Shown here in pieces: positions 1 through 64,000 of a stretch of 64,000 nucleotides of DNA. Both the position numbers and the translations under genes were made by a program. This stretch comes from Alphaproteobacteria bacterium. GTDB taxonomy: Bacteria; Pseudomonadota; Alphaproteobacteria; Caulobacterales; Aquidulcibacteraceae. The notes beneath the pieces are model-generated. The model made no database searches. It was not told where the DNA came from and worked only from the letters and a program-made list of their open reading frames with translations. Numbering within the stretch: the stretch's first letter is position 1; every line of letters begins with the position of its first letter. The DNA is taken from contig JAGWZE010000003.1 in NCBI GenBank assembly GCA_018969015.1, forward strand, positions 1 to 64,000. The letters are read 5' to 3'.

Positions 1-4
1 CTGT

Positions 5-82
5 CGGAGCGTGGCGCAGCCCGGTTAGCGCACCAGTCTGGGGGACTGGGGGTCGTGGGTTCGAATCCCGCCGCTCCGACCA
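5..82 (+). tRNA. tRNA-Pro (anticodon GGG)
   Basis: A full cloverleaf can be folded. The acceptor stem CGGAGCG (5-11) pairs with CGCTCCG (72-78), followed by A73 and an encoded CCA (80-82). The anticodon stem CCAGT/ACTGG (33-37/45-49) encloses the loop CTGGGGG, so the anticodon is GGG at 40-42. The T arm carries the usual TTCGAAT loop. It reads proline codons CCC and CCU, which matter in this GC-rich coding background. Confidence 0.97.
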
Positions 83-190
83 CTCACTTCATCGCCAACG
101 ATCCTGCGATGGCGGGCGCCCGGCTGGGAGATCCGCCATCGGATCAGTGGGTGACGTGCGGGTGACGCCGCGAGGATTGACCCGCGCGGC

Positions 191-2995
191 TTACGGCGTT
201 TTCGGATCGAGCTCGAGCTTGTCGGCGGGGATGCGCTGGGCGGTGGGTTCTTTCGCCTTGAGGGCGTCAAAGAACACCTTGGCGTCGCCCGCCACGATGA
301 CGGTGGCTTTGGCCGGATCGTAGAGGCGTGCGGCGGCGGCCTGGGCCTGCTCGGGGGTGACGGCGTCGATGTCGGCCACGCGGCGCGAGAGCGTGCTCGT
401 GGGCAGACCGAAGCTTGCGGCCTCGCTGATCTCGTCGGCCGTGCCGGCATTGGTTTCGACGTCGCGGCCGAAGCCGCCGATCAGGGTGGCTTTGCGCGCG
501 GCGAGTTCGTCTGCCGGCGCGGGCGTGGCGCCGAGGCGCGCGAGTTCCGCCTTCATGAGATCGAGCACCTCGACGGCGCTTTCGTTCTTCGTCTGCGCCG
601 ACGCCATCACCCGCCCCCTGCCCTTGAGGGCGGAGAGACTGGCGCTGGCGCCGTAGGAGAGGCCGCGCTTGATCCGGATCTCCTGGTTCAGGCGCGCCGA
701 GTAGCCGCCGCCGAGCACGGTGTTGGCGACAAGCGCAGGGAAAAAGTCCGCATCCGTGCGCTTGAGCGCGCGCGCGCCCATGGTGACGGCGGCCTGCCCG
801 GTTCCGGGAAGATCGATGACGAGGACCTGGCGTGCCGGGCCGGCGGCGTCGAGATCCTGCGGGGCCGGCGGCGCGAGGGCCGCGGGGGCGGACCAGTCGC
901 CGAACCATTTCTGTGCGAGCGCAACGCCTTCCTCGGGCGTGATCGCGCCGACGATGACGAGATGGGCGCCGTCCGGGCGCCAGCCGGCGCGGTGGAACGC
1001 CACCGCATCGGCCGCGGTGATCGCCGCGAGGCTCTTGGGCGTGGCGACGCCGCCATAGGGCCCCTCGCCGTAGATCGCGCGTTGCATCGCCATGCGGGCA
1101 AGCGCGCCGGGCTGGCGCATCGAGACGGAAAGACCATCGAGCGTCTGGCGCCGCGAGCGATCGAGTTCGGCGGCGGCGAAGGTCGCGTTGCGGGCGCAGT
1201 CGGCCATGATGGCGAACGCATCGTCGGCGCGGTCGCTGCGCGTGGTGAGCGAGAGCGTCATCCCGTCGGCGCTCGCGCCGGCGCCGAGCGTGGCGCCGAG
1301 CGCCTCGATCTGGCGGGCGATGTCGGGCGCGCCGCGCGTTGGCGTGCCCTTGGTCAGGAGATCGGCGACGAGGTCAGCGAGGCCGGCCTTGCCGGCGGGA
1401 TCGCGGGCGTCGCCGGCCGCGACGCTGAGGCTCGCCGCGACGAGCGGAACGCCCGGGCGTGGCGCGACGAACACCTTGAGGCCGTTCGCGAGCGTTTTCT
1501 CCGTGATCGGAGGAATGCGCGCCGAGACCGGCGCAAGCGGCGCCGGCGGGCGCTGGCGTTCAGCGGCGCTCGCGAGCGTGAAGACCGGGGCGACGCCGGG
1601 CGCCTTCAGCGGCGGCGCGACGATCGTCTTCGCGGAGGCGATGACGTCGCCCTTCACGCCCGGCGGCTTGTCGGCGGCGGAGAGGTATCGGATCGTCAAG
1701 CGGCGCTGGTCGTTCAGCCAGGCTTTGGCGACGCGCTGAACGTCGGCGGGGGTGACGGCCTGGATGGCGGCGAGCGTCTTGTCGGCCGCGCGCGGATCGC
1801 CCATCACGGTGGCGGCGAAAGCGAGCTCGAAGGCGCGGCCGAAGGCGGTTTCGCGTTCGCCGAGACGCTCGGCGAGGATCTGGTTCTTCACCTTGTCCAG
1901 TTCTTCCGCGGAGACCGGCGTCGCGCGCAGCTTCGCGATCTCGTCGGCGAGCGCCTGCACGCCGTCATCGGGCTTCTTGCCCTCCGAGAGGATTGCGGCG
2001 GCGCTGATCGTGCCCGGATCCATGCTGGGCGTGAGATCGGTGAACACCTCGGTGGCGACCTGCTTGGTGTAAACGAGCGACTGGTGCAGGCGCGAGCTGT
2101 CGCCTTTGCCCAGCAGGGCCGAAATCACGGTGAGCGTCGGGAAATCCGGATGCGTCGCTGCGGGCACGGGATAGTTGAACACGATCGCGGGCAGCGGGGT
2201 GTTGTCCTCATAGACCGTCAACACGCGCGGCGCGCGGCGCGGCGGCTCCACGGCCTTCACGCGCGGCGTGGCGAAGCGCGGGCTTTTCAGCGGGCCGAAA
2301 TACTGATCGACCCAGGCGTCCAGCGCTTTCTGGTCGAACCGTCCGGAGACGACGAGGATCGCGTTGTCGGGCCGGTAGTAGGCGTAGTGGAACTGGCGGA
2401 CGTCGGCGAGCGTGGCGGCGTTGAGATCGGCGATCGAGCCGATGCCGGGGCGCCCATAGGGGTGCACGGAATACGCCGCCTGCGACAGATAAAGGCCGAA
2501 CAGCTTGCCATAAGGCTGGGCCAGGATGCGCTGGCGGTACTCCTCCTTCACGACGTCGCGCTCGGATTGGAAGAACTCGTCCTGCACGACGAGCGAGCCC
2601 ATGCGCTCGGCCTCGGCCCACAGGATGCGCTGCAGATGATTGGCGGGGACGACGGCGTAGTAGTTCGTGAAATCGTCCCATGTGGAGGCGTTGTTCATGC
2701 CGCCCACGTCTTCGGTGAGCCGGTCGAACGTTTCGGGCGGCATGTTGCGCGTTGCCTTGAACATGATGTGTTCGAACAGGTGCGCAAAGCCCGAGCGGCC
2801 GGCGGGATCGTCCTTGGAGCCGACGCGGTACCATACGTGCACCGCCACGTTGGCGGTGTCGGGATCGGGCATCGAATAGACCTGGAGGCCGTTCGGCAGC
2901 GTCCGGGCCGTGAAGGCGAGCGGCGCGACCTCGGCGGGCTTGGCCATGGCCGGCGCGGCGAACAACAGGGCGAGCACGAAGACGAAGAACCGCAT
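191..2995 (-). CDS. M16 family zinc metallopeptidase (two-domain, secreted)
   Basis: This is a 934-residue insulinase/pitrilysin-type peptidase with an N-terminal signal peptide (about residues 1-18, ending APAMA). The inverted zinc motif HLFEH lies at residues 72-76, and the downstream glutamate pair at 151-152 (VVKEEYR) supplies the third ligand. A second M16-like half starts near residue 500 and has lost the HxxEH motif (LADLV in its place). One active and one inactive half is normal for this family. It probably degrades peptides in the periplasm. It is monocistronic and divergent from the decarboxylase at 3163, with promoters presumably in the 167 bp between them. Confidence 0.93.
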   Translation of the reverse strand: MRFFVFVLALLFAAPAMAKPAEVAPLAFTARTLPNGLQVYSMPDPDTANVAVHVWYRVGSKDDPAGRSGFAHLFEHIMFKATRNMPPETFDRLTEDVGGMNNASTWDDFTNYYAVVPANHLQRILWAEAERMGSLVVQDEFFQSERDVVKEEYRQRILAQPYGKLFGLYLSQAAYSVHPYGRPGIGSIADLNAATLADVRQFHYAYYRPDNAILVVSGRFDQKALDAWVDQYFGPLKSPRFATPRVKAVEPPRRAPRVLTVYEDNTPLPAIVFNYPVPAATHPDFPTLTVISALLGKGDSSRLHQSLVYTKQVATEVFTDLTPSMDPGTISAAAILSEGKKPDDGVQALADEIAKLRATPVSAEELDKVKNQILAERLGERETAFGRAFELAFAATVMGDPRAADKTLAAIQAVTPADVQRVAKAWLNDQRRLTIRYLSAADKPPGVKGDVIASAKTIVAPPLKAPGVAPVFTLASAAERQRPPAPLAPVSARIPPITEKTLANGLKVFVAPRPGVPLVAASLSVAAGDARDPAGKAGLADLVADLLTKGTPTRGAPDIARQIEALGATLGAGASADGMTLSLTTRSDRADDAFAIMADCARNATFAAAELDRSRRQTLDGLSVSMRQPGALARMAMQRAIYGEGPYGGVATPKSLAAITAADAVAFHRAGWRPDGAHLVIVGAITPEEGVALAQKWFGDWSAPAALAPPAPQDLDAAGPARQVLVIDLPGTGQAAVTMGARALKRTDADFFPALVANTVLGGGYSARLNQEIRIKRGLSYGASASLSALKGRGRVMASAQTKNESAVEVLDLMKAELARLGATPAPADELAARKATLIGGFGRDVETNAGTADEISEAASFGLPTSTLSRRVADIDAVTPEQAQAAAARLYDPAKATVIVAGDAKVFFDALKAKEPTAQRIPADKLELDPKTP

Positions 2996-3162
2996 GGGGC
3001 ATCCTGTCGAGGGCGACGGCGAAACGACGGCGGCGACGTTAGAGAGACCGTGGCCGCGCCGAACTGCGGCGCCCTGTCGCGGGGTCTTCGCGCCATGAGG
3101 GCAGCTTCGACGTGCGGCGCCGAGGGCGACATCGCGATCGGGCGTTGCTAGAGCAGGCCATC

Positions 3163-4539
3163 ATGGATCCGCTCGACATCGCCTTCGCCGAAGTGCGCCG
3201 CTTCCTTGCGACGCTCGACACCCGCCCCGCCGCCTCACGCGGAACGCCGCAGGAGATGCGCGCGCCTTTGCCCGCGCGTCTTCCCGACACGGGGCTGCCG
3301 GCCGACGCCGTCGTGCGCGCCATCGCGGCGGCGGCCGAGCCCGGCCTGACGGGCAATGCGACAGGCCGCTTCTTCGCCTGGGTGAAAGGCGGCGCCCTGC
3401 CCGCGTCGCTCGCGACCGACATCATGTGCTCGGGCTGGGACCAGAACGCCTGCCTCGCCTCGACGAGCCCGGCGGGCGCGGTGCTGGAGGAAGTGGCTGG
3501 CGCCTTCCTGCTCGAGGCGCTGCGCCTGCCGCCCGACGCGAGCTACGCCTTCGTCACCGGGTGCCAGATGGCGCACACGACCGCGCTCGCCGCGGCGCGC
3601 CATGCGGTGCTGGCGCGCGCCGGCTGGGACGTGGAGGCCAAAGGGCTGATCGGCGCGCCGGCGATCCGTGTGCTCGCCAACGCCCACCACCACGGCTCCG
3701 TGACGCGCGCGCTGCGGCTCCTGGGGCTGGGCACGGACTGCATCGTCCCGCTGCGCGGGCCCGAGCCGGGCAAGGTGGGCGCCGACGATCTGCGCGCGGC
3801 GCTCGCCGCGGCGCCCTGCGCGCCGACGATCGTCATCCTCAACGCAGGCGATCTGAACATTGGCGCGTGCGACGACTTCGACGTTCTCTGCCCGATCGCG
3901 CACGCCGCCGGCGCGTGGGTGCACGTGGACGGCGCCTTCGGCTTGTGGGCCAACGCCAGCCCGCGGTTTGCCCCGCTCGTCGCGGGCGTCGATCAAGCCG
4001 ACAGCTGGGCAACGGATGGCCACAAATGGCTGAACACGCCCTATGATTGCGGGATGGCGATCACGCGCGATCCGCAGGCGCACAGCGCCGCGATGCGCCA
4101 CACCGCCGCCTACCTCACGACCGACGGCCCCGTCCGGGATCCTATGGCGTTCACGCCGGAATGGTCGCGTCGGGCGCGCGCATTGCCGGCGCTTGCGGCG
4201 ATGATGGAGCTGGGGCGCGACGGGATCGCGGCGCTCGTCGAGCGCTGCTGCGCGCATGCGGCCGCGATCTATGACGGGATCGCCGTACTGCCGGGGGCGA
4301 CGGGCCTCGCGCGGCCGATGCTCAACCAGGGGCTCGTGCGGTTCGAGAACCGGCGCGGCGAGGTCATCAGCGACGCGGTGATCGCCGCCATCAACGCAAG
4401 CGGCGAAGCGTTCGTCAGCGGCGGGCTCTGGGACGGCGCGCGCGTGATGCGGATCAGCGTGTGCGGATGGAACACCACGGCCCGGGACGTGGAGCGCACC
4501 ATCGCGGCGACGGCGGCCGCGCTCGAAGCTTTGCGGTAG
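3163..4539 (+). CDS. Group II PLP-dependent decarboxylase family protein
   Basis: This 458-residue fold-type I PLP enzyme is related to aromatic-L-amino-acid and glutamate decarboxylases. The PLP lysine lies in DGHKWLNTPYDCG near the middle, and an aspartate in HVDGAFG upstream would bind the pyridine nitrogen. An HHHG motif (residues about 180-184) matches the cofactor-stacking histidine region. The upstream in-frame ATG at 3112 gives an arginine-rich extension unlike family members, so I chose the ATG at 3163. The substrate cannot be told from sequence. Many alphaproteobacterial homologues are annotated as decarboxylase or aspartate aminotransferase family. It stands alone, with no amine-metabolism neighbours. 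Confidence 0.85.
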   Translation: MDPLDIAFAEVRRFLATLDTRPAASRGTPQEMRAPLPARLPDTGLPADAVVRAIAAAAEPGLTGNATGRFFAWVKGGALPASLATDIMCSGWDQNACLASTSPAGAVLEEVAGAFLLEALRLPPDASYAFVTGCQMAHTTALAAARHAVLARAGWDVEAKGLIGAPAIRVLANAHHHGSVTRALRLLGLGTDCIVPLRGPEPGKVGADDLRAALAAAPCAPTIVILNAGDLNIGACDDFDVLCPIAHAAGAWVHVDGAFGLWANASPRFAPLVAGVDQADSWATDGHKWLNTPYDCGMAITRDPQAHSAAMRHTAAYLTTDGPVRDPMAFTPEWSRRARALPALAAMMELGRDGIAALVERCCAHAAAIYDGIAVLPGATGLARPMLNQGLVRFENRRGEVISDAVIAAINASGEAFVSGGLWDGARVMRISVCGWNTTARDVERTIAATAAALEALR

Positions 4540-4553
4540 GTGCTAATCGGCGC

Positions 4554-4931
4554 TCACGCACGCAACGCGGCGGCGAGGTCTTTCGCCGCGGCGCTGTCGA
4601 AATACTCGCGCACGTCGGTCACCTGCCCATCCTTTACGTCGGCGACGACGCAAACGGTGAGGTCGAAGGTCTTTCCGCCGGACAAGGCGCCGCGCACGGC
4701 GTGCTCTTCGACGAAGCCGGCCGGCGTGGCGGCGCGCACGGCGTTCTCGTAGCGGAAATCGCGCACCACCCGACCGACGGCGGCATTGAAGGCGAGCAAA
4801 GCGTCGAGGGACATGGGCGCGCCGCCATTCTGACGCAGGCGGAAGGTCGGCGCGCACAGGCGACGTACGGCGGCCTCGTCTTGTCCGGCGAGCGCGGCGA
4901 ACAGCGCAGCGGCGATTTCATCGTTGGTCAT
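4554..4931 (-). CDS. SnoaL/NTF2-like protein
   Basis: This is a 125-residue single-domain protein with the alpha+beta cone pattern of the NTF2/SnoaL superfamily: an N-terminal helix, then paired strands ending in QVTDVREYFDS. Proteins of this size act as small hydrolases, isomerases or ligand-binding dimers. The sequence does not reveal a substrate. The ATG at 4931 gives the family length; the longer open frame upstream lacks family similarity. It is convergent with the decarboxylase (15 bp apart) and divergent from the acylase. Confidence 0.8.
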   Translation of the reverse strand: MTNDEIAAALFAALAGQDEAAVRRLCAPTFRLRQNGGAPMSLDALLAFNAAVGRVVRDFRYENAVRAATPAGFVEEHAVRGALSGGKTFDLTVCVVADVKDGQVTDVREYFDSAAAKDLAAALRA

Positions 4932-5091
4932 GCGGGCCTCCCGGGCGTCTTGCGCGCCGATGCGCGCGGCCATCGTTGCGCATCGAAGGACCGATCGCCA
5001 GCGGCGTCTCGCTTCATCGGCAAGGCGCCAACGGTCGACGGGCTGAGTTCGGAGCGTTAGGGTGCGGCCCGGGGCAGCAAGAGGAATGGGC

Positions 5092-7338
5092 ATGCGGCGG
5101 ATGATGGCGGCGATCGCCGTGGCGACGATGGCCGCGGCGACGATGGTGATGGGCGCGGCCGGCGCGAGGGCGCAGGAGCGCGGCGGCGCAGCGGCGCTCG
5201 CCGCACGGGCGCAGAACGTCGAGATCGCGCGCGACGTCTGGGGCGTTCCCCACATCACCGGCAAGACCGACGCCGACGCCGTGTTCGGCATGATGTACGC
5301 GCAGGCCGAGGACGATTTCCGCCGCGTCGAGATGAATTATGTGCGCGCGCTCGGCCGGCGCGCGGAGATCGAAGGGGCGCCTGCGATCTGGGCCGATCTG
5401 CGCGCGCGCATGTACAATGGCGAGGTCCGGCTGAAGGCGCTCTACGCCACCTGCCCGCCCTGGCTGAAAGCGCTGTCGCAGGCCTGGGCGGACGGGCTGA
5501 ACCATTATCTCGCCACCCATCCCGAGGTGAAGCCGCAGGCGATCACGCGGTTCGAGCCCTGGATGACGCTCGCCTTCACGGAAGGCTCGATCGGCGGCGA
5601 CATCGAATCCATCGATCTCGACGATCTGCGCCGCTTCTACGGGCCGGACGCCCCGCGCGCGCAGCGGGCGGAAAGCGCGCTCGCTTTGTCCGAACAGGGC
5701 TCGAACGGGATCGCGATCGCCCCGAAGAACACGAAGAACGGCCACGCGCTGCTGCTCATCAACCCGCACACGAGCCTCTATTTCCGCTCCGAAGCGCAGG
5801 TGACGAGCGGCGAAGGGCTGAACGCGTACGGCGCAAGCACGTGGGGGCAGTTCTTCGTCTATCAGGGCTTCAACGAGAAGGCCGGATGGATGCACACGAC
5901 GAGCGGCCTCGTGCGCGTGTCGCGGTTCGTCGAAACCGTCTCGATCCGGAATGGCCGGCACTTTGCGCGCTTCGCGGGCCGCGACGTCCCGATCGCGACG
6001 GAGACGGTGACGATCCCCTACCGCGTGGGCGATGATCCGCGCGGCGGCGCGCGCACGTTCACGATCTACCGCACGACGCATGGGCCGGTGATCGCGCGCC
6101 AGGACGACGCCGCCGGCGGGCGCGGAACCGGCGCGGCGCAGCGCTGGATCAGCTTCTCCATGATGAACCGCCCCGTCGAGGCGCTGCAGCAGTCGTTCCT
6201 GCGCACGAAGGTGCGCTCCTATGCCGAATTCGAGAAGGTGGCCGCGCTGCAGGCCAACTCGTCGAACAACACGATCTTCGCCGACGCCGAGGGCGCGATC
6301 GCGCTCGACATGCCCCACTTCATCGCCAAGCGCAGCCCGACGCTCGACTACACCGCGCCGGTGGACGGGAGCGATCCCGCGGCCGCGTGGCAAGGCATGC
6401 ACCCGCTCGCGGAGGTCCCGCGCGTGGTCAATCCGGCAACGGGCTTTGTGTTCAACACGAACAACTGGATCTGGTCGGCGGCGGGGGACGCCACCCCGCC
6501 CGCGCGCGGCTTCCCGCGCTACATGGATGCGGCCGGCGAGAATGCGCGCGGGGTGCAGGCGCTGCGGCTCCTTTCGGAGGGGCGCGCGTTCACGCTCGAA
6601 ACGCTGCGCGACGCGGCGTACGACACCTACCAGCCGGCGTTCGCGGCCCTGATCCCCGGCCTCGTCGCCGCCTACGATCAGGCGCCGGCGTCGTCGCCGT
6701 TGAAGGCGCGCCTGGCCGAGCCGATCGACGTCCTGCGGCGGTGGGATTTCCGCTCGTCGACCACGTCCGTCGCGATGTCGCTCGCGCAGGTGTGGGGCGA
6801 CGAGATCTGGAGCGGCCTCGAGGCGCGCTATCCCAAGCGGCCGAACGCGATCTTCCTCAACGCAGCGCGCGACGTCTCGGACGAGGCGCAGCTTGCGACG
6901 CTGTCGCGGGCCGTGGAGCGCCTCGAGCGCGATTTCGGCACGTGGAAAACGCCCTGGGGCGAGATCAACCGATACCAGCGCCTGACGCCGGAGATCGCGC
7001 AGCGCTATGACGACGCCGCGCCGAGCCTGCCGATCGCGTACACGAGCCAGAGATGGGGCGCGCTGCCGGCCTTCGTGACGACGCCGCGCGCCGGGACGAA
7101 GCGCTACTACGGGGATTCCGGAAACAGCTTCGTCGCGGTGGTGGAGTTCGGCCCGCGCGTGCGCGCGATGGCGCTGACGGCCGGCGGCCAAAGCGGCGAT
7201 CCGGCGTCGCCGCATTTCGCCGATCAGGCCGCGCTCTATGCGCGCGGCGAACTGCGGCCGGTCTATTTCTATCCGGACGAGCTCGCCCCTCACGTGACGG
7301 CGCGCTACCGGCCCGGCGAACGCGCGCAACGCAAGTGA
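5092..7338 (+). CDS. Penicillin acylase / acyl-homoserine lactone acylase family protein (Ntn hydrolase)
   Basis: This 748-residue secreted precursor belongs to the N-terminal nucleophile hydrolases that self-cleave into alpha and beta chains. Residues 1-27 form a signal peptide ending ARAQ. The cleavage site and nucleophile are in EQGSNG: Gly203/Ser204, where Ser204 becomes the free N-terminus of the beta chain, followed by the family's NG pair. The start at ATG 5092 is favoured by AGAGG about 7 nt upstream; the ATG at 5086 is too close to it. Family members cleave beta-lactam side chains, fatty acyl-homoserine lactones or cyclic lipopeptides. Quorum-signal or antibiotic degradation is therefore possible but not shown. 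Confidence 0.88.
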   Translation: MRRMMAAIAVATMAAATMVMGAAGARAQERGGAAALAARAQNVEIARDVWGVPHITGKTDADAVFGMMYAQAEDDFRRVEMNYVRALGRRAEIEGAPAIWADLRARMYNGEVRLKALYATCPPWLKALSQAWADGLNHYLATHPEVKPQAITRFEPWMTLAFTEGSIGGDIESIDLDDLRRFYGPDAPRAQRAESALALSEQGSNGIAIAPKNTKNGHALLLINPHTSLYFRSEAQVTSGEGLNAYGASTWGQFFVYQGFNEKAGWMHTTSGLVRVSRFVETVSIRNGRHFARFAGRDVPIATETVTIPYRVGDDPRGGARTFTIYRTTHGPVIARQDDAAGGRGTGAAQRWISFSMMNRPVEALQQSFLRTKVRSYAEFEKVAALQANSSNNTIFADAEGAIALDMPHFIAKRSPTLDYTAPVDGSDPAAAWQGMHPLAEVPRVVNPATGFVFNTNNWIWSAAGDATPPARGFPRYMDAAGENARGVQALRLLSEGRAFTLETLRDAAYDTYQPAFAALIPGLVAAYDQAPASSPLKARLAEPIDVLRRWDFRSSTTSVAMSLAQVWGDEIWSGLEARYPKRPNAIFLNAARDVSDEAQLATLSRAVERLERDFGTWKTPWGEINRYQRLTPEIAQRYDDAAPSLPIAYTSQRWGALPAFVTTPRAGTKRYYGDSGNSFVAVVEFGPRVRAMALTAGGQSGDPASPHFADQAALYARGELRPVYFYPDELAPHVTARYRPGERAQRK

Positions 7339-7357
7339 GCCGCGCCGTGCCGGGCGC

Positions 7358-9223
7358 CTAGTCCTCGGGCGACCAGCCGCCGGCCTGCTTCTTCTTCTTT
7401 TTCGGCTTGGGGCCGACGGCGGCGGCCTTGCCCGTGGGTTTGTACGCGGCCTTGCCGGCGCCAGGGCCACCGCGTTGTTTCGGGTGCGGGGCCGCGGCGG
7501 CCGTCGCCGCCGCGTACGCCTCGCGCTTTTCGCGGCGCGGCGGGGCGGGCGCGGCGGCGGGCGCTTCGTCCAGGCGACGCACGAAGATCGATTTTTCGAG
7601 ACGCCCGCCCTCCCCGACGCGCGCGAAGAAGTCGTCGATCGCGGCGGCGTCGATCTCGACGTGGGTCTCGGATTTGTGGATGCGGATGGCGCCGAGCTGG
7701 CGCTTGGTGAGGCCGCCGGTCTTGCAGAGCATCGGGATGAGCCAGCGCGGCTCGGCCGATTGCGCACGGCCGACCGAGAGCGCCACCCAGGCGCCGCCGG
7801 TGAAGGGCGCGCCGTCGTCCGCGTGCGCGCGCGCCCGTTCGGCGCGCTCGGGGCGCTCGGGGCGCGGCGATCCGGGTTCGCGGCGCGTTTCGCGGATGTC
7901 CTGGACGGGCGCGAGATCCTCGGCGGGCGCCTGTCCGCGGCGCGCCAGCCGTACGAAGGCGGCGGCGATGTGGGCGGGGCCGTGCCGCTCGAGCAGCGCG
8001 GCGATGATTTCGCGCTCCGCCTCGGTGGGGGCGACCTCGAGCGCGGGATCTTCAAGGAGGCGCGCATCGTCGCGCCGGCGGATCGCCTCGGCGCTCGGCG
8101 GTTCGCCCCAGGCCGCGGCGACGCCGGCGTCGCGCAGGAGGCGTTCGGTGCGCCGGCGGGCCGAGTACGGCACGATCAGTACGCTCGCGCCCTTGCGGCC
8201 CGCGCGCCCGGTGCGGCCGCTGCGGTGGAGGAGCGCTTCGGTGTTGCGCGGGAGATCCGCGTGGATGACGAGATCGAGATCGGGCAGATCGATGCCGCGG
8301 GCGGCGACGTCGGTCGCGACGCAGACCTGGGCGCGGTGATCGCGCATCGCCTGCAGCGCACGGGTGCGCTCGGTTTGCGTGAGTTCACCGGACAGCGCGA
8401 CGACGGAAAGGCCGCGATTGCCGAAGCGGCTGGCGAGGCGCGTCACGGCCGCGCGGGTGGCGCAGAAGACGATCGCGCTCGCCGGCGCGTGGTAGCGCAA
8501 GACGTTGAAGATCGCGCCTTCGACCTCGTGCGCGGCCGCCGTCAATGCGTGGTACTCGATGTCGGCGTGCTGGCGGCGTCCGGCGAGCGTGTTCACGCGG
8601 CGCGCGTCGCGCTGGTAGGCGGCGGCGAGCGCCTCGATCCCGCGCGGCATGGTGGCCGAGAACATCAGCGTGCGGCGCCCGGCGGGCGCGGCCTCGAGGA
8701 TGAATTCGAGCTCTTCGCGGAAACCGAGATTGAGCATCTCGTCGGCCTCGTCGAGCACGACGGCGCGCAGCGCGTCCATCTGCAGGGAGCCGCGGCGGAT
8801 GTGGTCGGCGACGCGCCCCGGCGTGCCCACCACGATGTGTGCGCCCTGGCTCAGCGCGCGGCGTTCGTCGCGCATGTCCATGCCGCCGACGCAGCTCGCG
8901 ATCCGCCCGCCGGCGGGCGCATAGAGCCAGCCCAGCTCGCCCCTCACCTGCACGGCCAGTTCACGCGTCGGCGCGATGACGAGCGCAAGCGGCGCGTCGC
9001 AGGGCGGCAGCGTCGCGTTCTCGCCCATGAGGGCCGGCGCGAGCGCAAGCCCGAAGGCCACCGTCTTGCCCGAACCGGTCTGGGCCGAGACGAGCAGATC
9101 GACCCCTTCGGCGTCCGGCGTGGCGACGGCCTCCTGCACGGCCGTGAGGCCTTCGAAGCCGCGCGCGGCGAGCGCCTCGGCCAAGGCGGGGTGAACGGCT
9201 GCGAACGGCGATGGGGTGGTCAA
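7358..9223 (-). CDS. DEAD-box ATP-dependent RNA helicase with DbpA-type RNA-binding tail
   Basis: This ATP-dependent RNA helicase probably acts in ribosome assembly or RNA turnover. Counting from a TTG at 9223, the motifs are the Q-motif region (F7...Q30), Walker A AQTGSGKT 47-54, PTREL 85-89, TPGR 134-137, DEAD 158-161 and SAT 189-191. Domain 2 has the ARGIDLPD and HRSGRTGRAGR motifs. The C-terminus contains a DbpA-like RNA-binding fold (GAIRIHKSETHVEI ... FFARVGEGG) and a lysine-rich tail (PKPKKKKK). The start is uncertain: the frame stays open to 9580 with no well-placed ATG. TTG 9223 gives a family-like N-terminus but has no clear ribosome-binding site, so an upstream GTG or ATG is possible. 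Confidence 0.88.
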   Translation of the reverse strand: MTTPSPFAAVHPALAEALAARGFEGLTAVQEAVATPDAEGVDLLVSAQTGSGKTVAFGLALAPALMGENATLPPCDAPLALVIAPTRELAVQVRGELGWLYAPAGGRIASCVGGMDMRDERRALSQGAHIVVGTPGRVADHIRRGSLQMDALRAVVLDEADEMLNLGFREELEFILEAAPAGRRTLMFSATMPRGIEALAAAYQRDARRVNTLAGRRQHADIEYHALTAAAHEVEGAIFNVLRYHAPASAIVFCATRAAVTRLASRFGNRGLSVVALSGELTQTERTRALQAMRDHRAQVCVATDVAARGIDLPDLDLVIHADLPRNTEALLHRSGRTGRAGRKGASVLIVPYSARRRTERLLRDAGVAAAWGEPPSAEAIRRRDDARLLEDPALEVAPTEAEREIIAALLERHGPAHIAAAFVRLARRGQAPAEDLAPVQDIRETRREPGSPRPERPERAERARAHADDGAPFTGGAWVALSVGRAQSAEPRWLIPMLCKTGGLTKRQLGAIRIHKSETHVEIDAAAIDDFFARVGEGGRLEKSIFVRRLDEAPAAAPAPPRREKREAYAAATAAAAPHPKQRGGPGAGKAAYKPTGKAAAVGPKPKKKKKQAGGWSPED

Positions 9224-9521
9224 GGGCGTGTGGTCCGGAAAAGGGGAAGCCGGCGGGAACCGGAGCGCCGCCACGATGGTGAACGCCGGCGACGAAACCT
9301 TCCGCCAATCCTGCCGAGCCTGCCCCATACGCCATCGGGGGCCCGCTGGCGACTGTTGAAGACGATCTGGCGAAAGAAAGCCGCGCCCGGGACTGCCGTC
9401 GCCCGGCGTGCGCGGCCCTGTGGGTGGGTGCGTCCGCGTCCGTTTGGCAGACATCCGGCGCCGCGTGTACAACGGTCGGCAAAACAGCCGAAACGGCGCG
9501 CCTTCGGGCAGGGAGGACAAC

Positions 9522-11153
9522 ATGTCGGATGCAGGCGCCCCTGGCGGGACGCACGATGTCGTCGTGATCGGCGCGGGCATGTCGGGGCTTTACCTGCTCT
9601 GGCGGCTGCGCCAGCTGGGCGTCTCCGCGATCGCCTACGAGGCGGGCGGCGACGTCGGCGGGACGTGGTACTGGAACCGCTATCCCGGCGCTCGCGTCGA
9701 CATCGAGAGCCAGGAGTACTCGTTCTCCTTCTGCGCCGATCTAGAGCGCGAGTGGCGCTGGAGCGAGCGCTACGCCCCGCAGCCGGAGATTCTGGCCTAT
9801 GTCGGGCATGTCGCCGATCGGTTCGACCTGCGCCGCGACATACAGTTCAACACGCGCGTGACCGCCCTCGCCTGGGATGACGCCGCACGGACATGGGCGG
9901 TCACGATCCAGAACGTCACCACGAAGGACGAAACGGTCGTGACGGCCCGCTTCGTCATCGCGGCCACGGGGTGCCTTTCGGTTCCCAACGAGCCGGCCTT
10001 TCCCGGCCAGGAGACGTTTGCGGGTGCGACCTATCACACCGGGCGCTGGCCGCACGAAGGCGTCGACTTCACGGGCAAGCGCGTGGCGGTGATCGGCACG
10101 GGGTCTTCGGCGATCCAATCGATCCCGCAGATCGCGCGTCAGGCCGCCGAGCTGATCGTTTTCCAGAGGACGCCGAACTACAGCGTGCCGGCCCACAACG
10201 GACCGCTCGAACCCGCTGTGCGCGACGCCTGGCTCGCCGAACGCGAAGCCAACCGGGAGGCGCAACGCATGTCGCGCGGGGGCTTCCTCCATTCGGCCCC
10301 CGGCGAGGGCCGCGCGCTCGACGCGGGCGACAACGAGCGCACGCGCAGGTTCGAGGAGCGCTGGCAGATCGGCGGCTTCGCGATCGGCACGGCCTTTGAG
10401 GACCTCCTCGTCGATCCCGCAGCCAATGAAACCGTGGCCGAGTTCGCGCGGCGAAAGATCCGCGAGACGGTGAAGGATCCGGTGGTCGCCGAGCGTCTTG
10501 CGCCGAAGGACTATCCGTTCGCGACCAAGCGCCTGTGCGTGGACATCGGCTACTACGAGACCTTCAACCGCCCCAACGTGCGCCTCGTCGATCTGCGCGA
10601 GACGCCAATCGACACGCTGACGCCGCAGGGCGTGCGCACGACGCAGGAGTCCTACGAGGTCGATGCGATCGTGTTCGCGATCGGGTTCGACGCGATGACC
10701 GGCGCGCTCTCGCGCATCGACGTGAAGGGCCGTGACGGCGTCGCGCTCCGCGCGGTGTGGAAGGACGGGCCCGTGAACTATCTCGGGCTGATGGTCGCGG
10801 GCTTCCCCAATCTGTTCACGATCACCGGGCCTGGCAGCCCGTCGGTCCTGTCCAACATGATCGTCTCGATCGAGCAGCACGTGGACTGGGTGACGACGCT
10901 GATCGGGCAGATGCGTGACGGCGGGCTTTCCGTCGTCGAGGCGAAGCCGGATGCGCAGCAGGCGTGGGTCGAGCACGTCAACGAGCGCGCGGCGTCAACG
11001 CTCTACGTGCAGGCCAACAGCTGGTATCTCGGCGCGAACGTGCCGGGCAAGCCGCGCGTGTTCATGCCCTATGTGGGCGGCGTGGGCGCGTACCGCACGC
11101 TGTGCGCCGCGGTGGCCGAAAACGGCTATCTCGGTTTCCGGATGAGCGCATAG
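9522..11153 (+). CDS. Flavin-containing Baeyer-Villiger-type monooxygenase
   Basis: This 543-residue FAD/NADPH enzyme is of the class that inserts oxygen next to a ketone. The FAD Rossmann motif GAGMSG lies at 17-22, GGTWYWNRYPG at 47-57, and the NADPH Rossmann motif GTGSSA at 192-197. The type I Baeyer-Villiger fingerprint FxGxxxHxxxWP matches exactly at 166-177. GGGAGGA lies a few bases before ATG 9522. The short-chain dehydrogenase 30 bp downstream fits a catabolic pair that converts an alcohol to a ketone and then to an ester. The size and motifs resemble cyclohexanone/phenylacetone-type enzymes. The substrate is unknown. Confidence 0.92.
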   Translation: MSDAGAPGGTHDVVVIGAGMSGLYLLWRLRQLGVSAIAYEAGGDVGGTWYWNRYPGARVDIESQEYSFSFCADLEREWRWSERYAPQPEILAYVGHVADRFDLRRDIQFNTRVTALAWDDAARTWAVTIQNVTTKDETVVTARFVIAATGCLSVPNEPAFPGQETFAGATYHTGRWPHEGVDFTGKRVAVIGTGSSAIQSIPQIARQAAELIVFQRTPNYSVPAHNGPLEPAVRDAWLAEREANREAQRMSRGGFLHSAPGEGRALDAGDNERTRRFEERWQIGGFAIGTAFEDLLVDPAANETVAEFARRKIRETVKDPVVAERLAPKDYPFATKRLCVDIGYYETFNRPNVRLVDLRETPIDTLTPQGVRTTQESYEVDAIVFAIGFDAMTGALSRIDVKGRDGVALRAVWKDGPVNYLGLMVAGFPNLFTITGPGSPSVLSNMIVSIEQHVDWVTTLIGQMRDGGLSVVEAKPDAQQAWVEHVNERAASTLYVQANSWYLGANVPGKPRVFMPYVGGVGAYRTLCAAVAENGYLGFRMSA

Positions 11154-11183
11154 GCGCCGCTCTGGCGTCGGAGGAGAAAATCG

Positions 11184-11954
11184 ATGGACCTCGGATTGAA
11201 GGGCAAAAAGGCGCTGGTTCTGGGCGGCACGCGCGGGATCGGCCGCGCGATCGCCGAAACACTGGCGCGCGAGGGCGCCGATGTGGGCGTGTGCGCGCGC
11301 AATCCGGCGCAGGTCGAAGAGGCCGTCGCGGCGCTGAAGGCGCTGGGCGTCAAGGCCACGGGCGGTTCGGTCGACATCATGGACGGCGCAGCGCTGAAGG
11401 CCTGGATCGCGCACGCGGGCGCCGAGCTCGGCGGCGTCGACGTGCTCGTCTCCAACGCCGGGGCGATGGCGCAAGGCGCGGATCCGGCCTCGTGGGAGCA
11501 GAACTTCAAGCTCGACGTGCTGGGCGCCGTGAACGCCTTCGATGCGGCCAAACCGTTCCTCGAGGCCGGCGCGGCCAAGCACGGCGACGCGGCTTTCATC
11601 CTGATCTCGTCGGTTTCGGCGGCGGTGGCGGAGAATGCGAGCTCGTACGGGCCGGTCAAAGCCTCGCTGATCCATCTCGCCAAGGGCCTCGCGCGCGAGA
11701 ACGCGCGGAAGCGCATCCGCGTGAACGTCGTCTCCCCCGGCATGGTCTATTTCGAGGGCGGCGTCTGGAACATGATCGAGACGAACATGCCGGACTTCTT
11801 CAAATCGGCGATGGCGCGCAACCCGACGGGCCGCGCCGCGACGCCGCAGGAAGTGGCCAACGCGGCGGTGTTCCTGGCGAGCCCGGCCTCGTCCTACACG
11901 ACGGGCGTCAACCTGCTCGTGGACGGCGCGGTCTCGAACCGGGTGAATTTCTGA
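11184..11954 (+). CDS. Short-chain dehydrogenase/reductase (SDR)
   Basis: This 256-residue classical SDR has the cofactor motif GGTRGIG at 14-20 and NAG at 91-93. The active site is Ser142/143, Tyr155 and Lys159 (SYGPVK). It uses NAD(H) or NADP(H) to interconvert alcohols and ketones; the cofactor preference is unclear. GGAGGAG lies about 8 nt before the ATG. It lies 30 bp after the monooxygenase on the same strand, so the two are probably co-transcribed and act on the same compound. It is convergent with the DUF1993 gene. Confidence 0.9.
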   Translation: MDLGLKGKKALVLGGTRGIGRAIAETLAREGADVGVCARNPAQVEEAVAALKALGVKATGGSVDIMDGAALKAWIAHAGAELGGVDVLVSNAGAMAQGADPASWEQNFKLDVLGAVNAFDAAKPFLEAGAAKHGDAAFILISSVSAAVAENASSYGPVKASLIHLAKGLARENARKRIRVNVVSPGMVYFEGGVWNMIETNMPDFFKSAMARNPTGRAATPQEVANAAVFLASPASSYTTGVNLLVDGAVSNRVNF

Positions 11955-11996
11955 CGCCGCCGCACGATGAGGGATCGGTTGGCCACGCGCGCGCGC

Positions 11997-12521
11997 TCAC
12001 GCGTCGCGCGTGCGCAGCCGGCCCTCGTAGTCCCGCTTGCCGATCGGCGCGCCGCGCGACCGCAGGATGTCGTAGGCGGTGACGGCGTGGAAATGGAAGT
12101 TGGGCAGCGAGAACGACAGGATGAAGGTCTCGGCCGTGAAGGCGAGACGCCGCGTGCCGATCGTCAGATCGAGATGCCGGCCGGCGTGGGCGTCGATCTC
12201 GTCGCGCCGGACGGCCGAAAGCGCGGCTTCGCCCGCCGCGATCATCGCCTGAAGCCGCGCGAATGGCACGGCGCCTTCCAGCGGCGGCGGGGTGAAGGCG
12301 CCGGTGCGCAGGGTCTCGACGCCCCAGACCGCGTGATGCCAGGCGGCCTCGATCTGGAAGTGGAGCGGCGCCATGTCCTCGATCAGCCGTGCGGTGACGA
12401 CCGAGTCCGGATCGACGCCCTGCCCCGCGAAATGGTCCCCGGCGCGCGCCAGGACGCCGCCGAGCGCCTGCATCGTTTGCAGGAAGGTCGGCACGGAGAG
12501 ATCGTAGAGGGATGTCGACAT
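11997..12521 (-). CDS. DUF1993 family protein
   Basis: This 174-residue protein begins MSTSLYDLSVPTF and matches the DUF1993 pattern, including the internal HFQIEAAWHH and the C-terminal FHFHAVTAYDILR. The family is related to DinB-like four-helix bundles and has several conserved histidines, which suggests a metal site. Its biological role is not established. The ATG at 12521 was chosen because the domain starts directly there. It ends 42 bp from the convergent dehydrogenase. Confidence 0.85.
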   Translation of the reverse strand: MSTSLYDLSVPTFLQTMQALGGVLARAGDHFAGQGVDPDSVVTARLIEDMAPLHFQIEAAWHHAVWGVETLRTGAFTPPPLEGAVPFARLQAMIAAGEAALSAVRRDEIDAHAGRHLDLTIGTRRLAFTAETFILSFSLPNFHFHAVTAYDILRSRGAPIGKRDYEGRLRTRDA

Positions 12522-12710
12522 CGCAGGCTCCCTGGCGGGACGCGCGGACCCGCTTGACGACAGGACGTAGCGTTCGCCGGCCGCCTCGCGTAGCGGGGGA
12601 ACGCGTTTGCATGCGTTCAGTCCCCGTGATCGGGTGCGACGCTGGGGTGGGAGCGCATGATTGCGCGCGGTAGCCCCCCGGTTGACGAAGGTGCGGGCAA
12701 GACCACGGGC

Positions 12711-13148
12711 ATGATGGTGCGGTCGTTCAGACTGTCCTTGAAGACGGCGTTCGCCGCGATCGCGCTCTTGGCGATCGCGCTGCGCGCGGTCGTGCCCGCG
12801 GGGTACATGATCGCACCGCGCGCCGAGGACGGCGCCGTCGTGATGGCGCTGTGCTCCGAACACGGGACGACGCAGGTGCGCATCGATCTGCGCACGGGCG
12901 AGGTCCTGGCCGACGCTGCCGGCAAAGGCGCTGCGCAGGACGGTGACGATCCCGTATCGAAGAAGTGGTCCGCGCCCTGCGTGTTCGCGGTGGCGGCGAC
13001 GCTGGCCCCGCCGGAGTTCGGCCCCGGCGTGCCGCACCGCATCGACGCGCCGATGGTTGCGGCGCACGTCGTTGCGCATCTGGCGCCCGGACGCGGCCTT
13101 GCTGCGCCTCCGCCCTGGTCGACAGGTCCACCCACCCCGCTCGTCTGA
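12711..13148 (+). CDS. DUF2946 family protein (TonB-receptor-associated small exported protein)
   Basis: This is a small protein of about 145 residues with an N-terminal hydrophobic segment followed by LRAVVPAGYMIAPR, the typical core of DUF2946. Two cysteines (ALCSEHG and APCVFA) are conserved in the family and could bind metal. Its end lies 92 bp upstream of the TonB receptor on the same strand. DUF2946 genes are often found beside copper or other metal TonB receptors, so a role in metal import or sensing is inferred, not shown. ATG 12711 or 12714 puts the hydrophobic segment near the N-terminus; an upstream ATG at 12657 is less likely. Confidence 0.68.
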   Translation: MMVRSFRLSLKTAFAAIALLAIALRAVVPAGYMIAPRAEDGAVVMALCSEHGTTQVRIDLRTGEVLADAAGKGAAQDGDDPVSKKWSAPCVFAVAATLAPPEFGPGVPHRIDAPMVAAHVVAHLAPGRGLAAPPPWSTGPPTPLV

Positions 13149-13240
13149 ACGCTCTCCGGCTGGGCTGGAGGGCGTGTTCGCGCGTCTTCCCTTCCCTGCT
13201 GCCGATTTCGCGCCGCCGCAATGCGACCCGGCGCGTTCCG

Positions 13241-15586
13241 ATGAGCATTTCCATGACCCGTTTCCGATTTGCGGCCCTTTCCGGGGTCGTTACCGGCGCC
13301 CTCGCCGCCGCCGTTGCGCCCGCCGCCCATGCCGCCGCCCCGGCGCCCCCGCCCGTCGCCTTGGACGGGGACATCATCGTCACCGGACATCGCGAGGTCG
13401 TGCTCGAGTCGCGTCCGAATGTGAGCCTGACGCGCGACGCCGAGGCGCTCGCGACGACGACGCACATCGTCAACCCGGAAGACGCGCTGCGGTATTTCCC
13501 GAGCATCCTGGTGCGCAAGCGCAATGTCGGCGACACCCAGGCGCCGATCGCGACGCGCACCTCGGGCGTCGGCGCGAGCGCGCGCAGCCTGATCTATGCG
13601 GACGGCGTGCTGCTCTCCGCCCTGATCGGCAACAACAACACCAACGCCTCGCCGAAGTGGGGCATGATCGCGCCGGACGCGATCGAGTCCGTGACCGTGC
13701 TCTACGGCCCCTATTCGGCGGCCTATGCCGGCAACTCGATCGGCGCCGTGGTGGAGTTCACCACGCGCATGCCCGACAAGCTCGAAGCGACCGCGAACGT
13801 CGTCGGCTCCCTGCAGCGGTTCGAAGAGCTCGCAACCAAGGACGACTACGGCGCATGGCAGGTCGGCGGTGTCGTCGGCCAGCGCTGGGGCCGCTTTGCG
13901 GTGCGCCTCGCGGCGCAGCAGACGACGAGCGACAGCCAGCCGGTGGTGGTCTCCACGTTGAACCGGCCGGCGACGCCGAGCGCCTCGGGCGCGCCCCTCG
14001 CCGGCGCGATCGCCTCCTCCAACCGCCTGGGCCAGCCGATCGCCGTGGTGGGCGTGGGCGGCCTCGAACACAAGGTGCAGGACAATGTGAGCCTGCGCGC
14101 AAGCTATGACGTGACGCCGAACACGACGCTGGTCGTCAGCCTGGGGCGCTTCGGCAACGACACGGAGTCGGACGTCGCCTCCTATCTGCGCAACGGCGCG
14201 GGCGCGACGGTTTATGCCGGCGGTCCCTTCAACATCGGCGGCTACGCCTACACGATCGCGCCCAGCACGTTCTCGAACAACATCTACACGTTCGACGAAG
14301 AGCAGCTGATGCAGAGCGTGACGCTGAACCATCACGGCGACGCGTTCGACTGGCGCATCGTGGCCTCGACCTACGACTATGCGCAGAGCGAGCAGCGCCT
14401 GCCGTCGGGCGCGCTACCGGGCGCCTTCGCGGGCGGCCCAGGCTCGATCGCGCGCTTCGACGGCACGGGCTGGCGCACGCTCGACGCCAAGGGCGTGCTG
14501 CGGACGGCCGGCGACGGCGAGCTGAGCTTCGGCGCGCACTGGGACCAGTACGAACTCGCCAACAACCGTTTCGCGACGACCGACTGGCGCAGCGGCGCCG
14601 CGGGCGCGCTGACCGCCGCCTCGCGCGGCCAGACGCGCACGGCGGCGCTGTGGGTGCAGAACGTCGCGACCGTGCGCGAGAACGTGCGCATCACGACGGG
14701 CCTGCGCGCCGAATCCTGGAAGGCGCAGGACGGCCTGAATTTCAACGCGGCGCCGGCGCTGAACGTGCGCCAGCCGGAACTCACGGCGGAGAAACTCTCG
14801 CCCAAACTCTCGCTCGAGTGGGCGGTCGCGCCGGGTTGGACCGCGCGCGGCTCCGTCGGCCAGGCGTACCGCTTCCCGACGGTGGGCGAGCTCTATCAGG
14901 CGGTGACGGTGGGGGCCACGCAGACCTCGCCCAACCCGAACCTGCGCCCGGAAAGCGCGGTGTCGTCGGAATGGTCGCTCGCGCGCCGCGACGACAAGGG
15001 CGAAGTGCGCCTGTCGATCTTCACCGAGGACATCACCAACGCGCTCGTTGCGCAGACCGCACGCCTCGATCCGCTGACGGTGACGCCCGCGCTGCCGCCG
15101 AGCACGAACGTCTCGGTGTCGTTCGTGCAGAACATCGCCAAGGTCGAGAGCCGCGGCGTGGAGCTCGCGTTCGACCGCAAGGACGTGCTCCTCGACGGCC
15201 TCGCGCTCGCCGGCAACGTCACCTACGTGGATGCGAAAACGGCGCGCAATCCCGCCTTCCCCGCAACGATCGGCAAGCGCATCCCGCAGTTGCCGGACTG
15301 GCGCGCGACGCTCGTCGCCACCTACACGCCGAGCGATCGCTGGGCGTTCACGGTGGCGGGCCGCTACAGCAACGAGATGTTCGGCACGATCGACAACGCC
15401 GATACGATCGCCAACACCTATCAGGGCTTCCAGCGCTATCTCGTCGTCGACGCGCGCGCGTCGGTGAAGCTCACGAAGAACTGGACCGCGGCGCTCGGCG
15501 TCGAGAACCTGAACAACAACAATTACTATCTGTTCCACCCCTTCCCGCAGCGCACGGCGACGGCGGAGCTGAAGTACAAATATTGA
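13241..15586 (+). CDS. TonB-dependent outer-membrane receptor
   Basis: This 781-residue receptor has a signal peptide (residues 1 to about 31, ending AHAA), then a TonB box-like DIIVTG and a plug domain (SILVRKRN ... YGPYSAAYAGNSIGAVVEF). The rest is a 22-strand-type beta barrel with alternating aromatic residues, ending in the aromatic terminus KYKY needed for BamA-dependent insertion. The ATG at 13241 is followed by a second ATG at 13253; either gives a good signal peptide. The DUF2946 neighbour suggests a metal or metal-chelate substrate. The barrel sequence alone does not identify the ligand. Confidence 0.9.
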   Translation: MSISMTRFRFAALSGVVTGALAAAVAPAAHAAAPAPPPVALDGDIIVTGHREVVLESRPNVSLTRDAEALATTTHIVNPEDALRYFPSILVRKRNVGDTQAPIATRTSGVGASARSLIYADGVLLSALIGNNNTNASPKWGMIAPDAIESVTVLYGPYSAAYAGNSIGAVVEFTTRMPDKLEATANVVGSLQRFEELATKDDYGAWQVGGVVGQRWGRFAVRLAAQQTTSDSQPVVVSTLNRPATPSASGAPLAGAIASSNRLGQPIAVVGVGGLEHKVQDNVSLRASYDVTPNTTLVVSLGRFGNDTESDVASYLRNGAGATVYAGGPFNIGGYAYTIAPSTFSNNIYTFDEEQLMQSVTLNHHGDAFDWRIVASTYDYAQSEQRLPSGALPGAFAGGPGSIARFDGTGWRTLDAKGVLRTAGDGELSFGAHWDQYELANNRFATTDWRSGAAGALTAASRGQTRTAALWVQNVATVRENVRITTGLRAESWKAQDGLNFNAAPALNVRQPELTAEKLSPKLSLEWAVAPGWTARGSVGQAYRFPTVGELYQAVTVGATQTSPNPNLRPESAVSSEWSLARRDDKGEVRLSIFTEDITNALVAQTARLDPLTVTPALPPSTNVSVSFVQNIAKVESRGVELAFDRKDVLLDGLALAGNVTYVDAKTARNPAFPATIGKRIPQLPDWRATLVATYTPSDRWAFTVAGRYSNEMFGTIDNADTIANTYQGFQRYLVVDARASVKLTKNWTAALGVENLNNNNYYLFHPFPQRTATAELKYKY

Positions 15587-15599
15587 GGTCTGGGTGGGG

Positions 15600-15633
15600 G
15601 ACGCGCGCGCCTGGGTGCGCAGGCGCGCGCGTC
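15600..15633. terminator. Perfect GC hairpin between convergent genes
   Basis: A 14-bp perfect stem GACGCGCGCGCCTG (15600-15613) pairs with 15620-15633 across a 6-nt loop. A further outer pair, GAGGTC/GACCTC (15585-15590/15641-15646), reaches the last bases of the TonB receptor gene. There is no U-tract, so this would be a hairpin-only bidirectional terminator or mRNA-stabilising element for the two convergent genes. Confidence 0.65.
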
Positions 15634-15646
15634 ACGTCCTGACCTC

Positions 15647-16249
15647 TCACGCCGCGGCGAGATTGGCGCGCACCCGCGCGCTGTCGATCAGCATCGCCGC
15701 CACCGTGACGAGATAGACGCCCGCGACCGCGGCCGGCAGCAGGGTCAGGCGCGCGTCGGGAAGCGCGGTCCAGATCGCCAAGACCAAAGCGGCGCGCACC
15801 ACCGCGTGCGCGGTGAAGAGCCCCGAGCGCGCGTAGCTCCAGCCGATCACCGGCCAATGGATCGACATGCCGATGGCGAGGATCAGCGGGCCGAGTTCGG
15901 GCGCGGTTTGAAGCGCGGGGATCAGCATCGGCCAGAAAAGGAACATCGACGCGAACGTCGGGAAGAGCAGATCGCTCGTCGCGGTGCGGTCGCGCATGAA
16001 GTCGCAGCGGAAGATCGCGGCCAGGAGAAGCGCCAAGGGGAAGATCGCGCCGCTGCCCCACATGGCGATGGTGATCCAGCCGCGCAGATCGAGCATCGTG
16101 CCGGCGCCGGCGAGGACGGCCCAATAGGCCGCGCCGGCGAGCGGGATCGGAAAGCCGCCGCGCAGGCGCGCATAGCTCGCCAGGCGATCCGCGTGCAGGG
16201 CGGCCTTGAGGGCGTCGAGCGTGGCGGGGGCGGCGTTTGTTTCGGGCAT
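15647..16249 (-). CDS. Multi-pass inner-membrane protein (possibly DUF7010-like)
   Basis: This 200-residue protein has about six hydrophobic segments after a short cytoplasmic N-terminus. It has no catalytic motif I can name. The pattern of a GGFPIPLAGAAYW start and about 200 residues resembles small membrane proteins annotated DUF7010, but I am unsure of this. It is divergent from the DesK-type kinase (start-to-start 133 bp). Such kinases often control a neighbouring membrane protein, so it may be regulated by that pair. Confidence 0.65.
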   Translation of the reverse strand: MPETNAAPATLDALKAALHADRLASYARLRGGFPIPLAGAAYWAVLAGAGTMLDLRGWITIAMWGSGAIFPLALLLAAIFRCDFMRDRTATSDLLFPTFASMFLFWPMLIPALQTAPELGPLILAIGMSIHWPVIGWSYARSGLFTAHAVVRAALVLAIWTALPDARLTLLPAAVAGVYLVTVAAMLIDSARVRANLAAA

Positions 16250-16382
16250 GGAACGATCTCCTGTGGTGGCCCGCATCCTGGCGCGCCGCCGGCGGGCGGG
16301 GATGTGGCGGGCGTCAGCGCAGGCGGGGTGACAGATGTCAGGGTTGGCGCGGCAGGCGGGGCTTGTAGGATCGCAGCCCGAC

Positions 16383-17474
16383 ATGACCGCACCCGATCCC
16401 CCCCTCCCCGCGGCGGCCCGCGCCGCGCCGTTCCGCTGGGTCTGGCTCGTCTTCGCGCCGGGCTTCTTCTGGCCGTGGCTCGCCGCGCCGCCGACGCCGC
16501 CGGCCGCGATCGGCGCCGTTGCGGGGACGATCGTCTATGTGGCGCTCTACCTCGCCCACCCCCGTCTCTCCGTGCGCGGACAATGGATCGCCGTCGCGGC
16601 GGTCGCGGCTCTTTCCGTCCTCATGGCCTTCACGGGCGGTGTCTGGCCGCTGGTGGCGGTCTATGCGGCCGCGATGGCGGGCGAGACGCGGCCGACGTCG
16701 CGCGCACGGCCGGTGACGCTCGCGTTGGCGGCGATGGTGGGCGGCGTCGGGCTCGCGTTCGGCCTGCCGGCGTTCGTCTGGGCGGCGGGCGCGTTCTTCG
16801 TGGTCATGGTCGGTTTCGAGAACGCCAGCCGCACGGCGATGCAGGACCGTATCGTGGAGCTTGCGGCGGCGCGTGACGAAGTGCGCCGTCTCGCCGCCGC
16901 CGCCGAGCGCGAACGCATCGGGCGCGATCTGCACGACCTCCTCGGCCGCACCTTGACGCTCGCCGCGCTGAAGGCCGACCTTGCCTCCAGGCTCGTGCGC
17001 CGCGATCCGGACCGGGCCGACCAGGAGATGCGTGACGTCGCCGCGGCTGCACGCGGGGCGCTCACCGAAGTGCGCGCGGCCGTCAGCGGCATGGTGGGCG
17101 CGAGCTTCGCGCGCGAGATCGAGGCGGCGCGCGCGGCGCTTACGGCCGCCGGTGTCGCGCTCGACGTGGACGCGCCGGACGACGCCGCGCACGCGTCGCT
17201 CGACGGCGTGCTGGCCATGGCGCTGCGCGAGACCGTGACGAACGTGGTGCGCCATGCAGGCGCACGGCGCTGTTCGATCACGCTGCGCCGGGAGGGCGAC
17301 GGCGTGGATCTCAGCGTCAGCGACGACGGCGACGGCGCCGACATCCGCGAAGGTTCGGGGCTCACGGGGCTGCGTGCGCGGATCGCCGCGGTCGGCGGCG
17401 CGGTGTCGATCAAGGGCGACGCGCGCGGCGCAACTGTGCGCATCCGCGTGCCCCTGCCGGCGATGGCGCCGTGA
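16383..17474 (+). CDS. DesK-family sensor histidine kinase
   Basis: This 363-residue kinase has about four to five transmembrane segments (about 18-145) and a HisKA_3 dimerisation domain with the phosphorylated His184 in ERERIGRDLHDLLG. The ATPase domain has the N-box ETVTN at 283-287 and G-boxes DDGDG 314-318 and GSGLTGL 324-330. There is no extracytoplasmic sensor domain, so the signal is probably sensed in the membrane, as in DesK, which responds to lipid fluidity. It overlaps its response regulator by 4 bp (GTGA), which indicates translational coupling. ATG 16383 gives the family-like N-terminus. Confidence 0.9.
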   Translation: MTAPDPPLPAAARAAPFRWVWLVFAPGFFWPWLAAPPTPPAAIGAVAGTIVYVALYLAHPRLSVRGQWIAVAAVAALSVLMAFTGGVWPLVAVYAAAMAGETRPTSRARPVTLALAAMVGGVGLAFGLPAFVWAAGAFFVVMVGFENASRTAMQDRIVELAAARDEVRRLAAAAERERIGRDLHDLLGRTLTLAALKADLASRLVRRDPDRADQEMRDVAAAARGALTEVRAAVSGMVGASFAREIEAARAALTAAGVALDVDAPDDAAHASLDGVLAMALRETVTNVVRHAGARRCSITLRREGDGVDLSVSDDGDGADIREGSGLTGLRARIAAVGGAVSIKGDARGATVRIRVPLPAMAP

Positions 17475-18076
17475 TCCGCGTCGTCCTCGCGGAGGATCAG
17501 CTTCTCGTGCTCGGCGCGCTCGCGGCGCTCCTTGCGCTCGAGGACGACATCGAGGTCGTCGGCCAGGCGCGGGACGGCGCCGCCGCGCTCGACCTCGTGC
17601 ACACGCTCGCGCCGGATATTCTATTGACCGACGTCGAGATGCCGGGCTTGAGCGGGCTCGACGTGTGCGAGGCCATCGCCGCCGAGAAGCGCGCGACGCG
17701 CGTGGTCATCGTGACGACCTTTGCGCGCCCGGGCTATCTCCGGCGCGCGATGGAGGCGCGGGCGGCGGGATACCTTTTGAAGGACGCACCGCCCGACGTG
17801 CTCGCCGCCGCCGTGCGCACCGTCGCCGCGGGCGGGCGGGCGATTGCGCCCGAGCTTGCGGAAGCGGCGTGGGACGCCGCGCCCGATCCCCTCACCGACC
17901 GCGAACGCATGGTGCTGCGCCTTGCCGACGAAGGGCGCTCCAACAAGGAGATCGCCCAGCGGCTTGGCCTCTCGCCGGGCACGGTGCGCAACTATCTCGC
18001 CGACGCCTCCGCCAAGCTCGGCGCGTCGGGCCGGATCGAGGCGGCGCGCATCGCGCGGCGCAACGGCTGGATGTGA
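17471..18076 (+). CDS. NarL/DesR-type response regulator
   Basis: This 201-residue regulator has a receiver domain with acidic residues Glu8/Asp9, phosphoacceptor Asp54 (LLTDVEMP) and a conserved Lys in YLLKDAP. The C-terminal LuxR-type HTH (DPLTDRERMVLRLADEG ... NKEIAQRLGLSPGTVRNYL) binds DNA. The start is a GTG that overlaps the kinase stop codon. The kinase and regulator form a complete two-component system. Its targets are unknown; the divergent membrane protein at 15647-16249 is the nearest candidate. Confidence 0.92.
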   Translation: MIRVVLAEDQLLVLGALAALLALEDDIEVVGQARDGAAALDLVHTLAPDILLTDVEMPGLSGLDVCEAIAAEKRATRVVIVTTFARPGYLRRAMEARAAGYLLKDAPPDVLAAAVRTVAAGGRAIAPELAEAAWDAAPDPLTDRERMVLRLADEGRSNKEIAQRLGLSPGTVRNYLADASAKLGASGRIEAARIARRNGWM

Positions 18077-18099
18077 AGGCGGCGCGGCGCGCCGCAGCG

Positions 18100-19275
18100 T
18101 CATGCGGGCGCGAAGGACTGCGCCAGGACGTTGCGGTGGATTTCGCTGGAGCCGGAATAGATCGTGGCGGCGCGGACCGCGAAATATCGGGCGACGGCGC
18201 CCGCCGCGGGATCGTCGGGGTCTGCCTGAAGGGACGGCGCGCCATGCGGCGCGGCGAGTTCGGCGGCGAGTGCGGTGACCCGCTGATGAAGTTCCGTGCC
18301 GATCAGTTTCAGCATTGACGGCGCTGCCGTCGCGCCGGCCCCGGACGGATCGGGACGGCCGCCGGGCAAGGCCGCGAGCTCGAGCTCGGCGAACGCCTCC
18401 ACCTCGATCGCGAGCATGGCGAGACGCGCGGCTATGTCGGCGTCGTGGAGGACGCCAGCGTCTTCCGCGGCAAGGTACGCGCGCCGCAGGCTGCGCCGCA
18501 CGAGCGCGGACGGCGTGTTGTTGGCGCGCGCGAGCGCCATGAGGCGCTTGGCGATCGTCCAGCCCTCGTCCTCCGCGCCGACGCGGTTCTCGACCGGAAC
18601 CTCGACGCCGTCGAAGAAGACCTGGTTGAACTCATGGTCGCCGCAGAGATCGTGGAGCGGCGCGACGGAGAGGCCCGGCGTCGCCATGTCGATCAGCAGA
18701 AAGGTGAGGCCTTCCTGGCGGCGGACGCCGGATCGCGTCCGCACGAGAGCGAACATGCGGTTGGCGAGATGCGCGCCCGTCGTCCAGAGCTTCGATCCGG
18801 TGACGACGTAGTGGTCCCCGCGGCGTTCGGCGCGCGTCGAGACCGCGGCGAGATCGGATCCTGCGCCCGGCTCGGAGAAGCCCTGGCACCAGAGATCGTC
18901 GCCGGACAGGATCGCGGGGATGTAGCGCGCGCGCTGCGCGTCCGTGCCGCGTTCGATCAGCAGCGGCCCGAGGCTGCGCAGGCCGCCGGCGAACAGCACC
19001 GGCGCGTCGTTGAGGGCGCATTCGCGCTCGAACAGGAAGCGCTGGCGCACGCTCCAACCGGCGCCGCCCCACTCTTTGGGCCAAGCCGGCGCGATCCAGC
19101 CGCGCGCGGCGAGACGACGGTGCCAGATGCGGCAGGCCTCGATGTCGGAATGGACGCCGCGCGTGCGCCGGCCAGCGGCGCGCAGATCGGGGGTGAGCGC
19201 GGTCGAGAAGAAGGCGCGAACTTCGGCGAGGAAGGCGGCGTCCTGCGCGGCCGGGGAGGATGCGGGCGGTGCCAT
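18100..19275 (-). CDS. Acyl-CoA dehydrogenase family protein
   Basis: This 391-residue flavoprotein has the ACAD three-domain layout: an N-terminal helical domain, a beta domain with WCQGFSEPGAGSDL and the FAD-binding WTTGAHLANRM, and a C-terminal helical domain ending in IYSGSSEIHRNVLA. That last motif marks the cofactor/dimer interface in long-chain and steroid-side-chain enzymes. The catalytic base is not obvious, as in several FadE-type paralogues. It oxidises an acyl-CoA at the alpha-beta bond; chain length is unknown. ATG 19275 removes a basic extension. It is convergent with the response regulator at a 23-bp gap. Confidence 0.88.
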   Translation of the reverse strand: MAPPASSPAAQDAAFLAEVRAFFSTALTPDLRAAGRRTRGVHSDIEACRIWHRRLAARGWIAPAWPKEWGGAGWSVRQRFLFERECALNDAPVLFAGGLRSLGPLLIERGTDAQRARYIPAILSGDDLWCQGFSEPGAGSDLAAVSTRAERRGDHYVVTGSKLWTTGAHLANRMFALVRTRSGVRRQEGLTFLLIDMATPGLSVAPLHDLCGDHEFNQVFFDGVEVPVENRVGAEDEGWTIAKRLMALARANNTPSALVRRSLRRAYLAAEDAGVLHDADIAARLAMLAIEVEAFAELELAALPGGRPDPSGAGATAAPSMLKLIGTELHQRVTALAAELAAPHGAPSLQADPDDPAAGAVARYFAVRAATIYSGSSEIHRNVLAQSFAPA

Positions 19276-19348
19276 GAAGGGATGGGGCCGCGCGGGCGCT
19301 TCAAGGTCGAGAGGGCATGGCGTCACGCGGCGAAAGTCGTAGGCGCCC

Positions 19349-19807
19349 TTACCCTTCCCCCGCCAACCGCTCATGCATCACGAGCCCCTGGTACAGCGTG
19401 TCCGACAGCGCCTTCATGTGCGCGCCCTGCTCCGCGGAGAGCACACCCAAGCACGCCATCTGGATCGGCACGTGGGCGGCGCGGGCGCGGAGCGCGCGGC
19501 CTTTGGTGGTGAGGGTGACGAGGCGCACGCGGGCGTCGTCGCGCGCGTGGGTTTTTCGCACGAGGCCTTTTGCGGCGAGGCGGTTGACGAGCGGCGTGAC
19601 GGTGCCGGTGTCGAGGCGGGTGCGGGCGCAGAGATCCGTCACGGGCGCCTCGTCGCGCTCCCAGAGGGCGAGCATCACGAGGTACTGCGGATAGGTCAGG
19701 CCGAGCGGGCGCAGCAGCGGCCCGTAGGCGCGCACGAGCGCGTTGGCGGCGGAATAGACCGAGAGGCAGAGCTGACGGTCGAGACGCAGATGCTCCGGCG
19801 TGGACAT
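19349..19807 (-). CDS. ohrR: MarR-family regulator, two-cysteine OhrR type
   Basis: This 152-residue winged-helix repressor carries the OhrR signature: LDRQLCLSVYSAANA with Cys14 as the peroxidatic cysteine, then GLTYPQYLVMLALWE. Cys119 lies 105 residues later. The reactive and resolving cysteines of Xanthomonas OhrR (22 and 127) have the same spacing, so this is probably a two-Cys organic-hydroperoxide sensor. Oxidation would release it from DNA. No ohr peroxidase gene is present in the window. The likely target is the divergent lipoprotein gene, with a perfect 18-bp palindrome between them. Confidence 0.85.
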   Translation of the reverse strand: MSTPEHLRLDRQLCLSVYSAANALVRAYGPLLRPLGLTYPQYLVMLALWERDEAPVTDLCARTRLDTGTVTPLVNRLAAKGLVRKTHARDDARVRLVTLTTKGRALRARAAHVPIQMACLGVLSAEQGAHMKALSDTLYQGLVMHERLAGEG

Positions 19808-19921
19808 AACGGCGTGGCCCTGGTGGCGCGTTGCGCGCGCTGCGTTGGGATCTGGCGGAATGCGGCGACGAAGCGAACGCCTGCCGCCGCGAGAGCTTGA
19901 CCGCACCAGTCTACGCGACAT

Positions 19922-19939
19922 TATATTGCGCGCAATATA
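19922..19939. promoter_or_regulatory. 18-bp palindrome, candidate OhrR operator
   Basis: TATATTGCGCGCAATATA is a perfect palindrome in the 149-bp divergent gap between the OhrR-like gene and the haem-c lipoprotein gene. It is AT-rich at the edges in a GC-rich genome and lies 18 bp before the lipoprotein start. MarR-type dimers bind palindromes of this size. Its location fits repression of the lipoprotein gene and autoregulation. Confidence 0.65.
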
Positions 19940-19956
19940 TCTCGGGAGCGCTCAGC

Positions 19957-20637
19957 ATGCGGAAACAGGGTTTGATCGGCGCGCGGTGGCGCGCCGCGGC
20001 GCTTGCGGGCGCGTTGACGGCGCTCGCCGGGTGTTCGGGCCCTGCCCCGGCGGCGAAAACCGAGGCGCCGCCCGCGGCCGCAACCGCGCAGCCGACCGCG
20101 CTCTCCATCTCGGCCGCGACGTTCGGCTGCATCCGCGACATGACGCCTGTCGGGCGGTTCTACGTGGGCAGCCTCACCGGCCAGCTCGATGCGGCCGTGG
20201 CGGTCGCGCAATCGAAGGACGGCGGCGTCTTCCCCGCCGGCTCGATCGTGCAGCTGGTGCCGGGCGAAGTGATGGTGAAGCGCGAAGCCGGCTTCAATGC
20301 GCAGACGAAGGACTGGGAGTTTTTCGAGCTCGACGTGGCGCCCACCGGCACGACGATCCGCAAGCGCGGGCATGTCGACGTCGTCAACCGCTTCGGCGGC
20401 AATTGCCTCACCTGCCACGAAAAGGCGGAGGCGAAGTTCGACATGATCTGCAGCACCGATCACGGCTGCGATCCCATTCCGCTCACGGACGACATGATCC
20501 GCGCACTGCAGAAGACCGATCCGCGCTGCCCCACGGCCGTCGAGCTGACGAAGGCCGAGAAGGAGGCGCTGGAGTTCATCCGCGCGGCGACGCCGCCGGC
20601 TGACGACGCCGCCAAGGCGACCGGGAGCCCGTCATGA
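19957..20637 (+). CDS. Lipoprotein with a c-type haem site
   Basis: This 226-residue exported lipoprotein has the lipobox LAGC with Cys26 and a proline/alanine-rich linker, then a globular domain. The domain has one haem-c attachment motif, Cys150-Leu-Thr-Cys153-His154, plus other cysteines (58, 165, 171, 191). The order of DWEFFEL followed by a late CxxCH loosely recalls cytochrome P460-type proteins; this resemblance is weak. A CGGGAG site precedes ATG 19957. It overlaps the MAPEG gene by 4 bp (ATGA), so the two form an operon, probably under the divergent OhrR-like repressor. Confidence 0.75.
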   Translation: MRKQGLIGARWRAAALAGALTALAGCSGPAPAAKTEAPPAAATAQPTALSISAATFGCIRDMTPVGRFYVGSLTGQLDAAVAVAQSKDGGVFPAGSIVQLVPGEVMVKREAGFNAQTKDWEFFELDVAPTGTTIRKRGHVDVVNRFGGNCLTCHEKAEAKFDMICSTDHGCDPIPLTDDMIRALQKTDPRCPTAVELTKAEKEALEFIRAATPPADDAAKATGSPS

Positions 20638-21065
20638 CGTTCGAGCTTTATGCCGCCCTCCTCGTCCTCGCGCTCGGCGTGCTGCAGGTGATCCTGCAGG
20701 CCGGGGAGTTCCGCCGCGTGCATGGCGTGGCCTACGCCAACACGGCGCAGGACACCGCCCCGACCCAGCCGGACTCCGTGCTGCTGGGCCGGCTCACGCG
20801 CGCGCTGCGCAATCTGCACGAGACGCTGCCCTTCTTCCTGGGCGTCGTGATCATCCTTGCGATCGCCGGCGTGTCGACGCCGACGACGCGCTGGGCGGCG
20901 GCGATCTTCGTGCTCGCGCGGATCGTCTATCTGCCGCTTTACGCGCTCGGCGTGCCCTATCTCCGTGGGCTGGTGTGGACCATCTCGTTCGGCGCGCTCA
21001 TCGCGCTGATCGGCGCGGCGCTCGCCGCGTTCGATCCGGTGACGATGCTCTCGATCCTCGGCTGA
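20634..21065 (+). CDS. MAPEG family membrane protein
   Basis: This 143-residue protein has four predicted transmembrane helices. It shows the MAPEG pattern of NLHETLPFFLGVVII after a polar loop and ARIVYLPLYALGVPYLRGLVW, where the conserved Arg/Tyr region binds glutathione in eukaryotic relatives. Bacterial members are poorly characterised; some have glutathione-dependent peroxidase or transferase activity. Its pairing with a redox-sensing regulator and a haem lipoprotein is consistent with handling lipid or organic peroxides (inference). Confidence 0.88.
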   Translation: MTFELYAALLVLALGVLQVILQAGEFRRVHGVAYANTAQDTAPTQPDSVLLGRLTRALRNLHETLPFFLGVVIILAIAGVSTPTTRWAAAIFVLARIVYLPLYALGVPYLRGLVWTISFGALIALIGAALAAFDPVTMLSILG

Positions 21066-21074
21066 GGACGCGAT

Positions 21075-21108
21075 TTCGCCGGCCGCCTCACTTGGGGCGG
21101 CCGGCGAA
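21075..21108. terminator. Perfect 13-bp hairpin between convergent genes
   Basis: TTCGCCGGCCGCC (21075-21087) pairs perfectly with 21096-21108 across an 8-nt loop. It starts 9 bp after the MAPEG stop and its other arm lies in the last codons of the convergent amidohydrolase. It probably ends or stabilises both transcripts. Confidence 0.6.
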
Positions 21109-23127
21109 GCCCGCTGCGGCGCGCAGGGCGTCGGCGTCCAGCATCTTGCCGCCGAGCATGACGATCCGCGTCTGGCGCAGATCGCCGATGCGCGTGGAGG
21201 GATCGCCCTCGACGAGCACCAGATCGGCCGCCTTCCCCACCTTGATCGATCCGGTCTTTGCGTCCTGGCCCACGAGCTTCGCCGGCGCGATCGTCGCGGT
21301 GGCGAGCGCATCGGCCGGCGACATGCCGGCCTCCACATAGATCTCGAGCTCGTGGACGAGTTCGATGCCCGAACCGTCGGTGCCCGCCACGATCGGGATG
21401 CCGGCCTTGTGCATACGGCCGAGGAGTTCGACCATCTTGGCCCAGCTCTTGAGATAGTCCGCGCGCGTGAGGTCCTTCGGCACGGCGAAGCCGCCCTGCA
21501 GAAGGGCGCGCTCCGTCGTCGCCGGCATCGTGCCGACGAAAGGCGCATAGGCCGGCGAGATCTTGCCGCCTTCGGCGACATAGATGCCTTCGAAGGCCAC
21601 CATCGTCGGATCAGACGCGATCTGCTTGCGCGCCATCTCGGCGAGCATCCCCTGCATCGGCGCGGCGTCGAGATCGACGTCCTTGGCGTAGCGGCCGGGC
21701 CCCTCGAAGCGCGCGAAGCCGTTGGAGACCTTGATCACGTCGTCCGGCATCGCCTGCATGATGATCCAGTTGATGTGGGTGATCTCGTCATACCCGTCGG
21801 CGATCGCGTCCATCGGCCTGATGCCGGCGGGGATGTGGCCGTGCACGTGCAGGCCGAGGCGATGGGCTTCCGCGATCGCGGGCTTGAGCCAATCGGGATT
21901 GAGCGTGCCGTAGAACTTCACGCCGACGAAGCCGTTGTCCTTGGCGCGCCGCACGAGCGCAATCGCCTGCTCCTGGCTCTCCGCGACATTGGCGACCTGC
22001 GCCGTATAGGGCCCTTTGCCGTCGATCAGCGAGGATGCGTAGACGTTGGGAAAGAGAAGCTCGCCTTTCGCCGCGCGGGCGCGGCGGTCCATCGTGCGAC
22101 CGTCGTCATTGCCGGGATCGCGCACGGACGTGACGCCGAGCGACAGCTCCTGGATGCCGGTGAAATCGTCGCCCACATGCATGTGGCAGTCCCACAGGCC
22201 CGGCAGCAGCGTCTTGCCGGCGCCGTCGATGATCTCGGCGCCCTTCGGGATGCGCACGAGGCCCGCGCGGCCGACTGCGGCGATCTTGCCGTCGCGCACG
22301 ACGACGGTGCGGCCTTCGCGGAACGCGCGCGCGTCGGCGTCGTAGAGGCGCACGTTCTTGAACACGACGGGCGCCGTGGGCGTGCGTGCGAGGCGGCGCG
22401 CGAGCTCGGGCATGCGCGCGGCCAACGCAGCCGCCTGCGCATCCTCGAGCCGCTGCGTATCGCCCTGGTAGCCATCGGGCAGCCAGGTCAGCCCCTGGGC
22501 GAGCCCGAAGAACGTGTTGTCGGCATTCGCCCACACCACGATAGGCGACGGCGAGAGGCCCGTGAGCGCCCAGGCGGTCACGGTCTTCTTGGCGGAGCCG
22601 GCGCCGACCTCGATCGAGGTGAGGCGATCCGCGGCGAGCGCGCCGCTCGGCAACAGCTTGAGCGTCTTGTCGGGGCTCGCGAGCACGCGTTCGAGCAGCC
22701 AGGCGCTCGTTGCGGCAGGACCGCCGAGCGCGACGTAGAAACGGGGCTCAGCAAGCGCCGTCGCGCCCGTGTCGACGGGGCTTTTCCAGCGCGCCTGGGC
22801 GCCGTCGAGCGCGAAGGTCTCGGCGGCGTCGCCTTGCGGCGTGACGCCGCGCACGTCGAGTGTGCGGAGCATGCCGTTGGCGTCCTGCACGGCGCGCGCG
22901 TCGGTTTCGAACACCTGGCCGCGCAGGTTCATGCTTTCACGGCCGCGCAACGCGCCGTCGGCGTCGCGCCAGATCCAGCTTTCGCCGTGGCGTCCGCCGG
23001 TGGAGGTGATGAGAAAATGCTGCGCGCCGGGCGGCGGCTTGGCGAGGTCGGCGACGGGGGTCTGTGCGGTCGCCGCCTGAGCGAGGGCCGCAAACGCACA
23101 CAAAGCTGCGCCGATGATGTTCCGCAT
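21088..23127 (-). CDS. Secreted amidohydrolase-superfamily protein
   Basis: This 679-residue exported protein has a signal peptide (residues 1-20, AQAATAQ). Residues of about 25-240 form a beta-rich domain of unknown role. From about 245 there is an amidohydrolase barrel with the metal motif HMH (WDCHMHVGD), histidines in HVHGH and THINW, and an aspartate in VAGTDGSG. No carbamylated lysine is obvious except in GVKFYGT. The family includes imidazolonepropionase-like and prolidase-like enzymes. ATG 23127 is favoured because GGGGA lies 6 nt upstream; ATG 23133 is too close. It is divergent from the esterase gene. Confidence 0.85.
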   Translation of the reverse strand: MRNIIGAALCAFAALAQAATAQTPVADLAKPPPGAQHFLITSTGGRHGESWIWRDADGALRGRESMNLRGQVFETDARAVQDANGMLRTLDVRGVTPQGDAAETFALDGAQARWKSPVDTGATALAEPRFYVALGGPAATSAWLLERVLASPDKTLKLLPSGALAADRLTSIEVGAGSAKKTVTAWALTGLSPSPIVVWANADNTFFGLAQGLTWLPDGYQGDTQRLEDAQAAALAARMPELARRLARTPTAPVVFKNVRLYDADARAFREGRTVVVRDGKIAAVGRAGLVRIPKGAEIIDGAGKTLLPGLWDCHMHVGDDFTGIQELSLGVTSVRDPGNDDGRTMDRRARAAKGELLFPNVYASSLIDGKGPYTAQVANVAESQEQAIALVRRAKDNGFVGVKFYGTLNPDWLKPAIAEAHRLGLHVHGHIPAGIRPMDAIADGYDEITHINWIIMQAMPDDVIKVSNGFARFEGPGRYAKDVDLDAAPMQGMLAEMARKQIASDPTMVAFEGIYVAEGGKISPAYAPFVGTMPATTERALLQGGFAVPKDLTRADYLKSWAKMVELLGRMHKAGIPIVAGTDGSGIELVHELEIYVEAGMSPADALATATIAPAKLVGQDAKTGSIKVGKAADLVLVEGDPSTRIGDLRQTRIVMLGGKMLDADALRAAAGFAGRPK

Positions 23128-23275
23128 GCACATTCCCCGGATTGCCTGAATGTCGATGGAGGACGCTACGCCCGCCAAGCGGTCAGCGCCAGCGCAGGGC
23201 CATGCGCCGGGCGCGCGCCCATTCCGCTTCGGGCGCGACGCCGCTAGCGTGGCGGTCTCAGCGGAGGAGAGCCCA

Positions 23276-24238
23276 ATGTCGTCGCCCGATCGCAGCACCA
23301 GCCACCTCGTCGATCCCGAACTCGCGCCGATGTTGCAGATGTTCCCGACCGTGCCGTTGTCGGACGAGGTGCTGCCGGCGATGCGCGCGCGTCCCCCCTG
23401 GGCGCCGGTCGATCCGGCGGACCGCGAACGCACGGAACTCATCGTCCGCACGATCCCCGGCCCCGCCGGCGCGCCCGACGTCGAGATCTACATGTACCGC
23501 CCCCGGACGTTCACCGCGCCGATCGGCTGCATTCTGCACATTCATGGCGGCGGCTACGTCGCCGGCGACGCCAAGGGCATGGAGGGCGTGCACCTCATGC
23601 TCGCGGCGGACCTCAATGTCTGCATCGTCTCGGTGAACTATCGGCTGGCGCCGGAGACGCGCTTTCCCGGCGCCGTCGAGGATTGCTATGCCGCGCTGAG
23701 CTGGATCATGAGCACGGCGCATCATCTCGGCGTGGATCGCACGCGCGTCGGCGTGATGGGCGAAAGCGCCGGCGGCGGGCTTGCGGCGAGCCTCGCGCTG
23801 CTGGCGCGCGATCGCGGGGAGCACCGCCTCGCCTTCCAGCATCTGATCTATCCGATGATCGACGACCGCACCTGCGTCACCGCGGATCCGAACCCGACGA
23901 CCGGTGAATTCATCTGGACCCCGCACAACAACCACTATGGCTGGAAAGCCCTGCTCGGCGCCGAGCCCGGCGGTGCGGGCGTCTCGCCCTACGCCGCCGC
24001 CGCGCGCGCGGAAAGCCTCGCCGGCCTGCCGCCGACGTTCCTCGCCACCGCCGCGCTCGACCTCTTCCTGGACGAGAACCTCGTCTACGCGCACCGCCTC
24101 TCGCGCGCCGGCGTGCCGGTGGAGCTGCACGTCTATCCGGGCGCGTTCCACGCCTTCAACGCCTGGCCGCACTCACAGGTCGCCAGCAACGCGCGGCGCG
24201 ACAGCAAGGACGCGCTGCGGCGGGCGCTGGGGGGATGA
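23276..24238 (+). CDS. Alpha/beta-hydrolase esterase, hormone-sensitive-lipase family
   Basis: This 320-residue esterase has the family IV oxyanion motif HGGGYVAGD and the nucleophile elbow GESAGGG (Ser). The acid is probably the Asp in DLFLDENL, and the catalytic His lies in GAFHAFN near the end. It hydrolyses short-chain esters; natural substrates are unknown. GGAGGAG precedes ATG 23276. The LuxR-type gene starts 16 bp downstream on the same strand, so the two may be co-transcribed. Confidence 0.92.
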   Translation: MSSPDRSTSHLVDPELAPMLQMFPTVPLSDEVLPAMRARPPWAPVDPADRERTELIVRTIPGPAGAPDVEIYMYRPRTFTAPIGCILHIHGGGYVAGDAKGMEGVHLMLAADLNVCIVSVNYRLAPETRFPGAVEDCYAALSWIMSTAHHLGVDRTRVGVMGESAGGGLAASLALLARDRGEHRLAFQHLIYPMIDDRTCVTADPNPTTGEFIWTPHNNHYGWKALLGAEPGGAGVSPYAAAARAESLAGLPPTFLATAALDLFLDENLVYAHRLSRAGVPVELHVYPGAFHAFNAWPHSQVASNARRDSKDALRRALGG

Positions 24239-24254
24239 GGGGGCGCCGAGGGAC

Positions 24255-25388
24255 ATGACGCAGCGCGCGCCGTCTCCCCCGTCCGAGGCCGCCGTGATCG
24301 CGGCGATGTATGCGGCCATTGGCGCGCCGGCGACGTGGCCTGACGTGCTCGAACGTCTCGGCGCGCGGCTGGGCGCGGACGCCGGCATGATGGTGGCGCC
24401 GGCGGTGGCGGGGCTTGCGCCGGTGCCGTTGTGCTTCTTCGGCCTGGATCCGACGCCGATCCTTTCGACCTATCCGCGCTACGCCGGGCGCGCGGAGTTC
24501 ACGGTGCGCGCGCTCGCCACCGGGCGTTGCCCCGGCGCGTTCCTGCTCGACGAGCTCATACCGCCGCAGGAGCAGGCCGAAAGCCCGTACTGGCGCGACA
24601 TGGTCGCTGCGATGGGGATCACGAGCGGCGTGTTCCTCGTCGTGCGCACCCCCGACGAGGCGCGTCGTCCCGTGGTGATCAATCTGTTCCGTAGGGGCGC
24701 GCGGGCCCCCTTCACGCCGGCCGACGTCACCGCCGCCGCGATCTTCATTCCGCACCTGCGCCGCGCCTTGTCGGTGGCGCTGGATGGGCCGCCCGCGATC
24801 CCGGCGGCGACAGGCTACGAGGTCGGCGCGCCGTGCTTTCTGCTGGGCCCCGACGGCGCGATCCTGCACCGGAACCATGCCGCCACGGTGATGCTGGGCG
24901 CGCAGGACGGCGTCGCGGACGTGGGCGGTCGCATTCGCTTCCAGGACCACAACGCGCAGCGCCTGCTCGACGCCGCGATCGGCAGCATCGAGCGCGCGGC
25001 GTGGAGCGTGCGCTGGCGCTATGGCACGGAGTTCCTCGCCGAGCGGGCCACGGGCGGCGCGCCGATGGTGATCGTCATGCTGCCGCTCGGCATGGAGAAC
25101 CCGATCGCCACCGTCGCCACGCAGGCGCGGTGCGCGGTCTACATCCTCGAGGCGCCACTGCGCGCGAACTCCGTCGTGCCCGAGCGGGCGCGGCGGCTGT
25201 TCGGCCTGACGCGCGCGGAGACCGACATCGCGCTCGCTGTCGCGGGCGGCGCCACGCTCAAAGAGATCGCCGACACGCGCGGCGTCACGATGGCGACCGT
25301 GAAGGCGCAGCTGCGCGCGGCTTTGGCCAAGACCGGCGCGCGGCGGCAGGCGGAGCTGAGCGCGCTGTTGAACCGGTTGCGATTCTAG
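24255..25388 (+). CDS. LuxR-type HTH transcriptional regulator with large N-terminal domain
   Basis: This 377-residue protein ends in a LuxR-family HTH (RLFGLTRAETDIALAVAGG ... LKEIADTRGVTMATVKAQL) and a helical tail. The N-terminal 300 residues contain two halves. The first resembles a GAF-like or autoinducer-like sensor, and the second (FLLGPDGAILHRNHAAT) looks PAS-like. Such single-component regulators are common in alphaproteobacteria, and their ligands are mostly unknown. It directly follows the esterase gene, which could be its target. Confidence 0.82.
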   Translation: MTQRAPSPPSEAAVIAAMYAAIGAPATWPDVLERLGARLGADAGMMVAPAVAGLAPVPLCFFGLDPTPILSTYPRYAGRAEFTVRALATGRCPGAFLLDELIPPQEQAESPYWRDMVAAMGITSGVFLVVRTPDEARRPVVINLFRRGARAPFTPADVTAAAIFIPHLRRALSVALDGPPAIPAATGYEVGAPCFLLGPDGAILHRNHAATVMLGAQDGVADVGGRIRFQDHNAQRLLDAAIGSIERAAWSVRWRYGTEFLAERATGGAPMVIVMLPLGMENPIATVATQARCAVYILEAPLRANSVVPERARRLFGLTRAETDIALAVAGGATLKEIADTRGVTMATVKAQLRAALAKTGARRQAELSALLNRLRF

Positions 25389-25541
25389 GGGATGCGGCGC
25401 GGCCGCGGTCCATGAGCGGTGCGTTCCCGATACGCCTCCGGCCGCGGATGGCCGCCGCGGCGGCCTCTTCATACCGCTACGTCACATCGGCTAAACCCAT
25501 TCCCGCGACGCGCCCAAAGCGCGCGCCATGGAGGACCCCGC

Positions 25542-25919
25542 ATGTTTTCCCACATCATGATCGGCACGAACGATCTCGATCGCGCCAAGAAGTTCTACGA
25601 CGCCGTGCTCGGCACGCTCGGCGTGCCGCCGGCGATGGTCGATGGCCACCGGATTTTCTACATCACGCCGACCGGCATCTTCTCCGTCTCCAAGCCGATC
25701 GACGGCAAGCCAGCGACGGCGGCGAATGGCGGCACGATCGGCTTTGCCGCGAAGTCGCCGGAAGAGGCGGACGCCTGGCATGCGGCGGGCGTCGCGAATG
25801 GCGGCGTGACCTGCGAAGAACCGCCGGGCGTGCGCGCGGGCGGGATGGGCAAGCTCTACCTCGCCTATCTGCGCGATCCGGACGGCAACAAGCTCTGCGC
25901 CCTGCACCGCATGGGCTGA
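25542..25919 (+). CDS. VOC (glyoxalase/bleomycin resistance) family protein
   Basis: This 125-residue protein is built of two beta-alpha-beta-beta-beta repeats: it opens MFSHIMIGTNDLDRAKKFYD and ends YLRDPDGNKLCALHR. This is the vicinal-oxygen-chelate metal fold. Family members include glyoxalases, dioxygenases and resistance proteins. Residues alone do not fix the activity. GGAGGA (25530-25535) sits 6 nt before ATG 25542. It is followed by a strong terminator. Confidence 0.88.
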   Translation: MFSHIMIGTNDLDRAKKFYDAVLGTLGVPPAMVDGHRIFYITPTGIFSVSKPIDGKPATAANGGTIGFAAKSPEEADAWHAAGVANGGVTCEEPPGVRAGGMGKLYLAYLRDPDGNKLCALHRMG

Positions 25920-25945
25920 GATCGCACCGCTCCCTTGAAAACGAT

Positions 25946-25982
25946 CCGGCCCCGGCGATGTCGCCGGGGCCGGTTTTCTTTT
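25946..25982 (+). terminator. Rho-independent terminator
   Basis: A 12-bp perfect stem, CCGGCCCCGGCG (25946-25957) with 25962-25973, has a 4-nt loop ATGT and is followed by TTTTCTTTT. It ends the VOC gene transcript 27 bp after its stop and may also help the convergent M3 peptidase gene. Confidence 0.92.
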
Positions 25983-26006
25983 CAAGGTGTCGCGACGGGC
26001 CAGACC

Positions 26007-28220
26007 TTACGACCCCGCCCGCGGCGCCTTCTTCTTTGCGGGCTTCGGCTCTTCCAGGAACCCGCGGTTGCGCAGCAGCGGCTCCACGCTCGGCTCGCGG
26101 CCGCGGAAGCCGACATAGGCGGCCATCCCGTCGCGCGAGTTTCCGGCGGAGTAGACGTACTGGTAGAGCTTCTTGGCGACCTCGGGATTGAAGACGTCGC
26201 CCGTCTCCTTGAAGGCGTCGAAGCCGTCGGCGTCCAGGATTTCCGACCACATGTAGCTGTAGTAGCCGGCCGCGTAGCCGCCCGCGAAGGTGTGCGAGAA
26301 GTGCGGCGGGCGATGGCGCATCACGATCTCGTCCGGCATGCCGATGCGGGCGCGCGTGGCCTTTTCGAAGGCGGTGGCGTCGAGGTTGGCGGGCACGTCC
26401 TTGAGGCTGTGGAAGTCGAGGTCGACGAACGCGGAGGACACGAACTCCACCGTGGCGAAGCCCTGGTTGAAGGTGCGCGAGGCGATCAGGCGATCGACGA
26501 GCGCCTGCGGGATCGGCGCGCCGGTCTCGTGGTGGCGCGCGAAGCGACCGAGGATCTCCGGCGTGAGCAGCCAGTGCTCGTAGATCTGCGCCGGGAACTC
26601 GACGAAGTCCGTCGCGACGGCCGTGCCCGAAAGCGTCGGGTACTTCACGTTCGAGAGCAGGCCGTGCAGCGCGTGGCCGAACTCGTGGAACATCGTCTCG
26701 GCGTCGTCATACGAGACGAGAGTCGGCGCGCCCTTCGACACGCTCATGACGTTGACGACGATCGGCGTGACAGGGCCATCAAGCCCGCTCTGGCGGCGAT
26801 AGCTGCTCATCCACGCGCCCGATTGCTTGTTCGGACGCGCGATGTAGTCGCCGTAGAACAGGCCGACATGGCGACCGTCCTTGTCCTTCACTTCCCAGAC
26901 GCGGACGTCGGGGTGATAGACGGGCAGATCCTTGCGCTCGGCGAACTGCAGGCCGAACAGGCGCTCGGCGGTATAGAACTGCGCCGCGATCATCTGGTCG
27001 AGCGAGAAATAGGGGCGCAGCTCGGCGGCGGAGAGATCGTAGCGCTGCTGGCGGACCTTCTCGGCATAGAAGCGCCAGTCCCACGCCTCGAGCTTGAAGC
27101 CGCCGCCTTCGGCGTCGATCAGCTTCTGCATGTCGGCGCGCTCCTGCAGCGCGCGCTTCAGCGCCGGGCGCCAGACGCGCTCCAGAAGGTCGCGCGCGGC
27201 CTCGGGCGTCTTGGCCATGCGGTCGTCAAGCTGGAACTCGGCGAACGTGTCGTGACCGAGCAGCTTCGCCGCTTCGTTCCGGAGACGGACCATCTCGGCG
27301 ATGATCGCAGTGTTGTCTTCGGCGTCGCGGTTGTCGCCGCGGGCGGCCCAGGCCTTGAAGGCCTTCTCGCGCAGATCGCGGCGGGTGGAGAATTGCAGGA
27401 ACGGCTCCACGGAGGAGCGCTGCAGCGTGATCATCCATTTGCCGTCCTGGCCCGCGGCCTTCGCCGTTTGCGCGGCGGCGGCGATCAATGCGGGCGAGAG
27501 GCCGGCGAGATCGGCCTCGCTGTCCAGCACCATCGTCCATTGGCGGGTGTCGGCGAGCACGTTCTGCGAGAACTTGGTGGAGAGCACGGCCAGGCGCTCG
27601 TTGATCTCGGCATAGCGGACGCGCGCCGGCCCTTCGAGCTTCGCGCCCTGACGCACGAAGCTCGTGTGGTAGCGCTCGACGAGACGCAGCTGCTCCGGCG
27701 TGAAGCCGAGCTGGGCGCGGCGGGCGTGGATCGCTTCGATCCGCGCGAACAGCGCCGGATCGAGCGCGATCGCCGCGCCGTGCGCCGCGAGCTTCGGCGC
27801 GAACTCACGCTGGAGCGCCTGGATCTCGTCATTCGTGTTGGCCGAGGCCATGTTGCCGAACACCGCCTGCGTGCGCGCGAGCAGCGCGCCCGCGCGCTCG
27901 AGCGGCAGGATCGTGTTCTCGAACGTCGCGGGCTCGGCGTTGGCGGCGATGCGGCTCACCTCTGCGCGCTGTTCGGCCATGCCGCGCTCGAGCGCTTCGC
28001 GGAAATGCGACGGCTGGATCTTGTCGAACTGCGGCGCGCCGAACGGCAGCGGGCTCTCGACGAAGAACGGATTGGCGGCGGCGGCCGGTGCGGGCGCAGG
28101 CGTCGCGGCGGCAGCGCTTGCGCCGGCGGTTGGGGCGGGCGTCGTCGTCTCCATCGTCGCGCATCCCATCAGGAACAGGACGGGCGCAATCGCCAGCCCG
28201 AACTTCGAAACCGTCGTCAT
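26007..28220 (-). CDS. M3 family oligopeptidase lipoprotein (dipeptidyl carboxypeptidase-like)
   Basis: This 737-residue zinc oligopeptidase is of the thimet/Dcp family. The N-terminus has a lipobox (LMGC, Cys20) and an alanine/proline-rich linker, so it is probably a periplasmic lipoprotein; E. coli Dcp is soluble. The active site is HEFGH at residues 512-516, with Glu541 (DFVEFPAQ) as third ligand. Downstream HFSHTFAGGYAAGYYSY carries the substrate-binding His and Tyr residues. It cleaves short peptides, perhaps those from cell-wall or signal-peptide breakdown. It is monocistronic. Confidence 0.93.
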   Translation of the reverse strand: MTTVSKFGLAIAPVLFLMGCATMETTTPAPTAGASAAAATPAPAPAAAANPFFVESPLPFGAPQFDKIQPSHFREALERGMAEQRAEVSRIAANAEPATFENTILPLERAGALLARTQAVFGNMASANTNDEIQALQREFAPKLAAHGAAIALDPALFARIEAIHARRAQLGFTPEQLRLVERYHTSFVRQGAKLEGPARVRYAEINERLAVLSTKFSQNVLADTRQWTMVLDSEADLAGLSPALIAAAAQTAKAAGQDGKWMITLQRSSVEPFLQFSTRRDLREKAFKAWAARGDNRDAEDNTAIIAEMVRLRNEAAKLLGHDTFAEFQLDDRMAKTPEAARDLLERVWRPALKRALQERADMQKLIDAEGGGFKLEAWDWRFYAEKVRQQRYDLSAAELRPYFSLDQMIAAQFYTAERLFGLQFAERKDLPVYHPDVRVWEVKDKDGRHVGLFYGDYIARPNKQSGAWMSSYRRQSGLDGPVTPIVVNVMSVSKGAPTLVSYDDAETMFHEFGHALHGLLSNVKYPTLSGTAVATDFVEFPAQIYEHWLLTPEILGRFARHHETGAPIPQALVDRLIASRTFNQGFATVEFVSSAFVDLDFHSLKDVPANLDATAFEKATRARIGMPDEIVMRHRPPHFSHTFAGGYAAGYYSYMWSEILDADGFDAFKETGDVFNPEVAKKLYQYVYSAGNSRDGMAAYVGFRGREPSVEPLLRNRGFLEEPKPAKKKAPRAGS

Positions 28221-28399
28221 AGCCTACACGCTCCTCGCGCCCGAACATCCATGTGAACGGGCGGCTTGCCGAAGCGGCGGAGGCTAGTTTCGGGGGCTCG
28301 TGACGCAAGGCGGCGACGTCCGCAGGGCGGCAATCCGGCGATCACGATTGCGTGGCGCGTCAAGGCGTTCGGTCGCCCAGGCGCCGCGGCTTCGCCCGC

Positions 28400-28912
28400 T
28401 CAGCCTTTGCGCGCCGCGTCGATGGCGGCGACGTCGATCTTGCGCATGGCCATCATCGCGGCGAACGCGCGTTGGGCCTCGGCGCCACCGGCCGCCATCG
28501 CCTCGGTGAGCGTGCGCGGCGTGATCTGCCAGTTGAGCCCCCAGCGGTCTTTGCACCAGCCGCAGGCGCTCTCCTGCCCGCCATTGCCGACGATCGCGTT
28601 CCAGTAGCGGTCGGTCTCTTCCTGGTCGTCGGTAGCGATCTGGAAGGAGAATGCCTCCGTGTGCGGAAAGATCGGTCCGCCATTGAGGCCGATGCACGGG
28701 ACGCCGAACACCGTGAACTCGACCGTGAGCACGTCGCCCTGCTTGCCGGATGGAAAATCCCCCGGCGCGCGATGCACGGCGGTGACGGCGCTGTCGGGAA
28801 AGGTTGCGGCGTAGAAGCGCGCGGCGTCTTCGGCGTCGCCCGCGTACCAGAGGCAGAGCGTGACTTTCGCCGCGGTCGAAGCGGCGTGATCGGAGGCATG
28901 AGCGGACGGCAT
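28400..28912 (-). CDS. PhnB-like VOC family protein
   Basis: This 170-residue protein resembles the PhnB/3-demethylubiquinone methyltransferase-like branch of the VOC superfamily: LCLWYAGDAEDAARFY at the start, GGPIFPHTEAFSFQI in the middle, and the typical CGWCKDRWGLNWQITP. These usually act as dimers and most have no assigned substrate. The second ATG within the gene is less likely. A gap of 113 bp separates it from the CheY-like gene downstream, so a shared transcript is uncertain. Confidence 0.88.
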   Translation of the reverse strand: MPSAHASDHAASTAAKVTLCLWYAGDAEDAARFYAATFPDSAVTAVHRAPGDFPSGKQGDVLTVEFTVFGVPCIGLNGGPIFPHTEAFSFQIATDDQEETDRYWNAIVGNGGQESACGWCKDRWGLNWQITPRTLTEAMAAGGAEAQRAFAAMMAMRKIDVAAIDAARKG

Positions 28913-29025
28913 GACGTGTCCTTCAGCGCGCTGTCGCCGTGTGCGCGCGCGCCAAGGAAGGTCGTCTGGAGAACGTCTTTGCTGTCAAGCCGCAGCGGCG
29001 ACGGGCGCGTCCTTGCGGCCCCGCC

Positions 29026-29898
29026 TCAGCCGGCGCGGGCAGCGGCGCGGCGCTTCACGAGGCCTTCGAGTTCGACAAGGACCTGGGCTTCGGCGTGTTC
29101 GTTGCGCGCTGTGGCGTCGAGGAACAGCGTGATGGCGTTCAGGTGCGCGGTCGCGACGTCGCCCGCGAAGGAGTCGGTCGCGCCGACGGCGTGCACGTAG
29201 GAGACGAGCGAGGCCGCCGCGTTGCGCATCGATGTGTCGCCCGCGCGTTCGGCGGTGCGCTGGATGTCTTCGGCGATCGAGGCAAGCGCGCGCAGCGCCG
29301 TGCGATTGCCCGGGCCGCCCTTGGCCGCTGCGAGCATCGCGCGCGTCGTCATGTCTTTCAATCGGACACGATCGGCCTGCGCGAGCCCTCCTTGTGTTTC
29401 GTCATCCACCAGCCGCCGGGAGGGGCCATCGACCCCGGCCGCCTTCGGACGACGGCGCCGGCACGGGCCCGTGTACTCCACCGCCGCGACGAACGGGCGC
29501 CGGCGCTGGACGATGGCCTCGAGCCGCGCCTGTACGGCCCCAAGCGAAAAGGGCTTGCCGACGAACTCGTCGACGCCGGCCTGCTGGGCCGACATGACGG
29601 CCTCGGCGGTCGCGTGGCCCGTCATCAGCAGGATCGGCACGGCCGGATCGAACGGCGTCTGGCCCTTGCGAATCTGGCGGGTGAACGCGATGCCGTCGAG
29701 GTCCGGCAGGATCCAGTCGCACAACAAGAGGTCGGGCTTGAAGCCGGCCGCCAGCCCGACGGCTGCGGCCGCGGTCTCTGCGGTCTCGACCCGGTTGAGG
29801 CCGAGCGTGCGCAGCGTCTCGATCGCCATGCGCCGGTGGAAGGCGCTGTCGTCGATCACAAGGACGCGCAAGCCGGTTATCGAGACACGGACCGTCAT
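29026..29898 (-). CDS. CheY-like receiver protein with Arg-rich motif and C-terminal helical domain
   Basis: This 290-residue protein has a receiver domain with Asp16/Asp17, phosphoacceptor Asp61 (LLCDWILPD), Thr93 and Lys115. It is followed by RRRPFVAAVEYTGPCRRRR (residues 132-150) and an alanine-rich helical domain with no HTH. The same architecture occurs at 39318. Arginine-rich tails after a CheY-like domain bind cyclic di-GMP in Caulobacter Cle proteins, which tune the flagellar motor. This match is by motif only. It is divergent from an M20 peptidase gene; a CGCGTTAACGCG palindrome lies at 29956-29967. Confidence 0.85.
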   Translation of the reverse strand: MTVRVSITGLRVLVIDDSAFHRRMAIETLRTLGLNRVETAETAAAAVGLAAGFKPDLLLCDWILPDLDGIAFTRQIRKGQTPFDPAVPILLMTGHATAEAVMSAQQAGVDEFVGKPFSLGAVQARLEAIVQRRRPFVAAVEYTGPCRRRRPKAAGVDGPSRRLVDDETQGGLAQADRVRLKDMTTRAMLAAAKGGPGNRTALRALASIAEDIQRTAERAGDTSMRNAAASLVSYVHAVGATDSFAGDVATAHLNAITLFLDATARNEHAEAQVLVELEGLVKRRAAARAG

Positions 29899-29955
29899 AC
29901 GACCAGTCAGTACTGTGGTTCGCTTAAGGCCCGGTGAACACGGCCACCGACCGGG

Positions 29956-29967
29956 CGCGTTAACGCG
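29956..29967. promoter_or_regulatory. Palindrome CGCGTTAACGCG in a divergent promoter region
   Basis: A perfect 12-bp palindrome centred on GTTAAC sits 58 bp upstream of the CheY-like gene and 136 bp upstream of the M20 peptidase. TTAAC is a half-site for the alphaproteobacterial cell-cycle regulator CtrA. One site alone is weak evidence. Confidence 0.4.
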
Positions 29968-30102
29968 TTCATGCGTGAATTCGAGATGATTTTCGTCGCG
30001 CCGGAAGGCGATCCGCGGAGATCGGACCGACTTGAGCCTTCGCCCGTGGTGCGCCACGGTGCGGACATGCGCCGCGCTGGCGCGCGCCCTCCGGAGCCTC
30101 CG

Positions 30103-31557
30103 ATGCGTTCTAACGCCCCCCTCGCCGCCTTGGCCGCCGTCGCACTCGCGCTCCTGGCGGGCCCCGCAGCCGCCAAGCCCGCCGCCGCGCCGCCGGACGG
30201 CACGAGCGCGCTCCCGGCGGCCTGGCAGACGCAGGCGCGCGGCTTCCTGAAAGAGGCGATCGAGATCCCGACCGTCGCCCACCGCGGCCAGGTGCCAGCT
30301 TTCGCCGAAAAGATCGCGGTGCGGCTGCGCGCGGCGGGGTTCCCGGCCGATGCCATCGATATCCGCCCGTACGAGGGCCTTCCCGGCGACAAGACCGCGG
30401 CGCTGATCTTCCGCTGGAAGGCCGAAAAGCCGGCGAAGAAGCCGATGCTGATCCTCGGCCACATGGACGTCGTCGAGGCCAAGCGCGAGGACTGGCGCGA
30501 CGACCCCTTCGTGTTCGCCGAGAAGGACGGCTATTTCTATGGCCGCGGCGCTTCCGACATGAAGAACGGCATCGTGGCGACCGTGACGGCGCTCGCCAAG
30601 CTCAAGGCGGCCGGCTTCAAGCCGCGGCGCGATATCGTGCTGTTCCTGACGGGCGACGAAGAGACGATGCAGAACGGCGCCCTGCTCGGGACGACGACGT
30701 GGCGCAAGGATCTCGACGCCGAGTTCGCGCTCAACGCCGACGGCTGGGGCGGCGGCTTCGACGCCAAGGGACGCCCGCTTGGCTTCTCCCTCAGCGCCGC
30801 GGAAAAGACCTATCAGAGCTATTTTCTGACCGTGCGCAATCGCGGCGGCCATTCGAGCCGTCCGCGTCCGGACAATGCGATCTATGAGCTCGCCACCGCC
30901 TTGAAGAAGCTCGAGGCCCACCGCTTCGCGCCGCAGCTCAATCCCACGACTCGCGCCTATTTCCAGGCCCGCCAGGCGCAGGAGAAAGGCGCCCTCGGCG
31001 ACGCCATGCGCCGTTGGCTGGCCGATCCCAATGACGGCGCCGCCGCCGACGCCATCGAGGCTGACGAGGTCGAGGCGGGCCGCACGCGCACGCGCTGCGT
31101 GGCGACGATGCTCGCCGCCGGCCACGCCGACAACGCGCTGCCGCAGATGGCGCGCGCCACGGTGAACTGCCGCATCATGCCCGGCGTGGAGCCCGTCACC
31201 GTACAGGCCGAACTGCAGGCGCTCCTGGGCGCGGGCGTCGAGATCACGCCGGACCCGGCCTTCATCGGCCGCCCCACGCCCGTTCTGCCGATCCGGGAGG
31301 ACGTGCTCGCCGCCTACACGCAGGCCGTGCGCGCAATCCACGGCCCATCGATGCCGATCATCCCGACGATGGACACGGGAACCACCGACGCGAGCTTCTT
31401 CCGCGCCATCGGCGTCCCCGCCTACGGCGTCGACGGCGGCTGGGGCGTCGTGCCGGACGACGAACGCGCCCACGGCCTCGACGAGCGCATCCCCGTGCGC
31501 GCGCTCTACGACGACGTGCTGCACTGGGAGATCATGGTGCGCGCGCTGGCGAAGTAG
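30103..31557 (+). CDS. M20/M28 family metallopeptidase, secreted
   Basis: This 484-residue exported protein has a signal peptide (1 to about 22, GPAAAKP) and the M20 co-catalytic zinc layout: LGHMDVV (first His and bridging-Asp region), GRGASDMKNG (metal Asp), GDEE (general base Glu and metal Glu), and a C-terminal His. A dimerisation domain (RNRGGHSSRP) is inserted. It is a carboxypeptidase or aminoacylase of the ArgE/DapE/CPG2 family in the periplasm. ATG 30103 has GGAG upstream; longer in-frame starts lack a signal peptide. Confidence 0.9.
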   Translation: MRSNAPLAALAAVALALLAGPAAAKPAAAPPDGTSALPAAWQTQARGFLKEAIEIPTVAHRGQVPAFAEKIAVRLRAAGFPADAIDIRPYEGLPGDKTAALIFRWKAEKPAKKPMLILGHMDVVEAKREDWRDDPFVFAEKDGYFYGRGASDMKNGIVATVTALAKLKAAGFKPRRDIVLFLTGDEETMQNGALLGTTTWRKDLDAEFALNADGWGGGFDAKGRPLGFSLSAAEKTYQSYFLTVRNRGGHSSRPRPDNAIYELATALKKLEAHRFAPQLNPTTRAYFQARQAQEKGALGDAMRRWLADPNDGAAADAIEADEVEAGRTRTRCVATMLAAGHADNALPQMARATVNCRIMPGVEPVTVQAELQALLGAGVEITPDPAFIGRPTPVLPIREDVLAAYTQAVRAIHGPSMPIIPTMDTGTTDASFFRAIGVPAYGVDGGWGVVPDDERAHGLDERIPVRALYDDVLHWEIMVRALAK

Positions 31558-31597
31558 GACGCCGCCGGCGGGGCAACCTTGCCAGCATCACGCCGCC

Positions 31598-31692
31598 GTC
31601 ATCCTCGACGCGCCGGAGGCGCGGCGGAGATCCAGACGTCAGCGCCGCCGCTCTGGATCCCCGCCTCGCACAGGGTGCGAGGCGGGGATGAC
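31598..31692. repeat. Nested inverted repeat between convergent genes
   Basis: Three inverted-repeat pairs share this 95-bp gap. The outer pair is GTCATCC (31598-31604) with GGATGAC (31686-31692). A middle pair is GATCCAGA (31629-31636) with TCTGGATC (31652-31659). A perfect 15-bp hairpin, 31657-31671 with 31675-31689, has loop AGG. It looks like an alphaproteobacterial intergenic repeat element and would also terminate transcription from both sides. Confidence 0.72.
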
Positions 31693-31715
31693 GGAGACGG
31701 TGGTGGCAAGATCCG

Positions 31716-33224
31716 TCACGCCGCCTGCGCGAGTCGCACCACGTCCGCCTGCGCGTCGACGCCGATCGCGGCGAGCATCTCTTCGCGGTCGGGGCCGGGC
31801 TTGGGCGGGTAGGCCTTCGCGTTGGCGCGTTTGCCGCGCGCCCATACCAGCAGCACCTTGGCGAGATTGTTCGGGCGGCCGAGCCACTTCTCGGGATCCT
31901 CGAGCATGTGGAAGCCGCGCATCGCCTCGCGGAGCAGATTGACGTCGCTGCGCACGGCGATGCGCACGCCGTCTTCGACGAAGCTTTCCATCAGCTTGCT
32001 GCGGAGCGTCCGTTTGGCGCCGGGCGTGAGGGCGAAGCGGGCGCGCTTGATCGCGGAACGATCCTGCCGGCGCTGGCTGAGATAGAACGGGCGCAGCTCG
32101 GCGTAGAGCTTCTCCTGGAACGCCACGAGGCGCGCCGTCGGATCGGCGGAGGCGTCGAGCGCCTGGCGCAGCGCCTGCGCGCTCACCGCGGCGAACGAGC
32201 AGCCGCGCCCATAAAGCGGGTTGGTGCGCACGAGCGTGTCGCCGAGCGCGAAATAGCCGCGCGCGGCGGGCTTTCCTTCGACGACGAGATCACGCCAGCG
32301 GCTGACGAGATCGCCCATGCCGTACACGCGACCGACGCCTTCGGACCGGCCCTCGTTCGTCCAGGGCTCGAGGCCCGGCAGCAGCAGCGTGATGCGGTGG
32401 AAGACGTCCGGATCGAGGATCGCCTTGCGCAGCTCCATCTCGACTTCGGGGATCGCGATGGTGATCGAGAAGCAGCCGTTGTCGCCCGGGAACACGCCGA
32501 ACTTCAGGAAGCCGAGATCGCCGGTGCCGGGCGGCGCGCCGGCGCGCGGCGGCTCCGACATGCCGGGCCGCAGGCGGTAGTGGCGCGTGAAATAGAGGAT
32601 GCCGGCGGGCTCCGCCTCTTCGGCGATCGTGGCGCCCTCCTCGCGCAGCTGCTCGAGCGTGAAGCCGGACTTGCCGGAGCTGTCGACGACGATGTCGGCC
32701 GAGAGCGTCACGGGCGCGCCGGCGCGTTCGCCCTCGATCCCCGTGACTTCGATGACGCCGTCTGCACCCTTCTGCGTGACGAGGCGGCGCACCAGCAGGC
32801 CCGTCTCGATGGTGACGTTCGGCAGCGACTGGACGTAGCGGCGCATGGCGAGTTCGAGCGTCGTGCGCCGGCTCGTGATGATGGTGAGATCTGCGTCTTC
32901 CGGCGCAGGGGTGTAGCGCGGGCGCTGGAGATCGGTGAGCATCGCGTCGAAGGGCAGCTCCCGCACGCCGAGCGCGAGCAACTCGTTCAGCAAACGCGGA
33001 TGCTCGGATTTGATGATCGTGCGCAACCGCGCGAGGAACGCGTGGCTCTGGCGCAGATGGCTCACGCCGGTGTGGCGCCAGTCCTGGAACACGGCGTCGG
33101 GATCGTCGCTCGCGGGCGCCTCGTCGCGGTCGACGAGCGTGACGGCGCGGCCCGTGGGCGCGAGCGCGAGCGCCGTGCACAGCCCGCCGATACCGGCGCC
33201 GATGACGAGAACGCGTTCGCTCAT
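31716..33224 (-). CDS. FAD-dependent oxidoreductase (halogenase / geranylgeranyl reductase-like)
   Basis: This 502-residue flavoprotein has the FAD motif GAGIGG at about 9-14, an RxTLE segment (RRTTLELAMRRY) and a late ALGDTLVRTNPLYGRGCSFA, which is the GD motif of PHBH-fold monooxygenases and related reductases. It lacks the WxWxIP motif of tryptophan halogenases. It probably oxidises or reduces a hydrophobic molecule. The start ATG overlaps the stop of the upstream hydrolase (ATGA), so it is the third gene of a tight operon starting at 35871. Confidence 0.85.
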   Translation of the reverse strand: MSERVLVIGAGIGGLCTALALAPTGRAVTLVDRDEAPASDDPDAVFQDWRHTGVSHLRQSHAFLARLRTIIKSEHPRLLNELLALGVRELPFDAMLTDLQRPRYTPAPEDADLTIITSRRTTLELAMRRYVQSLPNVTIETGLLVRRLVTQKGADGVIEVTGIEGERAGAPVTLSADIVVDSSGKSGFTLEQLREEGATIAEEAEPAGILYFTRHYRLRPGMSEPPRAGAPPGTGDLGFLKFGVFPGDNGCFSITIAIPEVEMELRKAILDPDVFHRITLLLPGLEPWTNEGRSEGVGRVYGMGDLVSRWRDLVVEGKPAARGYFALGDTLVRTNPLYGRGCSFAAVSAQALRQALDASADPTARLVAFQEKLYAELRPFYLSQRRQDRSAIKRARFALTPGAKRTLRSKLMESFVEDGVRIAVRSDVNLLREAMRGFHMLEDPEKWLGRPNNLAKVLLVWARGKRANAKAYPPKPGPDREEMLAAIGVDAQADVVRLAQAA

Positions 33225-34189
33225 CCGTCGATCTCCTTCAGGAACGCGAGGATCGCCTCGTTGACCGCCTCGGGCGCCTCCTGCTGGGTCCAGTGGCCCA
33301 CCCCCGGGATCATCTTCGTGAAGCGCAGATCCTTCACGAAATGCGGCATCGCCTGCAGCGCGGCGGCGGCCATCATGATGACGCCGTCGCGATCACCGGC
33401 GACGAAGAAAGCGGGCTGTTCGATCGTCGTCGGTGCGCCTTCCGTGAGTTTCCACGTCAGGTCGTGGTTGCGGTAATAGTTCAGCGGCCCGCGCATGCCC
33501 GACGCGCCGAACTCCGCGGCGTAGAAATCGAGATCGGCTTCGCTCAGCCAGGCCGGGAGCTTCTCCGGGTTTGGCAGGCTGGAGAGCAGATCATCGCCCT
33601 CCTTCTTCGGCGGCAGCGCAGCGAGATCGGTTTCGCCGCCGGCCATCACCAGAAATTTTTTCAGGCTCGTGCGGATGTCGGCCTCGAACTCGGCTTCCGC
33701 CACGCCGGGCTCGAAGAAATAGAGCTGGTAGAAGAACTGACCGGCGAACATCGCGCGCATCAGCGCCATCGGCGGCGACGGCGCGCGCGGCATGAACGGA
33801 ACCGAAAGCGCGCCGACCGCGCGCACGTTCTTGGGATGGTGCAGCGCCGTGGCCCAGGCGGTGGGCGCGCCCCAGTCGTGCCCGATCACGACGGCGGTCT
33901 CGTAGCCGAGCGCGCCGACGAGGCCGATCACGTCGTTGACGACCTCGACTTGATTGTAGGCCTCGATCGCGGCCGGTTTGTCGCTCTTGCCGTAGCCGCG
34001 CATGTCGGGCGCGACGACGTGGTAGCCGGCGGCCGCGAGCGGCGCGAACTGATGGCGCCACGAGTACCAGGACTCGGGGAAGCCGTGCAGCAACAGCACG
34101 AGCCGCTTCTGCCCCGCGCCGGCCTCGGCGATGTTCAGCTCGACGCCGTTGGTGCGGACGCGCCGCTGCGTGACGCCTGGCCAGCTCAT
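33221..34189 (-). CDS. Alpha/beta hydrolase, epoxide-hydrolase-like
   Basis: This 322-residue enzyme has the epoxide-hydrolase layout: HGFPESWYSWR (oxyanion region), DMRGYGKSDKP, nucleophile elbow GHDWGAP with Asp rather than Ser, lid-domain tyrosines, and a C-terminal His in VGHWTQQEAP. An Asp nucleophile with HGFPE fits epoxide hydrolases and haloalkane dehalogenases. It overlaps both neighbours by 4 bp (ATGA), showing a coupled three-gene operon. A paralogue of the same type lies at 43135. Confidence 0.9.
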   Translation of the reverse strand: MSWPGVTQRRVRTNGVELNIAEAGAGQKRLVLLLHGFPESWYSWRHQFAPLAAAGYHVVAPDMRGYGKSDKPAAIEAYNQVEVVNDVIGLVGALGYETAVVIGHDWGAPTAWATALHHPKNVRAVGALSVPFMPRAPSPPMALMRAMFAGQFFYQLYFFEPGVAEAEFEADIRTSLKKFLVMAGGETDLAALPPKKEGDDLLSSLPNPEKLPAWLSEADLDFYAAEFGASGMRGPLNYYRNHDLTWKLTEGAPTTIEQPAFFVAGDRDGVIMMAAAALQAMPHFVKDLRFTKMIPGVGHWTQQEAPEAVNEAILAFLKEIDG

Positions 34190-35871
34190 GCCGCGACCTT
34201 CTCCGCAGTGGGCCCCGGCAGGATCGCGCCCTGCGCGTCGAGATAGCCGTCTTTCGCCGTCCACGCGACCGCGCCGCCGACGATGACGGTGTCGACGCCC
34301 TGGGAGTCGCGCACGTAACGCCAGCCGCCGCCCGGCACGTCGCCCACGAAGTTCTCGGGGCCGCGGCCGATCGTGGCGGCGTCGAACACGACGATGTCGG
34401 CCGCGAAGCCGGCGCGCAGGTGGCCCCGATCGGAGAGGCCCCAGATCGCCGCGGTGTCGGCGGTGAGCTTCTTCACGGCCGCTTCCAGGCTCAGCATCTT
34501 CCGCTCACGGACGAAGTTGCTGAAGAGGTAGCCCGTGTCGCCATAGGTCGAGAAGGACAGGATGTGCGCGCCGCCGTCGCTCGCGCCGATATGCACCCGC
34601 GGATGGGCGAGCAGCGCGCCAACTTCGGCGTCGTCATTGTGGCCCATGTCGGCGGAGAGGAAGTGCGCGTCGAGGTCTTCTTCGAGCGAGATGTCGATCA
34701 TCGCTTCGATCGGCGTCACGCCGCGGTCGCGCGCGATCTCCTTGAGCGTCTTGCCGATCGCCTGGACGTTCGCTTCGGTCTTGGCGTGGCGCAGCACGAG
34801 GCGTGGCCACAGCGCGTCGAAGGGAGCGGCTTCCGCGATGAGTTTCGCGCGGCGCTCCGGATCGCGGAACGCGGCGGCGACCTCCTCCGGCGCGCTGAAG
34901 CGCATGAGGCGATACCAGCTCGGGAAGCGGATGAAGAGGAGGCTCGGCACCGCGAAGCAGAAGCTGAGATCGATGGGGCGCGTCTGCACCTGCGGCCACA
35001 CGCGCGCGCCGCGGGCGAACTGCTCGTCGACGCGCGCCATCACGCGGCGCACCGCCGCGATGCTGTCGGCGCCGACGAACAGCGGCGAAAAGGTCGTCGG
35101 GATGTCGTGCTGCAGCGAGAGCTCGGCGAGCTGATCGAGGCGGGCGATCGTGAGGTCCGGGTCGTAGAACTCGGGCACGATCTGCAGCACGCGGCCGTAT
35201 TCGCCGAGGACCGCAGCGAGCGCGTCGACTTCGCGCGCGTCGGCATAGCGGCTCGGCACCGGCTGCAGGCGCTCGTCCATGTCGACATAGCTGGTGGAAA
35301 GCCCCACCGCTCCGGCCTCGAGGCATTCGCGCAGAACGCCCTGCATCGCTTCGATCTCGGCGTCGGTGGCGGTGCGCTCCATTGCGGCGTCCCCCATCAC
35401 CCACAGGCGCAGCACGCTGTGGCCGACGAGCGGCGCCACGTTGATCGCGAGGCCCTTGCGGATGCGCGCAATGTATTCCGAGAACGTCTCCCAATCCCAC
35501 ACCACACCGTCGCGGAACGCCTTCAGCGGCATCTCCTCGATCTGGTTGAACATGCCGACGAGCTTCATGCGGTGCTCGGCGCGCAGCGGCGCGAGCGACA
35601 AGGAGCAGTTGCCGGGCACGATGGTCGTCACGCCGTGCGCGAGCGCAGGCTTGGCGTAGCCGTCCCACAGGAGCTGAGCGTCGAAATGCGTGTGCGGATC
35701 GATGAAGCCGGGCGAAACGACCTTGCCGCCCGCGTCGATCTCGCGCGACGCGGCGCCAACCACACGGCCAACCTTGGCGATGCGCCCGTCCTTCACGGCG
35801 ACGTCGCCGCGATACGCGGGCAGGCCGGAGCCGTCCACGATCATGCCGTTTCTGATCACGAGGTCGTACAT
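34186..35871 (-). CDS. N-acyl-D-amino-acid deacylase-like amidohydrolase
   Basis: This 561-residue cytoplasmic amidohydrolase of the D-aminoacylase branch has a metal-binding start PGFIDPHTHFDAQ, a Cys in GVTTIVPGNCSLS, His/Glu positions along the barrel (VLRHAKTE, GHNDDAE) and the terminal Asp in IGASDGGAH. It probably hydrolyses an N-acyl or cyclic amide. It is the first gene of the operon with the hydrolase and FAD oxidoreductase, which suggests a degradation route for an acylated or cyclic compound (inference). ATG 35871. Confidence 0.88.
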   Translation of the reverse strand: MYDLVIRNGMIVDGSGLPAYRGDVAVKDGRIAKVGRVVGAASREIDAGGKVVSPGFIDPHTHFDAQLLWDGYAKPALAHGVTTIVPGNCSLSLAPLRAEHRMKLVGMFNQIEEMPLKAFRDGVVWDWETFSEYIARIRKGLAINVAPLVGHSVLRLWVMGDAAMERTATDAEIEAMQGVLRECLEAGAVGLSTSYVDMDERLQPVPSRYADAREVDALAAVLGEYGRVLQIVPEFYDPDLTIARLDQLAELSLQHDIPTTFSPLFVGADSIAAVRRVMARVDEQFARGARVWPQVQTRPIDLSFCFAVPSLLFIRFPSWYRLMRFSAPEEVAAAFRDPERRAKLIAEAAPFDALWPRLVLRHAKTEANVQAIGKTLKEIARDRGVTPIEAMIDISLEEDLDAHFLSADMGHNDDAEVGALLAHPRVHIGASDGGAHILSFSTYGDTGYLFSNFVRERKMLSLEAAVKKLTADTAAIWGLSDRGHLRAGFAADIVVFDAATIGRGPENFVGDVPGGGWRYVRDSQGVDTVIVGGAVAWTAKDGYLDAQGAILPGPTAEKVAA

Positions 35872-35900
35872 GCGTGGTCCTCCGGAAATTCGTTTCTGTC

Positions 35901-36149
35901 TTATGCGGGCGGCGCCGTCATGAAGCGCTGCGCGGCGGCGGCGAGCGCATCGCGCACGTGTTCCCAGCCCTGGCCGATGAGCGCCGCGGGATCCTGCGCG
36001 CGGCAGGATTCCATCAGGACGCTCGCGGCGGCGTGGTCGAGCGCCACCACCGACTGCCCGCCATTCTCGAACCGCAGCGTAACGACGAGTTCGGCCTCGC
36101 CGTCATGGGCCGCGCCGAGGCGGACGTCGCTGATGACGGCGGAGCTCAT
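35901..36149 (-). CDS. Small protein of unknown function
   Basis: This 82-residue protein starts MSSAVISDVRLGAAHDG and is mostly beta then helix (about residues 55-75 amphipathic). It has no signal peptide or transmembrane segment. I do not recognise the family. It ends 30 bp before the amidohydrolase start and follows a second unknown small gene by 8 bp, so all five genes may be co-transcribed. A role with the operon enzymes is inferred only from position. Confidence 0.55.
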   Translation of the reverse strand: MSSAVISDVRLGAAHDGEAELVVTLRFENGGQSVVALDHAAASVLMESCRAQDPAALIGQGWEHVRDALAAAAQRFMTAPPA

Positions 36150-36157
36150 CGAGGGGC

Positions 36158-36412
36158 CTATGCGGGCTGTGCGAGCGGCGGCTCGACGAAGATCACGTCG
36201 CTCGGAAGGATCGGCGTCGCCACCCCGCTGATCCGCGCGGTCGCCCGCATGAAGACGTGCAGGTTCCAGCTCTGGAGCTTCGAGACGGCCTCGCTCTCGG
36301 CGAGCTCCGGCAATTCACGGCGGGCGATCTCGGCCCAGCCGTCGCCGGGCTGCGGCAGGATCGAACGGCGCACGCGGGACAAGGGCGCAGCGGCCATCGG
36401 CGTCTCCTTCAA
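36158..36412 (-). CDS. Small protein of unknown function
   Basis: This is an 84-residue protein (or 79 if started at the internal ATG 36397). It contains an Arg/Pro-rich N-terminus and GDGWAEIARRELPEL, then ends SDVIFVEPP. The GDGW...A start and hydrophobic final strand recall a LysM-like fold, but I am not confident. It is the first gene of a minus-strand run and has a potential regulatory inverted repeat upstream (36473-36506). Confidence 0.5.
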   Translation of the reverse strand: MKETPMAAAPLSRVRRSILPQPGDGWAEIARRELPELAESEAVSKLQSWNLHVFMRATARISGVATPILPSDVIFVEPPLAQPA

Positions 36413-36472
36413 GGCTGCGAAGTAAGCCGTGTTCGCCGCCCGGCGACAATCGTGACGTGACGGCGCCGCCGA

Positions 36473-36506
36473 TCACGCCCCTGCGACGACGCCCGTCCGG
36501 GCGTGA
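36473..36506. promoter_or_regulatory. Inverted repeat TCACGCCC/GGGCGTGA in a divergent gap
   Basis: TCACGCCC (36473-36480) and its exact reverse complement GGGCGTGA (36499-36506) are separated by 18 bp. They lie between the minus-strand operon starting at 36412 and the nitroreductase gene starting at 36588. This is a plausible two-half-site operator, or just GC-rich chance. Confidence 0.35.
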
Positions 36507-36587
36507 CCATGGGAGAACGCAAGGGCGGCAATGGCCACGCTTCGACCGCCCCTCGACGCCGCTCCCGCGGCGCGGCATGACTTCGCC

Positions 36588-37184
36588 ATGACCGAGACGC
36601 CCCGCGCCCCCGCCCACCCGATCGATCCGCTGTTCACGCGCCGGTGGTCGCCCCGCGCGCTGGATGGCGCCCCGATCGCCGAGGCGGAGCTCCTGACATT
36701 GCTCGAGGCGGCGCGGTGGGCGCCCTCCGCCTACAACGCCCAGCCCTGGCGCTTCCTCTACGCCCGCCGCGACACGCCAGCCTGGGGGCCCATGTTTTCC
36801 GCGCTCGTGCCGTTCAACCAGACCTGGGCCCAGAACGCGGCGGCGCTGGTGGTGGTGCTGTCGCGCACGATATCCGGCCCCGCTGGCCCCGACGCGCAGA
36901 CGAACCGCTGGCACGCGTTCGACGCCGGCGCCGCCTGGGCGAGCCTCGCGTTCCAGGCCGAACTCTCCGGCCTCGCGGCACACGCCATGGCCGGCTTCGA
37001 CGCCGAGGCGCTGCGCGCCGCGCTCGCCGTGCCCGCGACCTACGATCTGCACGCCGTCGTCGCCATCGGCCGCCGCGGCGACCCCGCCCAATTGCCCGAT
37101 CCCCTGCGCGCCCGCGAAGCGCCGAACGGCCGCAATCCGCTCTCCGCCATCGCCGCCGAGGGCGCATTCCGCTTCGAGGAGTAG
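36588..37184 (+). CDS. Nitroreductase family protein
   Basis: This 198-residue FMN flavoprotein has FTRRWSPRALDG at the start (FMN phosphate-binding arginines), ARWAPSAYNAQPWRFLYA and a terminal loop with conserved basic residues. It reduces nitro groups, quinones or enones with NAD(P)H. ATG 36588 gives the usual length; an upstream ATG at 36531 would add 19 residues. The acetyltransferase gene starts 2 bp after its stop. Confidence 0.9.
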   Translation: MTETPRAPAHPIDPLFTRRWSPRALDGAPIAEAELLTLLEAARWAPSAYNAQPWRFLYARRDTPAWGPMFSALVPFNQTWAQNAAALVVVLSRTISGPAGPDAQTNRWHAFDAGAAWASLAFQAELSGLAAHAMAGFDAEALRAALAVPATYDLHAVVAIGRRGDPAQLPDPLRAREAPNGRNPLSAIAAEGAFRFEE

Positions 37185-37186
37185 GC

Positions 37187-37705
37187 GTGGCCGAAACCAT
37201 CCGCCGCGCGACGCTCGCCGACGTGCCGGCGCTCCTGCGCCTGGAGCGCGGACCGGGCTATGAGCGGCATGTCGGCCGGTCCGACGCGACGCAGCATGCG
37301 GCCTGGATCGCGGCGCCCGATTGCGCCGTGTGGATCGCCGAAACCTCCGAAACCCTCGCCTTCGCCCTGCTCACCGGCATCGGCGACGTGCATTCCGGCG
37401 TCTATCTCAAGCGGATCGCCGCCCATGCGCCGGGCACGGGCGTTGGATCGCGGCTCCTGGCGCACGTGCTGCGCTGGACGTTCGAGGAGGCCGGCGCGCC
37501 GCGCTTCAGCCTCGACGTGCTCATCGAGAATACGCGCGCCCGCAGCGTCTACGCGCGCGCGGGCCTGCGCGAAGAAGGCGTAATGCGCGGGTCCTACGCC
37601 TTGCCGGACGGCGCCCGAACGGACCGCGTTCTCATGGCGGTGCTGGCGGAAGAATGGCGCGCCCGCACGCCCACCGCCGGATCCGAGAGCAGCACGAACC
37701 GGTAG
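37187..37705 (+). CDS. GNAT family N-acetyltransferase
   Basis: This 172-residue acetyltransferase begins with GTG just after the nitroreductase stop. It has the GNAT core: RRATLADVPALLRLE, YLKRIAAHAPGTGVGSRLL (acetyl-CoA pyrophosphate loop), and NTRARSVYARAGLREEG. It resembles amino-acid or ribosomal-protein acetyltransferases, with substrate unknown. The last 112 bp overlap the 3' end of the convergent deacetylase gene, which is uncommon; both frames there appear intact. Confidence 0.85.
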   Translation: MAETIRRATLADVPALLRLERGPGYERHVGRSDATQHAAWIAAPDCAVWIAETSETLAFALLTGIGDVHSGVYLKRIAAHAPGTGVGSRLLAHVLRWTFEEAGAPRFSLDVLIENTRARSVYARAGLREEGVMRGSYALPDGARTDRVLMAVLAEEWRARTPTAGSESSTNR

Positions 37706-38364
37706 CCCTGCGCCGTCAGGCCATCGAGCACCTGCGGCAGCGCGTCGGCGGTGTGCACGCCGCGCCCATTGATGTGGAAGATCAGCACGTCGCCGGGGCG
37801 CGTGCGGGTCAGCGTCTGGCGCACCAGCGCCCGCGCCGACACGTGCGGGTCGGGATCGCCCTCCGGCCAGCGCCAGTGCACCACGCGGTAGCCGAGCCCT
37901 TCGACGACGCCGACCGTGCGCGCGTCGGCATTGCCGCCGGGAAAGCGGAACAGCGTCGTGCGCCGCCCGGTGACCGTGAATATCTCAATCTCGGCTTTCA
38001 CCACCTCGGCTGTGACGCCGGCGTCGTCGAGCGTGCGCATGTCGCGGGGGTGCGACCAGGAATGGTTCTCGATCTCGACACGGGGATCGCGCGCGAGCGC
38101 GGCCACTTCGGCGGCGTTGTCGCGCGCAAACCGGCCGCCCATGAACACCGTGTACGGAACCCCGCGCGCCGCCAGCAGATCGACGATGCGGCGGTCGAGC
38201 GTCGCGGGCGCCCGCGCCTCGCAGGCGTCGAACGTGAGCGCGACGACGCGCTCGGCGGTGGGCAGGCGGGTGACGATCTCGGCGCGCGCCGGCGTCGCGT
38301 CCCAGACGGCGCCCGCGAACGCGGCGGCGACAAGCGCTCCCCTCCATCCGTACGAACGGCGCAT
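37594..38364 (-). CDS. Secreted polysaccharide deacetylase (NodB-like)
   Basis: This 256-residue exported protein has a signal peptide ending TPARAE and the NodB motifs ALTFDAC (44-48), NHSWSH (His101, His105) and a later RFPGG. The canonical TFDD is TFDA here. The catalytic Asp46 is kept, but the metal-ligand Asp is an Ala, so the metal site may be altered or use another residue. It would remove acetyl groups from a periplasmic glycan. GAGGTG precedes ATG 38364. The frame continues past the domain and overlaps the acetyltransferase gene. Confidence 0.82.
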   Translation of the reverse strand: MRRSYGWRGALVAAAFAGAVWDATPARAEIVTRLPTAERVVALTFDACEARAPATLDRRIVDLLAARGVPYTVFMGGRFARDNAAEVAALARDPRVEIENHSWSHPRDMRTLDDAGVTAEVVKAEIEIFTVTGRRTTLFRFPGGNADARTVGVVEGLGYRVVHWRWPEGDPDPHVSARALVRQTLTRTRPGDVLIFHINGRGVHTADALPQVLDGLTAQGYRFVLLSDPAVGVRARHSSASTAMRTRSVRAPSGKA

Positions 38365-38646
38365 CACACCCACCTCGTCGCCTGCCGGCCGGGATCGCCC
38401 GCCGGTCGTGCACGCCCTACCGGCTTACGCCCGCCGTCGCCGCGGACGCAACGAGACCCGGCAGGCCCGAACGCCGCAGGCCGGCTGTGGCCGGAGAGCG
38501 ATGATCTCCGGTCGCGCACGCCGCCGCGACGCCCACGAACGCCCGCGCCAGCAACGCGCCCATTTTGGGAGATAACCACGTTCACCTGAGGCCGCTTTCG
38601 ATTGTGTGGGGAAAACCAACCTGCGATTTTCCCCCAAGAGGTTGAG

Positions 38647-38889
38647 ATGTCAGCGCCTATTTTGCTTCAAATGACGTGCACCGAACTTGGTCTTTACAGG
38701 CTTGATCTTTTCGGTCGCCCACCGGAAAGCCAGGATCATCACGTGAGCACCGAGTTGGCCATGGCGGAAGCCCTGTGCGCGGCCGTGAACGCCGGCGTCG
38801 CGGACGAAGCCGTCTTCCAGGCCCTCAACGCGCTGATCGACGTGGTCGACGCCCCGGTCGAGCCCCGCGCGGCCCGCGCCTCGGGTTGA
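38647..38889 (+). CDS. Small protein of unknown function
   Basis: This 80-residue, mostly helical protein starts MSAPILLQMTCTELGL and has no membrane segment. GAGGTTGAG directly precedes ATG 38647; in-frame ATG 38602 is less well placed. The 282-bp gap upstream is rich in AT-poor sequence and shows no other gene. It is about 100 bp upstream of tRNA-His. I do not recognise it. Confidence 0.5.
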   Translation: MSAPILLQMTCTELGLYRLDLFGRPPESQDHHVSTELAMAEALCAAVNAGVADEAVFQALNALIDVVDAPVEPRAARASG

Positions 38890-38993
38890 CGGGCCCTGGA
38901 TTGGGGTGCCTCGGGCGCGCCCGCCCCTATTGCCCCCCGCACGGGTTCGCCGTATAGGCGCAGGCTTCGTGACCGGCCCTCACCGGCCGACGC

Positions 38994-39070
38994 GCCGCCT
39001 TAGCTCAGTTGGTTAGAGCGCCGGATTGTGGATCCGGAGGTCCCTGGTTCGAACCCTGGAGGCGGTACCA
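38994..39070 (+). tRNA. tRNA-His (anticodon GTG)
   Basis: The cloverleaf has acceptor GCCGCCT (38994-39000) with AGGCGGT (39060-39066), discriminator A73 and encoded CCA (39068-39070). The anticodon stem CCGGA/TCCGG encloses TTGTGGA, giving GTG at 39028-39030. Most bacterial tRNA-His have an extra G-1 and C73. Alphaproteobacteria commonly lack G-1 and carry A73, and this copy matches them. It also has a G1-U72 wobble and a U-U mismatch in the T stem (position 51-63). Confidence 0.95.
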
Positions 39071-39111
39071 TCTCGCGCGCGGGAATCCCGGCGTCGCGGG
39101 ACGCGCCTTCA

Positions 39112-39182
39112 CCGCAAAACCGGGCAGCCAAAACCGGGCACGCCAGAACAGGGCACGCCAGAACAGGGCACACCATAACCGG
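39112..39182. repeat. Tandem 15-bp repeat downstream of tRNA-His
   Basis: There are about 4.5 copies of a 15-bp unit. GCCAAAACCGGGCAC is at 39127-39141 and GCCAGAACAGGGCAC at 39142-39156, with an exact second copy at 39157-39171. Partial copies lie on both sides. The unit is not a multiple of an obvious stem and no ORF spans it. It lies 40-110 bp after the tRNA and before the CheY-like gene promoter. Slippage is the simplest explanation. Confidence 0.85.
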
Positions 39183-39242
39183 ATCAGGCCTCATGGCTCC
39201 ATGGCGACGACCGCGCGCAGAGCGCCGCCACGCCATGACGCG

Positions 39243-39257
39243 TTAAGCCGGATTTAC
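39243..39257. promoter_or_regulatory. Candidate CtrA box
   Basis: TTAA-N7-TTAC sits 61 bp before the CheY-like gene at 39318 and is close to the CtrA consensus TTAA-N7-TTAA. The first TTAA is also the start of an 8-bp inverted repeat TTAAGCCG/CGGCTTAA (39243-39250/39262-39269). CtrA controls motility and chemotaxis genes in related bacteria. This is motif evidence only. Confidence 0.45.
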
Positions 39258-39317
39258 CGCGCGGCTTAAGCGCTTTCCAACATTCCCAGGTTAGCTGTAC
39301 CCCTCTGTCGAGCGGCG

Positions 39318-40181
39318 ATGGCGGACTTTCTCGATCAGTTGCGGCGGTTGAGCCTCGTCGTCGTCGACGACAACGCCACGCATCGGCTGATCGCGGCCGA
39401 GGCGCTGCGCGGGTTGGGCGCCGGGCGCGTCCACCATGCCGAAAACGCCGCCGCCCTGTTCGATGTCGCCCGGGCCGCACCGATCGATCTTCTGCTGTGC
39501 GACTGGCAGATGCGTGACGTCGACGGCATCACCCTCACCCGCCAGATCCGCGCCGGCGAGACGCCGCTGCCGCGCGACATCCCCGTCGTGATGGTCACCT
39601 CGCAATCGACGGCCGGCGCGGTCGCGCGCGCGGTGCAGGCCGGCGCCGACGAGTTCGTCGCCAAGCCCTACGCCGTCGCCACGCTCGCCGCGCGGTTCGA
39701 GGCGGTAGTGATGAACCGCCGCCCCTTCATCCGCGCCGCCGCCTATGTCGGCCCGTGCCGGCGCCGCCGCGAGAGCCTCGAGCCGACGCTGCGTCGCCGG
39801 CTGTTCGACGACGCGCCTCAGGCGCCCGCCACGGCGCCGTGGGCGCAGGCGCTCGAAGCCACGCTCGTCGAAGTCCGCAGCCTTGCGCGCACCGCCGTGG
39901 CGCGCGACCGCGCCACGATCCGGCGTTTGCACACCCTGATCCACGGCGCCGGCGCCGATGCGCGGGCGCACGCCGACCCCGCCACACGCGCCGCGCTCGA
40001 GGGACTGCGGCACTATATCGACGGTGTCGGCGCAAGCGCCGCATTCGAAGGGAAAGTGATCGAGACGCACGCCGCCGGCGTCATCGAGATGCTGCGGCAC
40101 GCAGACGCCGCCACACGCGCGCGCATGGCCGAAGCCCTGGGCCACATGGTGCGAAAACGCCTTGTGCGTGCGGCCAGCTGA
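39318..40181 (+). CDS. CheY-like receiver protein with Arg-rich motif and C-terminal helical domain
   Basis: This 287-residue paralogue of the protein at 29026 has Asp17/Asp18, phosphoacceptor Asp62 (LLCDWQMRD), Thr94 and Lys116. It is followed by RRPFIRAAAYVGPCRRRR (134-151) and an alanine-rich helical C-terminus. The motif PF-x(4-6)-Y-x-GPCRRRR is placed identically in both. Cyclic di-GMP binding by the arginine patch, as in Caulobacter Cle proteins, is a testable inference. It lies 90 bp upstream of a chemoreceptor gene on the same strand, which supports a chemotaxis or motility role. Confidence 0.85.
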   Translation: MADFLDQLRRLSLVVVDDNATHRLIAAEALRGLGAGRVHHAENAAALFDVARAAPIDLLLCDWQMRDVDGITLTRQIRAGETPLPRDIPVVMVTSQSTAGAVARAVQAGADEFVAKPYAVATLAARFEAVVMNRRPFIRAAAYVGPCRRRRESLEPTLRRRLFDDAPQAPATAPWAQALEATLVEVRSLARTAVARDRATIRRLHTLIHGAGADARAHADPATRAALEGLRHYIDGVGASAAFEGKVIETHAAGVIEMLRHADAATRARMAEALGHMVRKRLVRAAS

Positions 40182-40208
40182 CGCAGCTTTCGCAGCGTCC
40201 GCACATCA

Positions 40209-40224
40209 CGAACTTGCGAGTTCG
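40209..40224. promoter_or_regulatory. Inverted repeat and TTAAC upstream of the chemoreceptor
   Basis: CGAACTTGCGAGTTCG forms a 6-bp stem with a TGCG loop just before GTTAACC, 48 bp before the chemoreceptor start. It may be a weak terminator for the CheY-like gene or part of the chemoreceptor promoter with a CtrA-type half site. Confidence 0.35.
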
Positions 40225-40271
40225 TTAACCCGAGGGGCTGACGGTGCGACCGTCAAGTCGAGGTCGCCCCC

Positions 40272-41957
40272 ATGGTCGGAAAACGTGTCTCCATCAATAC
40301 CCGCGTGCTGCAAGCGGCGGGTCTCGTCGCGACGGGCGCCGCGCTCGCCGGCGGCGCTGGTCTTTGGGCGACGTTTCATCTCGACGCCGCACTCGCCCAG
40401 GACGAGCGCAGCGCGGCGATCCTGCGCAACCACATGCAGGCCGACATGATGCATGACGCCCTGCGCGGCGACGTGTTGACGAGCCTCCTCGCGGCCGAAG
40501 GCGCCGGCGGGTTCTCGGTCAAGGACGCGCGCGACGACCTTTCCGAGCACGCGACGACCTTTCGCGCCATGATCGACGAGAACGCACGGCTCGTGGACAC
40601 GCCCGAGGTGAGCCGGCTTCTCGAACAGATCCGGCCCGCCTTGCAGGCCTATCTCGACGCCGCCGAGCGCCAGGTCGCGCTCGCCGGCTCCGATCCCGCG
40701 GAAGCGCGCGCGCAGATGCCGGCGTTCCTGAAGGCGTTCGCGGCGCTCGAGACCGAGATGGGCGCGGCGTCGGATGCGATCCAAAAACAGGCGCAGGACC
40801 GGGCGCTCGCCGCCCAGGCCGACGCCGGGCTCGCCAAGATCCTCATGGGAATCGCGATCCTTTTGTCAGGGGCGGCGATCGCGGCGACGATCATTGGCGC
40901 GCGTCGCCTTCTCGTCACACCGCTCGGCGAAATGACGGCGGCGATGCGCCGTCTCGCCGCCGGCGACACCGCCTCCCCGATCCCGACGGCCGCGCACGAC
41001 GACGAGATTGGCGACATGGGCGCCGCGCTTGCGGAGTTCCGCGCCAACGCGATCGCTCGTCAGGAGCTCGAAGCCGCGCAGGACGAGGCGCGCCGCGCCG
41101 AGCTCGCACGTGCACAGCGGCTGGCGAGCCTCTCGCAGACGTTCTCCGCTGCGCTCGGCGATGCGCTCGACGGGCTTGGCCAATCCACCCGCGCGCTCGA
41201 CGGCGAAGCCTCCGCCCTCATCCAGGCGGTCGATGGCGCGGCGGCGCAGGCGCAGGACGCCAATCGCGCGGCGGCGGACGTCTCCGACACCGTCACGGGC
41301 ATTTCCTCGGCGACGACGGAACTCAGCGCCTCGATCGACGAGATCGCCGGCCGCATGCGCCAATCGGCGCATGCGATCGAGACCGCCGTCGACACCGGCG
41401 CCACCGCCGACGGCGTGGTGCAGGAGCTCGCCGCGCTGACCGATCGCATCACGGGCATCGTGTCGGTGATCGGCGACGTCGCGGCGCAAACGAACCTGCT
41501 CGCGCTCAACGCCACGATCGAAGCGGCGCGCGCGGGCGAGGCCGGCCGCGGCTTCGCGGTCGTGGCGGGCGAAGTGAAGTCGCTCGCGAACCAGACCTCG
41601 AACGCCACCGAGGAGATCTCGGCCGAGATCGCACGTGTGCGCGAGGTGAGCCGCCAGGCCGTCGACAGCGTGCGCGCCGTGATCGCCGAGATCGGCCGGA
41701 TGCGCGACATCACCGCCGCGGTCGCCTCCGCCGCGGATCAGCAAAGCACGGCGACGACGGAGATTGCGGCCAACGTGCAACGCGCGGCGGTCGGCGCCGA
41801 TCGCGCCGCCGAAGGCGTTGGCGATCTCGAAAACGCCACCCAGGCCACCGGCGCCGTTGGCGCGCGTGTGCGCGAGGAGGTGGCGCGGCTTCAGGCGCAG
41901 CGCGACCGCCTCTCCGAAGCGGCCAACGTGTTTCTGGCGGGGCTGAAAGCGGCCTGA
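40272..41957 (+). CDS. Methyl-accepting chemotaxis protein
   Basis: This 561-residue receptor has TM1 at about 13-33, a helical periplasmic sensor at 34-189 and TM2 at 190-210. A HAMP domain follows at 211-262, then a long coiled-coil signalling domain. The conserved hairpin tip [20 protein letters not shown] is followed by [20 protein letters not shown], which contacts CheA and CheW. The C-terminus ends LKAA with no CheR-docking pentapeptide. The ligand is unknown. It sits directly after a CheY-like protein gene, and no cheA, cheW or cheB is in this window. Confidence 0.95.
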
Positions 41958-41968
41958 GCCCGCCCCCT

Positions 41969-42106
41969 TCAGCGTGAGGTCAAGATCAGCACGGTCGTGA
42001 GGCTCATCGCGATCGTGACGAACACCGACGTCCAGAGCACCACCATCGCCGTCTTTTTCTTGCGGGCCGCGTCGTCCGGCGCTGAGCCTTCGCCATTCGT
42101 GGTCAT
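41969..42106 (-). CDS. Small single-pass membrane protein (45 residues)
   Basis: The polar N-terminus (MTTNGEGSAPDDAARKKKTA) has a KKK cluster and is followed by one hydrophobic helix (VVLWTSVFVTIAMSLTTVLIL, about 20 residues). By positive-inside, the N-terminus is cytoplasmic. GGGGAC lies about 6 nt before ATG 42106; ATG 42118 is an alternative. It lies 11 bp downstream of the chemoreceptor stop on the opposite strand. No family is recognised. Coding is inferred from the ribosome-binding site and membrane pattern. Confidence 0.5.
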   Translation of the reverse strand: MTTNGEGSAPDDAARKKKTAMVVLWTSVFVTIAMSLTTVLILTSR

Positions 42107-42302
42107 CGTCGTCCCCATGTGGTCGGAAGGCGGGTCATCGCCTCGGACGCAATGGCCCGTGCCATAGCGCCGCGGCGGCCGCAATCGCGTCCGCCTCGCG
42201 CACGGGCAACCCCATCGATGTGCGCCGCCGAGGTTGCCGCGGGGCGGCGGACCCCTTAAGCCCCGCAACCGGGCGCGCGGCGCGCCAACGGCGGGAGCAG
42301 TC

Positions 42303-43130
42303 ATGAGCCGGACTATGGCGGCGGTCATCGAAGCGCTGGCGGAGGGGCTCAACGGCCTGCAGCCAGACCGTCAGCGCGGCAAGACGCGCGCGCTCCTGAT
42401 GGAGCGCTTCGAGCGCCGCGGCGCGATCACGGTCACCACGCCCCGCGGCCCGCTGAAGTTTCTCGCCTCGCGGGGCCACCACGCGATCGGCATGGCCGAG
42501 CGCATGCTGGAGGACGAGCCCGAAACGGTCGAGTGGATCGAGACCTACGTGAAGTCCGGCGACGTTCTGTGGGACGTAGGCGCCGCGATCGGGGCGTACG
42601 CGATGTACGCGGCGCGCGGCGGCGCGACCGTCGTGGCGTTCGAACCGAAGGCCACGAGCTATGGTCTGCTCACGGAGCATCTGCATCTGAATGATCTCGG
42701 CGGGCCGGTGGCGGCCTATAGCCTCGCGCTTTCGGATCGCACGGGCGCGACGCGCCTCGAGCTCACGGAAATCGCCCCGGCCGGCGCCATGAACGCGCTG
42801 GCCGGCACGCAGACCCAGTTCGGCGGCACGCCGACGGCGTTCTCGCAGGCCATCGTCGCCTACCGCATGGACGACGCCATCACGGGCCTCGGCCTGCCTG
42901 CGCCGACGCACCTGAAGCTCGACGTCGACGGCGCGGAGGGGATCATCCTCGCGGGCGGCCCGACGACGCTGAGGAGCGTGCGTTCCGCGATCGTCGAGGT
43001 CGAGGGCCGCAATGCCGACGAGGCCGAAACGCGCATCGCCGCGCCGCTCGCCGCCGCGGGGCTCATCGAGGACGAAAGCTGGCGCACGCGCGGCTCCAAG
43101 CGCAATCGCCTCTACGTGCGCAAGGGCTGA
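42303..43130 (+). CDS. FkbM family SAM-dependent methyltransferase
   Basis: This 275-residue enzyme has the Rossmann motif LWDVGAAIGAYA (SAM binding), the following acidic VVAFEPKATSYG, and KLDVDGAEG, the DVDG motif of FkbM-type O-methyltransferases. The N-terminal 60 residues are family-specific. These enzymes methylate hydroxyls on sugars or polyketides; the acceptor is unknown. GGGAGCAG precedes ATG 42303. The hydrolase gene begins 4 bp after its stop, so they are co-transcribed. Confidence 0.9.
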   Translation: MSRTMAAVIEALAEGLNGLQPDRQRGKTRALLMERFERRGAITVTTPRGPLKFLASRGHHAIGMAERMLEDEPETVEWIETYVKSGDVLWDVGAAIGAYAMYAARGGATVVAFEPKATSYGLLTEHLHLNDLGGPVAAYSLALSDRTGATRLELTEIAPAGAMNALAGTQTQFGGTPTAFSQAIVAYRMDDAITGLGLPAPTHLKLDVDGAEGIILAGGPTTLRSVRSAIVEVEGRNADEAETRIAAPLAAAGLIEDESWRTRGSKRNRLYVRKG

Positions 43131-43134
43131 TCCG

Positions 43135-44010
43135 ATGGCGATCGAAACGCTCCGCATCGCCGCCAACGGGCTCGAGTTCGCCGTCGATCAGGCCGGCGCC
43201 GGCGATCGCCTCGCCTTGTGCCTGCACGGGTTCCCCGAAAGCCGCTTCTCGTGGCGCCATCAGCTGCCCGAGCTCGCGCGGCTGGGCTTTCGCGCCTGGG
43301 CGCCGGACCTGCGGGGCTACGGCGACACCGAACCGAAGCCGCAGTCCGTGCACGCCTACCATATCGACACGCTGTGCGCGGACGTCGCCGCGCTGATCGA
43401 CGCCAGCGGCGCCAAGAGCGTCACGCTCGTCGCGCACGACTGGGGCGCCATCATCGCCTGGACGTTTGCGGCGCGCCGCATCCGCAAGCTCGATCGGCTC
43501 GTCATCATGAACGTGCCGCACCCGGTGTGTTTCGCCGAAGCGGCCAAACGCTCGCCGGCGCAACGTAAGCGCAGCTGGTACGTGATGTTCTTCCAGCTGC
43601 CCTGGCTGCCCGAGCGCATGCTCACGGCGAACGATGCGCGCGGCGTCCGGCGCGCCTTCTCCGAGATGGCGATCGACAAGAGCCGCTTCCCGCCGGAGGT
43701 CCTCGACCACTACGCCGCCAATGCGCAAAAGCCCGGCGCGATCCGCGCGATGGTGAACTACTACCGCGCCGCGTTCCGCGCGCGCCGGGCGTTCGATGGC
43801 CCCTGGCCCGTCATCGAGACGCCGACGCTGATCGTGTGGGGCGAAGAGGACGCCGCGCTGGGCCTCGAAACGCTCGACGGCACGGAGACGCAGGTGCGCG
43901 ACCTCACGATCGAGCGCCTGCCCGGCGTGTCGCATTGGGTGCAGCAGGAAGCGCCGGAAACGGTGAACGCAATCCTCGCCGGCTGGCTCAACGCGCCCCG
44001 GCCGCGTTGA
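43135..44010 (+). CDS. Alpha/beta hydrolase, epoxide-hydrolase-like
   Basis: This 291-residue enzyme has HGFPESRFSWR, DLRGYGDTEP, nucleophile elbow AHDWGA with Asp, and the C-terminal His in VSHWVQQEAP. It is clearly paralogous to the gene at 33221. The Asp nucleophile suits epoxide hydrolysis or dehalogenation. Tyrosines in the lid region (NYYRAAF) fit epoxide opening. It probably shares a transcript with the FkbM gene and ends 2 bp from the convergent M48 gene. Confidence 0.9.
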   Translation: MAIETLRIAANGLEFAVDQAGAGDRLALCLHGFPESRFSWRHQLPELARLGFRAWAPDLRGYGDTEPKPQSVHAYHIDTLCADVAALIDASGAKSVTLVAHDWGAIIAWTFAARRIRKLDRLVIMNVPHPVCFAEAAKRSPAQRKRSWYVMFFQLPWLPERMLTANDARGVRRAFSEMAIDKSRFPPEVLDHYAANAQKPGAIRAMVNYYRAAFRARRAFDGPWPVIETPTLIVWGEEDAALGLETLDGTETQVRDLTIERLPGVSHWVQQEAPETVNAILAGWLNAPRPR

Positions 44011-44012
44011 CC

Positions 44013-44852
44013 TCAGGAGCGCGAGGCTACGCCCACGTCCTGCGTCGCCGAGCGGTCATGGCGGGCGATCTCGACTTCGAGCGCCGTCAGGCGATCCTCG
44101 TTGGCCGGATGCGTCGACAGGAATGCGAGCCGATGGGGGCGACCGGCGTCGAGCTCGATCATCCGGGTCCAGAACGTTGCGGCGGCGCGCGGATCGTAGC
44201 CGGCCCCCGCCATGAAGCGCACGCCCAGGCGATCGGCTTCGAGCTCGTGGGCCCGCGAATAGGGCAGGATCACGCCATAGGTAATGCCGACGCCGAGCAT
44301 GCCCGCCACGTCGTCGGCGCGGCTGCCAAGTTCGCCCGCAAGCAGGAGGGTCATGGCCTGCACGCCGAGTTCGGCCGCCATGTGCTGGCTGACGCGCTCG
44401 GCCGCATGGCGCGCGGCGACGTGACCGACCTCGTGGCCCATGACCGCGGCGATCTCGTCGTCCGATCCCGCCCGCTCCATCAGGCCGCGGAAGAACCCGA
44501 CCTTGCCGCCCGGCAGGACGAAGGCATTGACCTCCGGGCTTTCGAACACGACGAACTCCCAGTTGCGGTTCGCGAGGCCCGACGCCTCGGCCATCCGCTC
44601 GCCGATGCGCGTGAGCCGGCGGGCAAGGGCGGCGTCTTCGGTTACGGGCACGCGGCGGCGCATCTCGAGCCAGGTGTCGCGGGAGAGCTTTTCGAGCTGC
44701 GCGTCGTCCACCACCATGAACTGCGCCCGCCCCGTGGTCTCGTTACGGCTGCAGGCCGGCGCGAGCAGCACGGCGCCGCCGGCCGCGGCAAGGGAGAGCC
44801 AACGGCGGCGCGACAGGATCGGCTCGGGGGCGGCGACTGCGGGGCTCGTCAT
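44013..44852 (-). CDS. M48 family metallopeptidase lipoprotein
   Basis: This 279-residue periplasmic protease has a twin-arginine-like signal (SRRRWLSLAAAGG) and a lipobox APAC (Cys34). Zinc binds through HEVGH (His140, Glu141, His144) and the later EADRLG glutamate. It lacks the four-helix membrane anchor of HtpX and resembles soluble BepA/LoiP-type proteins that handle outer-membrane quality control. A paralogue lies at 45668, with a vapBC module between. The two proteins share the same order of motifs, suggesting duplication. Confidence 0.92.
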   Translation of the reverse strand: MTSPAVAAPEPILSRRRWLSLAAAGGAVLLAPACSRNETTGRAQFMVVDDAQLEKLSRDTWLEMRRRVPVTEDAALARRLTRIGERMAEASGLANRNWEFVVFESPEVNAFVLPGGKVGFFRGLMERAGSDDEIAAVMGHEVGHVAARHAAERVSQHMAAELGVQAMTLLLAGELGSRADDVAGMLGVGITYGVILPYSRAHELEADRLGVRFMAGAGYDPRAAATFWTRMIELDAGRPHRLAFLSTHPANEDRLTALEVEIARHDRSATQDVGVASRS

Positions 44853-44969
44853 GCCGGCAGAGGTACGAGATCCGCGCGCCCTTGTCCGCGCCCCTCACGG
44901 TAACGTGCGCAGAGGGGGCGTCACGACCGTGTGACGCTCGCGGCGGTTGGATCTTCCATTCAGACCGTG

Positions 44970-44981
44970 TATACTCGTATA
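44970..44981. promoter_or_regulatory. Candidate VapBC operator / promoter region
   Basis: TATACTCGTATA is a near-perfect palindrome (TATAC-TC-GTATA) 19 bp before the vapB start, and its AT-rich core could double as a -10 element. VapBC complexes repress their own promoters by binding such repeats. A separate GTCAC-N6-GTGAC repeat lies at 44920-44935. Confidence 0.6.
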
Positions 44982-44999
44982 TATTTCCAGAGAGTCGCC

Positions 45000-45239
45000 A
45001 TGCCAATCGCCCGCACCCGCACGTTCAGAAGCGGCAACAGCCAGGCCGTCCGGCTGCCGAAGGATGTCGCCTTCGGCGACGACGTCGAACTCGTGGTCGT
45101 GCGGTCCGGAGACGTCATGACGATTTATCCCGCGCAGCTGAGCGTTCCCGAGATGATCGCGCAGTTGCAGGCCATGCCGTCCCCGCCCGATGTCGAACGG
45201 CGCGACGACGCGGCGATCCCGGAGCGCGAGCGCCTTTGA
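45000..45239 (+). CDS. vapB: Antitoxin, AbrB/SpoVT-type VapB
   Basis: This 79-residue antitoxin starts MPIARTRTFRSGNSQAVRLPKDVAF, the swapped-hairpin AbrB DNA-binding domain (SGNSQAVRLP motif). The proline/acidic-rich C-terminus would wrap the toxin active site. The start ATG is at 45000. It ends 1 bp before the toxin start, and a palindromic operator lies upstream. It neutralises the RNase encoded next door and represses the operon. Confidence 0.93.
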   Translation: MPIARTRTFRSGNSQAVRLPKDVAFGDDVELVVVRSGDVMTIYPAQLSVPEMIAQLQAMPSPPDVERRDDAAIPERERL

Positions 45240-45240
45240 C

Positions 45241-45627
45241 ATGGCGTTCCTGATCGACACTAACGTGGCCATCCATCTGCGCGACGGCGATGCGGGCATT
45301 ACGGCCCGCATCGGCGCTCTCGATGGAGCGATCCTCATGTCGATCGTCACGCGCGTCGAGTTGGAGGGCGGCGTCTACCGCGAACCGGCGCATGCCCCGG
45401 TGCGCCGCGCGCGCCTCGACGTCATCCTGAAAGCCATACCCCAACTGGTCTTCGACACGGCCGCGGCAGAGGCCTATAGCGCGATCGTCGCCAACGCAGG
45501 CTATTCGCGCCGAAAGCTGCTCGATCGGATGATCGCGGCACAGGCCCTCGTGCACCGCGCGACGCTCGTGACGACCAACGGCGAAGACTTTGCCGACGTG
45601 CCAGGGCTTGCGCTGCTTACGTGGTAG
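45241..45627 (+). CDS. vapC: PIN-domain ribonuclease toxin VapC
   Basis: This 128-residue PIN domain has acidic active-site residues Asp6 (FLIDTNVAIHL), Glu40 (TRVELEGG), Asp95 (LLDRMIAAQA) and Asp116 region (TTNGEDF). VapC toxins cleave tRNA or rRNA in a Mg-dependent way. All active-site residues are present, so it is likely functional. It begins 1 bp after vapB and is convergent with the second M48 gene. Confidence 0.93.
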   Translation: MAFLIDTNVAIHLRDGDAGITARIGALDGAILMSIVTRVELEGGVYREPAHAPVRRARLDVILKAIPQLVFDTAAAEAYSAIVANAGYSRRKLLDRMIAAQALVHRATLVTTNGEDFADVPGLALLTW

Positions 45628-45667
45628 GCGCGACGGGCGTGCAGCGCCCTCGACGCTCCGCCTCGCC

Positions 45668-46531
45668 TCACACCTGCGCGTAGCCGCGGGCGTTGATGTA
45701 GGCGCGCAGCGCCTCCATGCGGTTCGCAGGATCGGGGTGCGTCGAGAGGAATTGCGGCGGCCGCGAGCCCCCGCCCGCTTCCATGCGCTTCCAGAACACG
45801 AGCGCCTCGCGCACGTCGTAGCCGGCGCGGTGCATGTAATCGATGCCGAGGCGATCGGCCTCGCTTTCCTGCTCGCGCGAGAACGGCAGCAGCACGCCAA
45901 CCTGCACGCCGAGGCCGAGCGCGGCCATCGCGAGCTGCCGGTTTTGGCCATTCTGCGTCGAGGCGCCGATCGCGGCCGTGCCGAGCCCCAGGCCGAGCTG
46001 GGCGGCGGCGTTCTGGCTGAACCGCTCGGCGGCATGACGGCCCGTGACGTGGCCCACCTCGTGGCCGAGGACACAGGCGATGTGGTCGTCCTTGTCGGCG
46101 ATTTCCATCAGGCCACGGTAGAAGCCGACCTTGTTGCCCGGCAGCACGAAGGCGTTCTTCTCCGGCGTGTCGAACACGACGAACTCCCACGGCTGCGCGC
46201 CACGGCCGGAAGCGTCGGCGATGCGCCGGCCGACGCGCGTCAGGCGCGCATTCAGGCCCGGGTCACGCGAGACCGGCGTTTTCTTCTTCTGCTCGTCCCA
46301 CGCCGACAGCGACATCTGGACGAGCTGCCCTTCGTCCACGAGCAACAGCTGGGAACGCCCGGTTTCGGGGTTTGTGGCGCAGCCTGGAGCGGCGAGCGCA
46401 ATCGTGCCCAGCGCCAAGCCGCGGATCAGATCGCGGCGCGGCAGCGTCGTGAGATCCACCAGCCGCGGGCGGGCGTCTTCCGCCGCCTGCGCTTCGACCG
46501 ACGCCAACTCATGCGAATGATGGGTGCACAT
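45668..46531 (-). CDS. M48 family metallopeptidase lipoprotein
   Basis: This 287-residue paralogue of the protein at 44013 has a twin-arginine-like motif (RRDLIRGLALG, Arg32-33), lipobox APGC (Cys51), zinc motif HEVGH (157-161) and a downstream EADRLGIDYM. N-terminal residues 1-28 are hydrophilic and could be part of a Tat signal n-region; a later start at Arg32 is not available as ATG. Role as for its paralogue: periplasmic protein turnover. It lies 88 bp downstream of ihfA on the same strand, a different context from the usual one. Confidence 0.9.
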   Translation of the reverse strand: MCTHHSHELASVEAQAAEDARPRLVDLTTLPRRDLIRGLALGTIALAAPGCATNPETGRSQLLLVDEGQLVQMSLSAWDEQKKKTPVSRDPGLNARLTRVGRRIADASGRGAQPWEFVVFDTPEKNAFVLPGNKVGFYRGLMEIADKDDHIACVLGHEVGHVTGRHAAERFSQNAAAQLGLGLGTAAIGASTQNGQNRQLAMAALGLGVQVGVLLPFSREQESEADRLGIDYMHRAGYDVREALVFWKRMEAGGGSRPPQFLSTHPDPANRMEALRAYINARGYAQV

Positions 46532-46619
46532 GCGCGAACTCCTCCAGGCGGTAGGTTTACCACGCCGGGCGCGGACGCGACATCTGCAGACGCCGCCGGT
46601 GAACCGCGGCTGAACCGCC

Positions 46620-46922
46620 TCAACGGGCGCGGGGGCCGTTGATGCGTTCGCGCAGTATCTGGGAGGGGCGGAACGTCACCACGCGCCGCGGGGTGATCGG
46701 CACTTCCTTGCCCGTTTTCGGGTTGCGGCCGACGCGTTCCTTCTTGCTGCGGACCACGAAGTTGCCGAAGCCGGACAGCTTCACGGTGTCTTCGGCGATG
46801 ATGGCCCGCTCGAGTTCATTGAGCATCGCCGTCAAGAAGGCCTGACACTGGGGCTTGGGGACCTTCGTACGCGCGTGCAGCTCGTCGACCAGATCCTGCC
46901 GAGTGATCGTCCGTGAAGTCAT
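46620..46922 (-). CDS. ihfA: Integration host factor subunit alpha
   Basis: This is a 100-residue DNA-bending protein of the HU/IHF family: MTSRTITRQDLVDELH, the KLSGFGNF motif and RKNPKTG-like VGRNPKTGKEVPI in the minor-groove arm. The length and N-terminus match IHF alpha. It shapes promoters and recombination sites with IHF beta, which is not in this window. ATG 46922 is preferred; an upstream ATG at 46940 overlaps GGAGGG, which would serve as its Shine-Dalgarno at a longish spacing. It is 100 bp downstream of fabH in the common alphaproteobacterial order. Confidence 0.93.
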   Translation of the reverse strand: MTSRTITRQDLVDELHARTKVPKPQCQAFLTAMLNELERAIIAEDTVKLSGFGNFVVRSKKERVGRNPKTGKEVPITPRRVVTFRPSQILRERINGPRAR

Positions 46923-47022
46923 GGCGATGTCACCCTCCATCAAGCCCCGCCTTCCAGGCAGGCTCACGCTAGGGCGTTGCTAAACGCTCGTCAAATCGCC
47001 AATTTTTTACTTAATCCCGAGC

Positions 47023-47997
47023 CTAAATCCGGGCCAGCGCCGCGCCCCAGGTGAGCCCGCCGCCCATCGCTTCCATGAGCACGAGGTGGCCAGGCTTGAT
47101 CCGCCCGTCCCGCACCGCGACGTCGAACGCGATCGGAACGGAGGCCGCCGAGGTGTTGCCGTGATCCGCCAAGGTCGAGATCACCCGGTCCGGCGGGATC
47201 GAGAGCTTGCGGGCGACGCCGTCGAGAATGCGCTGATTGGCCTGGTGGGGCACGAACCAGTCGACGTCGGTCATCTTCACGCCGGCGCGGGCCACCGCCT
47301 CGATCATCGCTTCGGAGATGTGGTCGACGGCGTGGCGGAACACCGCCGAGCCCTGCATGCGCAAATGGCCGACGGACTGCGTCTGCGACGGACCGCCATC
47401 GACGTACAAGAGATCATGGAAGCGGCCGTCCGTGCGCAGATAGGTCGACAAGATCCCACGGTCGCCGACCGTGGCGGCGTCCGCGGCCTTGAGAACCATC
47501 GCGCCGGCGCCGTCGCCGAACAGCACGCAGGTGGTGCGGTCCGACCAGTCCAGTATGCGCGAGAAGGTTTCGGCGCCGATGACGAGCGCGGTTTCGGCCT
47601 GCCCGCGCACGATCGCGTTGTCGGCCATCGTGAGCGCGTAGATGAAGCCCGAGCACACGGCCTGCACGTCGAACGCGAAGCCGCGCGTGACGCCAAGCGC
47701 GGCCTGGATGCGCGCGGCCGTGGCCGGGAACGTGAGATCGGGCGTGGCCGTCGCCACCACGATCATGTCGATCTCGCCCGCATCGACGCCCGCGGCCTCG
47801 AGCGCCTTGCGCGCGGCGGCGATCCCGAGATCGGAGGTTTTCTCGCCGGCCGCCGCGATGTGGCGGCGACGAATGCCCGTGCGCTCGACGATCCAATCGT
47901 CGCTCGTCTCAACCTGTTGCGCGAGATCGGCGTTGCTCACGACCCGATCCGGCAGATGCGCGCCAATGCCCGCGAAGACGGAACGCCGCGCGATCAC
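47023..47997 (-). CDS. fabH: Beta-ketoacyl-ACP synthase III
   Basis: This 324-residue thiolase-fold enzyme starts type II fatty acid synthesis by condensing an acyl-CoA with malonyl-ACP. The catalytic triad is Cys115 (AVCSGFIYA), His251 (VPHQANQRI) and Asn281 (GNTSAAS). The N- and C-terminal halves show the usual internal repeat. Its ATG overlaps the plsX stop (ATGA), so translation is coupled. PlsX makes acyl phosphates from acyl-ACP, so the two link fatty acid and phospholipid synthesis. Confidence 0.97.
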
Positions 47998-49049
47998 GAC
48001 GCCTCGCGTTCCGACGTCGCCGCCGTCGGCGACGTGCGACCGAGCTGCGCGAGATTGGCGGCGACTTCGTCGCGGAAATGGCTCTGCGCGAGCCGCACCG
48101 CCACGCGCACCGCAGCCGCAAAGCTCGGCCCGTCGGCGCTGCCGTGGCTTTTCACGACGAGCCCGTTCAGCCCGAGGAACACGCCGCCATTGACAGTTCG
48201 CGGATCCATGCGCTCACGCAGGCGCATCAGCGCAGGCCGCGCGATCGCGGCGCCCAGCATCGCGATCGGGCCGCTCGTGAGCGCCTCTTTCAGGAACGCC
48301 GAGACGAGCCGCGCGGTGCCTTCGGCGGTCTTGAGCGCGATGTTGCCGGTGAAGCCGTCGGTCACGACGACGTCGACGGTGCCCTTCGAGATGTCGTCGC
48401 CTTCGACGAAGCCATGGAACGAAAGATCGACGCCACTCTCGCGGATGAGTCGCGCGGCGGCGCGGATTTCCTCGTGGCCCTTCTGATCCTCGGCGCCGAC
48501 ATTCAACAGGCCGACGGTGGGGCGGCTCACGCCATAGACGGCGCGATGGAACGCTTCGCCCATGATGGCGAACTCGACGAGCTGGGACGCGTCCGCGGCG
48601 ACGTTCGCGCCGACGTCGAGCACGGCGGCGAAACCCTTCATCGTCGGCCAGCCGGCGACGAGCGCGGGGCGGTGCACGCCCGCCTGCAGCCGCAGTCGGA
48701 ACATCGCGATCGCCATCAGCGCGCCGGTATTGCCCGCCGACACGACCGCATGCGCGCGCTTTTCCTCGACGGCCTGGATGGCGCTCCAGAGGCTCGTGCC
48801 CTTGCCCTGACGCAGCGCCTGGCTGGGCTTCACCTCCATGCCGATGACGCCCTCGGCGTCGACGATCTCGGTGACGCGCTTGGCGTTCGGGAACTGGTCG
48901 AGCAGTGCGGCGATCTGCGCGCGCGGCCCATGGATCAGGAAGCGCACGCCGGCATGCGCCTGCGCCGCGACGTCCAGCCCTTCGACGACGCTTTGCGGCG
49001 CATGATCGCCGCCCATGCCGTCGATGGATATGACGAGCCCGTCCGCCAT
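47994..49049 (-). CDS. plsX: Phosphate acyltransferase PlsX
   Basis: This 351-residue enzyme converts acyl-ACP to acyl phosphate for the PlsY route of phospholipid synthesis. The motifs [12 protein letters not shown] at the N-terminus, [13 protein letters not shown] and [11 protein letters not shown] are all typical. ATG 49049 matches the family N-terminus; GGAGG lies just upstream. It is followed by fabH. The DUF177 (YceD) and rpmF genes that often precede plsX are absent: 114 bp separate it from the bc1 chaperone gene, and I see no ORF there. Confidence 0.96.
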
Positions 49050-49163
49050 CGCCTCCGATCTCCGCCGCCCGAAATGCCCCAAACGGCGCGGACCATAAGC
49101 CTCGGAACCCGAAAAGCCAAACGGCGACGGCGCCCGCCGTCACGCGGCGCGGCCGCCCCTGCG

Positions 49164-49703
49164 TCAGACGCTGCGGGGCGCCGGCGGCCAGCGATCGGAG
49201 TCGAGCAGCGCGGTCGCGGGCGCGGCCGCAAACGCCGCGGCCGTTTCGCGCATCCAGGCTGCGAGCGCCGGCGCGAAGGGCGGCGCCGGCGTGCTCCAGA
49301 CGTTGCGCGCCAGGGCGTCGGCGAGCGCGGCCGGGTCCGGATCCGCCAGCGCGTCGGTGTAGGCCTGGACCCGTCCATAGACCCGGCGCGCCAGCGCCTT
49401 CATCTTTTTCGGCACCGAAAGATCGCCGACCCCCGCCTCACGCAGGGCGTCGTCCAGGCCGAGGAACAGGCGGTCCGCGAAGTCCTGGCCGAGCCGCCCC
49501 GTCTCCGGCGCCGCCTTCAGCCGCATCATGGCGAGGGCGGCGACCGCGGTGATCAGCTCGAACCGGCCGTCGAACGTGTCCGGCGTGCGCTCCGGTCCAT
49601 AGAAGCCGGGGCGGCGGGCGACGGCCAGCACCGCCATGTACAAGGTCTCGGCATCCCGTTCGGAACGGGACGGGCCGAAAAGACGGAACGCGAACGGACC
49701 CAT
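49164..49703 (-). CDS. Ubiquinol-cytochrome c chaperone family protein
   Basis: This 179-residue protein is related to mitochondrial Cbp3/UQCC1. The core LYMAVLAVARRPGFYGP ... DTFDGRFELITAVAALAMMRL and the end VPKKMKALARRVYGRVQAY match the UbiqCytC-chaperone family. It helps assemble the cytochrome bc1 complex. It is divergent from bamE across 70 bp and upstream of plsX, the normal alphaproteobacterial neighbourhood. Confidence 0.9.
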   Translation of the reverse strand: MGPFAFRLFGPSRSERDAETLYMAVLAVARRPGFYGPERTPDTFDGRFELITAVAALAMMRLKAAPETGRLGQDFADRLFLGLDDALREAGVGDLSVPKKMKALARRVYGRVQAYTDALADPDPAALADALARNVWSTPAPPFAPALAAWMRETAAAFAAAPATALLDSDRWPPAPRSV

Positions 49704-49773
49704 GCATCCCCCTCTTGCCGCAATCGGCGGGCAGGCTTAGTGCAACCTAGTCGTCTGGTGCGTGAGGTGAAGC

Positions 49774-50250
49774 ATGTCCCGTTCCTCTATCGGCGCGTTT
49801 GCGGCCCTCGCGGTGCTTGCCGGCGCCGCGGCCTGTGCGCCGACCGTGGACCGCCACGGCTTCATCGCCGACAGCGTGGAAGCGCTCGACGTCAAGGCCG
49901 GCGTGGACACGAAGGCCACCGTGCTCTCCCGCCTGGGCACGCCGTCGACCACCGGCACGTTCGACCAGGAGGCCTGGTACTACATTTCCTCGGCGCAAAG
50001 CCGGATCGCCTTTTTCGACCCGAAGACCACCGAGCGTTCGGTCGTCGCGATCCGCTTCGGCGAGGATGACGTGGTCTCGGCCGTCGAGAAGTTCGGCCTC
50101 GAGAAGGGGCGCGTCATCGCCTACAACGACGACAAGACGCCGACGCGCGGCCGCGAACTTGGCCTGATCGAGCAGCTGTTCGGGAATATCGGCCGCACGC
50201 CGACCGCCATCAACGATCCCGAACAGGAGCGCGGCCGCCGCGGGCGGTGA
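49774..50250 (+). CDS. bamE: Outer-membrane assembly lipoprotein BamE
   Basis: This 158-residue lipoprotein has a signal peptide ending in the lipobox AAAC (Cys21). The SmpA/OmlA domain is recognisable as KAGVDTKATVLSRLGTPSTTGTF followed by AWYYISS, which folds alpha-alpha-beta-beta-beta. BamE supports the BamA/BamD complex that inserts outer-membrane barrels. A 10-bp gap separates its stop from the first repeat cassette at 50260, so read-through into that cassette is possible. Confidence 0.92.
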   Translation: MSRSSIGAFAALAVLAGAAACAPTVDRHGFIADSVEALDVKAGVDTKATVLSRLGTPSTTGTFDQEAWYYISSAQSRIAFFDPKTTERSVVAIRFGEDDVVSAVEKFGLEKGRVIAYNDDKTPTRGRELGLIEQLFGNIGRTPTAINDPEQERGRRGR

Positions 50251-50259
50251 GCGCTCTCG

Positions 50260-50302
50260 TGTGACCTGCGTCACGTCAGCCGGCGCCCCTGCCCGGTAAG
50301 GT
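50260..50302 (+). promoter_or_regulatory. Cassette 1 promoter: CRP-type site and -10-like element
   Basis: TGTGA-N6-TCACG (50260-50275) matches the CRP/FNR-superfamily half-site pattern. TAAGGT (50297-50302) is a -10-like hexamer. If transcription starts at 50309, the palindrome centre is at -41.5, the class II activator position. The same spacing occurs in all three cassettes, and the site-to-ATG distance is 91 bp each time. Confidence 0.65.
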
Positions 50303-50350
50303 CTCTCCATCGAACACGGCTCTGACGCGCCTTCGACCGGAGAGACCACC

Positions 50351-50443
50351 ATGATCCGCTTCGCTTCCCTCGCCGTCGCCGCCGTCGTCTTCAGCGCCGC
50401 GGCCCTGCCGTTCCTGACCAAGGCCGCGATGATCGTGGCGTGA
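50351..50443 (+). CDS. 30-residue hydrophobic peptide, copy 1 of 3
   Basis: The peptide runs MIRFASLAVAAVVFSAAALP then FLTKAAMIVA. It has Arg3, one hydrophobic helix of about 18 residues and Lys24 near the end, so it would span or lie in the membrane. GGAGAG precedes the ATG by 6 nt. The family is unknown to me. The two other copies at 51302 and 52278 differ mainly at third codon positions (codons 16, 18, 22, 23, 30), with only T23 versus A23 changing the protein. This copy ends in TGA and vapB starts 86 bp later. Confidence 0.72.
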   Translation: MIRFASLAVAAVVFSAAALPFLTKAAMIVA

Positions 50444-50491
50444 GGTCGAGGGCGCAGACCCGCGCGCCTTGTCTGCAAGGGGCGTCGTTGA

Positions 50492-50509
50492 TATCTACCA
50501 CGATAGATA
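50492..50509. promoter_or_regulatory. Candidate VapBC operator
   Basis: TATCTA-N6-TAGATA is a perfect inverted repeat 20 bp before the vapB start at 50530. It is AT-rich against a GC-rich background, as expected of an autoregulated toxin-antitoxin promoter. It is unrelated in sequence to the operator at 44970, so the two vapBC modules are probably regulated separately. Confidence 0.65.
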
Positions 50510-50529
50510 CCATCGATCGCCGAGGCCCC

Positions 50530-50793
50530 ATGACGGGCGACACAAAGCCAGACACCGCCAAGCTTTTCATGCACGGTCGTAGCCAGGCCGTACGTTTGCC
50601 CAAGGCGTACCGCATGCCCGGCACAGAAGTCCGTGTCCGTCGCGACGGGGAAATGGTCATCCTCGAGCCGATCGCCGCGCCGCCGGTCGACTGGACGGTG
50701 CTCTGGGCGCGCATCGACGCAATCGGCGCAGACTTTCCCGAACCTGGCGACGACGATCTCGCGCCGCCGCGCGACATCGATTTCGACGAATGA
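50530..50793 (+). CDS. vapB: Antitoxin, AbrB/SpoVT-type VapB
   Basis: This 87-residue antitoxin contains AKLFMHGRSQAVRLPKAYRMPGT, the AbrB fold with the GRSQAVRLP motif, and an acidic C-terminus (EPGDDDLAPP) that binds the toxin. It overlaps vapC by 4 bp (ATGA), so translation is coupled. The operator at 50492 lies directly upstream. It is distinct from the VapB at 45000 in length and C-terminus and sits between cassette copies 1 and 2. Confidence 0.92.
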   Translation: MTGDTKPDTAKLFMHGRSQAVRLPKAYRMPGTEVRVRRDGEMVILEPIAAPPVDWTVLWARIDAIGADFPEPGDDDLAPPRDIDFDE

Positions 50794-51215
50794 CGGTGCT
50801 GTGCCTCGACACGAGTATCGTCATCGCCGCACTGAATAGCCGGCGGCCAGACGTGCGCGCGCGGCTTGCAGACCACGCCGAACAGCAGAACGCCTTCACG
50901 CTCTCCGCCATCGCACTTCACGAGTTGCAGTTCGGGATCGCCGCAAGCGCCCGGCCTGACCGAAACGCCGCAGCTCTCGCCGAGTTCTTGCGCATCGGCG
51001 TCGCGATCCTCGACTTCGATACGGAGGACGCCCAGGAGGCCGGTGCAATCAGGGCCCACCTGAAACGCGCGGGCACGCCGATCGGCGCGTTCGACATGCT
51101 CATTGCCGCCCAGGCGCGCCGCCGGGAGGCGACACTCGCCACGCTCAATGGTCGCGAATTCGAGCGCGTGCCCGGGCTTCGCGTCGCGGATTGGAGCGCC
51201 GCGTCGAAGGCGTGA
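50790..51215 (+). CDS. vapC: PIN-domain ribonuclease toxin VapC
   Basis: This 141-residue PIN domain has Asp7 (CLDTSIVIAAL), Glu45 (HELQFGI) and Asp102 (FDMLIAAQA), with NGREFERVPGL at the end. These match the acidic site of VapC tRNA/rRNA nucleases. It appears intact. The stop TGA (51213-51215) is part of the CRP-type palindrome of cassette 2, so the cassette begins exactly at the toxin end. This close joint suggests recombination at the repeat. Confidence 0.92.
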   Translation: MTVLCLDTSIVIAALNSRRPDVRARLADHAEQQNAFTLSAIALHELQFGIAASARPDRNAAALAEFLRIGVAILDFDTEDAQEAGAIRAHLKRAGTPIGAFDMLIAAQARRREATLATLNGREFERVPGLRVADWSAASKA

Positions 51216-51253
51216 CCCACGTCACACCGGCCCGCCCAGCGCGCCGGTAAGGT
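51211..51253 (+). promoter_or_regulatory. Cassette 2 promoter: CRP-type site and -10-like element
   Basis: CGTGA-N6-TCACA (51211-51226) overlaps the vapC stop codon, and TAAGGT is at 51248-51253. Spacing to the -10-like hexamer and to the ATG (91 bp) is identical to the other two copies, giving a predicted centre of -41.5. The downstream leader contains a perfect hairpin at 51268-51283. Confidence 0.68.
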
Positions 51254-51267
51254 CTCTCCATCGAACA

Positions 51268-51283
51268 CGGCGCTGACGCGCCG
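51268..51283 (+). other. Leader hairpin of cassette 2
   Basis: CGGCGC-TGAC-GCGCCG is a perfect 6-bp stem with a 4-nt loop in the 5' leader, 18 bp before the start codon. Cassette 3 keeps the stem with a different loop (52244-52259). Cassette 1 keeps only part of it (GGC ... GCC at the same place). It could affect translation or mRNA stability. Confidence 0.45.
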
Positions 51284-51301
51284 CCAACCGGAGAGACCAC
51301 C

Positions 51302-51394
51302 ATGATCCGCTTCGCTTCCCTCGCCGTCGCCGCCGTCGTCTTCAGCGCCGCGGCGCTGCCGTTCCTGGCCAAGGCCGCGATGATCGTGGCTTGA
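51302..51394 (+). CDS. 30-residue hydrophobic peptide, copy 2 of 3
   Basis: It is identical in protein to copy 3 (A23) and differs from copy 1 only at residue 23. The first 47 bases are identical in all copies. GGAGAG precedes the ATG by 6 nt. It ends in TGA, and the parD-type gene starts 150 bp downstream. Nothing in the region between suggests a further gene. The peptide is short enough to be a small membrane protein, a type I-like toxin or a leader; I cannot choose from sequence. Confidence 0.72.
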   Translation: MIRFASLAVAAVVFSAAALPFLAKAAMIVA

Positions 51395-51544
51395 GCATCA
51401 TGCGGGAAATGAGCCGGCTCCCTGAGGTCTGAGCCGCACGGCATGTCGTTCGTTGCGCCCTAACGCCATGCGACTTCAGGTTCAGCCGAAACCGCGCAAG
51501 CCTTACGGTGGCGCCGGATGTGCGCCGTCGCTATTCTCGCCGCG

Positions 51545-51814
51545 ATGAGCACGACCTTGACGATCTCTGACGAACTGGCGGCCGCCCTCGAAGCGAAACG
51601 CCAGCAAACAGGACTTCCGACGCTCGATGCGGCGGCCGAGGCGCTGCTCGCGGACGCCATCGCCTCGGACTCCGCCGACATCGCCGGCTTAGGACTTTCG
51701 GACGAGGCGCTCCGTACGTGGATCGCTGTTGGCGAGGCCAGCGGCTCTGCGGTCGCTTGGGACGCCGCCACGGTTCGAAACGAGGTTCGCCGCCGCTTTG
51801 CCGCGCGCGACTGA
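51545..51814 (+). CDS. parD: ParD-like antitoxin (ribbon-helix-helix type)
   Basis: This 89-residue protein starts MSTTLTISDELAAALEAKR, which is a ribbon-helix-helix N-terminus, and has a C-terminal GLSDEALRTWIAVGEASG ... RRRFAARD tail that would bind the toxin. An upstream ATG at 51518 adds nine residues and is less likely. It stops 11 bp before the GTG of the RelE/ParE-type toxin gene. It binds and neutralises that toxin and probably represses the operon. Confidence 0.82.
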   Translation: MSTTLTISDELAAALEAKRQQTGLPTLDAAAEALLADAIASDSADIAGLGLSDEALRTWIAVGEASGSAVAWDAATVRNEVRRRFAARD

Positions 51815-51825
51815 GTTGTCAGCCC

Positions 51826-52125
51826 GTGCGCGTGCTTCGACGGCCAGCGTTCCTGGACGACCTTTCCGAAGCCTACGCATGGCTCGCGCCGGAAAGCGCC
51901 CAAGCAGCCGAACGTCTACTCGACCGTGTGGACGCAACGGTTGCGCGGCTCACGGACTTCCCGCTTATCGGCCTACCGCGGGAAACGATTGGCCCCGGCC
52001 TTCGGTCCATTCGCGTACGGCCGTTCCGACACCTGATTTTCTACCGGGTCTCGGGCGATGAACTCGTCCTCGTGCGTCTCCTTCACGGCGCGCGGCAGCT
52101 GAACGTTCAAGATGACGAACCCTAG
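51826..52125 (+). CDS. parE: RelE/ParE-superfamily toxin
   Basis: This 99-residue toxin starts at a GTG (51826) shortly after the antitoxin. It has the ParE pattern: VLRRPAFLDDLSEAYAWLA, two helices, then RSIRVRPFRHLIFYRV and LVLVRLLHGARQL. The HLIFYRV strand and terminal HGARQL are characteristic of ParE, which inhibits DNA gyrase; RelE-type mRNA cleavage residues are not obvious. The upstream frame is open but overlaps the antitoxin, so GTG is the sensible start. It appears intact. Confidence 0.85.
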   Translation: MRVLRRPAFLDDLSEAYAWLAPESAQAAERLLDRVDATVARLTDFPLIGLPRETIGPGLRSIRVRPFRHLIFYRVSGDELVLVRLLHGARQLNVQDDEP

Positions 52126-52186
52126 GCGCGCGTGAAAACGCCCGGTCCCGACAAACTGGTCTCGATGAGGCGGGCCGATCCCGCAG

Positions 52187-52229
52187 TGTGACCCGCGTCA
52201 CACCGGCCCGCCCAGCGCGCCGGTAAGGT
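52187..52229 (+). promoter_or_regulatory. Cassette 3 promoter: perfect CRP-type palindrome and -10-like element
   Basis: TGTGACCCGCGTCACA (52187-52202) is an exact TGTGA-N6-TCACA CRP consensus. TAAGGT is at 52224-52229. The geometry equals that of copies 1 and 2. The palindrome begins 62 bp after the parE stop. Confidence 0.72.
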
Positions 52230-52243
52230 CTATCCATCGAACA

Positions 52244-52259
52244 CGGCGCCGCCGCGCCG
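52244..52259 (+). other. Leader hairpin of cassette 3
   Basis: CGGCGC-CGCC-GCGCCG keeps the 6-bp stem of cassette 2 while the loop sequence changes from TGAC. This is mildly in favour of a functional structure rather than simple copying. Confidence 0.45.
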
Positions 52260-52277
52260 CCAACTGGAGAGACCACC

Positions 52278-52370
52278 ATGATCCGCTTCGCTTCCCTCGC
52301 CGTCGCCGCCGTCGTCTTCAGCGCTGCGGCGCTGCCGTTCCTCGCGAAGGCCGCGATGATCGTGGCGTAA
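52278..52370 (+). CDS. 30-residue hydrophobic peptide, copy 3 of 3
   Basis: The protein is identical to copy 2, with synonymous changes at codons 16 (GCT), 22 (CTC) and 23 (GCG), and the stop is TAA. GGAGAG precedes the ATG by 6 nt. It is followed immediately by a terminator and then the convergent hppA gene, so this copy is a monocistronic unit. That makes translation of the 30-codon ORF itself, not a downstream gene, the likely purpose of the promoter. Confidence 0.75.
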   Translation: MIRFASLAVAAVVFSAAALPFLAKAAMIVA

Positions 52371-52371
52371 G

Positions 52372-52404
52372 AAAAACGCCCCGGCCTTGCGACCGGGGCG
52401 TTTG
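52372..52404. terminator. Bidirectional rho-independent terminator
   Basis: AAACGCCCCGG (52374-52384) pairs perfectly with 52393-52403 over an 8-nt loop. The A-run at 52372-52376 becomes a U-tract for minus-strand transcription of hppA, and TTT follows on the plus strand. It closes the third peptide unit and hppA. Confidence 0.9.
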
Positions 52405-52425
52405 CAGTCAGACCTGCGCTTTGGC

Positions 52426-54573
52426 TCAGCCGCCGCGCGTCGCCAGCACCGCCAGCAGCAGCAGCGCGACGATGTTGGTGATCTTGATCATCGGGTTCAC
52501 GGCGGGGCCCGACGTGTCCTTGTAGGGGTCGCCGACGGTGTCGCCCGTGACCGCCGCCTTGTGCGCGTCCGAGCCCTTGCCGCCGAAATGGCCCTCTTCG
52601 ATGTACTTCTTGGCGTTGTCCCACGCGCCGCCGCCCGAGGTCATCGAGATGGCGACGAAGAGACCCGTCACGATCACGCCGACGAGCAGCGCGCCGAGCG
52701 CGGCGAGCGCATCGGACTTGCCCGCGATCGCCCAGACCACGCCGAACAGGACGATCGGCGCCAGCACGGGGAGCAGCGAGGGGATCATCATTTCCTTGAT
52801 CGCAGCGCGCGTCAGGATGTCGACGGCGCGGCCATATTCCGGCTTCGCCGTGCGATCCATGATGCCCGGGATCTCGCGGAACTGGCGACGCACTTCCTCG
52901 ACGACCGCCTGCGCAGCGCGGCCCACGGCCGTCATCGACCAGCCGCCGAAGAGGTACGGCAACAGGCCGCCGACGAAGAGGCCGACGATCACGTAGGGGT
53001 TGTTGAGCGCGAAGTTCGGCACGACGCCGTCGAAGAAGGCGTACTCGCTCGAATTGGCGGCGTAGTACTTCAGGTCTTCGAAATAGGCGGCGAACAGCAC
53101 CAGCGCGCCGAGACCGGCCGAGCCGATCGCGTAGCCTTTGGTGACGGCCTTCGTCGTGTTGCCGACGGCGTCGAGCGCGTCGGTCGTGACGCGCACTTCC
53201 TTCGGCAGCTCGGCCATTTCCGCGATGCCGCCCGCATTGTCCGTGACCGGACCGAAAGCGTCGAGCGCGACGATGATGCCGGCGACCGAGAGCATCGAGG
53301 TCACCGCGATGGCGATGCCGAACAGGCCCGCGAACGTGTAGCAGGACACGATGCCGCCGACGATGACGAGCGCCGGCAGCGCCGTGGCTTCCATCGAGAC
53401 CGCAAGGCCCTGGATGACGTTCGTGCCGTGGCCCGAGCGCGACGCTTCCGCGACGCTCTTCACCGGGCGGAAGTTCGTGCCCGTGTAGTACTCCGTGATC
53501 CACACGATGAGACCCGTCACCACGAGGCCGAGGGCGCCGCAGATGAAGAGGTCCATGCCGGTGATCGTGGCGAGTTCCGGATTGGCGCTGTCCGGCGCGA
53601 TGAGGCCGAAGCCGCCATTGATGATCTGGATCGCGCCGGCGAGACCCACGATCGAGAGCGCGCCCGCAGCCCAAAGGCCCTTGTAGAGCGCATTCATGAT
53701 GTGGTTGTCCGGCCCGAGGCGGACGAAATACGTGCCGACGATCGAGGCGATGATCGCCGCGCCGCCGATGGCGAGCGGCAGCATCATCAGGCCCTGCACG
53801 GCCGCGCTGTCACGGAACAGGATCGAGGCGAGCACCATCGTCGCCACCGTCGACACCGCATAGGTCTCGAACAGGTCGGCGGCCATGCCGGCGCAGTCAC
53901 CGACGTTGTCGCCGACGTTGTCGGCGATCGTGGCGGCGTTGCGCGGATCGTCTTCCGGGATGCCGGCTTCGACCTTGCCCACCATGTCGCCGCCCACGTC
54001 GGCGCCCTTGGTGAAGATGCCGCCGCCGAGACGGGCGAAGATGGAGATCAGCGAGGCGCCGAAGCCGAGCGCCACGAGCGCGTCGACGACTTCGCGCGAG
54101 ATCGGGTTGAGCCCGAAGCCCAGCGTCAGGATGGCGTAGTAGACGGCGACGCCGAGGAGCGCGAAGCCCGCGACGAGCATGCCCGTGACCGCGCCGGCCT
54201 TGAACGCCATGCCGAGGCCTTCGCCCAGGCTCTTGCGGGAAGCTTCCGTCGTGCGGACGTTCGCCTGCACCGAAACGTTCATGCCGATGAAGCCCGCGAG
54301 GCCCGAGAGCACCGCGCCGACAACGAAGCCCGCCGCCACCAGCGGTCCGAGCAGGACGCCGATCAGCAGCGTCACGGCCGCGCCCACATAGGCGATGGTC
54401 ATGTACTGGCGGTTCAGATAGGCGCGCGCGCCTTCCTGAATGGCCGCGGCGATCTCCTGCATGCGCTCGGAGCCGGCCGAGGCGCGCTGGATCGACTGGC
54501 TTTGCACCCAGCCATAAAGGCCGGCCAGCGCGCCTGTCGCGATGACGGCCATAAGAACGATACTAAGATCCAT
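52426..54573 (-). CDS. hppA: Membrane-bound proton-translocating pyrophosphatase (K+-independent)
   Basis: This 715-residue, roughly 16-helix pump hydrolyses pyrophosphate to export protons. The substrate motif [15 protein letters not shown] has Asp192, Lys200 and Glu202; DNVGDNVGD is at 218-226. The determinant GNTTK at 471-475 carries Lys where K+-dependent enzymes have Ala, so it should be K+-independent. It ends in [13 protein letters not shown] as usual. It sits downstream of thiL and an unknown exported protein gene, as in other alphaproteobacteria. Confidence 0.97.
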
Positions 54574-54776
54574 GACGACGTCCTAATCGGGCCCGCGGCG
54601 GAAACTCCCGCATCGGGCGAAAAGGGGGCGAATGCCCGTCTCCGCACGCGCACCGCGCGAAAATCGGACGTTCCCCCCGCCAAAGTGGCGCGGACATTGC
54701 CAAAGCGTCACCGCCGGTGCAACGCCTCCGCCCCTGAAAGGCGACCCAAATCCTTGGCCCGCCTGCATTTCACAGC

Positions 54777-55202
54777 TCAATTCAAGGATTGGACGGCGGT
54801 GATCGACACCGCCTTGACCCCGTTGGCCCCGAGCGTTTCGACGGCCGCGGCGCGGAACGCGGCCAGGGCCGCCGTCTGGTCGAGTTTGCGTTCGTCCTTG
54901 GCGTCGGAGAGCGACGCGCGATGCGTGGCGCGTAGCAAGGCGTCGCGCAGGAAGTGGGACCGCGCCCGCAGCTTCCAGACGTCGCCCTGGTCCGGCAGGT
55001 CGACGCGCACCGTCACGAACAGATAATTGGTGAGCCGCCCATTGCGCAGCACGGGCGTGATGATGTGTTCGGCTTCGATGAAGCGCTCGGCGTCCGGCTT
55101 GGCGTCTTTCGTTTCGCCCCCGGCCGCGTAGGCCGGCGGCGCGACCGCCAACGGCGCGAGGCTTGCCAGCGCCAGGGCCACGGCGCCCCACAGGATCCGC
55201 AT
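54777..55202 (-). CDS. Conserved exported protein of unknown function
   Basis: This 141-residue protein has a clean signal peptide (residues 1-27, PPAYAAGG) and a compact alpha/beta domain: AERFIEAEHIITPVLRNGRL, then YLFVTVRVDLPD and a helical end. It has no lipobox. I do not recognise the family, though similar proteins precede hppA in related genomes. It starts 93 bp after thiL and ends 203 bp before the hppA start. That gap holds no ORF I can support and presumably the hppA promoter. Confidence 0.7.
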   Translation of the reverse strand: MRILWGAVALALASLAPLAVAPPAYAAGGETKDAKPDAERFIEAEHIITPVLRNGRLTNYLFVTVRVDLPDQGDVWKLRARSHFLRDALLRATHRASLSDAKDERKLDQTAALAAFRAAAVETLGANGVKAVSITAVQSLN

Positions 55203-55295
55203 CCTCGTCCCTTTCCGAACGGGCGCGCTGCGCCCCTCGATCTCAGCGCGGACGATGACCGGCGATCCTTACCCGTTCGTTACCAATCTAGGTGA

Positions 55296-56291
55296 TCATG
55301 TTCGCCCGAGGCGGTGCGCGTAGCCCCCGGACGCGATCGCGAGCGGGCGCCCGTGCTGGAGAACGCGCAAGCCCTGCCCGGCGCGCACCTCCCCGATTCG
55401 GACCGCCCGCCCCTCCAGCGCCGGGCGCGCGGCGGGCGGCGCGGTGAACAGGATCTCGTAGTCGTCGCCGCCGATCGCGAGCAGCAGCCGATCAACCTCA
55501 CCCGGCGCAAACCAGTCTGCGGCCTCTTCAGGCGTCGGCATCCGATCGAGATCGATCTCGACTTCGACGCCGCTCGCCGCGGCGATCTTGGGCGCATCGG
55601 CCAGGAGACCGTCGGAGATGTCCATCGACGCGTGGGCGTGGGCGGCGATCAAGGCGGCGAGGTCCGTGCGGGGCGTCGGGGTGCGATAGTGGGCAAGGAG
55701 CGCGGCCGAGGCGTCTGCGGGCAGATGCGCCGGAGCGCGGCCGCGCGCAACGTCGAGGCCGAGGCGCCCCCGCCCGATGGGGCCGGTCACCCAGACGTCG
55801 TCGCCAGGCCGGGCGTCCGCGCGCGACGGCGTGCGCAGGGTCAACGGCCGGCCGAAGGCGGTGATGGTGATCGTGAGCGGGCCCGGCGTGGCGGTGGTGT
55901 CGCCGCCCAGCAGCGTCGCCCCGAACGCGGCCTGATCCGCCGCGAGCCCGGCGGCGAAGGCCTCGATCTCCCACGCGGGTCGCGTGGCGGGCCACGAGAG
56001 CGCCACGAGATAGTGTGAAGGCGCAGCGCCCTTGGCGGCGAGATCGGAGAGATTCACCCGCAGCGCCTTGCGCGCGATGCTGTCGATCGGATCGGTCGGG
56101 AGGAAGTGGACCCCCTCGATGATCGTGTCGACGGTCACGACGAACGCACCCGAAAGAAGCGCTGCGTCGTCGACGAGGCCCCGCGCTTCGGGCGTGGCGG
56201 CGAGCGGCGCGAACCAGCGCGCGATGACGGCGAACTCGTCGCCTTCGGCGGCCGCGTCTGCGGCGGAGGCGGGGCCCTCAGGCGCCCCCAA
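55296..56291 (-). CDS. thiL: Thiamine-monophosphate kinase
   Basis: This 331-residue kinase makes thiamine diphosphate from thiamine monophosphate. The motifs GDEFAVIARWFAPL, DDAALL, VTVDTIIEGVHF, GGDTTATPGPL and SMDISDGLLAD fit ThiL of the PurM fold. There is no ATG near the domain start. TTG 56291 has an excellent GGGAGGAAGG Shine-Dalgarno sequence 5-6 nt before it. This places the start inside the end of nusB (14-bp overlap), implying coupled translation. Confidence 0.93.
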   Translation of the reverse strand: MGAPEGPASAADAAAEGDEFAVIARWFAPLAATPEARGLVDDAALLSGAFVVTVDTIIEGVHFLPTDPIDSIARKALRVNLSDLAAKGAAPSHYLVALSWPATRPAWEIEAFAAGLAADQAAFGATLLGGDTTATPGPLTITITAFGRPLTLRTPSRADARPGDDVWVTGPIGRGRLGLDVARGRAPAHLPADASAALLAHYRTPTPRTDLAALIAAHAHASMDISDGLLADAPKIAAASGVEVEIDLDRMPTPEEAADWFAPGEVDRLLLAIGGDDYEILFTAPPAARPALEGRAVRIGEVRAGQGLRVLQHGRPLAIASGGYAHRLGRT

Positions 56292-56748
56292 GCCCTTCCT
56301 CCCGGATGGCCTTCGCACACCCGTCGAGCGCGCCGTTGATGAAGCCCGGCTCGGCGCCTTCGAAGAAGGCTTTGGCGATCTCGACATATTCGTCGATCAC
56401 CACGGCCGTGGGGATGTCGTCGCGGCGCCAGAGCTCCACCACGCCGGCGCGCAGGATCGCGCGCGCGACGGAATCGAGCCGCTCAAGGCGCCAGCCTTCG
56501 GCAAGCTTGCGGGCGATCATGGTGTCGACCGGCCCCTGCTGCGCCACGGCGCCCTCCACGATCGTCCGGAACAGGACGATGTCGGCGTCCTGATCGATCG
56601 GCCCGCTTTCGGCAAGCGGCAGGCGGCCGTCCAGAAGATCCTGGGCCACGGCCTCAGACGACGCGCCCGAAAGCTCCATCTGATAGAGCGCCTGGACGGC
56701 GGCGAGCCGCGCGGCGCGGCGGGCTGCGGGGGAGACGTTCTGCGACAT
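56278..56748 (-). CDS. nusB: Transcription antitermination factor NusB
   Basis: This 156-residue helical protein binds boxA RNA with NusE/S10 in rRNA antitermination. RRAARLAAVQALYQMELSG starts the arginine-rich helix; VARAILRAGVVELWRRDDIPTAVVIDEYVEIAKAF is the second conserved block. It follows ribH by 2 bp and overlaps thiL, the conserved alphaproteobacterial order. Confidence 0.96.
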   Translation of the reverse strand: MSQNVSPAARRAARLAAVQALYQMELSGASSEAVAQDLLDGRLPLAESGPIDQDADIVLFRTIVEGAVAQQGPVDTMIARKLAEGWRLERLDSVARAILRAGVVELWRRDDIPTAVVIDEYVEIAKAFFEGAEPGFINGALDGCAKAIREEGLGGA

Positions 56749-56750
56749 GA

Positions 56751-57209
56751 TCAGGCGCGCAACGCGCGGGCGAGCGCGACGATGGTCAAACAGGCGCGGG
56801 CCGCCTCGCCTCCCTTGTCGCCGCGGGCGCGGTCGGCGCGGACCTCGGCCTGGGCGAGCGTCTCCACCGTGAGAATGCCGTAGCCGATCGCGACCTTGTC
56901 GCGGATCGACAGATCCATCAGACCGCGCGCGCTCTCGCCGCAGACATAGTCGTAGTGCGTGGTCTCGCCACGCACTACGCAGCCGAGCGCCACGAACCCG
57001 TCATAGCGATCCGCCAGATGTGCGATCGCCGCCGGCGTCTCGAACGCGCCCGGCACCTCGATGACGTGCGCCTCGCCGCCCGCCTCGGCGATCGCGGCGC
57101 GCGCGCCTTCGATCATGGCGTCGACAACGTCGGTATAGTAGCGCGCCGCGATGATCGCGATGCGCGCGCCCGGAACGCGCGGCGTTGGCGCCTTGTGATC
57201 GGTTCTCAT
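56751..57209 (-). CDS. ribH: 6,7-dimethyl-8-ribityllumazine synthase
   Basis: This 152-residue enzyme condenses the pyrimidine and the 3,4-dihydroxy-2-butanone phosphate to lumazine. GAFETPAA and GCVVRGETTHYDYVCGESARGL are the key substrate-binding motifs. The C-terminus ends with the helix ACLTIVALARALRA. It starts 3 bp after ribBA. The next two steps come from the reductase-only RibD and RibE nearby. Confidence 0.97.
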   Translation of the reverse strand: MRTDHKAPTPRVPGARIAIIAARYYTDVVDAMIEGARAAIAEAGGEAHVIEVPGAFETPAAIAHLADRYDGFVALGCVVRGETTHYDYVCGESARGLMDLSIRDKVAIGYGILTVETLAQAEVRADRARGDKGGEAARACLTIVALARALRA

Positions 57210-57212
57210 GAC

Positions 57213-58349
57213 TCAGGAATCCTTCTTGAACGAGCGCCAGCCCGTCACGGTCAGGCCGTAGCCGTCGAGGCCGATGATCTTCTGCGGGTGATTGGAGAGC
57301 AGCTCCATCTTGCGCACGCCGAGATCGCGCAGGATGTGCGCGCCGACGCCGTATTCGCGCAGCATGCGCGCCTCGGGCTCGGGATCGGGCGCGACTGCGC
57401 CGAAGCGTTTGCCGAGGGCGGCCGGGTCGGGATCGCGGAGAATGACGACGACCCCGCCATCCGGCTCGGCCGAAATTTCCGCGATCGCCTTGCCGATGAT
57501 GCCGGCGCGCCCGCCGCTTTCGCCCATCACGTCGGCGGCGAAATCGAAGCGGTGCATCCGCACGAGCGTCGACCGGTCCTTGTCGATCCTACCTTTCACG
57601 AGCGCGACGTGCTCCACCCCGTCGAGCACGTTGCGATAGAGCACCATGCGCAGGCCATCGCCATGGACGCTCCCGAACGGCGCCTCGTAGCGGCGCTCGA
57701 CGATGCGGTCGTTCGCGCGGCGATACGCGATCAGATCGGCGATCGTGCCGATCTTCAGCCCGTGCAGCTGGGCGAAACCGACGAGATCGGGCAGGCGCGC
57801 CATCGAGCCGTCATCGTTCATGATCTCGCAGATCACCGCCGCCGGGATGAGGCCCGCCATGCGCGAGATGTCGACGCTGGCCTCGGTATGCCCGGCGCGG
57901 AACAGGACGCCGCCGTCGCGCGCGATCAGCGGGAAGACGTGGCCCGGGGACACGATGTCGTCGGCGTGCTTCGTCGGATCGATGGCGACCGCGATCGTGT
58001 GCGCGCGGTCATGCGCGCTGATGCCGGTGGAGATGCCTTCCTTGGCCTCGATCGAGACCGTGAAGGCGGTCTGGTTGCGGGCCTGATTGCGCGTCGTCAT
58101 CGGCGAGAGGTGAAGGTCTTTCGCGCGTTCGGACGTGATGGCGAGGCAGATCAGGCCGCGCCCGTACCGCGCCATGAAATTGATCGCCGCGGGCGTGGCG
58201 AACTGCGCGGGGATGATGAGATCGCCCTCGTTCTCGCGGTCCTCCGCATCGACGAGGATGTACATGCGCCCGTTGCGCGCCTCTTCCACGATCTCCTCCA
58301 CAGGGGAGATCGCGCGCTTGATGTCGTCGAGGGAGAGCTGGCCGTCCAT
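57213..58349 (-). CDS. ribB: 3,4-dihydroxy-2-butanone-4-phosphate synthase with degenerate GTP cyclohydrolase II-like domain
   Basis: This 378-residue fusion has an intact N-terminal DHBP synthase ([11 protein letters not shown], about 35-45; [11 protein letters not shown]). The C-terminal half (about 215-378) resembles GTP cyclohydrolase II, but lacks the zinc cysteine signature CxGDx...CDC: where it should be, the sequence is [20 protein letters not shown] with no cysteines. The second domain is therefore probably inactive, a known alphaproteobacterial variant. A separate active GTP cyclohydrolase II must be encoded elsewhere. Confidence 0.93.
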
Positions 58350-58363
58350 GGTCCGATGTCCGT

Positions 58364-58969
58364 CTATCGTTTCGCCTCGAGCAGCCGCGCGACGTAACGC
58401 GCGAGCATGTCCACCTCGAGATTGACCTTCGCGCCCGCCGCCAGGCGCGACAGCGTCGTCACCTGCCAGGTGTGGGGGATGATGAGCACGCCGAACGTGT
58501 CGCCTTCGACCTCGTTCACGGTGAGCGACACGCCGTTGATGGCGATCGAGCCCTTCTGCGCGATGAGCGGTGCGAGCGTCGGCGGCGCCTTCACGCGCAC
58601 GCGCCAGCCCTCGCCGTCGGCTTTCACCGAAACCACTTCGCCGAGCCCGTCCACGTGGCCCGAGACGATATGGCCGCCGAGCTCGTCGCCGAGTTTCAGG
58701 GAGCGCTCCAGGTTCACGCGGTCGCCGACGCCGAGCCCGCCGAGCGTGGTGAGCGCGAGGCTCTCCGCGGCGATCTCGACGACATAGGCCATGCCGCCGT
58801 CGCGCGCGTGCTTCTCGACCACCGTCAGGCAGCAGCCGTCGTGACAGATCGAGGCGCCGAGATCGACGCCTTCGGCCGCGTACGGCGCGCGCACGGTCAG
58901 GCGCAGGAGCCCGTCCCGACGCTCCGCCGCTTCAACTTCGCCGATGGCCGTGACGATGCCCGTGAACAC
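58364..58969 (-). CDS. ribE: Riboflavin synthase alpha chain
   Basis: This 201-residue enzyme makes riboflavin from two lumazine molecules. It has the tandem lumazine-binding repeat: [12 protein letters not shown] at the start and [11 protein letters not shown], then [15 protein letters not shown] and [17 protein letters not shown], with a second [14 protein letters not shown]. It directly abuts the stop of the upstream reductase-only ribD gene, which suggests coupled translation. Confidence 0.97.
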
Positions 58970-59635
58970 TCAGCGCTCCCGCTCGTATCGTTCCCAAAGA
59001 TCGGGGCCCACTGCCTCGACCGACCGCCGCGCGAAGCGCGGGGCCGCCGCCAAAGGCCCCTCCGGCAGCGCCGCGATGGCCGGCCGCCCGGCCCCGCCCA
59101 GCACCATCGGCGCGCGAAACCATTCGAGCGCATCGACGGCGTCGAGCGTCAAGAATGACGCGGCGACATGCCCGCCGCCTTCGACGAACAGGCGCCGCAC
59201 GCCGGCGGTCCCGCTGAGATGGGCCAGCGCGGCCGGAAGGTCCACCCCATGCGGAGTACGGGAAACGCGCGCCACCGCCACCCCGGCGGCTTCGAGCGCA
59301 GCGGCGCGGGCGGGATCGGCGTCCGTCGCGCCGAGTACGAGCACGGGCCCGAGCCCGACCGTCCGTGCAAGGCGGCTCGTCGGGGAAAGTCGCAGGCGGC
59401 TGTCGAGCACGATGCGCAGCGGCTGCGTCGCCGGCGCAGGATCGGTGCGGGCGGTGAGTTCGGGATCGTCGGCCAGCGCGGTTTCGGCGCCGACGAGGAT
59501 CGCGTCATGCGCGGCGCGCAACCGGTGGACCTCCGCGCGCGCCGCCGCGCCCGTGATCCAGCGGCTTTCGCCGGCGGCCGTGGCGATGCGCCCGTCGAGC
59601 GACGTGGCGAGCTTGAGCGTAACGAAAGGGCGCAT
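58970..59635 (-). CDS. ribD: RibD reductase domain only (5-amino-6-(5-phosphoribosylamino)uracil reductase)
   Basis: This 221-residue protein matches only the C-terminal, NADPH-dependent half of RibD: MRPFVTLKLATSLDGRIA, GAAARAEVHRLRAAHDAILVG, LFVEGGGHVA. Normal RibD (about 360 residues) begins with a zinc deaminase domain (HAE and PCxxxGRTPPC), which is missing; the frame upstream belongs to nrdR and shows no such motif. The pyrimidine deaminase must be encoded elsewhere or the step provided by another enzyme. It lies 26 bp after nrdR. ATG 59635. Confidence 0.9.
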   Translation of the reverse strand: MRPFVTLKLATSLDGRIATAAGESRWITGAAARAEVHRLRAAHDAILVGAETALADDPELTARTDPAPATQPLRIVLDSRLRLSPTSRLARTVGLGPVLVLGATDADPARAAALEAAGVAVARVSRTPHGVDLPAALAHLSGTAGVRRLFVEGGGHVAASFLTLDAVDALEWFRAPMVLGGAGRPAIAALPEGPLAAAPRFARRSVEAVGPDLWERYERER

Positions 59636-59661
59636 GGCGCGGGGGACCGGGGCGACGCGGA

Positions 59662-60144
59662 TCAGCGATCCGGGCCGCCCTCGCCCGGCGCGCGCGGCAG
59701 CACCTCGCCGAGGAAGCGGCGGAAGTCCCCGGCCTCGCGGAAGTCCTGGTAGACCGAGGCGTAGCGCACGTAGGCGACGGGATCGAGATTGGCGAGCGCC
59801 TCCATGACCATCTCGCCGATGACGCCGGACGCGATCTCCGTCTCGCCCAGGCTTTCGAGCCGCCGCACGATCCCCGACACCATCTGCTCGATCTGTTCGT
59901 CCTCGACCGGGCGCTTGTTGAGGGCGATCTTCACCGAGCGCAGGAGCTTGTCGCGCTCGAACGGCACGCGCTTTCCGGTCGAGCGCTTCACCACCACGAG
60001 CTCGCGCAGCTGCACGCGTTCGAACGTGGTGAAGCGCGCGCCGCATTTGCCGCACTGCCGGCGACGCCGGATGCTGGCGCCGTCCTCCGTCGGACGGCTG
60101 TCCTTCACCTGGGTGTCTTCGTTCTGGCAGAACGGGCAGCGCAT
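59662..60144 (-). CDS. nrdR: Transcriptional repressor NrdR
   Basis: This 160-residue repressor of ribonucleotide reductase genes has a zinc ribbon (Cys3, Cys6, Cys31, Cys34 in MRCPFC and CGKC) followed by an ATP-cone domain that senses dATP/ATP. The arginine-rich SIRRRRQ binds DNA. It is 8 bp after glyA in a common alphaproteobacterial cluster. Confidence 0.97.
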
Positions 60145-60152
60145 CGGCGTCC

Positions 60153-61448
60153 TTAATAGATCGGGAAGCGCGCGGTGAGCGCCGCCACTTTCGCGCCGAC
60201 GGCCTTCTCGACGGCGGAATTGTCGCCGTTCGATTTGGCGAGGCCCGCCAGCACTTCGATCATGAGATCGGCCACTTCCTGGAACTCGGCGGGGCCGAAG
60301 CCGCGCGTCGTGCAGGCCGGCGAGCCGACGCGGATGCCCGACGTCACCATCGGCTTTTCCGGATCGTTCGGGATGCCGTTCTTGTTGCAGGTGATGAACG
60401 CGTGCTCGAGCGAAATCTCGGCGGCCTTGCCGGTGACCTTCATCGGGCGCAGGTCGATCAGCGCGAGGTGGCTGTCGGTGCCGCCGGACACGACCGCAAG
60501 CCCGTTGGCCTTCAGCCGGTCCGCCAGCGCGCGGGCGTTGTCGACGACGCGGCGGGCGTAGAGCTTGAACTCCGGCTGCAGAGCCTCGCCGAACGCGACG
60601 GCCTTGGCGGCGATCACGTGCATCAGCGGGCCGCCCTGCAAGCCGGGGAACACCGCGGAATTGAACTTCTTCCCAAGCTCCTCGTCGTTCGACAGGATCA
60701 TGCCGCCGCGCGGGCCGCGCAGCGTCTTGTGCGTCGTCGTCGTGCAAACGTGCGCGTGCGGGATCGGCGAGGGATAGACGCCTGCGGCGATCAGGCCGGC
60801 ATAGTGCGCCATGTCGACCATCAGATACGCGCCGACGCTGTCGGCGATCTGGCGGAAGCGGGCGAAATCGATCACGCGAGAATAGGCTGAGCCGCCGGCG
60901 ATGATGAGCTTCGGCTTCTCGCGCTCGGCGATGCGGGCGACCTCGTCATAATCGATCAGGTGATCATCCGGACGCACGCCATAGGACACCGGGCGGAACC
61001 ATTTGCCCGATTGGTTGGCCGGGGCGCCGTGCGTGAGGTGCCCGCCCGAGGCGAGGTCCATGCCGAGGAACGTGTCGCCCGGCTGGAGGAGCGCCAGGAA
61101 CACCGCCTGGTTGGCCTGTGCGCCGGAGTGCGGCTGGACGTTGGCGTAGGCGGCGCCGAACAGGCGCTTGGCGCGCTCGATGGCGAGCTTCTCGGCGACG
61201 TCGACGAACTCGCAGCCGCCATAGTAGCGCCGCCCGGGATAGCCCTCGGCGTACTTGTTGGTCAGCACCGAGCCCTGCGCCTCGAGAACCGCGCGCGAGA
61301 CGATGTTCTCCGATGCGATCAGCTCGACCTGGCGTTGCTGGCGGCCGAGCTCATCGGCCACGCTGCGGGCAAGCTCGGGATCGGCGTCGGTGAGGCCCGT
61401 GGTGAAAAAGCCGGAGGCGTCGCCGCGGGAGAGCGGGCTCGTGGTCAT
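60153..61448 (-). CDS. glyA: Serine hydroxymethyltransferase
   Basis: This 431-residue PLP enzyme converts serine and tetrahydrofolate to glycine and methylenetetrahydrofolate. [16 protein letters not shown] at the N-terminus, [17 protein letters not shown], the PLP lysine in [13 protein letters not shown], and the C-terminal [10 protein letters not shown] are all standard. ATG 61448 matches the family start. It is the first gene of the minus-strand cluster, with a 239-bp divergent gap to mucR holding both promoters. That gap is AT-richer than its surroundings and shows no ORF. Confidence 0.97.
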
Positions 61449-61687
61449 GCGGAAATCCCTATCGAAAGCGCGGGGAGGGTCGCTCGAGAGTCGCAACTGC
61501 GCGTCATGATAGGCCGCGCCACACCGCGACGCAAAGCGCAGGGCTCTGCACGCGTTCAGAAGTCGTTCCCAAGTGATTGTCCGAACTATTTGTCGCCTTT
61601 ACACAATTCTTTTGTTGAGCCACACACGTCCCTAACGCTATTCGACAAGTCGGGCTGGGTGATCCGTCGGTACGCGAAGGTATTGGA

Positions 61688-62122
61688 ATGCGCGACGAGA
61701 ACAGTGACACCCCTGTCGGCGTTGAAGACACATTGAGGATGACCTCCGATATCGTGGCTTCCTTCGTGGCCAACAACAAAGTGGCGGCCGAACAGCTTCA
61801 TGACCTGATCCGCACCATCCACAAGACTGTCGCGAATCTGGCGGCAGGCGATGATCTTCGCGCCGCCGAGAAGCCAAAACCGGCCGTTCCGGTGAACAAA
61901 TCCGTCCACAACGAGTACATCATCTGCCTCGAGGACGGAAAAAAGCTCACGATGCTGAAGCGGTACCTGCGCTCCACGTACGGCATGACGCCGGACGAGT
62001 ATCGCAAGCGCTGGGGCCTGCCCGCGGACTATCCGATGGTGGCGCCGGCCTACGCCGCCCAGCGATCGGCGTTCGCCAAACAGATCGGCCTTGGCCGCGG
62101 CGTGCGCCGCAAGGAGACCTGA
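61688..62122 (+). CDS. mucR: MucR/Ros-family transcriptional regulator with reduced zinc ligands
   Basis: This 144-residue regulator has the MucR core YIICLEDGKKLTMLKRYL and TYGMTPDEYRKRWGLP. In Ros the zinc ligands are Cys-Cys-His-His; aligned here they are Cys80, Asp83, Tyr93 and Tyr98. Asp at the second position occurs in other MucR proteins, but both histidines being tyrosine leaves little for zinc binding. MucR proteins bind AT-rich DNA and control envelope and cell-cycle genes. This may be a zinc-independent member. It is divergent from glyA. Confidence 0.92.
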   Translation: MRDENSDTPVGVEDTLRMTSDIVASFVANNKVAAEQLHDLIRTIHKTVANLAAGDDLRAAEKPKPAVPVNKSVHNEYIICLEDGKKLTMLKRYLRSTYGMTPDEYRKRWGLPADYPMVAPAYAAQRSAFAKQIGLGRGVRRKET

Positions 62123-62170
62123 ACCGTCCAGACGTCACACGTCAGGGGGCATTTTCGCGGGTCAGGGGCG

Positions 62171-62398
62171 TCAAGCCCAGGTCCCCGGCCCCCGTTTGGG
62201 CGGCGGTGGCGGCGGGTCTTCGCTCTCGGGTTTCGCGCGCAGCCGCTCCAGTTTCGCAAGCGCCAGCCGCTCGAGATCAGCCCGCGCCGCCGAGGCCGGG
62301 CCCATCACCACGGCCTCGATCCCCGTCTCCGGACAGATCGCCGCGACGCGCACGGCGTCGCCCACCGCCACGAATTCGAGATAGGCCGGCCGCTCCAC
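62171..62398 (-). CDS. Small conserved protein downstream of hemA (DUF6898-like)
   Basis: This is a 75-residue protein if begun at GTG 62398, only 5 bp after the hemA stop. The core is YLEFVAVGDAVRVAAICPET followed by GIEAVVMGPASAARADLERLALAKLERL and a proline-rich end. It resembles a small alphaproteobacterial family that follows hemA (I believe DUF6898). Function is unknown. Co-transcription with hemA is very likely. Confidence 0.68.
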   Translation of the reverse strand: MERPAYLEFVAVGDAVRVAAICPETGIEAVVMGPASAARADLERLALAKLERLRAKPESEDPPPPPPKRGPGTWA

Positions 62399-62403
62399 GG
62401 GCC

Positions 62404-63630
62404 TCAGGCCGCCGAGGCGACGAGGTCCTCGCGGGTCCACACCGCCTGCACCGCCGCGACCAGCGCCTCCATCAGCGCGTCGTCATGGAAGGGCGACGGC
62501 GTGAACCGCAACCGCTCCGTGCCGCGCGGCACCGTGGGGAAGTTGATCGGCTGGACATAGACGCCGTGGTCGTAGAGCAGCGCATCCGAGATGCGCTTGC
62601 AGCGCGCGGCGTCGCCCACGAGAAGCGGCACGATGTGCGTGGTGGAGCTCTCCATCACCGGCAGGCCCGCCGCCTTGAACATCGCCTTGAGCTTGGCGGC
62701 GCGCTCGGCGAGGCGATCGCGCATGTGCGGGCAGCGGCGCACGAGACGCACGCTTTCCAGCGCCGCCGCGGCGATCGAGGGCGCGAGCGACGTGGTGAAA
62801 ATGAAGCCGGGCGCGGTGGAGCGGATGGCGTCAATCGCGGCGCGCGGGCCGGTGACGTAGCCGCCCATGACCCCGAACGCCTTGGCCAGCGTGCCTTCGA
62901 TGAAGTCGACGCGGTGCATGATGCCATCGCGCTCGGCGACGCCGCCGCCGCCCTGGCCGTAGAGGCCGACGCCGTGCACTTCGTCGAGATAGGTCATCGC
63001 GCCGTATTTCTCGGCGAGGTCGCAGATGTCGGCGATCGGCGCGGTGTCGCCGTCCATCGAGTAGACGCTCTCGAACGCGATCAGCTTGGGCGCGCCGGGG
63101 GGCGCTTCCGTCAGCAGGGACTCGAGGCTCTGGAGATCGTTGTGGCGAAACACCCGCTTCTCGCACTTGGCGCGGCGGATGCCCTCGATCATCGAGGCGT
63201 GGTTGAGCTCATCGGAGAAGATCCAGAGATCGGGAAAGAGCTTCGCAAGCGTCGACAGCGTCGCCTCGTTGGAGACGTAGCCGGAGGTGAACAGCAGCGC
63301 GGATTCCTTGCCGTGCAGCTGGGCGAGCTCGGCTTCGAGGTCGACGTGGTAGCTGGTCGTGCCGGAAATGTTGCGGGTGCCGCCGGATCCGGCCCCGACG
63401 TCCTCGACCGCAGCGTGGAGCGCCGCGATCACTTCCGGGTGCTGGCCCTGGCCGAGATAATCGTTCGAGCACCAGACCACGATCGGCTTTTCGGAGCCGT
63501 CGGGCAGGCGCAGGCGCGCGTGCGGGAAGCGGCCCTTCTCGCGCTTGATGTCGGCAAAGACCCGATACCGGCCCTCGTCCTTGATCGCCTCGACGGCGCC
63601 CTCGAAAACGGCCGCGTCTTCCTGTCTCAT
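62404..63630 (-). CDS. hemA: 5-aminolevulinate synthase
   Basis: This 408-residue PLP enzyme condenses glycine and succinyl-CoA to 5-aminolevulinate, the first step of haem synthesis by the C4 route found in alphaproteobacteria. [15 protein letters not shown] and [19 protein letters not shown] in the N-terminal half, [11 protein letters not shown], and the PLP lysine in [14 protein letters not shown] identify it. ATG 63630. The divergent hemB start lies 157 bp away, so both haem genes may share a regulatory region. Confidence 0.98.
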
Positions 63631-63787
63631 GTGTCCCGACCGGTCTTGGCCCCAGAAAAGGAACCTGTTTCCGCCTGATACGCCGGAATCCGGCGCTTGG
63701 GTCGATATAGCGCGCATTGGGCCCAAAGGCTAAGCGCGACGAAGGTCTTGGCCGTTCACGTCTGCGACGGTCGCTGGAGAGCGTTTC

Positions 63788-64000
63788 ATGGTTGGTTTCG
63801 ACGGTCGTCACCCGCTGCACCGCCCCCGCCGGATGCGCCAGGCCCCCTGGATCCGCGACCTCGTCCGCGAAGCGGTCGTGACGCCGGCCGATCTGGTCTG
63901 GGCGATGGTCGTGCATGCGGGGCCGCAGCCGCGCATCCCGGTCGCGGCCATGCCGGGCGCCGACCGCCTCGCGGTCGAGGCCGCCGCCGAGGCCGCCGTC
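63788..64000 (+). CDS. hemB: Porphobilinogen synthase (partial, cut by window end)
   Basis: The first 71 codons are present. PRRMRQAPWIRDLVREAVVT followed by PADLVWAMVV and AAMPGADRLAVE match the N-terminal arm of HemB (canonical PRR...PWxRxLVRE...PxDLIxPxFV, SMPGVxRLS). It makes porphobilinogen from two 5-aminolevulinate molecules. The active-site lysines are beyond the window. It is divergent from hemA. Confidence 0.9.
   Translation, partial: MVGFDGRHPLHRPRRMRQAPWIRDLVREAVVTPADLVWAMVVHAGPQPRIPVAAMPGADRLAVEAAAEAAV

Follow-up and report, generated by a model that had tools for sequence, protein, structure and literature searches.

Cle-type receiver proteins fused to an HPt-like tail in an alphaproteobacterium of the Aquidulcibacteraceae

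This study identified P0001 and P0002, two proteins encoded in the window (the whole 64,000-nucleotide stretch of contig JAGWZE010000003.1 that was analysed), as paralogues in a large alphaproteobacterial family in which, as judged from the sequences, a CheY-like receiver is followed by a Cle-type arginine-rich region (ARR) and a fused third domain. On the evidence of profile comparison, this third domain, the C-terminal tail, is HPt-like and shares ancestry with a stand-alone HPt protein encoded beside Cle genes. Both are naturally occurring fusions of a Cle-type protein to a pseudo-HPt tail, a form common in the window's family, and their combination of receiver, ARR and tail is a variant of known Cle-type proteins, the tail not being a new domain. 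An earlier note on this DNA had held that the C-terminal domain appeared to be new; that reading is corrected by the HPt likeness, which is seen both by profile and in the predicted fold.

Gene layout and the arginine-rich region

The earlier note had described two open reading frames with Asp61 or Asp62, a Thr, a Lys and the string RRPF...Y-x-GPCRRRR, all of which were confirmed. P0001 (29026..29898, minus strand) has 290 aa and P0002 (39318..40181, plus strand) has 287 aa, each with the long-form Cle-like layout of receiver (REC), ARR and HPt-like tail. The phosphorylation residues are intact in both receivers, namely D61, T93 and K115 in P0001 (29506..29871, minus strand; approximately aa 10-131) and D62, T94 and K116 in P0002 (39345..39713, plus strand; approximately aa 10-132). 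The Pfam scan found one PF00072 receiver per protein (E 1.2e-21 in P0001 and 6.2e-22 in P0002) and no further Pfam family above the cut-off, and the best 25 NCBIfam matches listed for each protein comprised receiver-containing models only, far under their cut-offs. BLASTP gave 41% identity over 271 aa (E 5e-56), which supports the paralogy claimed earlier; the idea of a pair did not stand, since at least 12 loci in the genome match the ARR profile, and five of its proteins are long forms, that is, REC-ARR with the same tail. The tree grouped P0001 with P0002 (90/81), a grouping that was not relied on because long branches were flagged.

The ARR reads RRPF..YTGPCRRRR..GVDGPSRRLVDD in P0001 (29404..29505, minus strand) and RRPF..YVGPCRRRR..EPTLRRRLFDD in P0002 (39714..39812, plus strand). 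A 31-row ARR profile, in which P0001 was included and P0002 was not, matched the CleD peptide in the PDB (6sft_A) at E 1.1e-13, and when single ARR peptides were searched against the PDB, CleD was the best match of each (E 0.013 for P0001 and 0.019 for P0002). 6sft is a complex with c-di-GMP. The profile and peptide matches identify the arginine-rich segment, which the earlier note had linked to Cle, as a Cle-type ARR.

In the Cle proteins CleA-CleE of Caulobacter crescentus, too, an arginine-rich c-di-GMP region comes after a CheY-like receiver. According to Nesper et al. (2017, PMC5677366), CleD-GFP binds c-di-GMP with a Kd of 86 nM by ITC, binding by the CleD peptide is lost in R156A and weaker in R169A, and the helix-4 Arg of Cle is strictly required for localisation and function. 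It is also proposed there that Cle proteins swapped phosphorylation for c-di-GMP control, and that their C-terminal extensions possibly aid in sequestering partners.

Our residue survey excluded rows without a GPxRR motif past residue 100 and retained 137 sequences (55 long and 82 short forms). Equivalents of CleD R156 and R169 were present in all 55 long forms, and both central arginines are conserved in P0001 (R148 and R162, assigned by spacing) and P0002 (R149 and R161). The spacing of R113, R156 and R169 in CleD (43, 13) was matched by L006, the one short paralogue of the same genome that was checked. In contrast to the Cle proteins, the window pair carries Cys for the Asp/Glu of the published motif in the first half-motif, as do 54 of the 55 long forms, and an eroded second half-motif, in which P0001 lacks the aromatic residue and P0002 the GP. 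The helix-4 Arg, found in 49/55 long and 79/82 short members, is Gln105 in P0001 and Val106 in P0002. Another paralogue in the genome, C26:9343, is less eroded than these two. Compared with CheY, with which they share the receiver domain and the phosphorylation residues, the two proteins have an ARR and an HPt-like tail in addition; among the 55 long forms, just 25 retain the acceptor Asp. By analogy with the Cle proteins, the arginine region of P0001 and P0002 probably binds c-di-GMP. Since their second half-motif and helix-4 Arg have eroded whereas the phosphorylation residues are intact, both proteins probably read c-di-GMP more weakly or in an altered way, and may still accept phosphate.

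Concerning the flanking genes, it had been noted that one gene sits beside a chemoreceptor and the other beside a peptidase, and this is correct: a methyl-accepting chemotaxis protein (HAMP + MCPsignal; 40272..41957, plus strand) follows P0002 in the same orientation after a gap of 90 bases, and an M20 peptidase (29971..31557, plus strand) adjoins P0001 divergently. The near neighbours of the two genes comprise this one chemoreceptor and no recognised flagellar or further che gene. We rejected both neighbours as functional clues, as neither adjacency recurred at the other long-form loci fetched (up to 5 kb on each side).

HPt likeness of the C-terminal tail

The tail spans 29029..29403 (minus strand) in P0001 and 39813..40178 (plus strand) in P0002, where five helices are predicted. 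The phospho-accepting histidine of HxxKG is not preserved as such, since its column holds Glu in P0001 and, in P0002, His209 without the Lys-Gly; among 49 long tails, a His occupies this column in three.

The tail profile aligned with that of 13 stand-alone neighbours over 111 columns, with an hhalign probability of 96.6 and an E of 5.4e-10 (for a single comparison), and tail and stand-alone HPt were further connected by reciprocal matches and a common column pattern. P0001 and P0002 themselves were absent among the 25 matches listed for the stand-alone HPt profile; they are joined to it via their family, with an iterated profile that already contained both. In the reversed-ORF control, the best matches were 0.061 for the stand-alone profile and 0.0026 for the tail profile, and four of the 13 stand-alone proteins (L064, L071, L080 and L092) scored worse than the latter in the one-step tail-profile test. 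The stand-alone neighbours are mostly recognised by Pfam Hpt (PF01627), which matched eight of the nine scanned at E <= 2.1e-4, seven of them above the cut-off; the stand-alone HPt of L035 gave one NCBIfam CheA model (E 7e-4, under the cut-off). When the 49 tails were scanned directly, Pfam returned no consistent family, and Hpt was absent among the 25 of 44 matched families listed.

The AF2 model of the tail, built from an input without stand-alone HPt sequences, reached a pLDDT of 91.3 and a pTM of 0.84. In Foldseek, its top five rows were all CheA P1, with weak E values (best 0.047, none below 0.001). VIA aligned the model to CheA P1 (1i5n_A) over 115 residues at 2.5 A with a Z of 14.9, though chance alone can give helical bundles a Z of 13-14, and its top six comprised four CheA P1 domains, 8c5v_C (a chain of the chemotaxis core signalling unit) and, in third place, an unrelated helical repeat protein. 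When the tail profile was searched against the PDB, it matched chiefly designed helical proteins (best E 1.6e-4), which we did not take as homology. The profile homology, the AF2 model and the Foldseek and VIA matches together argue against a new fold, and in the predicted model the tail has the HPt helical-bundle fold.

The tail thus shares with HPt (PF01627) and CheA P1 (1i5n, 3kyi), its best structural matches, a predicted five-helix bundle, and with the stand-alone HPt proteins adjoining Cle genes a profile homology; it differs from HPt in its mostly missing His, in the loss of HxxKG, in its fusion to REC-ARR and in the lack of Pfam Hpt among the families listed. Next to the receiver and ARR that they share with CleD, the window proteins bear this tail of approximately 120 residues, a probable difference from the Cle proteins.

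The first pointer toward HPt had been the motif HDxKGQ, and this lead was afterwards tested. As a pattern in the same genome, the motif had a single match, inside a protein judged on inspection to be an acetyl-CoA synthetase; this match was a false lead.

Cle and HPt genes in other bacteria

Other bacteria encode the receiver-ARR and HPt parts as adjoining genes. A stand-alone tail homologue, in most cases a Pfam Hpt, lay beside a Cle gene at 14 of the 80 loci fetched through Cle and at 17 of the 19 fetched through the tail alone. The latter search scored 10 candidates per genome, which gives a count of at least 30/384, and of its 36 matches outside the window's own genome, the best 19 supplied the loci. 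At one locus (L100), the Cle and HPt genes are separated by a second receiver gene.

The HPt gene beside Cle genes, together with fused forms in which the histidine is mostly gone, provides a concrete candidate partner for Cle, and the fusion suggests a testable idea, namely that second-messenger and phosphorelay inputs converge on one receiver. A Cle-HPt pair was not found described in the titles and abstract openings covered, which included few subscription journals, and the term 'hpt' is absent from the main text of PMC5677366. More tentatively, and with rather more doubt than confidence, Cle and HPt may form a widespread alphaproteobacterial module joining c-di-GMP to phosphorelay or chemotaxis, fused in the window's family as a c-di-GMP-gated, non-phosphorylatable receiver dock, of which the window's genome has five copies.

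Possible function of the fusion proteins

The best explanation, which we hold with a little more confidence than doubt, is that P0001 and P0002 are c-di-GMP-tuned CheY-like regulators whose pseudo-HPt tail holds a receiver partner. In such proteins, c-di-GMP would bind the arginine region as in the Caulobacter Cle proteins, and the bound ARR would become ordered against the alpha4-beta5-alpha5 face of the receiver, which could then bind a CheY target, with FliM as the first candidate. The tail, having mostly lost its phospho-histidine, would no longer relay phosphate; it may keep the HPt surface and hold its own or a partner's receiver with it, so that c-di-GMP would control a tethered dock instead of phosphotransfer. 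Points counted against this explanation are the missing helix-4 Arg, the Cys for Asp/Glu, the lack of Hpt among the Pfam families listed, the weak Foldseek E values, the high Z that helical bundles can reach by chance, the four stand-alone proteins below the reversed-sequence match, and ARR genomes that lack FliM.

The window's genome encodes five GGDEF domains and a FliM with an EIDSLL peptide, which resembles the CheY-binding motif. Across 80 genomes, in which ARR matches were counted by the ARR profile alone with no receiver domain required, FliM was found in 27 of 32 with an ARR match and in 19 of 48 without (odds ratio 8.2, p 6e-5, ignoring shared ancestry). The FliM findings, together with the homology of the ARR to CleD, are consistent with the classical Cle role, in which P0001 and P0002, loaded with c-di-GMP, would adjust the flagellar motor by binding FliM and the tail would be a passive extension. 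We consider this rather unlikely: the helix-4 Arg is gone from both proteins and the second half-motif is degraded, and the tail match in 56 of the 60 genomes of the window's family speaks against a passive tail. As FliM is near-universal in this family (58/60 genomes, the two without it being 57% and 65% complete), no ARR-FliM contrast is possible inside it. The absence of a FliM match from five of the 32 ARR-bearing genomes, among them one that is 97% complete and has nine ARR matches (G103), indicates that a motor role is not obligatory. The same genomes, and the near neighbours of the window copies, would fit a Cle-like family acting outside the motor, in adhesion, the cell cycle or general c-di-GMP buffering; with the overall ARR-FliM association and the Cle precedent pointing the other way, we regard this as unlikely.

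The intact phosphorylation residues of both proteins, the loss of their helix-4 Arg, His209 in the HPt column of P0002 and the position of P0002 90 bases upstream of the chemoreceptor could instead mean that P0001 and P0002 were freed from c-di-GMP control, a phosphorylated receiver acting with the internal HPt-like partner as an intramolecular phosphorelay or phosphate sink. However, fewer than half of the long forms retain the acceptor Asp, the HPt column of P0001 holds Glu, the Lys-Gly is in neither protein and the central arginines are retained, making this reading quite improbable. Least probable of all is a tail unrelated to HPt, a helix bundle for dimerisation or docking whose resemblance to HPt arose by convergence. 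The Pfam result for the 49 members, the weak Foldseek E values, the helical repeat protein ranked third by VIA and the reversed-sequence match that beats four of the 13 stand-alone matches would all agree with it, but it is opposed by the profile-profile E, the reciprocal matches and the common column pattern, and by the same Cle-HPt gene partnership having been reached from two directions.

An HPt-like tail paired with or fused to Cle-like proteins

The C-terminal tail shared by the two window proteins, P0001 (29026–29898, minus strand, 290 aa) and P0002 (39318–40181, plus strand, 287 aa), had been described as an apparently new domain in the earlier note. The present data instead identify it as HPt-like, by both predicted fold and profile comparison, although no curated Pfam family over it was among the matches listed. 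The P0002 tail model, built from nine sequences without any stand-alone HPt protein, was confident (pLDDT 91.3, pTM 0.84), and its best VIA match was the CheA P1 domain 1i5n_A (Z 14.9, 115 residues, 2.5 Å). Four of the top six VIA matches were named CheA P1 domains; the other two were 8c5v_C, which is a chain of a chemotaxis core signalling unit, and an unrelated helical repeat protein. The top five Foldseek rows were CheA P1 domains (query TM 0.60–0.68, best E 0.047). As the tail is a predicted helical bundle, such a fold match is insufficient by itself as evidence of HPt.

Sequences from the gene neighbourhoods provided independent evidence of homology. Fourteen of the 80 loci retrieved by way of Cle had a gene for an HPt-like protein downstream of the Cle gene; the two genes adjoin directly except at locus L100, where a second receiver gene intervenes. 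A profile of 13 stand-alone HPt-like neighbours aligned with the tail at an hhalign probability of 96.6 (E 5.4e-10, 111 columns). When nine stand-alone neighbours were scanned against Pfam, Hpt was matched in eight at E ≤ 2.1e-4 (seven above the cut-off) and was not matched in the one at L061. In the converse search, using the tail profile alone, a gene for a receiver with an arginine-rich region (ARR) adjoined the match at 17 of 19 other-family loci. In 16 of these it preceded the tail gene in the same orientation, and in the remaining one the two genes were convergent; at L169 and L174, no such gene was found within the fetched stretch. Tail and receiver shared one open frame at none of the 19. 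The new content of this study is that the tail is HPt-like, that Cle and HPt genes are repeatedly found paired in Alphaproteobacteria, and that both are fused in one family.

At the phospho-histidine column, 3 of the 49 fused tails have His, among them P0002 (His209), and P0001 has Glu, while a second His, in a TH..A motif (P0002 His251 and its P0001 equivalent), is retained in 46 of 49. The tail may act as a docking element, in line with the proposal in PMC5677366 that the extensions of Cle proteins could assist in sequestering partners.

Relation of the arginine-rich region to CleD

The Cle affinity proposed from sequence alone was correct: the ARR profile, made from 31 segments of the Cle-like family (24 short and 7 long forms, the latter carrying the tail; P0001 included, P0002 not), matched the CleD peptide 6sft_A in the PDB at E 1.1e-13, and CleD was also the best PDB match of each window ARR peptide alone (E 0.013 and 0.019). 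According to Nesper et al. 2017 (PMC5677366), the Cle ARR is defined by tandem [YF]xGP[DE][RK]R with flanking Arg and Asp, R156 of CleD is essential for c-di-GMP binding and R169 contributes, and Cle localisation and function need the helix-4 Arg (R113). The R113-R156-R169 spacing (43 and 13 residues) was matched by L006, a short own-genome paralogue and the one checked; therefore, the CleD residues can be mapped onto the family.

Equivalents of R156 and R169 are retained in all 55 long members, including the window pair. The helix-4 Arg is retained in most members, 49 of the 55 long and 79 of the 82 short ones, but is replaced by Gln in P0001 and by Val in P0002. At position X, the first GPXRR has Cys in 54/55 long forms, in contrast to Asp in 69/82 short forms, and the second half-motif is partly gone in both window proteins. 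The acceptor Asp, retained in 25/55 long versus 78/82 short forms, is present in both. By the strict published criteria, the pair is Cle-like, but not certified as Cle proteins.

The ARR might bind c-di-GMP, and the receiver might act on a target such as FliM. Judged from their residues, P0001 and P0002 have diverged from the Cle consensus at positions linked to c-di-GMP action and have kept their phosphorylation site, so that a full c-di-GMP reading by these two proteins should not be assumed.

Distribution and co-occurrence with FliM

The receiver/ARR profile matched in 60 of the 60 genomes searched of the window's family, and the tail in 56, mostly in long open frames (in genome G013, only in a 163-residue frame). 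The window's genome has the most tail copies, five, versus at most three in the others. Outside the family, the tail was matched in at least 30 of 384 class genomes at E 1e-5. Among 80 class genomes including the window's own, FliM was found in 27/32 with the ARR versus 19/48 without (p 6e-5); leaving out the own genome and those <90% complete gave 19/22 versus 15/39 (p 3e-4), both tests ignoring shared ancestry. FliM was not found in five ARR genomes (three in the more complete set), including G103, which is 97% complete and has nine ARR matches.

Paralogues in the window's own genome

The two open reading frames, their residue placement and the common GPCRRRR reported earlier were borne out: P0001 and P0002 each have a single receiver domain, share 41% identity across 271 aa and the identical GPCRRRR, and carry all phosphorylation residues (Asp61/62, Thr93/94, Lys115/116). 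They are not simply a pair, since the ARR profile matched 12 own-genome loci, with a thirteenth, more divergent one on contig 42 (L017), and five proteins have the HPt-like tail, namely P0001, P0002, two encoded in tandem on contig 26 and a fifth on contig 39.

A gene read by eye as acetyl-CoA carboxylase alpha follows closely after the tandem genes (534–1418 and 1483–2358 of L002, contig 26, 7843–11688), the first of which is without the conserved receiver Lys. The contig 39 copy (L005) may be ancestral, because its neighbouring oxidoreductase-like gene, read by eye, recurs at other loci of the family, those of Ponticaulis among them (10 loci including its own). On the window's contig but outside the window, near 86.4 kb of contig 55, the ARR profile also found a 265-aa GPCRRRRR protein (L177, 417–1214, minus strand) that the receiver-domain search had not listed. 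A receiver-like GPCRRR protein on contig 48 (L010, 1273–2124, minus strand) has a different long tail, not among the listed matches of the HPt-like profile. A further receiver domain lies in the window at 17480–17818 (plus strand). Tandem pairs were also observed at the Ponticaulis loci L022, L024 and L025 and at the Hyphomonadaceae locus L023.
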